This document shows, in pieces, positions 1 to 64,000 of a stretch of 64,000 nucleotides of DNA. The notes under the pieces are model-generated. The model was not told the DNA's origin and did no database searches. It saw only the letters and a program-made list of their open reading frames with translations. The translations under genes and the position numbers were made by a program. Position 1 is the stretch's first letter. Every line of letters begins with the position of its first letter. Source of the stretch: Candidatus Hydrogenedentota bacterium (lineage in GTDB: Bacteria > Hydrogenedentota > Hydrogenedentia > Hydrogenedentales > JAGMZX01); contig JAKQEQ010000159.1 in assembly GCA_029556545.1 (NCBI GenBank), positions 29,814 to 93,813 on the forward strand, written 5' to 3'.

Positions 1-2
1 GT

Positions 3-1730
<1,728 letters not shown>

Positions 1731-1751
1731 TCCAAGCGCGCCGCCGACGCC

Positions 1752-1788
1752 CCGGTCCATACCGTCCATATCGTCCGTACCGTCCATC
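1752..1788. repeat. 9-bp-period short tandem repeat (GTCCATAYC-like, ~4 units)
   Basis: ggtccataccgtccatatcgtccgtaccgtccat in the spacer between convergent uvrA and the binding-protein gene. Confidence 0.85.
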
Positions 1789-1799
1789 AAGCCCCAAGA

Positions 1800-2744
1800 T
1801 CAGAGCGGCTTCAACAGTTTCTGGATTTCCGGCGTCTCCAGGTTATCGAGCGTAACAACCTTCACACCCGTGTCGATGCGCTTTTCGACGGGTTGCCCTT
1901 TAATCGCGTCCATGGCCGTCTGCACGCTTAGATACCCCATCTTGAACGGGTCCTGCACTATCAGCGCCTGCACCGCGCCGTCGCGCAGCGCGGCCACTTC
2001 CTCGTCCGCCGCGTCAAAGCCCACCAGTTTCACCTGGCCCGCCTTCCCGAGCGTCTTGAGCGCCTGGGCCGCCCCGATGCAAGCACTCTCGTTTGCCGCG
2101 AAGATGCCCTTGATGTTCGGGTGCGCCGTCAGCATGTCCTGCGTCACGCTCATGGCCTTTGCCTCGTTGCTGTCGCAATACTGCACCGAAACGAGCCGGA
2201 TGTTCGGAAATTCCTTGATTCCCTCCTTGAAGCCTTCCTCGCGCATCTGCGACGTGGCCGCGCCATAAACAAAGGGGATCAACCCGACCTCGCCCTCTTC
2301 GCCGATGAGCCGCGCAAGCTCCCGGGCCGCCGCTTTCGCCCCGGCGATGTTGTCCGTCGCCACGAAGGAGAGCGGCAGGTCCGATGTCACCCCCGAGTCC
2401 ATCGTGATGACCGGGATGCCGGCATCCAAGGCGCGCTGGATAGGACCGTTCAGTGCGTTCTCATCGCACGCGGCCAGCACGATCGCGTTCACGCCCCGGA
2501 CGATCATCGTCTCGATGATGTCCACCTGCTTGTCGACCTGCGTCTCCTTGTCGGGGCCCATCCAGGTCACCGCGACGCCGAGGTCCTTCCCCGCCGTTTC
2601 GGCGCCGGTCTTTACCGTAAGCCAGAATTGATGCGTGAGGGCCTTGGGAATCACGGCGATGCGCACCTGGCCGCTTGACGATTGCCCGCAGCCGAATGAG
2701 GTCAGCATGCCCGCCAGCACGCAGGCGGCGATAACACGTTTCAT
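1800..2744 (-). CDS. Sugar ABC transporter substrate-binding lipoprotein (periplasmic binding protein type 1, RbsB-like)
   Basis: Start MKRVIAACVLAGMLTSFGC (lipobox) preceded by aaggagg; IPKALTHQFWLTVKTGAE..., IVLAACDENALNGPIQRALDAGIPVITMDSG. Confidence 0.9.
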   Translation of the reverse strand: MKRVIAACVLAGMLTSFGCGQSSSGQVRIAVIPKALTHQFWLTVKTGAETAGKDLGVAVTWMGPDKETQVDKQVDIIETMIVRGVNAIVLAACDENALNGPIQRALDAGIPVITMDSGVTSDLPLSFVATDNIAGAKAAARELARLIGEEGEVGLIPFVYGAATSQMREEGFKEGIKEFPNIRLVSVQYCDSNEAKAMSVTQDMLTAHPNIKGIFAANESACIGAAQALKTLGKAGQVKLVGFDAADEEVAALRDGAVQALIVQDPFKMGYLSVQTAMDAIKGQPVEKRIDTGVKVVTLDNLETPEIQKLLKPL

Positions 2745-2802
2745 GGTCCCTTGTCCTCCTTCGCCGCAAGCGGCGGCGACTGCTTCCCTTTCACGACGTC
2801 GG

Positions 2803-4023
2803 TCACCAGCGCACGAAGTAGCGCTGCCCCGCGCCGATAATCTCGATGGCGATGCCACTGTTCGCAACGCCGATTAGACGCGCGTTCGTGCCCGGAATCC
2901 GCTCGCCCACGAACACCTTGTGCAGGTTGATAATGGCGACCCCGTGGGGGCGATTCGCGTCCGCCTCGCGAATCACGTTGATCCGCATGTTTTCGAGCCC
3001 CAAGCGTACCCGATCCGATCCTCTCAATTCCGGAAGGGTTTTCGGGTCCACCGGCTGAACCGGCGGCATCGCCGGAGGCGCCTGATCCACGTAATCCACC
3101 TCCCGGGGCGCCGGCGCGACGGGCGGCACGGGCATCTTGCCGGTGTTCTCAGGCGTCGACGCCGTAACGGACGGTACAGGCGCTTGCGCCACCTGAAGCG
3201 GCGGCGGTTCCGGCGTCGGCGCGGTCACGGGTATCGCCAGAGGGGGCGCTTGGGGCTCAGGCGACCGTGCAACCACCGGCGGCGCGGCTGGCGCAGGTGG
3301 CTCCGGCGCGGGCGCTTGCACAACCGCAGGCGGCGCGGCTGGCGCGGGGGACTCCGGCGCGGGCGCTTGCGCAACCGCAGGCGGCGCGGCGGGCGCAGGT
3401 GGCTCCGGCGCGGGCGCTTGCACAACCACAGGCGGCGCGGCTGGCGCGGGGGACTCCGGCACGGGCTGTTGCGCGACCACAGGCGGCGCGGCTGGCGCGG
3501 GCGCGGGCTGTTGCGCAACCACGGGCGGCGCGACTGGCACGGGGGACTCCGGCGCGGGCTGTTGCGCGACCACAGGCGGCGCGGCTGGCGCGGGCGCGGG
3601 CTCTTGGACGATCGCAGGCGGCGCGGCAGGCCCCGGTGGCGCTGGCGTGGGTTGCGCCAGGACCGTCGCGTTCCTCTTGTCCATGCCGTCCATATCGTCC
3701 ATATCGTCCATCGCATCCGTCGCGCCTGCCGCAGCCTCGCGCGCCACGTGGCGCGCCTGCGCGCCCGGGACTTCCGGCGTGCTCGCCCGATTCAACACCA
3801 CGAACACGATGACGGGCACAACCACCAGACACGCGGCCAAGGCCGCGCCCGCGGCGATCAGCCGCCCGCGCGTGACCTGAATGACGGCTTCCCCTGGCGT
3901 GGACGATTGGCCGAGCAGTTCCGCCTCGGCCTCTTCGGCCTCAAACGCGTCCTCTGCGGGCGCCTGGGCCGTTTGCATGCGTTCGGCTTCCACTTTCCGA
4001 AGCGCATCCAGTATCGAACTCAT
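2803..4023 (-). CDS. GspB-like general secretion pathway protein with Pro/Ala-rich spacer
   Basis: N-terminus MSSILDALRKVEAER, TM segment, C-terminal VAIINLHKVFVGERIPGTNARLIGVANSGIAIEIIGAGQRYFVRW; adjacent to ExeA/GspA-like gene. Confidence 0.72.
   Translation of the reverse strand: MSSILDALRKVEAERMQTAQAPAEDAFEAEEAEAELLGQSSTPGEAVIQVTRGRLIAAGAALAACLVVVPVIVFVVLNRASTPEVPGAQARHVAREAAAGATDAMDDMDDMDGMDKRNATVLAQPTPAPPGPAAPPAIVQEPAPAPAAPPVVAQQPAPESPVPVAPPVVAQQPAPAPAAPPVVAQQPVPESPAPAAPPVVVQAPAPEPPAPAAPPAVAQAPAPESPAPAAPPAVVQAPAPEPPAPAAPPVVARSPEPQAPPLAIPVTAPTPEPPPLQVAQAPVPSVTASTPENTGKMPVPPVAPAPREVDYVDQAPPAMPPVQPVDPKTLPELRGSDRVRLGLENMRINVIREADANRPHGVAIINLHKVFVGERIPGTNARLIGVANSGIAIEIIGAGQRYFVRW
3255..3640 (-). 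repeat. ~57-bp (19-aa) imperfect tandem repeats encoding Pro/Ala-rich spacer
   Basis: Repeated (V/A)VAQxPAPExPAPAAPP units in the GspB-like ORF. Confidence 0.8.
3677..3714. repeat. 9-bp-period repeat (GTCCATATC)n inside the GspB-like CDS
   Basis: ttgtccatgccgtccatatcgtccatatcgtccat; encodes in-frame DAMDDMDDMDGMDK on the minus strand. Confidence 0.85.
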
Positions 4024-4122
4024 TCGCCGCTCTCCGTTTCCGCGCACGCCGGCCAACAGCGACCAGCGCGCCACGCTATTCAAACATGCCGCCGCCCCGC
4101 CGTCAAGACGGCCGGGACCCGC

Positions 4123-6144
4123 CTATTCCGCCGCCCCTTCATGGGGCGTCAAAGGCGCATTCGCCGGTACCGGCTGCGTCGCCGGCTTTTCGATGTCCTC
4201 CAACGGAAGCGTCGGCGGTTCGGCGGGCTCCGACAAAACCTCCATCACAACCGCGGGCGGGCCTTCTTGCGTGGGCGCGTGCGCCCCGGGCAACTCTGAC
4301 TGATCCGACTGATCCGACCGATCCGACAAGTCCGGTGTCTCGGCGCTCGGCGCGGGGTCTGCCGTCGCGGCATCCTCGGCCGGTGTCGGCGGTGTCTCGG
4401 GCTGCCGCACGTTCGGTTCCGGCGCGGGCACATCGAGCGCGCGCAAGGCGGGCGTGGGGGTTTCGGGGAGCCAACTCGTGAGCGCCATCCGCACCTGCTT
4501 GCCCGCGAGCCCGTCAATCAACAGACCGCTTTCTGCCTGGAGTCGGCTGACCGCCATGGCCGTCTCCGCGTCATACACATTGGACATGTTCTCCGCGCGC
4601 AGGCGGCCGGTCCGCCGCAATGCCTCTTTCAACCGCGCGACGGTCTCGCCCGAACTATTGGGAAGCAGGACGCGCGCGCCGGGGGTCGGGTCCCGCCACA
4701 ACACGACCGCCTCGCCCGCATAATACGCCTGGAACTCCTCCCGCGTGGCCGTGACCGTTTCCTCGCCTGCGGCGGTCAACCGCAAACGATCCTCTTCGAC
4801 ACCGGTCAGCGCCAGCCAGCAATCCTTCGTTCCCATGCGCATCTTCACGAATGTCGGCAGATTCACAACCAGTAACTGATCCAGCGCGGGCCGAAGCACC
4901 TCGAACGCCAGGCCGTTGCGAACGGCGAAAGCCGCGAAGGCCGGTATGGTGTCATCTTCCGGCCGCGCCGCAACCGGCTCGACATTCCATGCATCGAGCA
5001 GCGCCGCCGATGCCGCCTCGATCGCCGGTCCCGGCTCGATCGCGAGAAGCGCCGTGATAAAGTCGCTCCGCTCGGGCTCGGGCAGCTTGGATGCCGCGGG
5101 GTTCGGCTCGGAAACCGTGGCGGCATCCGCCGGATCGAGGGCGATCGGACGCGGAACCGGCGACGCCGCGGGAACGGGGCGTGCGCTCTGTGTCGCCATT
5201 TCCTCGAGCAGGTTCTCGAGGGGCCGCACCAGGCCGTAGAACGCCAGCAGCACGATGACGCACGCGGTGACAAGCAACGCCGGGCTGGGCAGGAGCCGCC
5301 CGATCGCCTGCCGGAAGGGAGTACGCCGTGCCCGCACGCGCTCCCCCCGGATTTCCCGCGCCGCCAGGCGCACAATCGGGGCCGTGATCGTGCGGACCTC
5401 CTTGGTGTAGCCCACCAGCAGCGCGCGATCGCACACCGCGTTAATCACACGAGGCACCCCACCCGAAAAACGGTAGATCGCCCGCACCGCCTTGCGATCG
5501 AATTGCACCTTGCGCCGCCCCCCCGCCACGTGCAGCCGGTACGCGATGTATTGCAGCGTCTCCGTCTCCGTGAGCGGCTTCAGATGATACCGCGCCGTGA
5601 TCCGCTGGTTGAGCTGCCGCAGTTCCCTCAGCGCGAGCACTTCGGCCAGTTCCGGCTGCCCGATGAGAATGATCTGGAGCAACTTGTCCTTCTCTGTCTC
5701 GAGATTCGACAGCAGGCGAATCTGTTCGAGCACCGGCGGGGCAAGGTTCTGCGCCTCATCGATGACCAGCACGCAATTACGGCCCCGCGCCGCCGCATCG
5801 AGCAGGTACTTGTTCAGGGAATCCACCAGTTCGAGGGCGTTCTCCGGGCACGCATCAATGCCGAATTCCTCGTTGATCTTTTTCAGCAGCTCGATGCTGC
5901 TCAACGCCGGATTGAAAATAAACGCGACATCCGTCTCCGGGTCAAGCTGGTTCAACAGATTCCGGCAAATCGTCGTCTTCCCCGTCCCGATTTCGCCCGT
6001 CAGCATCACGAACCCGCTGTGGTTCTTGATCCCGTACAGGAGGTGCGCGAACGCTTCCTTATGCTTGTCGCTCAGGTAAAGGAACTTCGGGTCCGGCGTC
6101 AGATTGAACGGCTTTTCTCGAAGGCCATAGAACACTTCGTACAT
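4123..6144 (-). CDS. ExeA/GspA-like AAA ATPase with C-terminal peptidoglycan-binding-like region
   Basis: MYEVFYGLREKPFNLTPDPKFLYLS, Walker A GEIGTGKTT, LVIDEAQNL; C-terminal VARLKEALRRTGRL...DAETAMAVSRLQAESGLLIDGLAG. Confidence 0.88.
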   Translation of the reverse strand: MYEVFYGLREKPFNLTPDPKFLYLSDKHKEAFAHLLYGIKNHSGFVMLTGEIGTGKTTICRNLLNQLDPETDVAFIFNPALSSIELLKKINEEFGIDACPENALELVDSLNKYLLDAAARGRNCVLVIDEAQNLAPPVLEQIRLLSNLETEKDKLLQIILIGQPELAEVLALRELRQLNQRITARYHLKPLTETETLQYIAYRLHVAGGRRKVQFDRKAVRAIYRFSGGVPRVINAVCDRALLVGYTKEVRTITAPIVRLAAREIRGERVRARRTPFRQAIGRLLPSPALLVTACVIVLLAFYGLVRPLENLLEEMATQSARPVPAASPVPRPIALDPADAATVSEPNPAASKLPEPERSDFITALLAIEPGPAIEAASAALLDAWNVEPVAARPEDDTIPAFAAFAVRNGLAFEVLRPALDQLLVVNLPTFVKMRMGTKDCWLALTGVEEDRLRLTAAGEETVTATREEFQAYYAGEAVVLWRDPTPGARVLLPNSSGETVARLKEALRRTGRLRAENMSNVYDAETAMAVSRLQAESGLLIDGLAGKQVRMALTSWLPETPTPALRALDVPAPEPNVRQPETPPTPAEDAATADPAPSAETPDLSDRSDQSDQSELPGAHAPTQEGPPAVVMEVLSEPAEPPTLPLEDIEKPATQPVPANAPLTPHEGAAE
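4296..4336. repeat. 9-bp-period repeat (GATCCGACT)n inside the ExeA-like CDS
   Basis: ctgactgatccgactgatccgaccgatccgacaagtccg; encodes DLSDRSDQSDQSE. Confidence 0.8.
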
Positions 6145-6365
6145 GGAAAACCTCGCGACCTTCTCGCTCGCGGAGAGAACCGCCACCCTGGAAAAATCGG
6201 CTTAACGGGACCCATCCGAGACTGTCTTCGAATGCTCCCGTTTCCGTTTTCCCCAGGAACCGTGGCGCTGTGTAACCGCCTTTCCGCTACGCCGACGTAG
6301 CCTAACACGGAAAGACCGTGGAATCAATGACTTCCTTCAACGCGTTTTCCAAGACAATCGGGGAA

Positions 6366-6394
6366 TTGACAGAATTCGGATTTTGAGGTACGCT
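6366..6394 (+). promoter_or_regulatory. Candidate sigma70-type promoter upstream of the first GE-linker protein
   Basis: TTGACA (6366-6371), N17, TACGCT; overlapping TATAGT at 6394-6399. Confidence 0.45.
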
Positions 6395-6585
6395 ATAGTC
6401 AGACGTGAACGCGGGGGAAGGTGGAGAGGCATAACGCCTTTTCACTTTGGGGTACGCAGAAGCGGCTGTTGCCGTCGCTTCTTCTCGCGACGTGCTCATA
6501 TACGCGAGTTCGGGTGTGTAACGAAGGCAGAAAGATGACCGTGACGGGGGCGATCCACTCGGGGGACCGCTCAGGAGGTAGAACT

Positions 6586-9500
6586 ATGTCTTATCACAAA
6601 GTATTTCAGGCGTACTGTGTCTTCTGGACCGTTTGCTGCGCGGCATTCGTGCTTGCCGGCACGCCGACGTTCGCCAACGGCGTGTCGCACGGAGTAAACA
6701 TTACGGTAAAATCTGGTGCCGTAGGACTCCCCGCCCCGCCGGTCCCGCGCGACGTCAACGCGAACGCAGACCCCTGGAACGATATTTACAAGGCCGGCGG
6801 CACGGCCCCGGCGCCAGGTTCGACCAGCCTGCTGCGGCTGGACAAGGCGCTCCTCGGCCTGCTCCCCCACGACGACATCGACGCCATTTCCTACGCCGAC
6901 GCCAATGTGGCGCTGCCGCCGCCAGTGCTAATTGCCGACGGGCCCGCCTGGGTTGAGGGAATTCCCGGCGGCGGCTGGGAAGACTGGCAAGGCAACCTCA
7001 TCTTCTGGCACTTCTCGGTGGATGAGTTTGCGCTCGGCGTGTTCAACCCCTTTACCATTCCTCCCAAGTCCGCGGTGCGCAACGAAGTCATGGCGGGCAC
7101 CTCGTGGAACCTGCTGCCCGCGAATCCGAATGAGGCGCACGGCGACTACTTCATCGCCAGCACCGCCTTCCCCGGCGGCAAAGGCAACAATTTCCTGGGC
7201 GCGGATGAAGAACAGTTGACGCTTGATATCTCGCCGCTCGCCGCGCCCCACGCGCAGGACGACCTGAACGGTCTGGACCTGGAGGCGGACCTGATCCTGC
7301 ATCCAGACATCCCGCTACAGCCGGGAGAGTTGTTCTTCTCTCTCGCGCCGGGCTCGCCGTCCCTCGCGGGCATCGACCCCTTCTTCCTGCGGCCCTTCTC
7401 CGAGGCGGACATTCTCACCCCGAACGGCGGGGGGGGATTTCGCATCGCGCAGGTGGTGGACGGCCTGATCGTGAACGGCAACGCGGAACGGCTCGGCATC
7501 CCCTTGGGCAACAACCTGGACGCCCTCTTCGTGGACGGCAACGGCATTCCCTGCTTCTCCGTGCAAATGCTGATCCCCAGCATGATGCCGGGTACTCCGA
7601 ATGCGAATCCCGGCGACATCCTGGTGCCGGACGGCATGTTGTACCCACTCGGCATGCCGGTTCCGGACGGGGTAGCCGACGAGTTGATTCCCGCGCGCGA
7701 CCTCGGCCTGCTCGACCTCGAGAAAATTGGAACGCCGGAAGACCCACCCGACCCGCAAGACGACAACCTGAACGCCCTCGACGCCGAATTGGAGCCGTAC
7801 ACGTCGCCTCCTCCTCCCGTGGAAGGCAAGGACGATGCTCTTGTGCCTGGTGGCGAAGGCGAAGGTGAAGGTGAAGGTGAGGGCGAGGGCGAAGGCGAAG
7901 GTGAGGGCGAGGGCGAGGGTGAGGGTGAAGGTGAAGGCGAAGGTGAAGGCGAGGGTGAGGAACCGAATCCCTTCGGCATCAATATCTCCGTGCGCGTGAA
8001 CAGCGCCGGATTGCCGCCGCCGCCGTGGCCCCGGGACGTCGCGCTCAATCCGGATCCTTGGAACGACGTCTATAAGGCCGGCGCAGGCCGCAACCTCCTG
8101 CGGCTACCGCAGCATCTGTTAGGACTCCTCCCCGGCGACGATATCAATGCCATCTCCTATCGCGATACCGTCGTGTTTCTGCCGCCGCCCGCGCCCGCGG
8201 ACCCGCCTTTCTGGGCGGACTTGCCGGGCCATGGGTGGTGGGACGCCGCGGGATTGCCTATATACTGGCATTTCTCCGTGGACGCGTGGGCGATTGGCGT
8301 CGGATTCAAACCGCTCGCGATGCCGCCGCGCCCGCCGTCTGATGTCAATAACGAAGTCCTGCTTGGCAGACAATGGAATGTGGTGCTCGCGAATCCTAAC
8401 GAGGCGCATGGGGACTACTTCCTCACCAGCATTGTGTTTCCTGTTGGAATGCCAGGGGGCATTGGGTCAAACCTCCTCGTCGGCGACGAAGAAGCGCTCG
8501 GACTCGCCATTCAGAACAACGTCGCGCCCCCGCCAGCCCACGACAACGACGACCTGAATGCACTCGACTTGCACGCGCCGTTGATCGATAGCCGACCCCA
8601 TCCGCTGCCGCCCGGCTGCCTTTACTTCTCATTGGCTAAGGGATCCCCTTCGCTCGGCGGATTCGACCCCACTTTCGGGCGGCCTGTCACCGCCGCGGAC
8701 ATTTTTACGCCTGACGGCGCGGGCGGATTCCGTATCGCGCTGATGGCCGATGGACTGCTTGTAAACGGAAACGCTGAAACGTTGGGGGTTCCCCTCGATA
8801 ATGATCTCGATGCGCTGTTTGTCGACGGACAAGGCATCCCCTGCTTTTCGGTATTAAGCCCCATTGTGAGCGCCCTGCATCAAGCCGCGAATCCCGGCGA
8901 TATCCTCGTTCCCGACGGCATGCTCCTGCCGGCGGGAGGACCCGTACCAGACGGTGTCGCCGACGAAATGATCCCCGCTCGAGACCTCGGGCTCCTCGAC
9001 CTCGAGAAGCTTCCTAATCCCGAGGACCCCGACCCCGACCCGCAAGACGACAATCTGAACGCCCTGGATGCGGAACTGGCCAGTGTACCGCCGGATAACC
9101 CTCCGGGTGAGGGCCAGGACCAGGCCGGTAGCGAAGGAGAAGGAGAGGGCGAAGGAGAAGGTGAAGGTGAGGGTGAAGGCGAGGGAGAGGGCGAAGGTGA
9201 AGGAGAAGGGGAGGGAGAGGGCGAAGGAGAAGGTGAAGGGGAGGGTGAAGGCGAAGGAGAAGGTGAAGGCGAAGGGGAGGGAGAGGGCGAAGGCGAAGGA
9301 GAAGGAGAAGGCGAAGGTGAAGGGGAAGGGGAAGGAGAAGGCGAGGGCGAAGGCGAAGGGGAAGGTGAAGGGGAGGGAGAGGGCGAAGGGGAAGGAGAAG
9401 GAGAAGGCGAAGGTGAAGGTGAAGGGGAAGGGGAAGGCGAAGGCGAAGGAGAAGGCGAAGGTGAAGGGGAAGGTGAAGGCGAGGGAGAGGGCGAAGGTGA

Positions 9501-9855
9501 GGGCGAAGGCGAAGGGGAGGGCGAGGGGGACCCTTGCTTCAGCGAATACCACACGGCGGACCAGTCGCAGAATAATCTCATCGAGTTGACCGAGTTGTTG
9601 CGGGTCATTCAGTTCTATAACAGTGGCGGATTCCACTGCGCCGATGACCCCTCGAGCACGGAAGACGGCTACGTCCCCGGGCCGGGTGCGAACCACGCTT
9701 GTTGCCCCCACGACAGCGACTACGTGCCCTCCGGCCCCGATTGGGAGGTCAAACTGACGGAGTTGTTGCGCGTAATCCAGTTCTACAACTCGGGCGGCTA
9801 CTACTACTGCCCGGACGAAGCGACGGAGGACGGTTTTTGCCCAGGGCAGCCTTGA
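6586..9855 (+). CDS. Secreted protein: two tandem homologous ~400-aa domains, two (Gly-Glu)n linkers, C-terminal ELLRVIQFYN module
   Basis: aggaggt RBS then MSYHKVFQAYCVFWTVCCAAFVLAGTPTFA signal peptide; internally duplicated PRDVNxNxDPWNDxYKAG...NEAHGDYF; GE tracts; EF-like DQSQNNLIELTE. Confidence 0.88.
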   Translation: MSYHKVFQAYCVFWTVCCAAFVLAGTPTFANGVSHGVNITVKSGAVGLPAPPVPRDVNANADPWNDIYKAGGTAPAPGSTSLLRLDKALLGLLPHDDIDAISYADANVALPPPVLIADGPAWVEGIPGGGWEDWQGNLIFWHFSVDEFALGVFNPFTIPPKSAVRNEVMAGTSWNLLPANPNEAHGDYFIASTAFPGGKGNNFLGADEEQLTLDISPLAAPHAQDDLNGLDLEADLILHPDIPLQPGELFFSLAPGSPSLAGIDPFFLRPFSEADILTPNGGGGFRIAQVVDGLIVNGNAERLGIPLGNNLDALFVDGNGIPCFSVQMLIPSMMPGTPNANPGDILVPDGMLYPLGMPVPDGVADELIPARDLGLLDLEKIGTPEDPPDPQDDNLNALDAELEPYTSPPPPVEGKDDALVPGGEGEGEGEGEGEGEGEGEGEGEGEGEGEGEGEGEGEEPNPFGINISVRVNSAGLPPPPWPRDVALNPDPWNDVYKAGAGRNLLRLPQHLLGLLPGDDINAISYRDTVVFLPPPAPADPPFWADLPGHGWWDAAGLPIYWHFSVDAWAIGVGFKPLAMPPRPPSDVNNEVLLGRQWNVVLANPNEAHGDYFLTSIVFPVGMPGGIGSNLLVGDEEALGLAIQNNVAPPPAHDNDDLNALDLHAPLIDSRPHPLPPGCLYFSLAKGSPSLGGFDPTFGRPVTAADIFTPDGAGGFRIALMADGLLVNGNAETLGVPLDNDLDALFVDGQGIPCFSVLSPIVSALHQAANPGDILVPDGMLLPAGGPVPDGVADEMIPARDLGLLDLEKLPNPEDPDPDPQDDNLNALDAELASVPPDNPPGEGQDQAGSEGEGEGEGEGEGEGEGEGEGEGEGEGEGEGEGEGEGEGEGEGEGEGEGEGEGEGEGEGEGEGEGEGEGEGEGEGEGEGEGEGEGEGEGEGEGEGEGEGEGEGEGEGEGEGEGEGEGEGEGEGEGEGEGEGEGDPCFSEYHTADQSQNNLIELTELLRVIQFYNSGGFHCADDPSSTEDGYVPGPGANHACCPHDSDYVPSGPDWEVKLTELLRVIQFYNSGGYYYCPDEATEDGFCPGQP
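7850..7962 (+). repeat. (GGNGAR)n hexamer tract encoding (Gly-Glu)n linker 1
   Basis: Uninterrupted GE dipeptides. Confidence 0.95.
9132..9530 (+). repeat. (GGNGAR)n hexamer tract encoding long (Gly-Glu)n linker 2
   Basis: ~400 bp purine-only-biased GE repeat. Confidence 0.97.
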
Positions 9856-10049
9856 ACGCCGTGCGCGGAAATGCCGAACGCATTCGAGACGTGGAATAGG
9901 AGAGTGAGTCCATTTCGCGGCTCATTGATATGGGACTAAACGCCGAAAAAGGAGATAAAACCGATTTTATCTTATGGATTTGCGGGAAGATCGGCAAGTG
10001 GAGTGTTTTCGTAAGTCGTTGCGCCGCAAGGATCTTTGCAAGAAAGGGC

Positions 10050-10079
10050 TTGTGTGTTCCGCCTAGACGGTGCTATAAT
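10050..10079 (+). promoter_or_regulatory. Candidate extended -10 promoter upstream of second GE-linker protein
   Basis: TGCTATAAT at 10071-10079 with TTGTGT at 10050-10055 (18-nt spacing). Confidence 0.45.
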
Positions 10080-10138
10080 GGGTTCGGGTTGGAGTTGAGG
10101 TACGAAACCGAAGCGAAAGGAATGAGGGGTTCTTTGTC

Positions 10139-13100
10139 ATGTCACACAACACATTCACCACTAGTCTCCGTGTACTTGTAGCCATCCTCTGCGCAGTCGC
10201 GGTCACGTCCGCATGGGCGCAAGGCGCCGCGGACCCGTCCCGGCTGTTGCCGCCCATGCCGCCCGCCGCGGCGGGAATGGCGCCGCAGGCCAAGGCGCCT
10301 GCGGTCGCGTCGCTGGGACCCAGCGACTGCCAGGTCGCGATCAACTTCGACGAACTGACCGCGCCGTGTGGTTTTGCAAGTACGACGCGGCTCACGGGCG
10401 AGTATTTCTACCTTGGGCTCTTGTTCGAAGGACCGGGCGGCAACGACGGCGGCGCCGTGCTCGATGAGTGCGGGGTCTTTGGCGTAACGGGCCACTCGTC
10501 GCCCAATTTCCTCGCGTTCAATACCGGTTCGGCTCTGAGCGACGGCGGCGTGCCGCAGGGCCCGGAAACCATCACCTTCAGCAACCCGATCGTGTCCTTC
10601 GAGGCAGCGTTCGGCACCGGAACCGCCGGCAACCTGACGCTCACCGCGTATGATGAAGGGGGTGGAGTGGTCGATCAGACGACGGGCGCCATCGGACCCG
10701 CGTTGGCGCGCTTTGCCGTCTTCGGACGCGGCATCAAGACGGTCGAGTTCAACACCACCGCCGCCGCCTGGGTCTGCGACGACCTCTGTATCGTCGAGGA
10801 CGGGGGCAGCGGCGTGCTGGTCCTGCTCGAAACCTGCGGCGGCAGTGCCGACTTCATCACGCCCGCCCTGGCGAACCTCAGCCATACCGACGTCACCGTG
10901 GTCAACGATCCGGGCGATTATGAGTTCGCCATTCGCACGGGGCAGTGGGACCTCATTATCCTGGAAGAGTATGGTAATTATATTCCCGAAGCCGCGCTCG
11001 ACGCGTTGGTTGATTACCACAACGGCGGCGGGCGGATTGTTTTCTCCTACTGGGGGCTGGATGCGATTACCGCCCATCCGATCATGGACGTTCTCGGCGT
11101 CTCGTATGTGAGTTCCTATAATACTCCAGAATCCGTCTATGCCTGGAACCCGACCCCGCTCTTCGACACGCCGAACAGCGTGCCTGATCTAACGACGTTC
11201 ATCAATCCGTGCACCCAGGACGGCCACCGGGTCGAGCCGACCTCCGCTGCGGCGATGGCGGGATACACCGCGACGGCGCAAGCGAATGAGGCAGCCCTGA
11301 CCGTCAGCGGCAACGGAAGGGCCATTCTGAACGCCTTCATGCCGGGCACGGTCGACCAGGACGCGGACACCGACGGCAAGAACGACATGATCGCGTTGTA
11401 CGAGAACGAGATTTACCACCACATCGGCCTTGGCGACGCCGCCCTCGCGGCCGCGCCGCCCGCCATCGAGTTCCGTCTCCCGGTCGACGGCGCGGACGCC
11501 GAACCGGTGACGCTCGAAAACCTGAGTCCCGCGCCCATCAACTGGACCAGCGGCGTCGTCCGCGTGCTGATCGCCGCGGCAAGCGATCCGCCGACGTTCT
11601 TCCTGGACGAGTTCATGGCGGAGACCGGCATGGCCGTGGTCGATTACGTCAACACGAGTGGGGCCACGCCGACTGTTTCGGAAATGCTCAACTATGACGT
11701 GGTCATTGTGGCAAGCAACTTCGCGCCTGCCGATCCGGCAGCTCTCGGCAACAATCTGGCCGACTACATCGACATGGGCGGCAAAGTGATCAACGCCCTC
11801 GCCACCTTCGCGGGAGCACCATGGCAGTTGGAAGGCCGCTTTGTCGCGGACGGCTACGGCGCCTTCCTCAATGACGCCCCGACGGAGTTCTTCCTGCACA
11901 CCTTGGGCACTTTTGATCCCGGCCACCCGATTATGGACGGCGTCAGCAGTCTGACTGATAGTCTCGTGGCGACCGCCGTGCCCGCGCCCGGCGCCGTGGT
12001 CGTGGCCGAATGGGACAACGGCACGCCGTTGGTGGCTACTCAAGGCGACACGGTAGTCGGCTTGAACGCTTTCATTCTCGGCACGGGTTACACGGGCGAC
12101 CTCGCGCACATGGTCCGCAACGCCGTGCTCTGGCTCGCCAAGCGCGGCGAGTGGCTGAGCGTCAATCCGCCGTCGGGCACCCTGCTGCCCGGGGAATCCG
12201 TCGTGCTCGATGTCGCGGCCGACGCCACGGGCTTGCCTCTGGGCTTCTATGAGCCCCTTACACTGGGCCTGTGGGGGCCGAAGGGCGGGCGCGCGGAAGT
12301 GGACGTGTCCCTCGTGGTCTTTGACCCGTGCCCGCCGGACGCGAGCTTCTCCCAGCCTGTGGCCATGCCGCACGAGGGCGGCGGAAGCGCATACACCAGC
12401 AGCGATACCTCCAGTTACAAAGTCTATGAAAATGTTTCCGGATTGACCGGGAATATCGTCGCGCTGCAATGGTGGGGTCTCGACCTCGAGTGGCTTCCCG
12501 GCTTCGGCGAATGCGACCGGCCCGCGCCGGACCAGTTCCTCGTGGGCTTCTATACGGACAATGCCGGCCTGCCCGACGCGCTGATCGACGAGGTCACCGT
12601 GACCGCCGTGGTCGAGGATACCGGCCTCGTGCTGTTCGGAGTCTACGAGCAGAAGCGGTACTCCGCGACGCTCCCGAGTCCGGTGGCCATGCCCGAGGGC
12701 TGGATTTCGATCCAGGGCATCGACGCGGACGCGTGCTGGTTCCTCTGGAGCACCTCACCGGTCGGCGACGGTAACGGTGTACAGGATAGCGGCAGCCTCG
12801 TCAACCTCGGCGTTGACCTCGCGCTGTGCGTGACCACCCAAGTCACGGACTTCTGCCCGCCCGAGTCCATCTACAGCCAGCGTCCCGTCACCACGACGCA
12901 GCCGCTCTTTGGCCCCTTCAGCGACGACGCTTCGGGCTTCCAGGTCTATGACGATTTCAGCGGTGTCCCGGGGCCGATCGGCGGGTTGGTATGGTGGGGC
13001 TTCGAGTATTCAGGCGTGCCTTGCACGCGTCCGGTCACCGATTTCCTCATCGGGTTCTATGAAGACGACGGCGGCGGCCAGCCCGCCACGGGCACGCCGA

Positions 13101-14212
13101 TTCACGAGGAGGTAGTGACGGCGGTCAGGGAGGACACGGGCCTTCTGTATCTCGGGACCCTCCCGCTGCTCCGGTACACCGCCCCGCTCTCCGCAGGGGT
13201 GAACATGGCGTCCGGCTGGGTCAGCATCGCGGGCACGAACGGCGACGCATCCTGCGTCTTCGCCTCGGTCGACTCCGACCAAGGCAACCTGCACGCCCTG
13301 CATTGGGATGGTGTTACGTTCGGCCCCCTCGGAAAGGACATGGGTCTCTGCTTCTTGCCTTACATCGTCCCGACATGCACACCCATCGCGGATGCGATCT
13401 GCGACTCGGTGGTGTACGGGACAAACATCGGCCAACCTTCGGAGATCGATAGCTACTCCTGCTCCGGATGGTCGGAGACCGGTCCCGAAGCGGTATACAG
13501 CTTCGCCCCGCTGGCGGATACGGATGTGACAATGATCTTGTCCGACATGACAATGGATCTCGATATCTTCATCCTGGAGAATGAATGCCGACCGGACCAG
13601 TGCATCACGTATGGTAACAACGACGTGACGTTCTCGGCGCTGGGAGGAAGCACGTATTATGTTTCCGTGGACGGCTATGCCGGGGCGACCAGTGACTTCA
13701 CACTGACCATCACCTGCACTGGCGGTGAAGGCGAGGGTGAAGGTGAGGGCGAGGGTGAGGGCGAGGGCGAAGGCGAGGGTGAAGGTGAAGGCGAAGGTGA
13801 GGGCGAGGGCGAGGGCGAAGGCGAGGGTGAAGGTGAAGGCGAAGGTGAAGGTGAAGGCGAGGGTGAAGGCGAAGGCGAAGGTGAAGGTGATCCTTGCTTC
13901 AGCGAATGGCATACGGCGGACCAGGACCACAGTAGCCTGATCGAGTTGACGGAACTATTGCGTGTCATCCAGTTCTACAACTCCGGCGGGTTCCACTGTG
14001 CGGATGACCCGGGATCAACGGAAGACGGTTACGTGCCGGGCGTCGGCGCGAACACCACGTGCTGCCCGCACGCGAGCGACTACGCGCCCTCCGGGCCGGA
14101 CTGGCAGATTGCGCTGACCGAGCTGCTGCGGGTCATCCAGTTCTACAACTTCCCCGGCTATCACTACTGTCCGCTTGACGGGACGGAGGACGGCTTCTGC
14201 CCCGGACTTTGA
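10139..14212 (+). CDS. Large secreted multidomain protein with GE linker and C-terminal ELLRVIQFYN module
   Basis: Signal peptide MSHNTFTTSLRVLVAILCAVAVTSAWA; two ThuA/GATase-like segments; PPC-like domain (SYSCSGWSETGPEAVYSF...YYVSVDGY); GE linker; DQDHSSLIELTELLRVIQFYN. Confidence 0.88.
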   Translation: MSHNTFTTSLRVLVAILCAVAVTSAWAQGAADPSRLLPPMPPAAAGMAPQAKAPAVASLGPSDCQVAINFDELTAPCGFASTTRLTGEYFYLGLLFEGPGGNDGGAVLDECGVFGVTGHSSPNFLAFNTGSALSDGGVPQGPETITFSNPIVSFEAAFGTGTAGNLTLTAYDEGGGVVDQTTGAIGPALARFAVFGRGIKTVEFNTTAAAWVCDDLCIVEDGGSGVLVLLETCGGSADFITPALANLSHTDVTVVNDPGDYEFAIRTGQWDLIILEEYGNYIPEAALDALVDYHNGGGRIVFSYWGLDAITAHPIMDVLGVSYVSSYNTPESVYAWNPTPLFDTPNSVPDLTTFINPCTQDGHRVEPTSAAAMAGYTATAQANEAALTVSGNGRAILNAFMPGTVDQDADTDGKNDMIALYENEIYHHIGLGDAALAAAPPAIEFRLPVDGADAEPVTLENLSPAPINWTSGVVRVLIAAASDPPTFFLDEFMAETGMAVVDYVNTSGATPTVSEMLNYDVVIVASNFAPADPAALGNNLADYIDMGGKVINALATFAGAPWQLEGRFVADGYGAFLNDAPTEFFLHTLGTFDPGHPIMDGVSSLTDSLVATAVPAPGAVVVAEWDNGTPLVATQGDTVVGLNAFILGTGYTGDLAHMVRNAVLWLAKRGEWLSVNPPSGTLLPGESVVLDVAADATGLPLGFYEPLTLGLWGPKGGRAEVDVSLVVFDPCPPDASFSQPVAMPHEGGGSAYTSSDTSSYKVYENVSGLTGNIVALQWWGLDLEWLPGFGECDRPAPDQFLVGFYTDNAGLPDALIDEVTVTAVVEDTGLVLFGVYEQKRYSATLPSPVAMPEGWISIQGIDADACWFLWSTSPVGDGNGVQDSGSLVNLGVDLALCVTTQVTDFCPPESIYSQRPVTTTQPLFGPFSDDASGFQVYDDFSGVPGPIGGLVWWGFEYSGVPCTRPVTDFLIGFYEDDGGGQPATGTPIHEEVVTAVREDTGLLYLGTLPLLRYTAPLSAGVNMASGWVSIAGTNGDASCVFASVDSDQGNLHALHWDGVTFGPLGKDMGLCFLPYIVPTCTPIADAICDSVVYGTNIGQPSEIDSYSCSGWSETGPEAVYSFAPLADTDVTMILSDMTMDLDIFILENECRPDQCITYGNNDVTFSALGGSTYYVSVDGYAGATSDFTLTITCTGGEGEGEGEGEGEGEGEGEGEGEGEGEGEGEGEGEGEGEGEGEGEGEGEGEGEGEGDPCFSEWHTADQDHSSLIELTELLRVIQFYNSGGFHCADDPGSTEDGYVPGVGANTTCCPHASDYAPSGPDWQIALTELLRVIQFYNFPGYHYCPLDGTEDGFCPGL
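13722..13888 (+). repeat. (GGNGAR)n hexamer tract encoding (Gly-Glu)n linker
   Basis: Uninterrupted GE dipeptides. Confidence 0.95.
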
Positions 14213-14437
14213 GCCGGCGGCGCCGACTTGATTGAAGGAGCATCGTGCGCGGGCGGTTGGACCATCGGGTTCCAGCCGCCCGCACTTCTTCCGCCAGAGT
14301 CAAATGTTGCCGTGTCTCATCGGAATTTGGAATACTGGCGGCGTAGAATCGTCTTGTTATCGAGTGTCGGAATGTGCGCCGCTGCCGCGGGGTTTCCTTG
14401 ATTGAGTACGGTCGGCGCGAAAAAGAAGGAAGATACC

Positions 14438-15037
14438 ATGAGAAAACACTCGCGGATCCTGCTGATAATTGCGGTGGTCGGTCTGGCGTTGGTCCATATC
14501 GGCTGTGAGACCTACGGCCAATCCGCGGGCCTTGGCGCGCTGGTCGGCGGCGGCGCGGGCGCGATTATCGGGCACCAGTCCGGTCACGCGCTCGAGGGCG
14601 CGGCCATCGGTGCGGCGCTCGGCGCCGCCACCGGGCTCATCGTCCACGACGTGAAGGCCAGAAGGGCCAGAACCGCCGAGGAAACGGCCCAGCAATACAA
14701 TTATCAGCCATCGCAGGGACTGAAACTCCAAATCGAACGCTCGGAGGTGCTGCCCAATTTCGTCGCGCGCGGCAACGAGGTCGAGAGCCAGGTGCAGTAC
14801 GCCCTGCTCGGCAGCGGCGGCGGCGTCGAGGTCACTGAGAAGCGCACCCTGCTGCGTGGCGGACAAGTCGTGTCGGAGTTATCGTCCGAATCGTTCGTGA
14901 GATCGGACGGCACCTGGGTCAGCAGCCAGCGTTTCCGGCTTCCCAACGACTTGCAGCCTGGAGAATATGCGGTCATGCAGCGCGTCAGCACCGCGCAGCA
15001 CGTCGTTTCAGGCACCGCTCCCTTCACCGTGCAATAA
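14438..15037 (+). CDS. Glycine-zipper (YMGG-like) lipoprotein
   Basis: MRKHSRILLIIAVVGLALVHIGC lipobox; GLGALVGGGAGAIIGHQSGHALEGAAIGAALGAATG. Confidence 0.75.
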   Translation: MRKHSRILLIIAVVGLALVHIGCETYGQSAGLGALVGGGAGAIIGHQSGHALEGAAIGAALGAATGLIVHDVKARRARTAEETAQQYNYQPSQGLKLQIERSEVLPNFVARGNEVESQVQYALLGSGGGVEVTEKRTLLRGGQVVSELSSESFVRSDGTWVSSQRFRLPNDLQPGEYAVMQRVSTAQHVVSGTAPFTVQ

Positions 15038-15107
15038 CCGACGCCCTCGTTATTCGGCCCGCCGCCCGCTCCTTGCGCCGCACGGAGCGGCGGCTGTCTC
15101 ATTTCCG

Positions 15108-15137
15108 CCCTCCCTTCTCCCTTCTCCCTTCTCCCTA
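15108..15137. repeat. 7-bp-period repeat (CCCTTCT)n in convergent spacer
   Basis: cctcccttctcccttctcccttctccct. Confidence 0.85.
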
Positions 15138-15992
15138 TTCCCCCACCGCCCGCGCCGTCGCGTATTCTCGGATGCGAAACGCAATCGCGGACAGCGCGAC
15201 GAAGACCGCGGTTATCACCAGCAGCGTAATCAGCGCGTCCTGTTTCTCGATCAGGATCGGGTTCTTCTGAAACCCCAACGAGGTCTGCTCGAAGAAATCC
15301 CGCGGCCGCGCCACGTCCGTCTTCGGGAACAGCATCTCGAGGTATTTCTGGATCGTGAGGAAATCGACGAGTCCGGGAACCTGTATAGCGAGCCGCTGCC
15401 ACCCGAAAAGCAGAATCAGGCCGTAGATGATGGGCCGTTTCGAGAACGTGCCCAGGAACAGGCAAAGCGCGCCATAGGATGCGATGGCGAGCGTCAGCAC
15501 GCCGCAGTATTGCAGCAGCCGCAACACGTGTTCCGACGTGAATTCGAGGTTCGCCAAGCTGCCGCACCCTGCGAACACCAGCGCGGCGGAAACGCAGAGC
15601 ATGAACGAGCAGAGGAACACGTACGCCAGGAACCGCCCGATGATCCACGCCGAACGCGGCAGGGGCCGCGTGAGAATATACGCGATGGTCTGACCTTCGG
15701 CGTCTTCGCCCACGAGCATCCCGGCAAAAAACAACGCGAGCACCGGCGCCAGAATGCTCACGTACAGGTCTTCCATCATGCGGATAAACGTGACGTCGCC
15801 CAGGACGGAAAACGGGGTCCGCGACAGAAACGCCAGCGCGAGCGGCAGCAGCACGGGCAGCAGCGTGATCGCTGCCGCCAGGATAAGCCGGCTGCGGCGC
15901 AGCATCATCACCACGGCATGCGCGCATGCGACGCGCACGTAGCCGAAGTAACCGACCATGGGAGGCGCGGTACGTTCTTCCGTTACGGACAC
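15135..15992 (-). CDS. ABC-2 family transporter permease
   Basis: Multiple TM helices; SILAPVLALFFAGMLVGEDAEGQTIAYILTRPLPRSAWIIGRF; next to ABC ATPase. Confidence 0.85.
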   Translation of the reverse strand: MSVTEERTAPPMVGYFGYVRVACAHAVVMMLRRSRLILAAAITLLPVLLPLALAFLSRTPFSVLGDVTFIRMMEDLYVSILAPVLALFFAGMLVGEDAEGQTIAYILTRPLPRSAWIIGRFLAYVFLCSFMLCVSAALVFAGCGSLANLEFTSEHVLRLLQYCGVLTLAIASYGALCLFLGTFSKRPIIYGLILLFGWQRLAIQVPGLVDFLTIQKYLEMLFPKTDVARPRDFFEQTSLGFQKNPILIEKQDALITLLVITAVFVALSAIAFRIREYATARAVGE

Positions 15993-16001
15993 GGCAGTCT
16001 C

Positions 16002-16919
16002 CTAATGAATCAGGTAATCGAACACGGACTGCAAGTTGTCGTCCGCGCAGGTTATCGACCGAATCCCGAGGGTTTCGTCATCCATGAGTCCGTTCAACTT
16101 CTCATAGCACCCGTTGGGGTCGCGCGTGCGCAGGGTGGCCCGCCCGTTCTCGAACTCGATCCCGATCGTGGCCGCATCCGTTACGAAGTGCGCGGACATC
16201 CGCCGCGGGTCGCGGCACTCGACGGTGATCGTGTGCGGGTGATCGTCGATGAGATCGCGGATTTCGCGCACGTTGCCTTGGGCGATCAACGTCCCGTGGT
16301 ACAGCAGCACCACGTTGTCCGTCGCGCGCTCGACCTCGTGCAACACGTGGCTCGACACCACCACCGAGCGGCCCGCGTCCCCGAGGCGGCGGATCAGTTG
16401 AAACATCTCCTCGCGGCCCTCGGGATCGAGGCCGCTCATGGGCTCGTCAAGCAGCAGGAACTCGGGGTCGGTCGCGAGCGCCTGGGCAATCTTGACGCGC
16501 TGGCGCATCCCTTTGCTGTACTCGCTGATCGGGTCGTGCATCCGATCCGTCATCCGCACCTGATCAATCGCCGCCGCCGCCACGCGCCGCGCATCGCGAA
16601 CGCCCATCCCCCAGAAGCGATTCATCCAGTAGACGAACTCGAAGCCGCTCATGTTCTCGTAGAACTTGTCGGTCTCCGGGCAATAGCCGATACGACGCAG
16701 CACGCGCCGGTTGTTGCACGGCGCCTCGCCGAAAACCTCGATGACGCCGCGACTGGGCCGGTACAGTCCCAGCGCGAGTTTGATGAACGTGCTCTTGCCG
16801 GCGCCGTTCGGACCGAGCAGGCCGGTAACCCCGGCTTCGATTTCGACGCTCAGGTTGTTGACGGCGACCACCTCGCCGAACCATTTCGAAACTTCTTTCG
16901 CGCGAATGACGGCGCTCAT
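16002..16919 (-). CDS. ABC transporter ATP-binding protein
   Basis: GLLGPNGAGKST, YSKGMRQRVKIAQAL, LLLDEPMSGLDP. Confidence 0.95.
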   Translation of the reverse strand: MSAVIRAKEVSKWFGEVVAVNNLSVEIEAGVTGLLGPNGAGKSTFIKLALGLYRPSRGVIEVFGEAPCNNRRVLRRIGYCPETDKFYENMSGFEFVYWMNRFWGMGVRDARRVAAAAIDQVRMTDRMHDPISEYSKGMRQRVKIAQALATDPEFLLLDEPMSGLDPEGREEMFQLIRRLGDAGRSVVVSSHVLHEVERATDNVVLLYHGTLIAQGNVREIRDLIDDHPHTITVECRDPRRMSAHFVTDAATIGIEFENGRATLRTRDPNGCYEKLNGLMDDETLGIRSITCADDNLQSVFDYLIH

Positions 16920-17800
16920 GCGGCAACCTCCGCGCGACGCACCGCCCGGCAAATAATCCAGAAGGCCGTGACGCACACGAGGACGAGCATCCCGAGCGAC
17001 AGCCCGAGATCGATCCGTGTCAGATAGCCGCGCTGCCGGAAACACGCAAGCCCGATGCGGTTGACGACCATCGGGACGGACACGATGAGATATTGCGGGT
17101 CACGCAGCATCTGGGCAAGAAGCACGCCCATGGTCGAGCTGGCGATAACGACCATAAACACCGCAATGGCCGCGTAGCGCTGGCTCCGCGAGAGTGCCGA
17201 TGCGGCCAGTACGCAGAGGGCCGCGGGAACCACAATGGCGGAGGCGAAGCCGACGCTCGCCGGTCCCCACCACCAATTCGCCGCCAGTTGATCGAGGTCC
17301 GCCAGCAGCGCGTTGTGCAACGCCAAAAACAGGACGGCCGGCAGCGCCGTCAGCGAGAGGCCGAGCAGGACAAGCGCGCAGCACTTCCCGAGCGTGTAAT
17401 CTATCCAGGTCAGCGGTTTCGCGAAGTAGACTTCCATCAGGTTGTTCACGAAATCGTTACTGATCGCGCCCGATCCGGCGTAAATGAGAATGAGGAACGC
17501 AAGACCGGATTGAAAGCGGAGAAACATATAGAACAGCCGCTCATCCACCATGAACTCGCGCACCTGGGTCAGAAACCCGAGGCCGCTCTGACGAAACAAC
17601 TCCTGGTTGCTCCGGTACACTTCGTTCAGCAGGATAATGAGCACATAAAAGAGGCAATGAAGCAACGCGATGAGCACAAGCCCTTTGAAAATGCGCGCCC
17701 GCGCGAGCAGCCGCAATTCCTGCTCCGCCACGGTCCACCACCGGAAATGGCGGCGCAGCGTTCCGTCATAAGTTCTATACGTTTGACTGTAAATCGGCAC
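16916..17800 (-). CDS. ABC-2 type permease
   Basis: Multi-TM; 4-nt overlap with downstream ATPase gene. Confidence 0.82.
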   Translation of the reverse strand: MPIYSQTYRTYDGTLRRHFRWWTVAEQELRLLARARIFKGLVLIALLHCLFYVLIILLNEVYRSNQELFRQSGLGFLTQVREFMVDERLFYMFLRFQSGLAFLILIYAGSGAISNDFVNNLMEVYFAKPLTWIDYTLGKCCALVLLGLSLTALPAVLFLALHNALLADLDQLAANWWWGPASVGFASAIVVPAALCVLAASALSRSQRYAAIAVFMVVIASSTMGVLLAQMLRDPQYLIVSVPMVVNRIGLACFRQRGYLTRIDLGLSLGMLVLVCVTAFWIICRAVRRAEVAA

Positions 17801-17802
17801 GC

Positions 17803-18738
17803 CTAGCCCCTCCCCACCGCGTCCATGAAGGCTTCCTCGAGCGAACGTCGCACCGGACGGAAATGGCGGATGTGCGTACCCGCCGCGCGTGCGGCCTCTG
17901 AGATTTGAGATTTGAGATTTGAGATTTCAGAGGTTCCCGCACCGTTCCCCGGCGACACAATCAGGTTGCCGCCGCGTTCCGCTTTCCACACCATCCCCGC
18001 GCGATCGAGGGCCGCGCAAAACACCGCCTCGCGGTCGCGTACGCGCACCTCGAACAGGTCGTCCCGCGGCGTGGTGAGTTCGTCGATGCGCCCTTCCTGG
18101 ACGATCCGGCCGTTGTTAATCATGATCACGCGATCGCAGACGTGCTGCACGTCGGGCAACAGATGCGAAGAAAGCAGCACGGCGACGCCCCGCCGCCCGG
18201 CGATGTCGCGGATCAGGTCGAGCATCTGGATGCGCCCCGTCGGATCGAGGCCGTTGGTCGGCTCGTCGAGCAGCACGAGCTTCGGATCGTGGATGAGCGC
18301 CTGCGCCAGCTTGACGCGCTGGAGCATGCCGGTCGAGTAGGTCTCCATGAGCCGGTAGCGGCTGTCGCCGAGCCGGACGTAGCTGAGCGCCTCGTGGGCG
18401 CGCTCCATCGCGTCCAGGTAGCTCATGCCGATGAGACGGCCGCAGTACGTGAGGAAATTGACGGCGCTGACCTTCGGGCTCGACACCTCACGCTCCGGCA
18501 TGTAGCCGATGCCCAGGCGCACTTCGAGCGCGTGCCGCGGCATCGCTTTCCCGAACAGCGAGACCCGGCCGGACGACGCGCGGTTGAACCCGAGCAACGT
18601 GCGGATGAGCGTGCTCTTCCCCGCTCCATTCGGCCCGAGCAGTCCTACCGCGCCGCCCTCGATGGCGCACGAGACGCCGTCAAGCGCTACCAAGTCGCCA
18701 TAGGCGACCCGCACGTCCTCCAATTCAATCAAGGCCAT
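17803..18738 (-). CDS. ABC transporter ATP-binding protein with inserted ISNLKSQIS repeat near the C-terminus
   Basis: GLLGPNGAGKST, YSTGMLQRVKLAQAL, LVLLDEPTNGLDP; C-terminal RHFRPVRRSLEEAFMDAVG. Confidence 0.94.
   Translation of the reverse strand: MALIELEDVRVAYGDLVALDGVSCAIEGGAVGLLGPNGAGKSTLIRTLLGFNRASSGRVSLFGKAMPRHALEVRLGIGYMPEREVSSPKVSAVNFLTYCGRLIGMSYLDAMERAHEALSYVRLGDSRYRLMETYSTGMLQRVKLAQALIHDPKLVLLDEPTNGLDPTGRIQMLDLIRDIAGRRGVAVLLSSHLLPDVQHVCDRVIMINNGRIVQEGRIDELTTPRDDLFEVRVRDREAVFCAALDRAGMVWKAERGGNLIVSPGNGAGTSEISNLKSQISEAARAAGTHIRHFRPVRRSLEEAFMDAVGRG
17899..17932. repeat. 8-bp-period repeat (TTTGAGAT)n inside ABC ATPase CDS
   Basis: gagatttgagatttgagatttgagattt. Confidence 0.9.
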
Positions 18739-18746
18739 CCGTCGGC

Positions 18747-18781
18747 CCGTCCCTATCATCCATACCGTCCATGCCGTTCAT
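18747..18781. repeat. 9-bp-period repeat (GTCCATNCC)n
   Basis: gtccctatcatccataccgtccatgccgttcat in intergenic spacer. Confidence 0.75.
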
Positions 18782-18782
18782 C

Positions 18783-21728
18783 TCAAAACAGGCTGATCGC
18801 CAAGTCTACGGGAATGACTTCTTCCCCCGCCACCTCGACCAGCGTCGTGTGCATGAAACGAATCTCCGTGCCGAAGGCGTAGTAGACGTCCAACTGATAC
18901 GTCCCCGGCGGTATCCCCTCGATAAGGAAGAAGCCGGTGGCGTCGATCATCCCGACCGGCAGTTGGAAGAAATCCGAGGACATCCCGATGAGGCTCGTCG
19001 AGCCGCCCAGCGGCAGCGGCGACGCCCCGGGATACCGCAGCGCCGCGAAACCGCCCGGCAGGATGCCCGCGAGCGATGGCGGCGGCGGCGTACACATCCC
19101 TTCGATGGTCGCGCCCTGTTCGCTGTCGAAGTTGATGGTCGTGACCCCGCCGTCCACGACCTCGGCCTGACGCATGCGCATGTCTACCATGGCGGAGATG
19201 TCGCCGCTGAACGGCACCGCGGTGACACCGTAACTGCCCGGGGCGAGGCCGTCGATGCGGTACTCGCCGTTGGCGTCGGTCTCGGTCATGCGCGGCTCGC
19301 CGTCACCCATGACGGTGACAATCGCGCCCTCGACGCGCCGTCCGTTGTACGCCACGTAGCCCTCGATGCCGCCCCCGAAGGTCAACCGCAGCTCGATGCC
19401 CGTCGCCTGGCCCAAATCTTCCAGGTAGATGGGTTCGCTGCGCGCCGTGGTATAGCGTTCGTGCCGTGCGATGGCGATGTAATTTCCCTCGGGCAGGTTC
19501 TCGAAAACGAATACGCCGTCGTCCCCCACCCGCATCGATCGGTCCGCCTCCCCGCCGCCCATGGCCGCCTGCGCCGCGTCCGCGGGGGAGTCGGCGTCAA
19601 TCAGCGTCACGAGCGCGCCCTGCGGACTTCGATTGTCAGCCGTGGTCACCCGGCCCTCGATGCGTCCGCCCTCGCTGCGCACGTACAGGTCGATCCCTTC
19701 AAGCACCTGGCCCGCTTCGAGGTTGATCGTCTCGCGTCCGGGGGTGTATTTCGTTGCGCGCGCCTCAAGGCGGTAGACGCCGGGATTCAGCTCGAGTTCG
19801 TAGCGCCCCTCGGGATCGTTGAACGCCACCGCCTCCGGCGTCTCGAACAGCCGAATAACATCGACGCTTGCCCGCGCCTCGTCGGCCAGCGCCGTCGCGC
19901 TTACGGTGTACTGCGGCGGCGGCGCGCCCGTCCCCTTGACCAGCACCCGGCCCCGCACCATCGCCGTGGCATTGAGCGTAATGCGGATTTCGCGGTCCAG
20001 CAGCACGTTCCGCACCGTCTGCGCGCCGTAGCCTTCCTTCGACGCGATCAGGACATACAACCCCGTCTCGACGTTCGTGAACTCGAACCGGCCCTCGGTG
20101 TTCGTTGACGTGGTCTCCGAGGCATCGCTCAGGCTCTCCGACCCGAGACCGGTGAGCCGGATCTCGACGCCCGATAGCGGCTTGCCGCCCGTCTCGAAGA
20201 CAATGCCGAAGATGGTGTGCAGCCCCGCCTCGATCGGGTAAAGCACCACGTCAACCCCGGAAAGGTTGTTGTACCCGTCGACATACACCGGCTCGCCGAA
20301 GGCGCTGAACTTGTACCCTTCCTTCCGCCCCATGATCTGGTAGTCACCGGGCGGCAACTCGCGCACGGTGAACTGCCCCCTGCCGTCCGAGTCCGCCCCC
20401 CGGAACGCCTGCGGCGTGCGCATCGGCGAAACCAGACTCGAGAAGCTTGGTATGCACAGCACGTTCGCCTGCGGCACCGGCTTCCCCGTCGGCTCGATAA
20501 CCCGCCCCGTGACCGTGCTGCCGCGGTACAGGAACAGGTCCACCTGCACCTCCCGCGTGGCGGCCGTCAGCGTGATTTCCTGCGACAGTTGCGGCGCGAA
20601 GTCGTCCGTGGCGGTATACACGCGCCACGTTTCTTCGAGCGGCACGCCGAGCAACTCGTAATAGCCGTCCTCCTCGGACCGATCGCGGACCGGCGGCGCG
20701 CGCCGTACCATGGCCGTCAACGCCTGCGACACGACGCTCGACGATGTGCAGAGCACCACTTCGCAGCCGGCCACGGGCGCCTTCTCGACGTTCTGGACAT
20801 ACCCCCAGATCACGCCCGCCGGATCCACCGTGAAGTTCACGTTGTCCACCTGCTCGCCCGCCGACTTGATCGAAACCTTCTGATAGGGCAGTTCGCTCGC
20901 GGCGCGATAGGGCGTATTCCGAAGTAGCAGCGTCACGCCGAATTCGCCGACTCCGAGGCCCGTTAGCGTATACCGCCCGTCCTCGTCCGTCGTCGCGGGC
21001 GGCAGCGGCGAGTTCTCGATGAGCACGCCGATGCCCGGCGCGCCGCGCGTGGACCCGGCCTCCGTTACGCGGCCCGCGATGCTCGCCCCGGTCGCGAGCG
21101 CCATATCAATGACCGCCTCGCGCGTTTCCGCGTCGAGAACGCCCGCTTCCCGCATCGCCGGCACGTATCCCTCGAGAACGACTTGGACGGTGTACACGCC
21201 CGGCTCCTTCACCCGGACCTCGTAATCGCCGTCCTCGTTGCTGCTTCCGCGCTCGACGACACGCAGCCGGTCGTGGTCGCGCCGGACCGCCATCAACCGG
21301 CTCCGGTCGCGTCCGCGCGCCGCTTCAATCTGCCGCGCGCGCCAATCCGCCTGCTCCTCGGGCGACCAGTCGCGGCGCGCCTCGACCCGCGCCCCGGCCA
21401 GCGGCTTGCCGCTCCGCGCGTCCGTGATCCGGCCTCGGATGGCGAATGCGACCGCGCTTTCCGCAGCGGTTGTGTCGGGCGGCGGCGGGTCCTCGGCCGG
21501 CGCGGCGCGCGTCCTGGGCAGGGGCGGGGCGGGCCATGCGGGCTCGACGCCGGCGGCGGGGGAACGTTCGGGGCGTTGCTCGAAGGCAACCTGAGACGGT
21601 GGCGGCGGCGGGTCCTTGCGCGGGGCGAACATGACGGCGAACGCGACGAGCGCCGCGAGCAACAGCACCATCACCCCCACGATTCGCAGTGTGCCGAAGG
21701 AAGACACTTTGCGATTCAGACGCGGCAT
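18783..21728 (-). CDS. Membrane-anchored protein with many carboxypeptidase-regulatory-like (peptidase-associated) repeats
   Basis: N-terminal TM; repeated GxVxxxxGxPlxGaxVxlx...TDxxGxFxxxxlxxGxYxlxaxxxGY pattern. Confidence 0.8.
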   Translation of the reverse strand: MPRLNRKVSSFGTLRIVGVMVLLLAALVAFAVMFAPRKDPPPPPSQVAFEQRPERSPAAGVEPAWPAPPLPRTRAAPAEDPPPPDTTAAESAVAFAIRGRITDARSGKPLAGARVEARRDWSPEEQADWRARQIEAARGRDRSRLMAVRRDHDRLRVVERGSSNEDGDYEVRVKEPGVYTVQVVLEGYVPAMREAGVLDAETREAVIDMALATGASIAGRVTEAGSTRGAPGIGVLIENSPLPPATTDEDGRYTLTGLGVGEFGVTLLLRNTPYRAASELPYQKVSIKSAGEQVDNVNFTVDPAGVIWGYVQNVEKAPVAGCEVVLCTSSSVVSQALTAMVRRAPPVRDRSEEDGYYELLGVPLEETWRVYTATDDFAPQLSQEITLTAATREVQVDLFLYRGSTVTGRVIEPTGKPVPQANVLCIPSFSSLVSPMRTPQAFRGADSDGRGQFTVRELPPGDYQIMGRKEGYKFSAFGEPVYVDGYNNLSGVDVVLYPIEAGLHTIFGIVFETGGKPLSGVEIRLTGLGSESLSDASETTSTNTEGRFEFTNVETGLYVLIASKEGYGAQTVRNVLLDREIRITLNATAMVRGRVLVKGTGAPPPQYTVSATALADEARASVDVIRLFETPEAVAFNDPEGRYELELNPGVYRLEARATKYTPGRETINLEAGQVLEGIDLYVRSEGGRIEGRVTTADNRSPQGALVTLIDADSPADAAQAAMGGGEADRSMRVGDDGVFVFENLPEGNYIAIARHERYTTARSEPIYLEDLGQATGIELRLTFGGGIEGYVAYNGRRVEGAIVTVMGDGEPRMTETDANGEYRIDGLAPGSYGVTAVPFSGDISAMVDMRMRQAEVVDGGVTTINFDSEQGATIEGMCTPPPPSLAGILPGGFAALRYPGASPLPLGGSTSLIGMSSDFFQLPVGMIDATGFFLIEGIPPGTYQLDVYYAFGTEIRFMHTTLVEVAGEEVIPVDLAISLF

Positions 21729-21887
21729 CGCGTCGGGACTCCTTGTGTCTTGGGCGCGCTCGTCCTGTTGTGGCCGGTCTCCTGCGTGCCCACCGTAGTC
21801 ACGCGCCGCGCGTGACGAAGGCGGGACCGCGCCACCGCGCCGACGCGCAGCGCAGGCGCTTGCGCCGCGTGCCGAAGGTCTCCAACG

Positions 21888-22298
21888 CTAGTGGCGCCGC
21901 ATGCGTTCACGCAACGGGACAATGATCAGCAGCAGCGTCCCCAGCGCGAGCAGGAGCGACAGGCCGAGTGAATAGGCGCCGGTATAGCCCGTGTAATACC
22001 ACGACAAATTGTTGATGATATAGTCCAGCCGGCCCTTCGCGCCCGGCGCGCCGTAATCCGCCACGTGGCGCAGGTTCGTGAACGCGACAAAGAGAACGCC
22101 GCTTAGTATGATGGCCACCGCCGCCACGCACATCATCGCCATACTCGCGCGGAAGCGCGCCCGCTCGCGGTCCATCATCGCCTGCACATCGAGCCGGCGC
22201 ATCACCCGCTCATGCAACGCGGGCGGCGTCGGCAGCATCGGCTCGGCGCGCAACGCGGACTCGATGAGCGTATCGAGGTCGCGATCGTTATCCCGCAT
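21888..22298 (-). CDS. Putative membrane anti-sigma factor (no ZAS zinc motif)
   Basis: Overlaps 3' end of ECF sigma gene by 11 nt; N-terminal soluble helix, two TM segments. Confidence 0.5.
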   Translation of the reverse strand: MRDNDRDLDTLIESALRAEPMLPTPPALHERVMRRLDVQAMMDRERARFRASMAMMCVAAVAIILSGVLFVAFTNLRHVADYGAPGAKGRLDYIINNLSWYYTGYTGAYSLGLSLLLALGTLLLIIVPLRERMRRH

Positions 22299-22887
22299 GG
22301 CGAAACACCTCTTTGTTCACGATATGCTTGAGTTGCTTGCGCGCCCGATGCATCCACGTCTTGAGCGTGCCCATCGGGATGCTCATCGCGTCCGCAATCT
22401 CCTCGTAGGACGTGCCTTTCAGATAATACAACGTTACGATGGTCGCGTAACGGTCCGGCAGCAGCGTCACGCAGCGACGCACCATTTCCGGCACGTCGAA
22501 GTTGCGGACCGGCTGCACCGCCGCGTCGGCCACATGCTGCGGCTGGAGCGCCACTTCGCCCCGCTTCTTGCGCCGGCTCAATTCGGTCAGACACACGCTG
22601 CAAGTCACCCGGTATACCCAAGTCGAGAAGCTGCACTCGCCGCGGAACCCCTTGAGAAGCCGGAACGCCTTGACGAACGCCTCCTGCGCCATATCTTCGG
22701 CCAAGGCGGGGTCCCGCACGAAGCGATAGGCCACGTTGTAGACCATGTTCTGGTGGCGGCGCACCAACTCGGAAAAGGCGTCGCGGTCACCCCGCTTACT
22801 CTTGCGGACCAGTTCCTGGTCGTCCGTTTCCTGCACGGCAAGGCCGCGCGCCGAAACCGGCAGGGCCGCTGTCGCGGACGGCGTCAT
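22288..22887 (-). CDS. ECF-type RNA polymerase sigma-70 family factor
   Basis: FSELVRRHQNMVYNVAYRFVRDPALAEDMAQEAFVKAF; ATIVTLYYLKGTSYEEIADAMSIPMGTLKTWMHRARKQL. Confidence 0.94.
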   Translation of the reverse strand: MTPSATAALPVSARGLAVQETDDQELVRKSKRGDRDAFSELVRRHQNMVYNVAYRFVRDPALAEDMAQEAFVKAFRLLKGFRGECSFSTWVYRVTCSVCLTELSRRKKRGEVALQPQHVADAAVQPVRNFDVPEMVRRCVTLLPDRYATIVTLYYLKGTSYEEIADAMSIPMGTLKTWMHRARKQLKHIVNKEVFRHAG

Positions 22888-23837
22888 GTCTCGCTCCTTC
22901 CAATAAGGATATCACCGGCAAACGTACTCAACGTCAATTGCGTCTCCGACTGGCCGATGAAACCCCGCAATTCCGTGGGTTTCTGTCCCCCCGAGAGGGG
23001 GACGACCTCGAAGTCGCTCTTGACAACGCCCTGGCGCGTAATGGCGTTGACTTCCGCCGAGCACCCGGGGTGCAGGCTAAGTGTAATATTCCCGTTCGTC
23101 GTGGTCAAGTCGCACCCCCGCACGCCGGGCTCCGGCAGCCGTACGTCGATGTTCCCGTTGACTGTGTTCGCCGTCAGTACATGGCCCGAGAATATCGCGC
23201 GCACATTGCCGTTCACCGTCCGAAGCGTGGCCTCCCGACCCGCGTCCAGCAAATCGATCCGCCCGCTCGTCGTCTGCGCGTGCACGATCCCTCCCGCCTT
23301 GCGTATCTCGATGTCGGACAACGCGCTGCGCACGTTCACGTCCCCGCAGCCCTCGCCGACGTAGATGTTGCCCCGCGTGGTCTCGATCTCAACGTGCGCG
23401 CCCCGCGGCGCCAGAATCTCGTACGCCACGTTCAGTTCGACCTCGCTCGGGCGCGCCCGCGGCTCCGTCACCAGCCACAGCGTATTCCCGTCCGCGTCCG
23501 CCCGAAACAACTCCTTCACGTATCGCTCCGCGACCTCGCGGTCCACGTAGGACCGCACATACGCCGACACCGTGGCATTGACCGCGACCCGCGGCGCGTC
23601 ATGCACCGCGACCCGGACGGCCCCGTTCGCGTTGCTCAGGACGAACCGCGAGACCCCGTCGAACTCGCGGCTCCAGACGGTGCGGACGTCCGGGCGGCAC
23701 ACTTCCCGGGGAAGGAAATCGGCGAGCACGCCGATTGTGAAGCTCTGTACGGCCGCTGCGATAAAAACCGCCGCCACCGCGCTGCGAAGAAAAAGATTCA
23801 TCTTGCCGTCCGGCTCTTGGTACACTTTCCGTGCCAT
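22884..23837 (-). CDS. DUF4097-like secreted/anchored beta-helix-type protein
   Basis: VEIETTRGNIYVGEGCGDVNVRSALSDIEIRKAGGIVHAQTTSGRIDLLDAG...TTNGNITLSL; overlaps sigma gene start by 4 nt. Confidence 0.75.
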   Translation of the reverse strand: MARKVYQEPDGKMNLFLRSAVAAVFIAAAVQSFTIGVLADFLPREVCRPDVRTVWSREFDGVSRFVLSNANGAVRVAVHDAPRVAVNATVSAYVRSYVDREVAERYVKELFRADADGNTLWLVTEPRARPSEVELNVAYEILAPRGAHVEIETTRGNIYVGEGCGDVNVRSALSDIEIRKAGGIVHAQTTSGRIDLLDAGREATLRTVNGNVRAIFSGHVLTANTVNGNIDVRLPEPGVRGCDLTTTNGNITLSLHPGCSAEVNAITRQGVVKSDFEVVPLSGGQKPTELRGFIGQSETQLTLSTFAGDILIGRSET

Positions 23838-23867
23838 AATATAGACCCGATCACGTGGAAAACAGGT

Positions 23868-23906
23868 TTCAGACCGGTTTGTCGCGGCATGGGCATCTCG
23901 CCCATG
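23868..23906. repeat. Dispersed palindromic element (two adjacent hairpins)
   Basis: AAACAGG-TTTCAGA-CCGGTTT followed by CATGGGC-ATCTC-GCCCATG. Confidence 0.65.
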
Positions 23907-23976
23907 ATTTTCGGCGTCGGCGGCGCGAAACTCGCGCACGACGCGCCCGGTCCAACCCGATGAAAGTCAAGACCCC

Positions 23977-24399
23977 ATGGTGCGGATGATCGTGCTGATG
24001 TTGCCATTTCTGCTCGTGATATTCACGATACTCTTCGCGCTGGTCCGAAGCATCGGCCAGGTGTGGCTGCGCCATCGCATCCGCATGACCCTGCTGGAAC
24101 AACTCGAGAAACGCCCCGAACTCCTCGATCAATTCCACGACCTCCAGGAAGCCGCCATCCCCGAACGCCCGCCGGAGCCCTCGTTCTGGAAGCCCGACTA
24201 CATCCTTACCGGGGTTATTCTCGCCGTACTCGGCATGGTCTGCGCCGTTGTCTGCGCCGCTGTTGGGGGAAGTCGCATCGCGACCGCCGCCTATTTCGGC
24301 GGCGTCCTCTGCGTTTGCCTCGGCTTTATTCTCGCCATGGTCGGCCTGCTGCTGCGCTACCTTTCCCACACCGCGGCCAAGGGCCTCCACGACGACTGA
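23977..24399 (+). CDS. Small membrane protein, hypothetical
   Basis: 140 aa, three predicted TM segments. Confidence 0.6.
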
Positions 24400-24403
24400 C
24401 CAC

Positions 24404-24450
24404 CGTCCATCTTGTCCATCTCGTCCATCTCGTCCATCTCGTCCATCCCC
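24404..24450. repeat. 9-bp-period repeat (GTCCATCTC)n, 5 units
   Basis: ccgtccatcttgtccatctcgtccatctcgtccatctcgtccat between two + strand genes. Confidence 0.92.
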
Positions 24451-24515
24451 CCGACCGGAAACCCCCCGCCCTTATCCTCAGTCTAGCCCATATCCACCGA
24501 ATAAGGAGAGCCGCC

Positions 24516-25493
24516 ATGTCACGCTCGCGGGGTTTCACCCTCATCGAGTTGCTCGTGGTCATCGCGATCATCGGCATACTCGCCGCTATTCTGCTCCCGG
24601 CGCTAGCGCGCGCGCGCGAATCGGCCCGCCGCGCGAGTTGCGCCAACAACCTCAAGCAATGGGGCATCATTCTAAAGATGTACGCGAGTGAATCCGCGGG
24701 CGGGCGGTATCCGCCGATGCTCGCGCGGGGCAACGTGCAACTGGTGGATTGCACCACTGCCGCGCTGACGCCGGCGGGAGTCGAGCCGTTCTTCCTGGCC
24801 GCGGGCCCGAATACGAGCGCGGTGTACCCCGAGTATCTTACCGATCCCAATATCGTGTTTTGTCCCTCGGACGCGGCGGACGCGCCGCGCAACCTGATGA
24901 CGCCGGGGCTGAATCGCTCGAATTTCAGCGAGCCCTGTGCCGACCGGAAACAAGGGCTCCGCGCCGTCGATGCGAGTTACGCCTACGTCGGATGGGTTCT
25001 GGACAAAGTTGCGAGCACGGACCCGTTCAACAATTTCAGCCTCGGCGGATTCGTCGATCTCCGGCTGTGCCCGCTGCAAATGGGCTATCTCGCCTTTGAC
25101 CTCTTTCTCCCGGCGCTCCTGAACGTGAGCCGCTTCCCAGAACAAGCCGACAAGGACGGCGATCTCAGCCAGTGGTGCGCGGACTGCGGCAATGGCGGCG
25201 GCGCCGCGGTTTATCGGTTGCGCGAAGGCATCGAGCGCTTCCTGATCACCGACGTCAACAACCCCGCCGCGTCGGCGCAGGCGCAGAGCACCGTTTTCAT
25301 CATGTTCGATCACGTTTCAGACCGTCCCGAGGGCTTTAACCATGTTCCCGGAGGCTCGAACGTACTCTACCTCGACGGGCACGTTTCCTACGTACGCTAT
25401 ATTCCCGAGAATCCGTACGGCAGCGGTGGCAGCATCGCGCCCGTCAACGCGGGCGTCGCATCGGTTATCGGCGCGGTCGGATTTGTATACTAG
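24516..25493 (+). CDS. Prepilin-type (pseudopilin) protein, DUF1559 / H-X9-DG-like
   Basis: aaggagag [52 protein letters not shown]-terminal [15 protein letters not shown]. Confidence 0.9.
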
Positions 25494-25654
25494 CCGCTGA
25501 ATGGCATAGGTACACAAAGACACCGGCGTATGCCGCGCCGGAACGAGGGCGCGCCGCTCTCCGCTTGTACATGTTTCCGCTTGTACGATGAATATCCACA
25601 GCGGTCCGGTGTATCTTCTTCCGATACGTTTCGTGTATCGAGGGAAAAGCCGAT

Positions 25655-26683
25655 ATGGCGGACCGCGTTGTCGAGTGCGCGTGCGGGCAGAAGATGCGCC
25701 TGCCCGAGCGCGCCGTTTCCGGCCGCGGTCGCTGCATCCGATGCGGCGCGATCATTCGTGTCGGGCAGGATGCCTCGCGCGTAGAAGGTGCGCCTTTGCC
25801 CACGGATGTGCGCCACGCGACCATCGATCGACTTGAAGCGCTCTGGGGAGATGACGAAGCACCCAAACCAACGCCGCACGCCACCACGCCGACGGACGCC
25901 ATGCGCCGCGGCACACTACCGGCGGCAGACCCCATGCCCGAGCCCCGCTGCGCGCGTTGTGGCCGTGCCTTTCGGGGCGACTGGGACCAACGCCCCGGCG
26001 AGGAAGGCACGCTATGCCTCATCTGCGCGCGCCAATCGCCCGAACCCACGCCGTGGGACGCGCCGCCGGCCGGCCCCCCCGTCCCGCCGCCAGGCAAGGC
26101 CGAACTCCGAGAATTCCGCACGATTCAGGAACGCCTCGAAAAGGAGCAGCAGCCCAAGCAGGACCGGCGCGGCCTGGTGCCGTTTCTCATCTTCTCCGGC
26201 TTCGTGATGCTGCTCATACTGGTGTTTCCCGTCGAGGTCTGGCTGAACCGCGCAACGCTCGCCATCGCGGACCGCCAAGTCGAGGAAGTCAGCCCGGACT
26301 GGCGCTACGCCCTCATGGCCGTCAGGCTCCTCATCGTATACCTCAGCTTCTTCCTCCCGGTCTACCTGACCTTCCGCGAGGCGGGCAAGCTGGACGACGA
26401 TTCCTTCCTCGCGAATTTCCTTTACACCAACAAGTACGCCTTCGGATTCTTTCTGGTGGAGGCGCTCTTTCGCGGTTTCGCCGAATTCGGGGGCGGGCCC
26501 GGCGCGAACGTATTCGCGCTCGTCTACGCCTTCTCCGTTCCGGCCCTCATTCTCTGGGTCTTCTCGGACCTGACCGGACGGGAAGTATTTCACTTCTATA
26601 TTTATCTATGTATTATAAAACCCGCGATGATCGCGCTCCAGTGGCTCCTCTTCGGCGCCGTCGCGCTCGTGGCCGTCGGCTGA
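25655..26683 (+). CDS. Membrane protein with N-terminal zinc-ribbon-like motifs
   Basis: CACGQKMRLPERAVSGRGRCIRCG and CARCGRAF...CLICA; several TM segments. Confidence 0.65.
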   Translation: MADRVVECACGQKMRLPERAVSGRGRCIRCGAIIRVGQDASRVEGAPLPTDVRHATIDRLEALWGDDEAPKPTPHATTPTDAMRRGTLPAADPMPEPRCARCGRAFRGDWDQRPGEEGTLCLICARQSPEPTPWDAPPAGPPVPPPGKAELREFRTIQERLEKEQQPKQDRRGLVPFLIFSGFVMLLILVFPVEVWLNRATLAIADRQVEEVSPDWRYALMAVRLLIVYLSFFLPVYLTFREAGKLDDDSFLANFLYTNKYAFGFFLVEALFRGFAEFGGGPGANVFALVYAFSVPALILWVFSDLTGREVFHFYIYLCIIKPAMIALQWLLFGAVALVAVG

Positions 26684-26744
26684 GGCCTGGCCGCGTCGGT
26701 TGCCCAAGGCGCGAGCAAAGCGCCCGATGGCGCAGGACAGAATT

Positions 26745-26785
26745 GGGTATTACCCATTCAAATGGGTCATGAATTGGGTAACATC
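26745..26785. repeat. Nested palindromes with direct repeat GAATTGGGTA
   Basis: GGGTATTACCC, ACCCATT-CA-AATGGGT, gaattgggta twice; in spacer between convergent genes. Confidence 0.55.
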
Positions 26786-26827
26786 GGCCGCGGCGCGCGG
26801 GACTCCCCGAACCCCGGCGGCAGGCGG

Positions 26828-26856
26828 GGCTGTCCATCCCGTCCATTCAGTCCATT
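26828..26856. repeat. 9-bp-period repeat (GTCCATYCC)n, 3 units
   Basis: ctgtccatcccgtccattcagtccattcc at the 3' end of the glycosyltransferase ORF. Confidence 0.75.
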
Positions 26857-28715
26857 CCCGGTCCCAGCAGCCGCCGACCGGAGTCGTTCGCCAGAAGCAA
26901 CACTTCGCGGCGGCCCACGCCCTGATGCCGCACCACGTGATATGGCGGAACCGTGGTGAAGAGCGGCAACAACCAGCGCCAATCCTCTTCCTGCACAAAC
27001 ACGAATACCGGCTCGGGCACGGCGAACAAGGCCGCGAACGCATCCACCTCGGCGATGAGATCATGCTCGAACGCGCGCAGACCCTGGACCTCCTCGTCGG
27101 CGTCGTCCACCGCGTCCTCGATGGCCCGCCACAACGCCTCGCGCTCCGCCTCCGTTACCGCGGCGATATCCGCAATCGCCACGTCGGCCACTGCCTCCGC
27201 GATGAGTTTGCGCGCGCGCTTCTGGGCGTCCGCCACCGCCATGAGTTCGTCCATATCCGTCGGGACTTCGCCGATGAGGCTGGCGAACGCCTCGGTGTGA
27301 GGCCGCCGGCTGTAGTAGACATATTCCTCGCGCGAGAATCCGACGGAGTACAGACGAAACGCCGCGCCCTGCTCCGCGAGTATGCGGACCGGCTCGCAGA
27401 AGGAACGCGCCGACTTCAGGGTGTTCACTAACGGGAAGACCGCCCAGACCGCCGCAAGCGCCAGCGCCGCGAAGGTCGCCGCGAAAACCACGTGCAGCCG
27501 CGCCATCCGGGTGAAGAGGCTCAGGCCCAGCGCCGCCGCGCCGCACGCCCCCGCAAGCACGGCGAATTCGAGCAGGGGTTCGTTCGCAAAATGACTGTAC
27601 TCGGTAAAACGCAGGATCAGCGGCCCCGCCGCCACCACAAGCAATATCAGTCCCCACGCCGCGCCCATCCACCGCCGCCACCGCGCCGGCCCACGGTCCG
27701 CAAGGTCAAGCGCGGCCACGGCCAGCAACACGGCGACCAGGGGAAACAGCGGCAGGATATACACCGCGCGCTTGCCGACCGAGATCGAGAAGAACACGAG
27801 GGCGGGCGCCGTGCCGCACCAGAGAAAGCGCATGGCCTTGTCCGCGCCGCGCCGCCGCCAAATCCAAGGCGCGGCCCACGGCAGCAGCAGCGTCCACGGC
27901 AGCAGGTCGACGGGAATCGTGGTCGCGTAATACCACGGCGGCTGCGCCTTGCTCACCCCGAGAAAAAGACGGCCGACGATGTTCCGGAACAGGTTTCCGC
28001 CCATGCCCGAGGTCACGGCTTGCTCCGCGGTCTCGGCGGCGAGCATACGCGCCGGCACGTACCACGCCGCAACCGCAAGGAGGACGCACGCGGCCCCGAC
28101 GGCCCAGTGCGTGTGCCGCCGCGCGGCGCGGTTGCCCCAATAGAAACCGAATAGCAGCAGGAGCGGAAACACCAGCGCCACCGGCCCCTTCGCGTAGACG
28201 CCCGCCGCCGTGGCCGCGTAACACAACACCAGCCACCCGCCGCGCCGCGTCTCCTCCCATCGCCACAGCGCGTACAGGGCCGCCGTTACGCACGCGGTCA
28301 GCAGCATGTCGATCTGCCCCGTCCGCGCCTGCCACCAGAACCGCGCGCCCGTCATGAGAATTATCGCGGTCCAGAGCGCGGTTCGCGCGTCGAAGAGCCG
28401 CAGCGCGAGGAGATACGTCAGCAGCACCGTGGCCACGCCGCTGAGGACCGACGGCAACCGCGCGCTCCACTCGGTGACCTCGCCTTGCGGCCAGGAACAC
28501 AGCGCAATGGTCCAGAAGAGCAGCGGCGGTTTCTCGTAATACGGCGCGCCGTTTACGTATGGCGTAAGAAAGTCGCCCCGCTCCCCCATCTCGCGCGCCA
28601 CCTGCGCATACCGCGGCTCGTCCGGCGGCCACAGGTCGTACCCGCCAATGCCATAGCCGAACAACGCAAGGGCGGCGAGCGTCAGCAGGCACAGGTGACG
28701 CGTAGTGGCGGTCAT
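26847..28715 (-). CDS. Glycosyltransferase family 39 (ArnT/PMT-like) membrane protein
   Basis: GGYDLWPPDEPRYAQVAREMGERGDFLTPYVNGAPYYEKPPLLFW; many TM helices. Confidence 0.9.
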   Translation of the reverse strand: MTATTRHLCLLTLAALALFGYGIGGYDLWPPDEPRYAQVAREMGERGDFLTPYVNGAPYYEKPPLLFWTIALCSWPQGEVTEWSARLPSVLSGVATVLLTYLLALRLFDARTALWTAIILMTGARFWWQARTGQIDMLLTACVTAALYALWRWEETRRGGWLVLCYAATAAGVYAKGPVALVFPLLLLFGFYWGNRAARRHTHWAVGAACVLLAVAAWYVPARMLAAETAEQAVTSGMGGNLFRNIVGRLFLGVSKAQPPWYYATTIPVDLLPWTLLLPWAAPWIWRRRGADKAMRFLWCGTAPALVFFSISVGKRAVYILPLFPLVAVLLAVAALDLADRGPARWRRWMGAAWGLILLVVAAGPLILRFTEYSHFANEPLLEFAVLAGACGAAALGLSLFTRMARLHVVFAATFAALALAAVWAVFPLVNTLKSARSFCEPVRILAEQGAAFRLYSVGFSREEYVYYSRRPHTEAFASLIGEVPTDMDELMAVADAQKRARKLIAEAVADVAIADIAAVTEAEREALWRAIEDAVDDADEEVQGLRAFEHDLIAEVDAFAALFAVPEPVFVFVQEEDWRWLLPLFTTVPPYHVVRHQGVGRREVLLLANDSGRRLLGPGMD

Positions 28716-28755
28716 GAGGCCCCTCCCGTCTTCTCCCGTTGACCCATTCCCCGGT

Positions 28756-29802
28756 TCACGCCGGCGTCGGCGCCGACGCCAGGCGATCGAGGAGGGCCTT
28801 CACGTCGTCGCGATTGGACAACGGCAGTTCCGCGTATATGCGTTCGAGATAGGCGCGCGCGGTCTCGCGCAACTCGGGCGCGCGTCCGCTGTTGGCGTCG
28901 GCGTATCCGGCAAGCGTCCGGGCAAAGCCCAGCCATTGGGCGTCGTGGTCCCGAAGGAGTCTGCCCACGTCGCCTTTCGGTTGCGGCGCACCCTCCGCAA
29001 ACAGGACCTCCGGACGCAAGACTTCACCCCGCGCTTCAGCGAAGGCTGCCACCGCCGAGTCCTTCTTCAGCACGTGGGCGTAGGCCCTGGTGAGGAAGTG
29101 AAAATACGCCTCGATGGCTGCGCACTGGACCCGCGGCTTCTCGGCCGCGTGTTCAACAATGCCCCCCAAGTATTTGCGCAGTTCTTCCGAGTTGTGCGCC
29201 AAGGCGTCCTGAAAATACAGTGCAAAGAGCGACGGACGCATCGTCCCCGGCACGCTGCAACGCAACAGATACAGCCGCAGTTCGTCCTCCTCGTTCGGTT
29301 CCGCCAGCGCGTACAACAACGGTTTCAGGTCCCGGTCGTCCACCGCTATTAGCGGATAATATTCGAGAGCTGTCACGATGTTCCGCCGAATCTGCAAAGT
29401 CACCTCCTCCGGCGACTTGCCCCACGTCGCCGCGCGCGCCTCGGCGATGCCCTCGCGCACCGCTCGCAGCAGGTCGCGGCCGCGCAGGTGTTGAATGTTC
29501 TCAAACGGGTACATCTTACGCGGTACATAGCGCCCGCCCGGGCGCGCGGTCAGGACAGACCGACGCAGCGACTCGTTCTGGAGGATTTCATTGAGGTGCG
29601 TCCAGTAATTGAGAATGATGCGCTCCTCCGACGACGTCGCGGGCGGCGGCGCCACCGGCGGCGCTTGCCGCGCGGGACCCGCGAACGGACTGGACGGCGG
29701 CGGCGCGAAGGCGCTCGGCGGCGGCTTGGCCGGATCCGGGACCTCCGCCGCGACGGACAACGCCAGTGCGCACAAGACGACAGCAATTCGCGCAATATGC
29801 AT
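28756..29802 (-). CDS. Secreted hypothetical protein
   Basis: Start MHIARIAVVLCALALSVAAEV signal peptide; no family recognised. Confidence 0.6.
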   Translation of the reverse strand: MHIARIAVVLCALALSVAAEVPDPAKPPPSAFAPPPSSPFAGPARQAPPVAPPPATSSEERIILNYWTHLNEILQNESLRRSVLTARPGGRYVPRKMYPFENIQHLRGRDLLRAVREGIAEARAATWGKSPEEVTLQIRRNIVTALEYYPLIAVDDRDLKPLLYALAEPNEEDELRLYLLRCSVPGTMRPSLFALYFQDALAHNSEELRKYLGGIVEHAAEKPRVQCAAIEAYFHFLTRAYAHVLKKDSAVAAFAEARGEVLRPEVLFAEGAPQPKGDVGRLLRDHDAQWLGFARTLAGYADANSGRAPELRETARAYLERIYAELPLSNRDDVKALLDRLASAPTPA

Positions 29803-29925
29803 GACTCGAAACCCTTCTTCCTTGTTTCGCTCCCGCGCCGCCGTCAAGGCGCGACCGGACCTTATTCTAACGGATAGGCGGCACGACCGGATAACAGCGG
29901 CGCGAACGCGATCACGGGCGCCGCG

Positions 29926-30618
29926 TCAAATCGGGTCCGCATCCGCGGCCGTATCGCCGTACCGGCGAATCAGCCAGATGTTCCGAAGATACACGAGCAG
30001 CGTCGAGGCAGCCCCCGCCATGAATATCCATTCTCGCCGCTGCAGGTGCGACGCCGCCACGAGCACCGCCGCCGCCACGCTCAAGTACCAGAACGCGAGC
30101 GGCACCACGCTTTTTCGCCGCCGTTCCGTCGCCACCCACTGAACCAGAAACCGGCACGCGAACAATCCCTGGCCCGCCGCGCCCACGCCAATCCAGAACC
30201 AGTTCGCCGCCGCCGTCCCCGTCGCCTTCGTCGCGTGGTACTCCCGCAGCCACGTGTGCGCCGCCAGCACGAGCGCGCCGACGACAATTACCGCGACCGC
30301 GCCGTGCACCACCACGTAGAGCACCCGCGTCAGCGCGCCCCGCTCCCGCCAGATGTGCACCAGGTTCCGCGCGTACACCACAATGTTGAAACAATGACTC
30401 AACGCCCCGATCGGCGATCGAATGTGCGCGGCGTACCCGAGCAACAGGAGCGACCCCACGCTGCTCATGTACCAGAACGCAATCGGCACCACGCTCCGCT
30501 TGCGGATTTCGGAGACGATCCACTGCAGATAGAAGCGACCGTAGAAGATACACGCCGCAACGATGCCAACCAGTTCCCACAACCGCGGCCCGAACGGCCC
30601 TGCAAGCCAGTCACTCAC
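29926..30618 (-). CDS. Membrane protein with two tandem lipid-A-disaccharide-synthase N-terminal-like (LAB_N) units
   Basis: FYGRFYLQWIVSEIRKRSVVPIAFWYMSSVGSLLLL...YARNL and FACRFLVQWVATERRRKSVVPLAFWYLS...YLRNIWLI; probable GTG start at 30618. Confidence 0.8.
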   Translation of the reverse strand: MSDWLAGPFGPRLWELVGIVAACIFYGRFYLQWIVSEIRKRSVVPIAFWYMSSVGSLLLLGYAAHIRSPIGALSHCFNIVVYARNLVHIWRERGALTRVLYVVVHGAVAVIVVGALVLAAHTWLREYHATKATGTAAANWFWIGVGAAGQGLFACRFLVQWVATERRRKSVVPLAFWYLSVAAAVLVAASHLQRREWIFMAGAASTLLVYLRNIWLIRRYGDTAADADPI

Positions 30619-31360
30619 GCGCCGCCTCCTCTTCCACCGCGGGAACAACGAAACGGCGGCGAAGCCACCGCACGCCGACAAGGTCGTATAGGCCGCGCCA
30701 GAGACGATTCCCGATGCCGTACTTTGACACGCCGAACTGCCGCGCGTGATGCGTCACCGGCGTCTCCGCCAGACGCAGCGCCGCCGCGCGGATAAATACC
30801 GCTACAAAACGGTGCAAGCCGTTGAACGGCGGCAGATACGCCACGCACGCGCGCCGGAACCCCTTCGCGCCGCAACCCGAGTCCCGCACCCCGTCCCGCA
30901 GCACCCAATCGCGCACCCTGTTCGCCACCTTGCTTGAAACCTTCCGCACCAGAGAATCATGCCGATCCGCCCGGTAGCCGCAGACGCAGTCGTACTCGCC
31001 AAGCAGCTCCAGGAAGCGGGGAAAGTCCGCAGGGTCATTCTGCAGGTCCCCGTCAATGGTGAGGATGTAATCGCCGCGACTCCGCGTCATCCCCGCGTAC
31101 AACGCCGCCGACTGCCCCTGATTCCGCGCGAGGTGCACCGCCCGTACCGCCGGATGCGCCGACGCGAGCCCGTCAATCGCCGCCCGCGTCCCGTCCGTGC
31201 TGCCGTCGTTCACCAGCAGCACCTCATGGGCGTAGCCCGGTAGACACGCGAAAACCGCGGCTATCTGTTCATACAGCCGCGCAACGTTTTCCTCTTCATT
31301 GAATAGAGGCACTACCACCGACACGAGTGGCGTATGGGTGTCAAGGTTCCCGTCCGACAT
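30611..31360 (-). CDS. Family 2 glycosyltransferase (dolichol-phosphate mannosyltransferase/ArnC-like)
   Basis: [43 protein letters not shown]. Confidence 0.93.
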
Positions 31361-31637
31361 GGCGGGCGGGATTATACACCTCGCCCCGGGGCAACTACAG
31401 CGACTTATTCGCGGATGGCAAACTGGAGCGACACATCGATCCTCGCCGAGCCGGGTGCGCGCCGCCGCCATCGGCAGCTATGCGATCCGGCTGTGCCATT
31501 TTGGCAATATTGAGACTGCGACAATGTTTCTTCCAGCCCCCCTTGTTTCGCGAGACATAGAACTTCCTCTCACACATGTATTACGGGCTCGATGCTCGAA
31601 CTTGATAAATATCTTGAAACCAATGATTTATGAGGGC

Positions 31638-31667
31638 TTGACAAGACTTGGGGGGACATGCTATTAT
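31638..31667 (+). promoter_or_regulatory. sigma70-type groESL promoter
   Basis: TTGACA (31638-31643), N18, TATTAT (31662-31667). Confidence 0.8.
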
Positions 31668-31690
31668 CACTCCTGCATGATGAGTGCTAA
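31664..31690 (+). promoter_or_regulatory. CIRCE operator (HrcA-binding inverted repeat)
   Basis: TTATCACTC-N9-GAGTGCTAA; one mismatch to the consensus TTAGCACTC-N9-GAGTGCTAA; overlaps -10 box. Confidence 0.92.
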
Positions 31691-31787
31691 GGCACTCGCT
31701 TGGTCGGCGAGTATTGCCAAAGTGGCAAGAGTGCGCGAAGCCGATCGGCGGGGTTTAACGGAAACAGCAAAACGGAGGAGAAGTCGC

Positions 31788-32078
31788 ATGAAGGTACGTC
31801 CACTGGCCGACCGCATTCTCGTGAAGCGAGAAGAGCCGAAGGAAACGGTGCGCGGCGGGATCATCATCCCCGACAGCGCAAAGGAAAAGCCGCAGGAAGG
31901 CAAAGTTGTCGCCGCCGGCCCGGGAAAGCTGGATGAGAACGGCAAGCGCGTCCCCCTCGAGGTAAAGAAGGGCGACCGCATTCTCATGGGCAAGTACGCG
32001 GGCACGGAAGTGAAGATCGATGGCGAAGAGCACATCATCATGCGTGAGGACGATGTGCTCGCGGTGATTGAAAACTAA
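31788..32078 (+). CDS. groES: Co-chaperonin GroES
   Basis: [46 protein letters not shown]. Confidence 0.98.
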
Positions 32079-32090
32079 CGAACGGCGTAA

Positions 32091-33752
<1,662 letters not shown>

Positions 33753-33763
33753 CGCTCCCCTCC

Positions 33764-33847
33764 CTCTGGCGGCGCGCAATACGCCGCCAAGGGTTACATA
33801 TCCGGGCCGTCCGGTTCACCCCCGCCGGGCGGCCCCGCCTCGTTTCC
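33764..33847 (+). repeat. Two-hairpin repeat, copy A
   Basis: GGCGGCG-cgcaata-CGCCGCC, then tatCCGGGCCGTCCGG...CCGGGCGGCCCC. Confidence 0.7.
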
Positions 33848-33998
33848 AAAGGATTGGGTACACGCACGTCTCGTCCACCTGCGGCGGGAGTGGCAGTCCG
33901 CCCAGGAGAAGCGGTATAATCTCCTTGGCAAGGGCAGCCGCAAGGCCCCGCTCTCAGCGGATTATCTTGGGAGCGGCGAACACTAAAGCGGCATAGCA

Positions 33999-34092
33999 AG
34001 CCCCCATCCTGTGGCGGCGCTCCCCTCGTCGCCACAGGTTCAGTATCCGGGCCGCCTAGTCTCCCCCGCTGGGCGGCCCCTCGATTTCCGTG
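33999..34092 (+). repeat. Two-hairpin repeat, copy B
   Basis: TGTGGCG-gcgctcccctcgt-CGCCACA, then tatccGGGCCGCCTAG...CTGGGCGGCCC. Confidence 0.7.
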
Positions 34093-34268
34093 CTTGTTCC
34101 CAAGTTCCCCCTGTGCGTCGCATTGTCCGTCGTTCCGGTCCTTGCCGTCGTTTTCGTCCTTGGCTGTGGTCACTGCTTGCGGGCCGGGCCACACGCGGTG
34201 AACCCGGTCGCTCCCGAGCACTTGTTCGATATTCGACCATGCGTATGATTACGATACCGCATCACGCC

Positions 34269-35345
34269 ATGTTCGGCATCTACATTCACATACCGTTTTG
34301 CAGGACCGTCTGCCCCTACTGCGACTTCGTGCGCGAGCGCGTGGACGGCGCCGCGCCCGACGCCTACGTGGACGCGGTGTGCCGCGAAATCGAGCGGTTT
34401 GAGGGCCCGGAGGCGGCGGGCAGCGTCTTTTTCGGCGGCGGCACGCCGTCTCTGCTGCGTCCGGAATCGCTCGAACGCATCCTCGGGACGGTCGCGCACC
34501 GCTTCCGCCTCGACTCGCCCGAAATCACCCTCGAGGCCAACCCGGACGATGTGACGGCGCCGCTGGCGCGCGCGTGGCGCGACCTGGGCGTGAACCGGAT
34601 CAGCCTCGGGGTGCAGAGTTTCGACGACGCGGTCCTGCGCGCGCTGGGCCGCCGCCACAACGCCGACCGCGCTCGGGACGCCTGTGCTCTCGTGGCCGCG
34701 CACTTCGAGAACTGGAGCATGGACCTCATCTTCGGCGCGCGCCCCGTCGAGGCATGGTGGCCAACCCTCGACGAGTGCATGCGCCTGGACCCGCCGCACG
34801 TGTCCGCCTACGGGCTGACTTACGAGGCGGGCACGCCCTTCGAGAAGCGCGCGTCGGAGGCGCTCGATCAGGAGCGCGCACTGCGTCTGTACGAGGAAGC
34901 CGAGGTTGCCCTTGCCGCCTTCGATCACTATGAGATTTCCAACTTCGCCAAGCCGGGCTTCGCGGCGCGCCACAACCTCATTTACTGGCGCAACGAGGCC
35001 TACGCGGGCTTCGGCACGGCCGCGTTCTCGTTCGTGGACGGCGTGCGCGCCCGGAATCTCACGGACACACGGGCCTATATGCAGGAGCCGGGCAAGAAGT
35101 CGGAATCGTTGCGCCTCTCGGACCACGAGATACGTGTCGAAACGCTGATCCAGCATTTCCGTCTTCGCGAGGGGCTTCTGAAGGCGTACTATCGCCGTCG
35201 CTTCGGCGTCGAGGCGCGAGCCGATTTCTGCCCACAACTCGATGCGCTTTGTGCGCGCGGCCTGATCGAGGAAGACAAAGGGGCTTTTCGTCCCACGCGC
35301 GAAGGCTTCTATCTGAACAACGAGATTGGGATCGCGCTGGTGTAG
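34269..35345 (+). CDS. hemW: HemW-like radical SAM protein (oxygen-independent coproporphyrinogen III oxidase-like)
   Basis: MFGIYIHIPFCRTVCPYCDF (CxxxCxxC), FFGGGTPSLL, NPDDV, GVNRISLGVQSF. Confidence 0.88.
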   Translation: MFGIYIHIPFCRTVCPYCDFVRERVDGAAPDAYVDAVCREIERFEGPEAAGSVFFGGGTPSLLRPESLERILGTVAHRFRLDSPEITLEANPDDVTAPLARAWRDLGVNRISLGVQSFDDAVLRALGRRHNADRARDACALVAAHFENWSMDLIFGARPVEAWWPTLDECMRLDPPHVSAYGLTYEAGTPFEKRASEALDQERALRLYEEAEVALAAFDHYEISNFAKPGFAARHNLIYWRNEAYAGFGTAAFSFVDGVRARNLTDTRAYMQEPGKKSESLRLSDHEIRVETLIQHFRLREGLLKAYYRRRFGVEARADFCPQLDALCARGLIEEDKGAFRPTREGFYLNNEIGIALV

Positions 35346-35438
35346 CGCCGCGCGTTCGCCGCCGTCCTTGATTGCGGGTGTACGGACACCGCACAATACG
35401 CCCTCGTTACCTGTTGCTGGGTTCGAGGCGTTGGAAGT

Positions 35439-37505
<2,067 letters not shown>

Positions 37506-37508
37506 CGA

Positions 37509-38411
37509 TCAGGGCATGATCGCGCGCAACGCCTCGAAATTCTCAACGAGGTCCAGAGTGCCCCCCGCGAGGTAGGAGGCCACGCCGAACGCGAGCGCCA
37601 CGCCGTAGAGCGCGAGCCCGGCATGCCCCGCCTTTTTCAGGCTCTGGTCCCAGCCATTCGCCAGCGGCAGGCTCCCCAACACCGCCAGCGGCAAACAGCA
37701 CGCGAGCGCCCAGAACAGCATTCCCCCCGCCTGCTGCTCGATCCAGCCCCAGGAACCGATCATCGGGAAAGGTCGCTTGAGAAACGTCTCGTGGGCATAC
37801 CGCAGGAGATCAAGGAGATAGGCTACGCCCAGATGGAGCGCCACCGCGATGATCAGCGTCACGGCGCTGTTCACGAGGATCGGAAAGATCCGCACCGGCG
37901 GCAGCGCGCGCGGTCCCGACACGATACGCAGGTATGCGAAGAGCAACAGGTACGTCACGAGCGCAAGCGATATGGTAAACAGCCCGATCGTGACGCTGGA
38001 CCAGTCGCGCACGGACGCGATCGTGAGGAGACTCAACACCGGCCCCGCGAGGCACAACACCGCGCCGATAACCCGCAGCACCCATGGCTCGACGCCCAGC
38101 CGCGCCGCGATTCCCGCGCACACGCCGAGCCAGATACGGTCCCCCTCCGGCAGCAGCACGCGCGTGTCGAAGCCCTGCCCCGACAGCGCGAGCGCCTGTT
38201 CCTTCGGCGGGCCGAAACGCCCGAGCGCCGCCTCGACCTCGGCGTCACTGATGCGATCGCGGCCCGTGCCCTCGAGCGCACGGTAGAGGTCCGCGCGCAG
38301 CCGCGCCAGCGCCTCTTCCCGCGCCTCGGACGACAGTTTCTCATCCAGGGCACTTGCGACGTCACGAAGATAATTCGTGACAAGCGCGCCCTGTTGTTGC
38401 GTAAGTTTCAT
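37509..38411 (-). CDS. PspC-domain membrane protein with N-terminal helical domain
   Basis: LRADLYRALEG..DAEVEAALGRFGPP; VLLPEGDRIWLGVCAGIAARLGVEPWVLRVI (PspC-like). Confidence 0.75.
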   Translation of the reverse strand: MKLTQQQGALVTNYLRDVASALDEKLSSEAREEALARLRADLYRALEGTGRDRISDAEVEAALGRFGPPKEQALALSGQGFDTRVLLPEGDRIWLGVCAGIAARLGVEPWVLRVIGAVLCLAGPVLSLLTIASVRDWSSVTIGLFTISLALVTYLLLFAYLRIVSGPRALPPVRIFPILVNSAVTLIIAVALHLGVAYLLDLLRYAHETFLKRPFPMIGSWGWIEQQAGGMLFWALACCLPLAVLGSLPLANGWDQSLKKAGHAGLALYGVALAFGVASYLAGGTLDLVENFEALRAIMP

Positions 38412-38503
38412 ACCGCCCCGCCCGCATCCACGTTTTCACCCATCCGCTCGAAGTCCTGACCTCCATTGGGCGCAGTATACACAATTGCCTACGGCGCCCG
38501 CCG

Positions 38504-38528
38504 GAATTTCAAATCTCAAATCTTCAAT
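38504..38528. repeat. 8-bp-type repeat fragment related to 17899-17932
   Basis: aatttcaaatctcaaatcttcaat. Confidence 0.7.
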
Positions 38529-41176
38529 CACTTCCCGCTTTTCTCATGGCGCGGCGTGCGCAGCATATGCTTCAGGTGATACAAGAATTCGTGGGCCTCT
38601 TTCGGGCTGAGCGCGTCCGGATCCACCAATTCGAGCTCGCGCTCGACGGGGTTCGGCTCGGGCGGCGTCTGCGGGCCAAAAAGATACATTTGCTGGGGCA
38701 GGCCCGCCGCGACCGGGTTGCCCGCCTCGAGCGATTCGAGAATGTCGCGCGCGCGCCGGATCACCGCCGGCGGCAGCCCCGCCAGCTTCGCCACCTGGAT
38801 GCCGTAGCTGTGGTCCGCGCCGCCGTCGACGATGCGGTAGAGGAACACCACCTTGTCGCCCCATTCGCGGACGGCCACGTTCAGGTTCTTCGCCCGTTCG
38901 AGTTTCTCGCCGAGTTCCGTCAATTCGTGGTAGTGCGTCGCGAAGAGCGTTTTCGCGTGGACGTGGTCGTGGATATGCTCGGCCACGGACCACGCAATGC
39001 TGATCCCGTCGAAGGTGCTCGTGCCGCGCCCGATCTCATCGAGCACGATCAGGCTGCGCGCCGTCGCGGCGTTCAGGATGTTCGCCGACTCGATCATTTC
39101 GACCATAAACGTGCTCTCGCCGCGCACGAGGTTGTCGGACGCGCCCACGCGCGTGAAGACGCGGTCCACGACGCCGATCCGCGCCTCTGTCGCGGGCACG
39201 AAGCCGCCTATCTGCGCCATGAGCACAATCAGCGCCACCTGCCGGAGGTAAGTCGATTTGCCCGCCATGTTCGGGCCGGTAACGATCTGCAGGCACGCGC
39301 GCGCGGGTTCGAGCAGCGTGTCGTTCGGCACGAAATCGCCGCGCGCCATCAGGTCCTCGACCACCGGATGCCGCCCGTCGCGGATATGAATCACGTCGCC
39401 GCCGTCCACCGTCGGCTTGCAATACCCCTTGTGCGCGGCGACCTCGGCGAGGCCCGCGACCACGTCCAGCGCCGCGATGGCGTTGGCCGTGCGGCGGATA
39501 CGCCGCGCCTCGGCGGCCACGCGGCCGCGCAGCGCGACGAAGAGGTCGTATTCAAGTTTGCACATGCGCTCCTCGGCGGTGACGATCTCCTCCTCGCGCG
39601 CCTTCAGCGTCGGCGTGACGTAGCGCTCCGCGTTCACGAGCGTCTGCTTGCGTTCGTAGTCCGGCGGCACAAGGTGCGCGTTTGCGCGGCTCACCTCGAT
39701 GTAGTAGCCGAATACCTTGTTGTAACCGACCTTGAGGTTCTGGATGCCCGTGCGCTCCGTCTCCTCCTTCTTGAGCGCGGCGATCCAGTCCTTGCCGCCG
39801 CGGACGAGCCCCCGCAGGTGATCGAGGTCGGCGTTGTAGCCGTCCTGGAACATCTTGCCCTCATTCATCGCGAGGGGCGGCGCATCCACAATCGCGGACT
39901 CGATCCATCCCGACACGTCCGCCAATTCGTCCATGTCGTCGTGGAGTTCCCGGACGAGCGGCGCCTGGGCCGCCGCAATGGCCTGCCGAAGCGCGGGCGC
40001 GCGCGTCAACGAAGCGCCGAGCGCCTTGAGGTCGCGCGCGTTGCCCGACTTCGACGAAATGCGCCCAAGCAGCCGTTCGAGGTCGGCCACGCCCCGCAGC
40101 AGTTCGCGGACGCCCAGCCGCAGTTCCGTGTCCTCGTGCAATGCCTCGACCGCGTCCAGGCGCGCGCGGATCGCCTGCACGTCGACCAGCGGATGCAGAA
40201 TCCACTGGCGCAGCATGCGCCCGCCCATCGGGGTCAGCGTGCGGTCGAGCACGCCGAGCAGCGTGCCGTGCTTTCGCTTGTCCGCAAGCGATTCGATCAA
40301 TTCGAGATTGCGCTGCGTATTGCCGTCAAGAACCACGTATCCGGCGGGACTGTAGCGTCGGGGAAATTGAAGGTGCGGCGCCATGTCGCGCTGCGTCTGC
40401 TTTACATAGGCGACGGCGGCGCCCGCGCCCGCCACGGCCTCCGGCGCATCCGCGATCCCGAACCCCTTGAGCGTGCTCACGCCGAAAAAATCGAGCAAGA
40501 GGTCGCGCGCCGCCTGGGGGTCGAACTCGATTTCCGGTCGCGGCGTGAAGGTCGTCGCCCGAAACCGGTCGCGCAGCCGCTTGAGCGCGGCCTCGTCCGC
40601 ATCGCGCGCGACGAGGACCTCCGCCGGATTCATGCGCGTGAATTCGTCGTGCAGCGCGCGCTGGAGGTCATCCTCGATTTGGGCGACAAGAAACTCGCCG
40701 GTCGAGATGTCCACGAACGCGAGACCCGCCTTATCGCTGTGCAGCGCGAGGGCGCAGAGGTAGTTGTTGGCGGTCTCGTCGAGCAGTTCCGGCGCCATGA
40801 CCGTGCCGGGGGTGATGGTGCGCACGACGGCGCGCTTGACGATGCCCTTCGCCTCCTTCGGGTCCTCGATCTGGTCGCACAGCGTGACCGTGCGGCCCGC
40901 CTTCAGAACCCGCGCCACGTAGCCGTCCACCGCGCGAAACGGCACGCCCGCCATCGGCACGCGCCGGTCCTTGCCGGCGTCGTCGCGCGAGGTGAGCGTC
41001 AGCCCGAGCAATTCCGCCGCCTCGATCGCATCCTCGAAGAAAAGTTCGTAGAAATCGCCCATGCGGAAGAAGAGCAGCGAGTCGCCGCATTCCGCCTTCG
41101 CCTGCAAGTATTGGCGCAGCATGGGCGTGACGCGGTGGGGGGAGACCTCTTCCAGTTTCATCCATTGCTCGGGCAT
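38528..41176 (-). CDS. mutS: DNA mismatch repair protein MutS
   Basis: VTPMLRQYLQAKAECGDSLLFFRMGDFYELFFEDA; TGPNMAGKSTYLRQVALIVLMAQIGGFVPA; DEIGRGTSTFDG; FATHYHELTEL. Confidence 0.98.
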   Translation of the reverse strand: MPEQWMKLEEVSPHRVTPMLRQYLQAKAECGDSLLFFRMGDFYELFFEDAIEAAELLGLTLTSRDDAGKDRRVPMAGVPFRAVDGYVARVLKAGRTVTLCDQIEDPKEAKGIVKRAVVRTITPGTVMAPELLDETANNYLCALALHSDKAGLAFVDISTGEFLVAQIEDDLQRALHDEFTRMNPAEVLVARDADEAALKRLRDRFRATTFTPRPEIEFDPQAARDLLLDFFGVSTLKGFGIADAPEAVAGAGAAVAYVKQTQRDMAPHLQFPRRYSPAGYVVLDGNTQRNLELIESLADKRKHGTLLGVLDRTLTPMGGRMLRQWILHPLVDVQAIRARLDAVEALHEDTELRLGVRELLRGVADLERLLGRISSKSGNARDLKALGASLTRAPALRQAIAAAQAPLVRELHDDMDELADVSGWIESAIVDAPPLAMNEGKMFQDGYNADLDHLRGLVRGGKDWIAALKKEETERTGIQNLKVGYNKVFGYYIEVSRANAHLVPPDYERKQTLVNAERYVTPTLKAREEEIVTAEERMCKLEYDLFVALRGRVAAEARRIRRTANAIAALDVVAGLAEVAAHKGYCKPTVDGGDVIHIRDGRHPVVEDLMARGDFVPNDTLLEPARACLQIVTGPNMAGKSTYLRQVALIVLMAQIGGFVPATEARIGVVDRVFTRVGASDNLVRGESTFMVEMIESANILNAATARSLIVLDEIGRGTSTFDGISIAWSVAEHIHDHVHAKTLFATHYHELTELGEKLERAKNLNVAVREWGDKVVFLYRIVDGGADHSYGIQVAKLAGLPPAVIRRARDILESLEAGNPVAAGLPQQMYLFGPQTPPEPNPVERELELVDPDALSPKEAHEFLYHLKHMLRTPRHEKSGK

Positions 41177-41261
41177 GACCGGGCATTATAGCGACGGCGC
41201 GCGCGGGGTTTCCTCTCAGTCAGACCCGCCCCGAGCGGCGTTCACGCCTGCTCGCAGGCCA

Positions 41262-42203
41262 TCACCCCTTCCGCAGCAGTTCGTCAAAATAGGCGATGGT
41301 CGGCTTCAGCCCGTCCCGAAGCGGCACTGTGGGCTCCCAACCCAGCTTCTCCCGCGCGAGCGAGATATCCGGTTTCCGGCGCACGGGGTCGTTTGGCGGC
41401 AACGGCTTGAACTCGATCCGCGACTTCGACTCCGTCAGTTCGATGACCATCTCGGCCAGTTGCCGGATGGTGAACTCGCCGGGATTGCCCAGATTGACCG
41501 GCCCGGTGAAATCGTCGGTTTCCATCATGCGGACAAGCGCATCGACCAGGTCGCTGACGTAACAGAACGAACGTGTCTGGGCGCCGTCGCCGTAGATGGT
41601 GATCGGTTCGCCGCGCAGGGCCTGCACGATGAAATTGCTGACGACGCGGCCGTCGTTCACGAGCATGCGCGGGCCGTACGTGTTGAAGATGCGGACGATG
41701 CGGATGTCCACCTTGTTCTGCATGTAGTAATCGAAGAACAGCGCCTCGGCGACCCGTTTGCCCTCGTCATAGCACGAGCGCGGCCCGATGGGGTTCACGT
41801 TGCCCCAGTACGACTCGACCTGCGGATGCACCTGCGGGTCGCCGTATACCTCCGAGGTGGACGCCTGGAGTACGCGCGCCTTCACGCGCTTGGCCAGCCC
41901 GAGCATGTTCAGCGCGCCCATGACGTTCGTCTTGATCGTCTTGACCGGGTTGTACTGGTAATGCACGGGCGAGGCCGGGCAGGCCAGATTGTAGATGCGG
42001 TCCACTTCGAGCAGGATCGGATTGATCACGTCATGGCGGACCAACTCGAACTTCGGGTTCTGCAGCATGTGCGCAATGTTGTCCTTGCGCCCGGTGAAGA
42101 AATTGTCCAGGCACAACACTTCCTGCCCCTTGGCGAGCAACGCTTCGCACAGGTGCGACCCGATAAACCCCGCGCCGCCGGTGACCAGATTAACGATTGC
42201 CAC
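41262..42203 (-). CDS. NAD-dependent epimerase/dehydratase, UDP-glucuronate decarboxylase (UXS)-like
   Basis: [77 protein letters not shown]. Confidence 0.93.
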
Positions 42204-42230
42204 GTTGGTACCCTTTCCTCCCGGTTGGTT

Positions 42231-42896
42231 CTACAGTTCCGCGCATAGCGGGAGCAGCGCCTCCGCCATGCGCAAGTCTTCTTCCGTCTTGATAATGAGG
42301 CCGCCGAGCCGGTCCACCGGATGAAACCCGATTCTGCCGGAATACGTGGCCGTCTTGCCCGCGTCCGCGGCGGCCAAGTACGTGGCGCGGCGCCAGCCCG
42401 TGATGCTCCACGGGATGCGCTGCACCGGCGTCAGGTCCTGCGAATTCGTTTTCGCGTCGAAGGTGAAATTGACTGGCCGCCCTTCATAGGCGCACTCGAT
42501 CTGCTCGGGCGTATAGCAGAGCATCGTGTCGTAATCGCTCGCGATCATGGCGCGCACGAACGCGCGCACCTCGTCCGCCGTCAGCAGCGGCGCAATCGAG
42601 TGCACCTGAAACACCCGCTCGCAGGGATGCGCCGTCAGAAATTCATACACGAACTGCTCGCTGGTCGCCGCGTGGTTCGCCAGTTGCTCGGGGCGGCGAT
42701 GAAAGGAAACGCCTTCCGCCGCGGCAATGTTCCCGAACTCGGGGTGCTCCGAATTCACCCAGATTTCGTCGAAACACGCGGCGGCCTTGCATTTCCGAAT
42801 CGCGCGCGTGATCAAGGGGACCCCGCCCAATTCGCGCAGATTCTTCCGCGTCAACCGCTGACTGCCCATCCGGGCCGGGACCATCGCAATATTCAT
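42231..42896 (-). CDS. Acylneuraminate/KDO-type cytidylyltransferase family protein
   Basis: MNIAMVPARMGSQRLTRKNLRELGGVPLITRAIRKC; ATSEQFVYEFL; QVHSIAPLL. Confidence 0.88.
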   Translation of the reverse strand: MNIAMVPARMGSQRLTRKNLRELGGVPLITRAIRKCKAAACFDEIWVNSEHPEFGNIAAAEGVSFHRRPEQLANHAATSEQFVYEFLTAHPCERVFQVHSIAPLLTADEVRAFVRAMIASDYDTMLCYTPEQIECAYEGRPVNFTFDAKTNSQDLTPVQRIPWSITGWRRATYLAAADAGKTATYSGRIGFHPVDRLGGLIIKTEEDLRMAEALLPLCAEL

Positions 42897-43037
42897 CGCT
42901 TGCCTCGAAGTACACGCCGGGCGACAACGCCGTCGGGAGCATCGAGTATACCGCGCCGGGCACGCGGATGTGGAGTGCGGCCCTTTACTTGGGTATACTA
43001 CGCCCCGCCCTGGAGTCACGACCCGCGGAGAAGCGCC

Positions 43038-43259
43038 ATGCTGTATTTCAAATGCGCCCAGTTTGTGCCCGGCAAGGGCGACGCCTGGACCTATTACGAG
43101 TGCGACGACGGCAAGAAGGTCCTGCGGCAGTTGACGCACATTCCCGCGACCCGCGAACTCACGCGCGTGCCCGACCCCATCGTGAAGAAACTGGTCCGGC
43201 CCGAACTCCTGCTCGATGCCTCCGCTGAGGAATTCATGGGGCTCTGGGGCACGTCCTGA
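43038..43259 (+). CDS. Small (73 aa) hypothetical protein
   Basis: MLYFKCAQFVPGKGDAWTYYECDDGKKVLRQLTHIPATRELTRVPDPIVKKLVRPELL; ggag upstream; directly upstream of PHP gene. Confidence 0.6.
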   Translation: MLYFKCAQFVPGKGDAWTYYECDDGKKVLRQLTHIPATRELTRVPDPIVKKLVRPELLLDASAEEFMGLWGTS

Positions 43260-43283
43260 ACCCGAACATCGAGGTAATCCATC

Positions 43284-44162
43284 TTGCCCATCCGAATCAA
43301 CCACCCTTATAAAGATGGCGCGTGCTCCTGGCTCAAGGGGAACCTGCACACGCACACGACGAACAGCGACGGCGACCTCAGCCCGCAGGAAGCCGCCGCC
43401 GCCTACGCGGCGCTCGGGTACGACTTCCTCATGTTCAGCGATCACGACTGCTTCACGAAAACGAAAGGGCTGGACCCGTGCGGCATGGTGCTGATCCCCG
43501 GCAACGAGATCACGGCCTACGGACCCCACCTGTTGCACGTCAACGCGCACCGGTACATCGATCCCGATGAAGACCGGCAAGCCATGATCGACGCCATCAA
43601 CGTGGACGGCGGCTTCTGCATCGTGTGCCACCCGAATTGGCTCGAAGACTACAACCACTGCGATCACAAGTTCCTCGACGAGTGGCGCGACTACCTCGGC
43701 ATCGAAATCTACAACGGCGTGTGCCTGCGCGCCGAAGGCAGTCCGATCGCCACGGACCGCTGGGACCGCCTCCTCAGCGCCGGGCGGCGCGTCTGGGGTT
43801 TCGCCAATGACGACAGCCACCGGTCTGTGGACCGCGGCATCGCGTGGAACGTCGCGAAGGTCGAGTCGCGCGTCCCGGCGGCCATCGTGCGCGCCCTGCG
43901 CGAAGGGCGTTTCTACGCCAGCACCGGCGTCGAGATTTCGCGTATCCGCGTCGACGACGCGACAATTACCGTCGAGACCGCAAACGCGCAGCGGTGCCGC
44001 GTTTTCGCCGATCTGGGTCGCCTCCAGGCAACGCAGGACGGTCCCGCGATCTCGTTTACGGTCCCGGAGGATTTCCCGTACACCTACGTGCGCGTGGAAT
44101 GCTACGGGTTCGGCGACGACACGGCCTGGACGCAGCCGTTCTTCGTGGAAAAGACCGCATGA
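43284..44162 (+). CDS. PHP-domain metal-dependent phosphoesterase-like protein
   Basis: LKGNLHTHTTNSDGDLSPQEAAAAYAALGYDFLMFSDHD; GNEIT; HPNW; ANDDSH. Confidence 0.88.
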   Translation: MPIRINHPYKDGACSWLKGNLHTHTTNSDGDLSPQEAAAAYAALGYDFLMFSDHDCFTKTKGLDPCGMVLIPGNEITAYGPHLLHVNAHRYIDPDEDRQAMIDAINVDGGFCIVCHPNWLEDYNHCDHKFLDEWRDYLGIEIYNGVCLRAEGSPIATDRWDRLLSAGRRVWGFANDDSHRSVDRGIAWNVAKVESRVPAAIVRALREGRFYASTGVEISRIRVDDATITVETANAQRCRVFADLGRLQATQDGPAISFTVPEDFPYTYVRVECYGFGDDTAWTQPFFVEKTA

Positions 44163-44192
44163 CGCATCATAGGCGCGGGGGCGTCTCGGAGG

Positions 44193-44240
44193 TCCGCCGC
44201 AGGCGGATTAGACCACGGGCGGGACACCCCTGCCACACTG
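44193..44240. repeat. Dispersed hairpin element
   Basis: TCCGCC-GCA-GGCGGA followed by imperfect palindrome ccacgggcgggacacccctgccac. Confidence 0.5.
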
Positions 44241-44262
44241 TATAACGGGAGGAAACGCTGAT

Positions 44263-45093
44263 ATGGATTTCGTCTTTCAACGCAGTTACCGCGGACCGCT
44301 CAAGGGCGTCCTGCTCGATTGGGCCGGCACGACCATGGACTATGGCTGCTACGCGCCCGCGGTCGTGTTCTTCGAGGTCTTCAAGCGCCAGGGCGTACCC
44401 ATCACGATGGAGCAGGCCCGCGAGCCGATGGGCGCGCACAAGCGCGTCCATATCCAGAAGATCACGCAGATCGAGGCGGTGCGCCGTCTCTGGGAGGAGA
44501 CGCACGGGCGGCCGCCCGCCGAGGAGGACGTGGACCGCATGTTCGCGGAGTTCGTCCCGCTGCAATTGCAGTGTCTGGCCGATTACGCGGACCTGATCCC
44601 CGGCACGCTCGAGGCCGTGGCCGACTTCCGCAAGCGCGGACTCAAGGTCGGCTCGACCACCGGCTACACCGGCGAGATGATGCAACTCCTGCGCGCCGAG
44701 GCGACCAGGCGCGGCTACACGCCGGACGCGACCGTCTGCGCCACCGACGTGCCCGCGGGCCGGCCCGAACCTTGGATGTGCCTCGAAAACGCAAAGCTGC
44801 TCCGCATCTTCCCGATGGAAAGCATCGTGAAGGTGGGTGACACGCTCCCGGATATCTTCGAGGGACTGAACGCCGGCATGTGGACCGTCGGCCTCGCCAT
44901 GACTGGCAACGAACTCGGGCTGAACGAAGCGGAAATCGCCCGACTCGACCCAGAAACCCGCGAACGCAAACGCCGCCGCGCCTACGAGCGCATGGCCCAA
45001 GCCGGCGCGCATTACGTCGTCGACGCCATCTCCGACGTGCCGCCGCTGCTCGACGAAATCAACGCCCGCCTCGCCCGCGGCGCGCGGCCATAG
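44263..45093 (+). CDS. phnX: Phosphonoacetaldehyde hydrolase
   Basis: KGVLLDWAGTTMDYGCYAPAVVFFEVFKRQGV; MGAHKRVHI; GSTTGYTGEMM; PAGRPEPWM; VKVGDTLPDIFEGLNAGMWTVGL. Confidence 0.95.
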   Translation: MDFVFQRSYRGPLKGVLLDWAGTTMDYGCYAPAVVFFEVFKRQGVPITMEQAREPMGAHKRVHIQKITQIEAVRRLWEETHGRPPAEEDVDRMFAEFVPLQLQCLADYADLIPGTLEAVADFRKRGLKVGSTTGYTGEMMQLLRAEATRRGYTPDATVCATDVPAGRPEPWMCLENAKLLRIFPMESIVKVGDTLPDIFEGLNAGMWTVGLAMTGNELGLNEAEIARLDPETRERKRRRAYERMAQAGAHYVVDAISDVPPLLDEINARLARGARP

Positions 45094-45274
45094 GCGTTCG
45101 TAGTGCGCGCTTTAGCGCGTCTTTGGTTGTACTGCATTGTTCGGCGCGCGCCGAGGTCTGAACAGCCGGCAAGTGCGCTCTTCGGCCCTGAAGAAGGGGG
45201 ATAACAAGAGAGAGACCTGCGATCAGCCTGGCAGACAGATGACCGCTTTGGCCGGTTCAGGCCGGCTCCAGCTC

Positions 45275-45303
45275 TTGACGATTCGTTTGAGAGGGAATAC
45301 AAT
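45275..45303 (+). promoter_or_regulatory. sigma70-type promoter upstream of three-gene GE-linker locus
   Basis: TTGACG (45275-45280), N17, TACAAT (45298-45303). Confidence 0.7.
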
Positions 45304-45365
45304 AGTAGCCGGTGTAGCCATGCCACCATTGGCCGAGTGAAAAGGGAGGAGAGGAGGAAGAGGGG

Positions 45366-49310
<3,945 letters not shown>

Positions 49311-49323
49311 TTGACGCTGGAAA

Positions 49324-51243
49324 ATGAAGACGCTCTCCGGCATAACAGGCATCCTGTTCTTCATGCTGTGCGCGGTGTTAGGCTCGGACGTAGCAGCCGA
49401 GCCGCGCATCTTGATCGTCGGTGACAGTTGGGCGACGGGCATCAATGCGTTTCGTGTACTCGATGAGGTGTTGTCAGAATACGGCATAGAAGACGTTGAA
49501 ACAGTTGGAAACTTCACGGCCATCGGCGGCACAACCGCCGCCCAATGGGCATCAAACAGTTTTCTCGCAATAATCATGGCCCAACTTGCGGCCCAGCCCA
49601 CCATCGACACCATCCATCTCGTCATCGGTGGAAACGATGTCTTCGGCTTCATTGCGCACACCAACGTTTACTCATCGGTGCCGATCTATTTGCAGTGGCT
49701 GACTTACGTCAGTGTGATCCAGGCAAATGTTATGAAGGTGGCGTCGTATTGCCTGGCGGTTCCGCAAGTCAAGCACGTGGTTATCGCCGACTATGATTAT
49801 ATAAACCGAGTCCTGGCTCACGCCTTGGCAGGCTACGACTTCGGTTGGATGACCCAGCGCATGGTAAACGAGTGCTTTATCCAAGCGGGCAAGGCAAAGT
49901 TGGCCGTTGCCAAGTCACTCCAGGGGTGCGAATACGTGCAGAACTGGGGCCTGTTACAGCACCACTTCGATATCCCCGCCGGCGCGCCGGCCCCGGGCCA
50001 ATACCCTGATTACTCGCCTTACCCGGGGGGTAACCCCAACTATCCTATGCCCGACGTAGCTTTCGATCCCCTGGGTCCGTTTCCCGGCGATGGCATTCAT
50101 CCCAATAAAGAAGCGCACAAGGTCATGCTGCGCAATGCGGTCGAGCAATTTTATATCCACTGGTATCCGCCCACGATCGAGGGAGAAGGTGAAGGAGAGG
50201 GCGAAGGCGAAGGCGAAGGCGAGGGTGAGGGCGAAGGCGAGGGTGAAGGAGAAGGAGAGGGAGAGGGAGAGGGAGAGGGTGAGGGTGAGGGTGAGGGTGA
50301 GGGCGAAGGTGAAGGCGAAGGTGAAGGCGAAGGCGAAGGTGAAGGCGAAGGTGAAGGTGAGGGCGAAGGCGAAGGTGAAGGCGAAGGCGAAGGTGAAGGC
50401 GAAGGCGAAGGTGGGGGTGAGGGTGAGGGTGAAGAGCCGCCGCCTTGCCTCGAATACTGGAGCGATGATACCCCCCTTGTTATTGCCGATTTCGATCAGG
50501 TGGATTCACATATTACCGTTCCTTACCTCGGTGTCATCACAGACGTGAACGTGACCGTAAGAATCACCCATGGGGCGGCGGGCGACCTAGTGCTGTGGAT
50601 CAAGTCGCCCTCCGGCGCGTCGGTCTTTCTCGTATCCCAATTGGGCGACGCGGAACTCGGGTTCGCGGATACAACCTTTGACGACGAGGCCCCTACAGCC
50701 ATCATCTTTGCCGAGCCGCCTTATCTCGGGACTTACGCACCTATTGGCCAGTTGTCAACATTCGACGGCAGTTATGCCCAAGGCGTATGGACACTATGTG
50801 TCTTCGACGGCAAGACAGGCAATGAGGGCGTGCTCGACGGGTGGCGTTTGACCTTCAACGATTCCTGCGATGTTCCGGGCGAAGGAGAGGCAGCGGAAGG
50901 TCAAGCACCTGGTGAGGGAGAGGGAGAAGGAGAAGCCGGCTCGATAACGCACGCGGCGGACCAGAATGGCGATTACAAGGTCGATTTGTCGGAGTTGCTG
51001 CGGGTCATTCAGCTCTCTAATTCGGGCGGCTACTCCTGCGCTCCGACACCCGGGGCCACGGAAGACGGCTATGCGCCCGGACCGGGCAGCCGCGATTGCG
51101 CGCCCCACTCGAGCGATTACGCGGGTGGCGCGGACTGGCGCATCAGCCTGTCCGAGTTGCTCCGGCTGATTCAGTTCTTTAATTCGGGCGGCTATCACCC
51201 ATCTCCGGAAGGCGAAGACGGATTCGGCCCGGGGCGATTGTGA
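49324..51243 (+). CDS. Secreted SGNH-hydrolase-like protein with GE linkers, P-domain and C-terminal [10 protein letters not shown] module
   Basis: Signal peptide; GDSW, GGND, DGIHPN SGNH blocks; GE tract; P-domain; [21 protein letters not shown]. Confidence 0.88.
50178..50435 (+). repeat. (GGNGAR)n hexamer tract encoding (Gly-Glu)n linker
   Basis: Uninterrupted GE dipeptides. Confidence 0.95.
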
Positions 51244-51292
51244 CAAGGACTGAAGGATGGGGTACTGGCTACAAGTGCACGAGGTAAAGTTA

Positions 51293-52882
51293 ATGAAAGT
51301 GTCGTGGTTGGCGCGCGCGGTTTTTCTCGCATTATTGGTTACGCTCGCCTGTAGCGCCGCGTTTGCCACGCCGCGCATCCTGATCGTGGGCGACAGTTGG
51401 TCCGTCAGCGTCTGGCATGGACGGGCCCTCGATACGGCATTGCAGGAGTATGGGCTTCACGATGTCGAGTGCGTCGGCGATATCACGACCCGGGGCGGCA
51501 GCACGGCGTCTGACTGGGTAAAGCCCGACTGGCTGGCCGCGATTACACAACAACTCGGGGCCTTTCCGACCATTGATACCGTCCATCTGATCATCGGCGG
51601 CAACGACGTCCTCAGCAAGATCAAGACAACCAACGTCTTTGTAGGCTGGCCCGCGCTCATGCGCGAGAGCTGGTGGCAGGACATTCAGAATAACATACAG
51701 GCCCTCGTGAACTACTGCCTGTTACACCCGCAGGTCAGGCACGTGGTTATCGCGGACTATGATTATCTGAATCGAACCACGGTTCAAGTACTCTACTATG
51801 TCCTTGGCCAGACCTTCGATTTCGGCGGCATGACGCAAGAGCAGGTAAACACAGCCTTTATCGAAGTCGGCGTGAAGAAATTGGCCGTCGCGCAGCGTAC
51901 GCCCGGGTGCTACTACGTCCAGAACTGGGGCTTGCTCCAGTACCATCACAACACGCCCGCCGGCGCGCCGCGTCCGGGCGTCTATCCGGACTACAACCCT
52001 TACCCGGGCGGCAACACGGCATATCCCATGCCTGACGCGGCGTTTGACACGGTCTACATCGGGCCGTTTCCGTTTGCGGGCGACGGTATCCACCCGAGCA
52101 TCGACGCGCACAAGGTCATGGCGCGGAACGCGGTCGAACAGTTCTATCTGGACTGGTACGGCGGCGGCGAAGGTGAGGGCGAAGGTGAAGGTGAGGGCGA
52201 GGGAGAAGGTGAGGGCGAGGGTGAGGGCGAGGGTGAAGGCGAGGGTGAAGGCGAGGGTGAAGGCGAGGGTGAAGGCGAGGGTGAGCAGGCGCTGGCGATT
52301 GTCGAGTGCGTCACGTACACCACCAGCGGCGGCAAGAATAGCGACCGCCATCTGAGCGTAACGATAAAGGTCGTGGATAACCAGGGGTCGCCGGTCGGGA
52401 ATGCTGCCGTGTCGATTTCCATCACGCGGAACGGCAGCGCCTACGCCACCGGCAACGCCAGTACGAATGGCAACGGCGAGGCAACCTTCGTGGCAAACAA
52501 CGCGCCAAACGGCACGTACTCCACCGCGGTCACGAACGTCAGTGCAAATGGCCTGACTTTCGAGGGGTCCACCCCGCCAAACGCATTCAGCAAAGGCAGC
52601 GACCCCGTTCCCGCCTCGTATTGCCGCAGCACGGGCACGTCCGCGTCCGCAAGCGGTCCCGGCGCGGCGGTGCGCCTCGCTCGCGAGGTGAAAGCGCGGC
52701 ATTCGGATGCGCTGTTCGCGGCGCCGGGCGTCGTCGGACACGGCGTCGGCCTGTCCGGTGGCCGACCGGTGATCGAGGTATACCTCGAAAACGAGAACGC
52801 GGCGGCGCGCGCACAGTTGCCGGCTTCCATCGAAAACGTGCCCGTCCGCATTATCGTGACCGGCCCGTTTGAGGCGTTCTAG
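51293..52882 (+). CDS. Secreted SGNH-hydrolase-like protein with GE linker, Ig-like domain and a different C-terminus
   Basis: gaggt RBS then MKVSWLARAVFLALLVTLACSAAFA; GDSW, GGND, DGIHPS; GE tract; Big-like SVTIKVVDNQGSPVGNAAVSISITRNG. Confidence 0.85.
   Translation: MKVSWLARAVFLALLVTLACSAAFATPRILIVGDSWSVSVWHGRALDTALQEYGLHDVECVGDITTRGGSTASDWVKPDWLAAITQQLGAFPTIDTVHLIIGGNDVLSKIKTTNVFVGWPALMRESWWQDIQNNIQALVNYCLLHPQVRHVVIADYDYLNRTTVQVLYYVLGQTFDFGGMTQEQVNTAFIEVGVKKLAVAQRTPGCYYVQNWGLLQYHHNTPAGAPRPGVYPDYNPYPGGNTAYPMPDAAFDTVYIGPFPFAGDGIHPSIDAHKVMARNAVEQFYLDWYGGGEGEGEGEGEGEGEGEGEGEGEGEGEGEGEGEGEGEGEGEQALAIVECVTYTTSGGKNSDRHLSVTIKVVDNQGSPVGNAAVSISITRNGSAYATGNASTNGNGEATFVANNAPNGTYSTAVTNVSANGLTFEGSTPPNAFSKGSDPVPASYCRSTGTSASASGPGAAVRLAREVKARHSDALFAAPGVVGHGVGLSGGRPVIEVYLENENAAARAQLPASIENVPVRIIVTGPFEAF
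52160..52285 (+). repeat. (GGNGAR)n hexamer tract encoding (Gly-Glu)n linker
   Basis: Uninterrupted GE dipeptides. Confidence 0.95.
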
Positions 52883-52923
52883 ACGACCTGGCTCATCGAA
52901 AAAAAGCCGCTTGCGATCCCTGA

Positions 52924-53841
52924 TCAGGTATCGACATCGATCGGGGCGGTTCCGCCCCGCGCCAGAAAACCCTCGAGAGCCTCGATAAACTGATCGCGCA
53001 TCATGGCGTTCATGTGCGTTGCCCCGTCGATTACCACTACCTCGATCCCCCGTATATGTTCGCGCAGGTTGTCCACGCCGACCTTCAGCGGATCGCGGGA
53101 ACCGACGATGCTCAACATGGGTAACACGATCCCGCGAATCTCATCCGCCGAAACCACGAGGTCCTGCGCGGCGCGGAGCATCGCCGCCAGCGCCTTGCCG
53201 TCGTTGAGGTAGCGCGTGACCAGTTTGATGGTCCACGTGTGGATCAACCCAGTCCTTTCGCGGTCCGCGCCAAAGTCGCCGCTGGGCGGTTTAATGCCTC
53301 GGCCTTCCTCCAGCATCCGCGCGAGGTCCGGCGCGCGCGACAAGAAGGCGCTTTCCTCCGGGCGTTCCCAACCCGCGCCGAGCGGCGACGCCGTGATCAG
53401 CCGGTCCGGGTGCATGGCCGCCAGTTTCAGCGTCAGGAACCCGCCGAGCGAATACCCCGCGACGTGCGCCTTCTCGATGCCCAGATGGTCCATGAGCCGC
53501 ACGACGTCCTCGACCATCTCCCGCCCGTACTGCTCCGGATCGTGGGGCTTGTCGCTGCGCCCGTGGCCGCGCAGGTCCGGCACGATGACGCGGAATCGCC
53601 GCGCGAGCCGGTCGATGACGCCGGGGCGTCGCCAGTTGAAGTCGCCCTGCACCGCGAAGCCATGAATCAGGATCACCGGTTCGCCGGCGCCCTGGTCCGT
53701 ATAGAAGATGCGCACGCCGTCCGAGTCGAAGAACTCGCCGCTCGCGCGGGCAAGAAAGATGTAGTAGGCCAAGCCCCCGGCAAGTACGACAACAAGGGCG
53801 ATGCTTGCCGCAAAAATCAGCACGAACTTCTTCATGGACAT
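52924..53841 (-). CDS. Membrane-anchored alpha/beta hydrolase
   Basis: N-terminal TM; GEPVILIHGFAVQGDFNWRRPGVIDRLA; DLRGHGRSDKP; HVAGYSLGGFLTLKLA; DGATHMNAM. Confidence 0.9.
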   Translation of the reverse strand: MSMKKFVLIFAASIALVVVLAGGLAYYIFLARASGEFFDSDGVRIFYTDQGAGEPVILIHGFAVQGDFNWRRPGVIDRLARRFRVIVPDLRGHGRSDKPHDPEQYGREMVEDVVRLMDHLGIEKAHVAGYSLGGFLTLKLAAMHPDRLITASPLGAGWERPEESAFLSRAPDLARMLEEGRGIKPPSGDFGADRERTGLIHTWTIKLVTRYLNDGKALAAMLRAAQDLVVSADEIRGIVLPMLSIVGSRDPLKVGVDNLREHIRGIEVVVIDGATHMNAMMRDQFIEALEGFLARGGTAPIDVDT

Positions 53842-53855
53842 GCCCCCGACCTGTA

Positions 53856-54800
53856 TTACTGTTCCCGCAACTGCCGTTGGATTTCACGCCGGAACACCTC
53901 GCTAAACATCGTCGTCGCGTGGTCCCCGCCGGGGACGTAGACGACACGCGCCGCGCTCATGACCCCATCGAGGTTCCGCGCCGCGTCCACGAGGGGATCG
54001 CGGTCACCGACGATGACCAGCGTGGGCACACGGTTCGCGCGCAGGGCGTCCTCGGTCACGCGCAGGTCGAGCATCGTGCTTACCAGGGCCCGCAGCGCCC
54101 ACAAGTCGCAAATCCACGCGATGGCCGCGTCAATCAACCATACCTTGACCCGGCTCGGGTTCGGCGTCGGCTCGAGCGCGCGGATAAGCGGCGCGAACCC
54201 GCCGCCCTGTTCGAGCGAAGCCTCGAGCGCGCGCAGTATGGACATCTTCGGCGTGGTCTCGTCGTACCAGCCCGCGCCGCCGACCACGGCGGTCCGCAGC
54301 CGCTCGGGATGCGTCGCCAACAGCTTGAGGGTAATGAAGCCCCCGAGGGAATAGCCGACCACGTGGGCCTTCTCAATGCCCAGGTGGTCCATGAGGCGCA
54401 CCGCGTCCTCGACCAGTTCCACGCCGTAGCGGCCCGGATCATGCGGATGCTCGCTCAGGCCGTGCCCCCGCAGGTCGATGGCGATCACGCGGTGCGTCTT
54501 GCGCAACATGCGGATCACCCCCGGCACGCGCCAGTTGATGTCCGCGTTGACGGCAAGCCCGTGGATCAGAATAACCGGCTCGCCGTCCCCTTCGTCCGTG
54601 TAGTGGATGCGGACGCCCCCGGAGTCGAACCATTGCCCCCGCACGCGCCGCAGCGTCAACAGATAGAATAGGAGGACGCCGCCAAACACGACAATAAAGA
54701 CGGCGGCCCCGAGATAAGGCCGCCACAGCGCCAACAGCCAGCACACGGCGGCAAACAGCGCCGCCACGGCCAGCAATACCAGGCCGAGACGATACTTCAT
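53856..54800 (-). CDS. Membrane-anchored alpha/beta hydrolase (paralogue of neighbour)
   Basis: GEPVILIHGLAVNADINWRVPGVIRML; DLRGHGLSEHP; HVVGYSLGGFITLKLL; PGGDHATTM. Confidence 0.9.
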   Translation of the reverse strand: MKYRLGLVLLAVAALFAAVCWLLALWRPYLGAAVFIVVFGGVLLFYLLTLRRVRGQWFDSGGVRIHYTDEGDGEPVILIHGLAVNADINWRVPGVIRMLRKTHRVIAIDLRGHGLSEHPHDPGRYGVELVEDAVRLMDHLGIEKAHVVGYSLGGFITLKLLATHPERLRTAVVGGAGWYDETTPKMSILRALEASLEQGGGFAPLIRALEPTPNPSRVKVWLIDAAIAWICDLWALRALVSTMLDLRVTEDALRANRVPTLVIVGDRDPLVDAARNLDGVMSAARVVYVPGGDHATTMFSEVFRREIQRQLREQ

Positions 54801-54953
54801 GCTCGTATGCCCTCCCCCTCGGCGCGCATCGAGCGCCCGAGGCCCGTGATCGCAAGACAGCGACGCCGCGTATCCTACTGCGCAACACGCCCGAAACACA
54901 ATGCGCCGCCGTAACTGCGCCCATTACGACCGCAAACACGTGGCCATCGCGTC

Positions 54954-55041
54954 AGCCTGCCTTAGCAGGCTCTGCTTTGCACCCGGCTTCAGCCGGGGTG
55001 TATCGGAGGCACCCCTCCGCTATAGCACGCTTCAGCGCGGC
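54954..55041. repeat. Cluster of consecutive hairpins with TTA/TTCA loops
   Basis: AGCCTGC-CTTA-GCAGGCT; CCCGGC-TTCA-GCCGGG; CGGAGG-cacc-CCTCCG; gcacgc-TTCA-gcgcgg. Confidence 0.75.
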
Positions 55042-56447
55042 TTGCCGTCGCCGCGCCTCAGCCCGATTCCTCTTGCCCGGGCCGTAAACGCCTTTCGGTC
55101 CGGCTTGATACCGGGCGGGATCAGGTCCTCCGGCCAGGGGAGAAAGCGGCGTGGCGTCTTGAAGAGCGGCAGTCGCGTCTCGAGTTCCCGGCGCAGCGCG
55201 GCCTCGTCCGGCGCTCGATCATCGTCGGAGCGCACGAAGGCCACCGGGGTCGCGCCGAATTCCGCGTGCGGCACGGGCACGACCACCGCCTCGCGCACGC
55301 CGGGACACCGGCACAGGACCTGCTCGATTTCCTCGGGTTGGATGTTCTCGCCGCCCGCGATGAACATGTTGTCGCGACGGCCCGTGACATGGAGATAGCC
55401 GTCCGCGTCCAAATAGCCCAAGTCGCCGGTCGCAAACCAGCCGTCGTCGGTCAGCGGGCGGCGCACGGCGTCGCCCTCGACGTAGCCGAGGAACAACGTC
55501 TTGCCGCGCACGAAAATCTCGCCGTCCGCGGCAATGCGCAGACTCCCGGGATCAAGCGGCGCGCCGGAAGTGAGCAATCGTTCGAGCGGGTCGCCCGGAC
55601 GAGTCGTAGCCACCTGCGAGGCCGTTTCAGTCAGCCCGTAGCTGGTGAAGATCGGCGCGCCCAGCGCGAACGACTCGCGCAACAGGCCCTCGGGGATCGC
55701 GCCGCCGCCCAGCAACACCGCGCGCGCTTGCCGCAGGCACACGCGGCCCGCGTCCGTCGCCAGCAGCCGATGCAATTGCGTGGCTACGAGCGACAAATGC
55801 GTGACCCCGTAACGGGTGACAGATGCCTCGATGGGTTCCTCGTTCTCGGAAACGACGATTGCCGCCCCGCCGACGAGACAACGGAAGACGACCCCGACGC
55901 CCGCCACGTGGCACATGGGCAGCGACAACAGCCAGCGGTCGCCGTGCGCGATCGGCAGGTTTCGGTTGGAGAGCAGCGCGCTGTGAATGTGATTGCCGAA
56001 GCAATGCAGCGCGGCCTTCGGCGGTCCGGCGCTGCCCGACGTGAAGATGATTGTCGCCGGTTGATCTGCCCGAAACCGTGGCGGTTCGTTGACCGTCGCC
56101 GCGGCCGCCCACGCCGCCCCGAGCGGTGGCAGTGCTTGCGCACAAATACGCCCCAGCAGTTCATCGCGATAGGCCTCGGGGAAGCGCGGGTTCATCGGGC
56201 ACGCCACCGTGCCTAGACGCAGCAACGCCAGAAACGCGATCACATACTCCACGTCTGGCCGCCCGAGCAGCGCCACGCGGTCGCCCGGCGCCACGCCCTG
56301 ATCGCGCAACGCCGCCGTCCGTTCCCGTACGCGCGCATCGAGTTCGTGAATCGAAATCGTGCCCGCCGCCGACACCAGCGCCGGCGACTCCGGCCTCGCG
56401 GTCGCCCCGCCGCGCAGCGGACACGGAATGTCGACACGTTGTCTCAT
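55032..56447 (-). CDS. menE: o-Succinylbenzoate-CoA ligase (AMP-forming)
   Basis: ATIIFTSGSAGPPKAALH; SYGLTETASQV; GWFATGDLGYLDADGYLHVTGRRDNMFIAGGENIQPEEIE; linkage to menC/A/B. Confidence 0.9.
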   Translation of the reverse strand: MRQRVDIPCPLRGGATARPESPALVSAAGTISIHELDARVRERTAALRDQGVAPGDRVALLGRPDVEYVIAFLALLRLGTVACPMNPRFPEAYRDELLGRICAQALPPLGAAWAAAATVNEPPRFRADQPATIIFTSGSAGPPKAALHCFGNHIHSALLSNRNLPIAHGDRWLLSLPMCHVAGVGVVFRCLVGGAAIVVSENEEPIEASVTRYGVTHLSLVATQLHRLLATDAGRVCLRQARAVLLGGGAIPEGLLRESFALGAPIFTSYGLTETASQVATTRPGDPLERLLTSGAPLDPGSLRIAADGEIFVRGKTLFLGYVEGDAVRRPLTDDGWFATGDLGYLDADGYLHVTGRRDNMFIAGGENIQPEEIEQVLCRCPGVREAVVVPVPHAEFGATPVAFVRSDDDRAPDEAALRRELETRLPLFKTPRRFLPWPEDLIPPGIKPDRKAFTARARGIGLRRGDGKPR

Positions 56448-56465
56448 AACCTCAGAAGACTTCTT

Positions 56466-56501
56466 CCCATCCCCATCCTCGTCCTCGTACTCGTAATCGC
56501 C
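56466..56501. repeat. 6-bp-period repeat in menC-menE spacer
   Basis: ccatccccatcctcgtcctcgtactcgtaatcg. Confidence 0.75.
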
Positions 56502-56509
56502 CCGCGCGA

Positions 56510-57622
56510 TCAGCCCTCCCACACCATCTCCAGCACATCCGGGTTGACCTCGATCGGCCCATCCAACGCGGCAACTTGTAATTCCGGGTCGCCCAGCGGC
56601 AGCCGTCTGTGCAGCACGTCCGCGTCGAGAGCCGCATAGGTGTCAAGACCGACCGCGACCTCCGCGCCGCTGATGGCGGCGGCGTAATGGACCAGCGCGC
56701 TCATGCCGACCCCCGATTCGTATGCGCCGCTGATGACGATGCGCGGGGTGGACGACGCGGCGCGCAGCCATTCGACAAGTCCGTGAAAGTGCATGAGCGT
56801 CGGCTTGACGACCCACGCATGGGCGCCGCACAACACCTCGCCCAAGGGCGTATCCGTCTCGCACTCGCCGCCGATCGCCATCGCCGCGAGGTGCTCCTTG
56901 TTGTCCTGCAAGGTCTCGTCCAGGGCATACCGCGCGCCGGACGCCGCGGCAAACGCGGGAAGGTCCCGCCAGTCGCGCGTCGGCTCCTCGAAGTAATCGA
57001 CGTTATACGGGGCCGTTTCGCGTGCGAACGCCACCGCCTCGGCCAGTTCCCACGCGCGGTTGGCGTCCAGCCGCAGCGCCGCGTCGGGACCGAAAGCCTG
57101 CCGTGTCGCGTGGACCGTCGCCCTGCTCTCCGCCGGTGCGTCGCGCCCCACCTTAAGCTTCACGGCGGCAAAGCCCTGCCGTGACCGCGTCCACGCCGTG
57201 CGCCGCGAGTCATGCCGCAGGTCGGGCACAAGCGCGCATATCCGCACGGTCTCGGCGCTGTGTTCGGCGATAAGGCGACGCAGCGGTATCTCGAGGTGAT
57301 CGGCGGCCAGCCGCAACACGGCCGTTTCGAGCGCGAACGAGACCGAACTGCACAGGGTTGAAGCGCGCCGCAACGCGAAAGCATCGACGAGCGAGCAGTC
57401 ACGCAGCCGTTTCGCGCAATCGATGAGCTCGAAAACCGTCTCGTTCTCGGATTCGCGGCTGAATCCGGGCAGCGGCGCGGCCTCGCCCCAACCCTCGATG
57501 CCGCCGTCCGCCTCGAGACGGAGCAGCCAGCCGGTGCGTGCTTCGAGGGCACCGCGCGGCAACAGGAGCGGCGTGCGAAACGGCAGTTCGTAGCGGTAGA
57601 CCCGCGTCCGCTCGATCTTCAT
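56510..57622 (-). CDS. menC: o-Succinylbenzoate synthase (enolase superfamily)
   Basis: GWGEAAPLPGFSRES; FAAVKLKVGRD; RLDANRAW; YFEEPTRDW; VVKPTLMHF; ISGAYESGVGM. Confidence 0.9.
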   Translation of the reverse strand: MKIERTRVYRYELPFRTPLLLPRGALEARTGWLLRLEADGGIEGWGEAAPLPGFSRESENETVFELIDCAKRLRDCSLVDAFALRRASTLCSSVSFALETAVLRLAADHLEIPLRRLIAEHSAETVRICALVPDLRHDSRRTAWTRSRQGFAAVKLKVGRDAPAESRATVHATRQAFGPDAALRLDANRAWELAEAVAFARETAPYNVDYFEEPTRDWRDLPAFAAASGARYALDETLQDNKEHLAAMAIGGECETDTPLGEVLCGAHAWVVKPTLMHFHGLVEWLRAASSTPRIVISGAYESGVGMSALVHYAAAISGAEVAVGLDTYAALDADVLHRRLPLGDPELQVAALDGPIEVNPDVLEMVWEG

Positions 57623-58521
57623 AGCAGCCAGCCCGCGGAGAAGAGGACACTGTAAAGCAGTGTGATCTTGCCAGTGCCCGCCAGTGTCTGGTTCAGCGCG
57701 GGTCCCTCCTCACGCAGTATCGCGCGGACATTGGGAATCGCCGCGATTAGGGCGAGGCACGCCGCAAGGGCGAGCCAGTGGCCGCCGGTCCACACGCAAA
57801 GCCCCGCGGGAACCGCAACGCAGGCCAGAACGACGCACGCGATGTATTCCGCCCGCGCGAAACCGCGCCCAAACCGTGCTGGCGGCGTCTTTTTGCCCGC
57901 CGCGCGGTCCCCTTCGATGTCGCGCAGGTTGTTAACCGTCAGTATGGCCGTCGAGAGGAGCCCTGGCGCGAGCCCCGCGACCAGTACCGCCGGCGTGACG
58001 GTCAGCGCCTGCACGTAGTACGTACCGCCCACCGCCACCGGTCCGAAGAATACGAGCACGAACACATCGCCGAGGCCGAGATACCCGAGAGGATACGGCC
58101 CGCCTGTGTACAGCACGCCGAACAGAATCGACAACGCGCCGATGACGACAATCGGCCACCCGCCGCGATAGACGAGATAACCCCCCGCCAGCGTCGCCAG
58201 TCCGAAAGCTATCGTTGTGGCGGTTTTCATCTGCGCGGGCGTCGCCAGACCCGCCTGGGTCACGCGCAGCGGCCCGAGTCGCGACTCCGTATCCGTTCCC
58301 TTCACGAAATCGAAGTAATCGTTCGCGTAATTCGTCCCGATTTGGATGAAGACGGCCCCGAACAGCGCGCATAACGCCGCGAGCCCGTGGAACGCGCCAT
58401 CCGCCGCGGCCATGGCCGCGCCAACCAGCACCGGCGCGATCCCCGCAAACAGCGTCTTCGGGCGCGCCGCAAGCAGCCAGACCTTCCACGAGGCCGGCAT
58501 GTGCTCAGCGGAGGCGCTCAT
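57619..58521 (-). CDS. menA: 1,4-dihydroxy-2-naphthoate polyprenyltransferase
   Basis: RPKTLFAGIAPVLVGAAMA; GTNYANDYFDFVKGTDTESRLGPLRVTQAGL; VNNLRDIEGDRAAGKKT. Confidence 0.93.
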   Translation of the reverse strand: MSASAEHMPASWKVWLLAARPKTLFAGIAPVLVGAAMAAADGAFHGLAALCALFGAVFIQIGTNYANDYFDFVKGTDTESRLGPLRVTQAGLATPAQMKTATTIAFGLATLAGGYLVYRGGWPIVVIGALSILFGVLYTGGPYPLGYLGLGDVFVLVFFGPVAVGGTYYVQALTVTPAVLVAGLAPGLLSTAILTVNNLRDIEGDRAAGKKTPPARFGRGFARAEYIACVVLACVAVPAGLCVWTGGHWLALAACLALIAAIPNVRAILREEGPALNQTLAGTGKITLLYSVLFSAGWLL

Positions 58522-58600
58522 TAGAGGGCTCGGCGGTGGGCAAAGCTAAAGGTCCTATAGGACCTATGCGACCCATGTTTCGCATCGCTTCATGTAGTCC

Positions 58601-59425
58601 TTATGGATTTCGCGGGAACTTGCTGAAATCCGGCGGGCGCTTCTCGATGTAGGCGTTGCGCCCCTCCTGGCCCTCTTCGCTCATGTAGAAAAGCATCGTC
58701 GCGTTGCCCGCCAGTTCCATCAGGCCCGCCTGGCCGTCCTCGTCGGCGTTCATCGCCGCCTTGATGCAGCGAATCGCGATGGGCGACTTCTCCAGGATTT
58801 CGCGACACCACTGCACCGTCTCTTCCTCAAGCTTGTCCAGAGGAACCACCGCGTTGACCATCCCCATCGCGAGTGCTTCTTGCGCGTTGTACTGACGACA
58901 CAGGTACCAGATTTCCCGCGCCTTCTTCTGGCCCACCATGCGCGCTAGGTGCGCCGATCCGTAACCCGCGTCGAACGAGCCCACCTTCGGGCCCGTCTGC
59001 CCGAAAACGGCGTTGTCCGCCGCGATGGTCAGGTCGCACACCATCGCCAGGATGTTGCCGCCGCCGATGGCGTACCCCGCGACCATCGCAATCACGGGCT
59101 TCGGACACGTCCGAATCTGGCGGTGGAGGTCAAGCACGTTGAGCCGATGCGCGCCCGAGCGGTCGTCCACGTAGCCGCGTTCCCCGCGAATATACTGATC
59201 GCCGCCCGAGCAGAACGCCTCCGTGCCCGCGCCCGTCAGAATAATCACGCCGATCCGTTGGTCAAAGCGCGCGTCGCGCAGCGCATCGCTGATTTCATCG
59301 TTGGTCAGCGGTGTAAACGCATTTCTGCGATGAGGACGGTTGATGGTAATCTTGGCAATGCCTTCCGCCTTTTCGTAAATGATCTCCTGGTATTCCTTTG
59401 CTTTTTCCCATTGAGGTGTGTTCAT
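58601..59425 (-). CDS. menB: 1,4-dihydroxy-2-naphthoyl-CoA synthase
   Basis: [87 protein letters not shown]. Confidence 0.97.
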
Positions 59426-59455
59426 GAAAAATTCGTTCCTGTTTGTGCGGCATGA

Positions 59456-61462
59456 TTACCGGTGTTCAACGTTCATAAGTATAGGGGCAGTGCGCCATCT
59501 TGCCTCATCGCCCCAGCGCTTGTGATTGCCGTCCGGGCTGTCCAGGGGCGCATCCCCATAGATTACACGAATGATAATCGCCATAAAAAATACAGCGCAG
59601 ACAATTACGGGAAACGCCCGCAGCCAGAGCCGCAGCAGCAGGCTGCTGTAGGACAATGGCTCTATCGGATAGAATTTTCGTGAGGAGCGGGGAAGGGCAA
59701 TAATCAAAAAGGTCGCAAGAGCAGCATTCATGATGATCACCCACTCGGTCACGAGGCGGCTTGCGTCAAATCCCGGCAAGGCACGTTCAAAATTCGCGAT
59801 GACCATAATCCACAGAAACGCCAGATAAAACACCTGGCTCCGTGCGCGCCAGGAAGTCGGCACAATCGGCAGCGGCCGCCGCAGGTGCAACAACATCAGT
59901 GCGATGACAGAGGTTGCCAACGCTGCCCAGGCAAAAAGAAACCAGATTTCCGCGGGAAATTCAATGGAGGAAAACAGCGGCGCTTTCATCATCGCCGGGA
60001 CAACCTTGTTGCTGCCTTGTGTCCATTCACCCACATTCTTGAAGACATTCATCAAAGTTACAAAAAACAGGACAAAAATAACCCCGAACATCTCGGCGCC
60101 CCTGTGGCGCTTCCCCTGATCGTCGTGGGGTTTTACCATGCCTGCCAGCATGCCAAGCGCAATTGCCAGCGCAATGCCATGCCCAAACCCGTGCAGTTGT
60201 TCCATAATGCTGTGCCAGTTTGCATTTTGATAATGTGCCCAAGCCTCCGGCATGCCCCCCGGTGTCCGGTATGGATGACCCGGTATGCGAAGCAATGCGC
60301 GCAAAAAGGGCACTGCAATGAAGAAGAAGCCACCCACAAGCCCCGTAACAGAACCGGAAAAAGCGGCGCCGCCGAGTCCATAGCGCAGGCAATAGACCAT
60401 GCCTGCAATAAACACGCCTGTAATGCCTGCCCAGTCATCGCTGCGCGGCGGAGTCATGCGAAAGCCGCCGATAGATTGCAATGGTATGGAGCCAAGGGTT
60501 GGCATAAGAATAAACGCCAGCAGCCAACCGCACGCAAGATACAAAATCAGTTTTGAATCGCGCCGGAATGTACCGTAACGCCAAAAATAAATGCCGCCGC
60601 CAGCAAAAAGTCCCGATAGCCATCCCAAATGTTCAGGATAATAATGTACAAAATTTGGCCAGTTTGACAGGAACGTCACATTGCCGAAAGGTTCGCCGGT
60701 TACAGGGTTTATAGCATTGGAATCACCCAGGGGAATCACCAGCGCGTTGGCAATGTGCTGGTGCAGGCCCAGCAGCCCTGTCAGGTGATATGCCGCCGCG
60801 CCCGCCGCAGCGCCCAGACCGCAGTACACCAAAAGACGCCATGCGCCTGAGAAGCGGCGATCCCATAAATCAAACAAACATACGCCAAGCAGTGCCATCA
60901 ACGCCGGAAACCAGTCGGCATCGAACCAATAAAGCGGATTGTGATGCCGATGCCAGGTAGTATCCATTTTGTCAGCGTCCGGTATCACCAGCGTTTCTGA
61001 AAGCCAGGGCTCAAAAAAGAGCGCGCTGGCAGCCATGATAATCAAGACAAATGCAACAGGCACGCAAAAACTGTTCATCCGCTTCCGTTCCATCACCGCC
61101 GGAAGCGCCGCACCCATGCCGCCAATCCCTGCCCAGAGCAGTCCTTCCCAGAAGGTGGTCAAAAAACCGTAGATGCAGGTGCTCCATTGTTCCGAGCCCG
61201 CAAAGGAAATGGGATACATGTAGGAGATGGAGCCGCCAAAACCAAACCCGAGCCCGCCGAAAAGCGCGAAAAAAGCAACCCTGCGCCGCCAGTCCGACCT
61301 GCCGGACATGAGACATGCGGCAATGGATGCCAATACCCCCGCAATCATTGCTCCTGATTCATGCCCGAAGTTGCCGCGTATGCCCCAGCCGATGGAAAGG
61401 GAAAGCGCCACAATAAAAATAGCCCCCGGACGCAACCCCGGCAATCCTCGGAACCGCTCCAT
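59456..61462 (-). CDS. Large multipass membrane protein of unknown function
   Basis: 668 aa, many TM helices; SIGWGIRGNFGHESGAMIAGVLA, GGLGFGFGGSISYMYPISF. Confidence 0.75.
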   Translation of the reverse strand: MERFRGLPGLRPGAIFIVALSLSIGWGIRGNFGHESGAMIAGVLASIAACLMSGRSDWRRRVAFFALFGGLGFGFGGSISYMYPISFAGSEQWSTCIYGFLTTFWEGLLWAGIGGMGAALPAVMERKRMNSFCVPVAFVLIIMAASALFFEPWLSETLVIPDADKMDTTWHRHHNPLYWFDADWFPALMALLGVCLFDLWDRRFSGAWRLLVYCGLGAAAGAAAYHLTGLLGLHQHIANALVIPLGDSNAINPVTGEPFGNVTFLSNWPNFVHYYPEHLGWLSGLFAGGGIYFWRYGTFRRDSKLILYLACGWLLAFILMPTLGSIPLQSIGGFRMTPPRSDDWAGITGVFIAGMVYCLRYGLGGAAFSGSVTGLVGGFFFIAVPFLRALLRIPGHPYRTPGGMPEAWAHYQNANWHSIMEQLHGFGHGIALAIALGMLAGMVKPHDDQGKRHRGAEMFGVIFVLFFVTLMNVFKNVGEWTQGSNKVVPAMMKAPLFSSIEFPAEIWFLFAWAALATSVIALMLLHLRRPLPIVPTSWRARSQVFYLAFLWIMVIANFERALPGFDASRLVTEWVIIMNAALATFLIIALPRSSRKFYPIEPLSYSSLLLRLWLRAFPVIVCAVFFMAIIIRVIYGDAPLDSPDGNHKRWGDEARWRTAPILMNVEHR

Positions 61463-61634
61463 TATTCTTCCTCCTTTTCATCATTTGAATCCGTGCAACG
61501 CAGCGCTTTTATATCTCGCACGATATTTTATCCAAATTTTATTACAGAACACTATAATGCCACACTTTGCTACCGGATTTCCCGTCCATGTGCATTTTGC
61601 AACGTGAAAGCCATGGTGACAACATGGTTGTTCA

Positions 61635-61666
61635 TAAAAAAAAGGGCAGATTGAGGAAATCTGCCC
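61635..61666 (-). terminator. Rho-independent terminator of the TPR/CsgG-like gene
   Basis: On minus strand: GGGCAGATT-tcctc-AATCTGCCC stem followed by TTTTTTTT, ~25 nt past the stop codon. Confidence 0.92.
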
Positions 61667-61690
61667 TAAATCCATGTTACCTTCTGCCTG

Positions 61691-63607
61691 TCAGGTCTGT
61701 CCATCGGCCGCAGGTGCAGAGGCTTTCACCTTGAGTTCTTTCTCCAGTTTCGCGCCTTCTTTCAGTTTGACGATAGATGCCAGGCTGTATTCATCTTCCA
61801 CAGCGGTAATTTCAATACGACCGACCGTATTCTGGCGGTGTGCAATAACACGTCCGCCCACTTCGATAGGTTCGCCTTCGGTGAAAACGTCAAAACGCTG
61901 TCCCAGCGCCACACCATGTTTGGCGCCTATGTTAATCATGACAACGCCGTCGTCAGTAACATCCGCAACCAGTCCCTTTAGTTCCTGGCTGTCTGCGGTT
62001 TCCGCAAGGACGCGTTCCACAACCGCCTGTGACACATCAGTGAGTTTGTTGATGTTTACCGGTTGCGACACCTGCATGGCCAGCGCCGTGGTTTCGGTAT
62101 CCACCAGCCGCAGGTACATGGTAAGGTCGGCGCCCACCTGCGCATAATCTATAAAACCGAGATACCGTGCGGATAATACGCGTCCCAGCACCTGCTGCGT
62201 GTTTGGATCGGCAAGTTCCGAGGAGCCCAGTTCCAGTTCCTGGAGCAATTGGTCAAGCATGGTGCGTTCCAGTACCTGAACGCGAGGGTCGTTCTGCAGG
62301 CGTGTTTCAATATCACGCTGCAATGCCACATCCGTACCGGCGCGTTCGAAAAACACCGTGCTCTTGCCGGGCAGCAGCGCCAGTGTAAGGGCGCGGGTGG
62401 ACCAGGCATCCTTCGGTTTATCAAGCCCAGCGGCCTTCAATTCCTTGAAACGCGCGGAGAGGGATTCAATCTGGGAGCGGATGAGTTCCTGCCGTTTCAG
62501 ATCGTTGGCTTCCTCTATTTCACCGCGTACTTGCTGCAGCAGCATGCTAATAAGGTTGTCGTCACTTATCTGTTGTGCCTGCACCAGCAGTTCCTGCGCC
62601 TCTTCGAGGTTGCCTTTTTCACGCTGTGCTGCTGCTTCGTTACTAAGCGGTTTGATGCCGTACGCATCTATTTCACGGGCTGCCTGATAATCGCTGATGG
62701 CGCCGTCAACGTCCCCCTGATGGTGCTTGATGCGGCCGCGGCTGTTTGCGGCTTCGGCGGCCTGCCAGGGACGTTCGGCCTGTTCTACGGGCACATCATT
62801 AATTGCAGCGGCGGCTTCGTCCACTTTGCCCAGGCGCGCCAGCGCTTCTGCCTTGATGGAGGCAGCATAGGGGTCGTTCCCTGCGAGGTCTGCCTCCTTG
62901 ATGGCTTGTTCAAAATCGCCCTTTTCCAGCGCCACTTTCGCAAGGCCTGTGTGGGATTCCAGACTACCAAACTCCTTTTCTGCCTCGTCGAGTTTGCCTT
63001 CACTGGCGAGAATAAATCCTTTCAACTCTTTTGCAGACGCATCATTGCCCTCGTTGATTGCCTGATCCACCGCCTCCAGCGCCATTTCCCGGCGCTGCCG
63101 GAAAAGAGATTCTGCGGTCTTGGTCAGCAGAGAGGAAATGGAAAGTCCATCGCCAGCAAGCACTTCGTCTATGCGGCGACTTTGTGTAGTCTCTACAAAC
63201 AGGGTGATGGGATACTGGCGCACCATTTCCAGCCAGTTACCCTCCTCCAGTTTGTTGGCATCTACAACGTGATACTCGATGCCAAGCCGTTCGGCAAATT
63301 CCTTCAGTTGCTCTTCATTCTGCTCTATGCCCAGTGCCACTACCTGAAACTTCTCGCGATACTGCATCTGAAGTACCTGCAGTTTTGCCGCCAGTTCCTC
63401 GCCTGTATTTGGCGCGAAACAGAACACCACCAGCAGGTAGGGGTTCTGGGCGATGATTTCATTCAGGTCAACATTTTCACCTGAAATATCCACAGCGCGG
63501 ATGTTCGGTGCAGGCGTGCCCCGCGTCAAATCTCCCAACGCAATTGTTCCTGTTAACAGCATGCTTGCTGCTATTGCGGCTGATGCCAATACGTTTTTCT
63601 TGTTCAC
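61691..63607 (-). CDS. Exported protein: thioredoxin-like N-terminus, TPR region, CsgG-like C-terminal domain
   Basis: GTG start with gaggga RBS; signal peptide; TRGTPAPNIRAVDISGENVDLNEI...LLVVFCF; TPR helices; RVQVLERTMLDQLLQELELGSSELADPNTQQVLGRVLSARYLGFI. Confidence 0.75.
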   Translation of the reverse strand: MNKKNVLASAAIAASMLLTGTIALGDLTRGTPAPNIRAVDISGENVDLNEIIAQNPYLLVVFCFAPNTGEELAAKLQVLQMQYREKFQVVALGIEQNEEQLKEFAERLGIEYHVVDANKLEEGNWLEMVRQYPITLFVETTQSRRIDEVLAGDGLSISSLLTKTAESLFRQRREMALEAVDQAINEGNDASAKELKGFILASEGKLDEAEKEFGSLESHTGLAKVALEKGDFEQAIKEADLAGNDPYAASIKAEALARLGKVDEAAAAINDVPVEQAERPWQAAEAANSRGRIKHHQGDVDGAISDYQAAREIDAYGIKPLSNEAAAQREKGNLEEAQELLVQAQQISDDNLISMLLQQVRGEIEEANDLKRQELIRSQIESLSARFKELKAAGLDKPKDAWSTRALTLALLPGKSTVFFERAGTDVALQRDIETRLQNDPRVQVLERTMLDQLLQELELGSSELADPNTQQVLGRVLSARYLGFIDYAQVGADLTMYLRLVDTETTALAMQVSQPVNINKLTDVSQAVVERVLAETADSQELKGLVADVTDDGVVMINIGAKHGVALGQRFDVFTEGEPIEVGGRVIAHRQNTVGRIEITAVEDEYSLASIVKLKEGAKLEKELKVKASAPAADGQT

Positions 63608-63851
63608 AATAGTTCCCTCGCATTCCTTGTTCCGGAGTTTCAAATAGCCGGAAGGTTGCAAAAACCCATTACAAAATCTTCAACAACAAAAACATTATAA
63701 CACCAAACCCCACTCCATGTGAATAGGGGCAGGAAAAAAATCCGGGGATATTTTCATGAAGTCATTAACCTAAAAAGAGCAGTTCATCGATCCGTCATTG
63801 CGAGCATATCACCCCACGGTTCGGGGTTTTTCTTGAAAGAACTATTTGCAA

Positions 63852-63941
63852 CCTGGGAACGCCGACGTCCTCGTCGGCTGGGTTACGGACGATAGCGCAA
63901 GGAGCCGCGAGCATGCCGACGGGGACGTCGGCGTTCCCAGG
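63852..63941. repeat. Long inverted-repeat element (27-nt arms, 36-nt spacer)
   Basis: CCTGGGAACGCCGACGTCCTCGTCGGC ... GCCGACGGGGACGTCGGCGTTCCCAGG; arms match 26/27. Confidence 0.9.
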
Positions 63942-64000
63942 ATAGCGATGCGATGGCATATACATGTTCTTAAAAAAACAACATACAAACGTCTAAATGT

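Follow-up and report, generated by a model that had tools for sequence, protein, structure and literature searches.

The ELLR module, our name for a ~96-residue module carried four times by the window (the whole 64,000-nucleotide stretch analysed, G000:C167:29814-93813), is probably a divergent, dockerin-like module for docking, by which secreted proteins would be tethered to the cell envelope; its receptors are likely to belong to the cohesins. A role in docking or retention in general can be held with good confidence; that the receptor is specifically a cohesin is the weakest step of the argument and is evenly balanced between holding and failing. The source genome (G000) is a 6.1-Mb draft of 195 contigs from a member of the Hydrogenedentota.

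Four copies of the module in the window

Translation of the four ORFs placed all four modules in frame, as the first-pass annotation had claimed, and the coordinates it had assigned to them were off by at most ~11 bases (Table 1). Each copy lies at the very C-terminal end of its protein, whose N-terminus resembles a signal peptide and which contains a (GE)n linker, and the half-repeat that had been described, ELLRxIQFxN...(T)EDG[FY]xPG, is present in both halves. The lowest identity among the pairs compared is 57%, between copies 1 and 4 (E = 1e-39), so the likeness of the copies is not due to chance. In copy 4, the second Cys pair is gone and replaced by S and G. A weak match of Pfam EF-hand_6 to copy 3 (E = 0.0033) spans loop 1 and the start of the helix that follows. 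The long pure Gly-Glu repeats of this genome (9136-9525 and the other (GE)n tracts) are linkers that attract a false Pfam TrAA12 match.

Table 1. Positions of the features in the window and of selected loci elsewhere
Feature	Position	Strand	Remarks
Module copy 1	9529..9852	+	C-terminus of ORF 6421-9855; query for genome search
(GE)n linker before copy 1	9136..9525	+	
Internal (GE)n linker, copy 1 protein	7852..7959	+	Separates two duplicated N-terminal domains
Module copy 2	13889..14206	+	C-terminus of ORF 10139-14212; 81% identical to copy 1
(GE)n linker before copy 2	13724..13885	+	
Module copy 3	49017..49304	+	C-terminus of ORF 45366-49310; folded copy (residues from 49008)
EF-hand-type loop 1, copy 3	49026..49061	+	Assigned from sequence, loop conservation and weak Pfam EF-hand_6 match
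EF-hand-type loop 2, copy 3	49182..49223	+	14 residues, lengthened; conserved first Asp and last Glu
P_proprotein (P-domain) before copy 3	48603..48920	+	Pfam PF01483, E = 1.1e-11
Short GE-rich linker directly before copy 3	48942..49001	+	
Module copy 4	50947..51237	+	C-terminus of ORF 49324-51243
P_proprotein (P-domain) before copy 4	50539..50856	+	Pfam PF01483, E = 6.8e-12
(GE)n linker, copy 4 protein	50182..50409	+	Between GDSL-like hydrolase region and P-domain
Conserved cohesin/dockerin cluster, G000	contig C33, ~39.8-44.6 kb		Cohesins at C33:42094-42855, 42855-43907 and 43917-44615
GNSGSPV/ELLR protein loci	L058, L315-L319, L322, L323, L325, L329, L333, L334		
Cys/Gly-motif tails	L289:10418-11116, L291:1986-2729, L295:6120-6809, L294:7400-8998, L235		Like MYXO-CTERM-type sorting signal

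Predicted fold, calcium-type loops and paired cysteines

Copy 3 was modelled using AlphaFold2 from an alignment of 62 sequences (pLDDT 94, pTM 0.82). The model contains a helix (residues 16-27), a hairpin (31-33/44-46), a second helix (70-81) and a second hairpin (85-87/95-97). According to this confidently predicted fold, the module would consist of two pseudo-symmetric units, each made up of an EF-hand-type loop, a helix with the ELLRxIQ signature and a beta-hairpin.

The earlier reading of loop 1 as an EF-hand loop agreed well with the copies from the source genome, in which D1 was kept in 93 of 95 and both I/V8 and E12 in all 95; N/D/S3 and D/N/S5 are kept as well. The second loop had been described as having lost its acidic residues, which proved wrong: its first Asp is found in almost all of 158 copies and its last Glu in 99% of them, and this near-invariance speaks against a degenerate loop. 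Loop 2 is instead a variant, DYxP(xG)xDWxIxLxE, that an insertion of 1-3 residues extends to 13-15 residues in most copies, with a canonical 12-mer in a few (L063, and L188 with DTNKDWEISLSE). The ligand residues are conserved, and the module may bind calcium via these EF-type loops.

The recurring Cys pattern was also confirmed, with the cysteines behaving as two pairs. Joint loss of Cys 88 and Cys 96 (numbering of the folded construct) accounts for 17 of 18 cases (P = 6.6e-22, or 2.8e-14 after reduction of the set at 75% identity), and that of Cys 33 and Cys 53 for both of two cases. These paired losses make two disulphides, 33-53 and 88-96, likely. On the two helices, R21, Q24, R75 and Q78 are 99-100% conserved and may form two equivalent contact faces, by analogy with dual-binding dockerins.

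Abundance, position and cargo of the module

A search of the source genome using copy 1 as the query returned 111 module matches, and a relative's genome contained up to ~190 module candidates. The module was present in 41 of the 68 Hydrogenedentota genomes examined. In a wider genome scan with at least 396 relatives, the best 80 were all titled Hydrogenedentota, Hydrogenedentes or MAGs; the module may also occur beyond this phylum. That the module is an assembly or low-complexity artefact is next to inconceivable: the draft is fragmented, many of the copies are found at the ends of contigs and the GE linkers consist of repeats, but the module itself is not low-complexity, its copies diverge normally, and its spread over those 41 independent genomes refutes this reading.

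Among the 96 full-length copies of the source genome, 86 had a closed C-terminal end, and 72 of these ended three residues or fewer from the stop codon. A GEGEGE linker lay just upstream of the module in 68 of the 96, and a signal-peptide-like hydrophobic segment, as scored by hydropathy rather than by a trained predictor, was found in 71 of the 74 ORFs with a complete N-terminus. The cargo was highly varied, including internalin-like LRR, P-domain, PKD, Ig and CHRD domains, beta-helices, C25, M14 and papain peptidases, and choice-of-anchor Q and B domains. As the first-pass annotation had anticipated for a docking module, a C-terminal position on many diverse secreted proteins recurred in related genomes. 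At least seven copies of the source genome are, however, N-terminal, immediately after the signal peptide, and further copies are internal; the N-terminal architecture was seen again in three proteins (L195, L200 and L228).

These positions bear on whether the module is a signal of the type IX CTD, PEP-CTERM or MYXO-CTERM kind, which sits at the C-terminus, directs export or sorting, and is recognised and cleaved by dedicated machinery. Such a signal would fit the stop codon that ends most copies and the companion domains typical of these systems in some carriers (choice-of-anchor Q and B, GBD_T9SS_assoc, C25 peptidases), but no tag that is removed from the C-terminus can operate from an N-terminal or internal position, and the C-terminal position is obligatory for a type IX CTD. 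The module also has no hydrophobic tail, and no exosortase was found in four module-rich genomes (G000, G001, G006 and G013), on which grounds a PEP-CTERM logic was rejected. We consider a cleaved signal highly improbable. A model of SprA, from the type IX system, gave no match, nor did it in control genomes. Of the two roles proposed earlier, "docking or cell-surface sorting", docking is the best-supported, and sorting is weakened by the N-terminal and internal copies.

The carriers might suggest that the module binds an outside ligand (a glycan, a mineral, a host or a biofilm matrix) or merely stabilises its protein via calcium, with no dedicated receptor. Many of them look adhesive, and EF-type loops are frequent in extracellular calcium-binding and adhesive modules. 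We regard this as improbable, since ~100 unrelated cargos, the linkers, the terminal placement and the replacement of the module by Dockerin_1 in one fusion protein (see below) point to docking, and the invariant R and Q of both helices better suit a conserved protein surface.

Three proteins of the source genome (L072, L090 and L096, on contigs C131, C159 and C170) carry the two half-modules with ~50-75 residues of other sequence between them, so that each half may fold or act alone. L238:3939-6422 (contig C100) encodes a polytopic membrane protein, glycosyltransferase-like by eye, with a degenerate ELLR module at its end; this protein is possibly an envelope component of the system. A protein of ~850 residues combines a trypsin-like GNSGSPV motif, with Pfam trypsin matches under the cut-off, and a C-terminal ELLR module. 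It is kept in many, if not nearly all, low-copy genomes, so that a protease may belong to the core of the system.

Relation to dockerins and EF-hands

No described family claims the module, and curated Pfam and NCBIfam models gave nothing above cut-off for the window copies. Neither Dockerin_1 (PF00404, Pfam) nor the GC-type dockerin (NF041540, NCBIfam) matched any of the four window copies at E <= 10. Among 62 module relatives, weak Dockerin_1 matches at E <= 1 were found in 16 (best 1.1e-4) and weak EF-hand_6 matches in 56. A profile of the module aligned with a profile of 21 dockerins from the same phylum (probability 87.5, E = 3.6e-6), over 23 columns only, in which loop 1 and the start of its helix were matched to the second dockerin repeat. 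In a Foldseek search against the PDB, dockerins were the top match and made up most of the 28 rows, with TM-scores by target of ~0.5 and a best E of 0.99, which is not significant. A PDB sequence search with the module profile retrieved only weak EF-hand chains, the best EF-hand-type match having E = 0.05. Among open-licence papers, searches on Hydrogenedentota combined with dockerins, EF-hands or type IX secretion, and on cohesin or dockerin in Planctomycetes, brought up no description of the module.

The loop-helix units of the module resemble those of dockerins, yet by the defining tests of the Dockerin_1 family the module does not belong there: it stays under the Dockerin_1 cut-off, and each of its loop-helix units is followed by a beta-hairpin in a domain of ~96 residues. 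The earlier description of the module as a "dockerin in logic", with a partner elsewhere, is the best-supported reading, there being no described family, dozens of diverse secreted carriers and, in the genome, a cohesin/dockerin gene cluster with a cohesin-module fusion.

Cohesins and cohesin-ELLR fusions

We searched the relatives for three families, cohesin, Dockerin_1 and ELLR, and the search for a receptor covered named families and selected stretches. The co-occurring receptor that the first-pass annotation had proposed to look for has a strong candidate in a conserved cohesin/dockerin cluster of the source genome. The products of this cluster are a small Dockerin_1 protein and a Dockerin_1/TSP3-like one, a 254-residue cohesin-ELLR fusion, and two proteins (cohesin-TM) that have a membrane segment at the C-terminus. 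Pfam cohesin (PF00963, cut-off 24.1 bits) matched the fusion at 30.4 bits and the short cohesin-TM at 37.8 bits; the longer cohesin-TM had no Pfam match and is called a cohesin from its location in the cluster and from where it falls in the cohesin tree. Comparable clusters were found in five further genomes (G001, G006, G013, G015 and G021).

A small secreted cohesin-ELLR fusion is encoded in at least 19 genomes, in families f1, f6, f9, f10 and f11. Thirteen of the fusion-bearing genomes, in which the fusion was detected using our own cohesin HMM (E <= 0.004), hold just 1-6 ELLR copies; for several of these, Pfam cohesin alone stays under its cut-off. In G044, a dockerin-rich genome without ELLR, the matching cluster encodes a cohesin-Dockerin_1 fusion, the cohesin of which groups with those of the cohesin-ELLR proteins of G015 and G021 (42% identity) with support of 82/95, short of full support. 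A conserved protein family, represented by L228 in the source genome and L195 and L200 in others, has the order ELLR, GE linker, cohesin, PKD, beta-helix.

Two further arrangements were observed. L290 (G021, contig C210) and L150 combine a cohesin, a GE linker, an ELLR module, an Ig-like part and a C-terminal membrane segment in one protein. Several cohesin and other surface proteins end in a Cys/Gly-rich motif (CGC, GCFGG, CCGGC) followed by a hydrophobic helix and basic residues; the NCBIfam CTERM models did not match the tails of L289, L291, L295 and L294.

The module might instead dock to a non-cohesin envelope receptor, such as an S-layer, outer-membrane or polysaccharide component, the cohesin-ELLR fusion being one cargo among many. 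The counts are lopsided, with 111 modules against ~5 Pfam cohesins in the source genome; cohesins persist in genomes free of ELLR; and the cohesin of the fusion could be there for the few genuine Dockerin_1 proteins that the cluster encodes. Against this, no such receptor was found among the named families and selected stretches, the fusion is kept in genomes with few ELLR proteins, which would be odd for an arbitrary cargo, and the exchange for Dockerin_1 in the fusion suits a cohesin world. On balance, a non-cohesin receptor appears rather unlikely.

Across genomes, the association of ELLR with cohesin presence was weak (Fisher P = 0.07). In family f3, two genomes had ELLR with a cohesin and four others had neither. 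One genome, G027, had an ELLR protein with no cohesin detected. The 11 ELLR-rich genomes (at least 10 copies) carried 0-8 Dockerin_1 domains, and the six Dockerin_1-rich genomes (at least 10 domains) carried no ELLR. This absence of overlap has a chance probability of ~0.28 even with the genomes counted as independent, and since the six Dockerin_1-rich ones all come from a single family, they do not provide statistically independent cases of mutual exclusion. It looks like one tag having been swapped for the other across genomes, a pattern that is clean and not significant.

A proposed docking model for ELLR proteins

In the model that we favour, with a cohesin as receptor, ELLR proteins would be exported via their signal peptides, presumably of the Sec type, and the module would fold outside the cytoplasm with calcium and disulphides, usually spaced from its cargo by the Gly-Glu linker. 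The module would then plug non-covalently into an envelope-bound receptor, most likely a membrane-anchored cohesin, and in this way display its cargo on the cell surface or keep it there; we infer that ELLR proteins are located at the surface. The cohesin-ELLR protein would act as an adaptor and could bring Dockerin_1 proteins into the same assembly. More tentatively, and with doubt slightly outweighing confidence, a second dockerin class, disulphide-stabilised and elaborated with beta-hairpins, might have evolved in Hydrogenedentota and displaced type I dockerins as a genome-wide tag that displays up to ~200 secreted proteins on envelope-bound cohesins. This would be a cell-wide, non-cellulosomal surface-display code with cohesin partners of its own.

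If the module is dockerin-like, its 100 or more unrelated secreted carriers in a poorly known phylum would be among the largest docking repertoires seen and would indicate a general surface-display system. The module would place hundreds of unannotated proteins in a functional context, supply a ready family definition absent from Pfam and NCBIfam, and offer testable receptor candidates. A disulphide-locked dockerin analogue could also find use in protein engineering.

Comparison with known systems

Loop 1 resembles an EF-hand (PF13405, PF00036) in being a 12-residue calcium loop with an exit helix; the model differs in having no entering helix, and the window copies fall under the curated cut-offs. 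C-terminal sorting domains (type IX CTD, PEP-CTERM and MYXO-CTERM) are likewise found at the C-terminus of diverse secreted proteins, whereas the module is also N-terminal or internal, is predicted to be compactly folded and has no membrane segment. SLH and similar anchoring modules occur N- or C-terminally on diverse secreted proteins, with linkers. The ELLR module shares this placement at either terminus and these linkers, but it differs from SLH in that the Pfam scans gave no such match and its predicted fold is not all-helical. The GC-type dockerin (NF041540) is comparable as a named dockerin-like anchor domain, and the small Dockerin_1 protein of the cluster in the source genome matched it weakly (E = 0.0065).

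The differences from type I dockerins are considerable. A type I dockerin is a 60-70-residue domain of tandem ~22-residue repeats, whereas the module is ~96 residues long (against ~60) and has a beta-hairpin with a conserved EDG after each helix, two probable disulphides, a lengthened loop 2 and the ELLRxIQ helix signature. Cohesin-dockerin pairs have mostly been studied as cellulosome components; unlike the carriers of cellulosomal dockerins, the module carriers sampled are not mainly plant-wall enzymes. The module nevertheless resembles type I dockerins in its two loop-helix units, its calcium-type loops with an acidic position 12, and its mostly terminal position after linkers across many secreted proteins. 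The likeness to the type I and cellulosome system extends to the genomic linkage of the module to cohesins and to the occupation of the same fusion slot by Dockerin_1 in G044.
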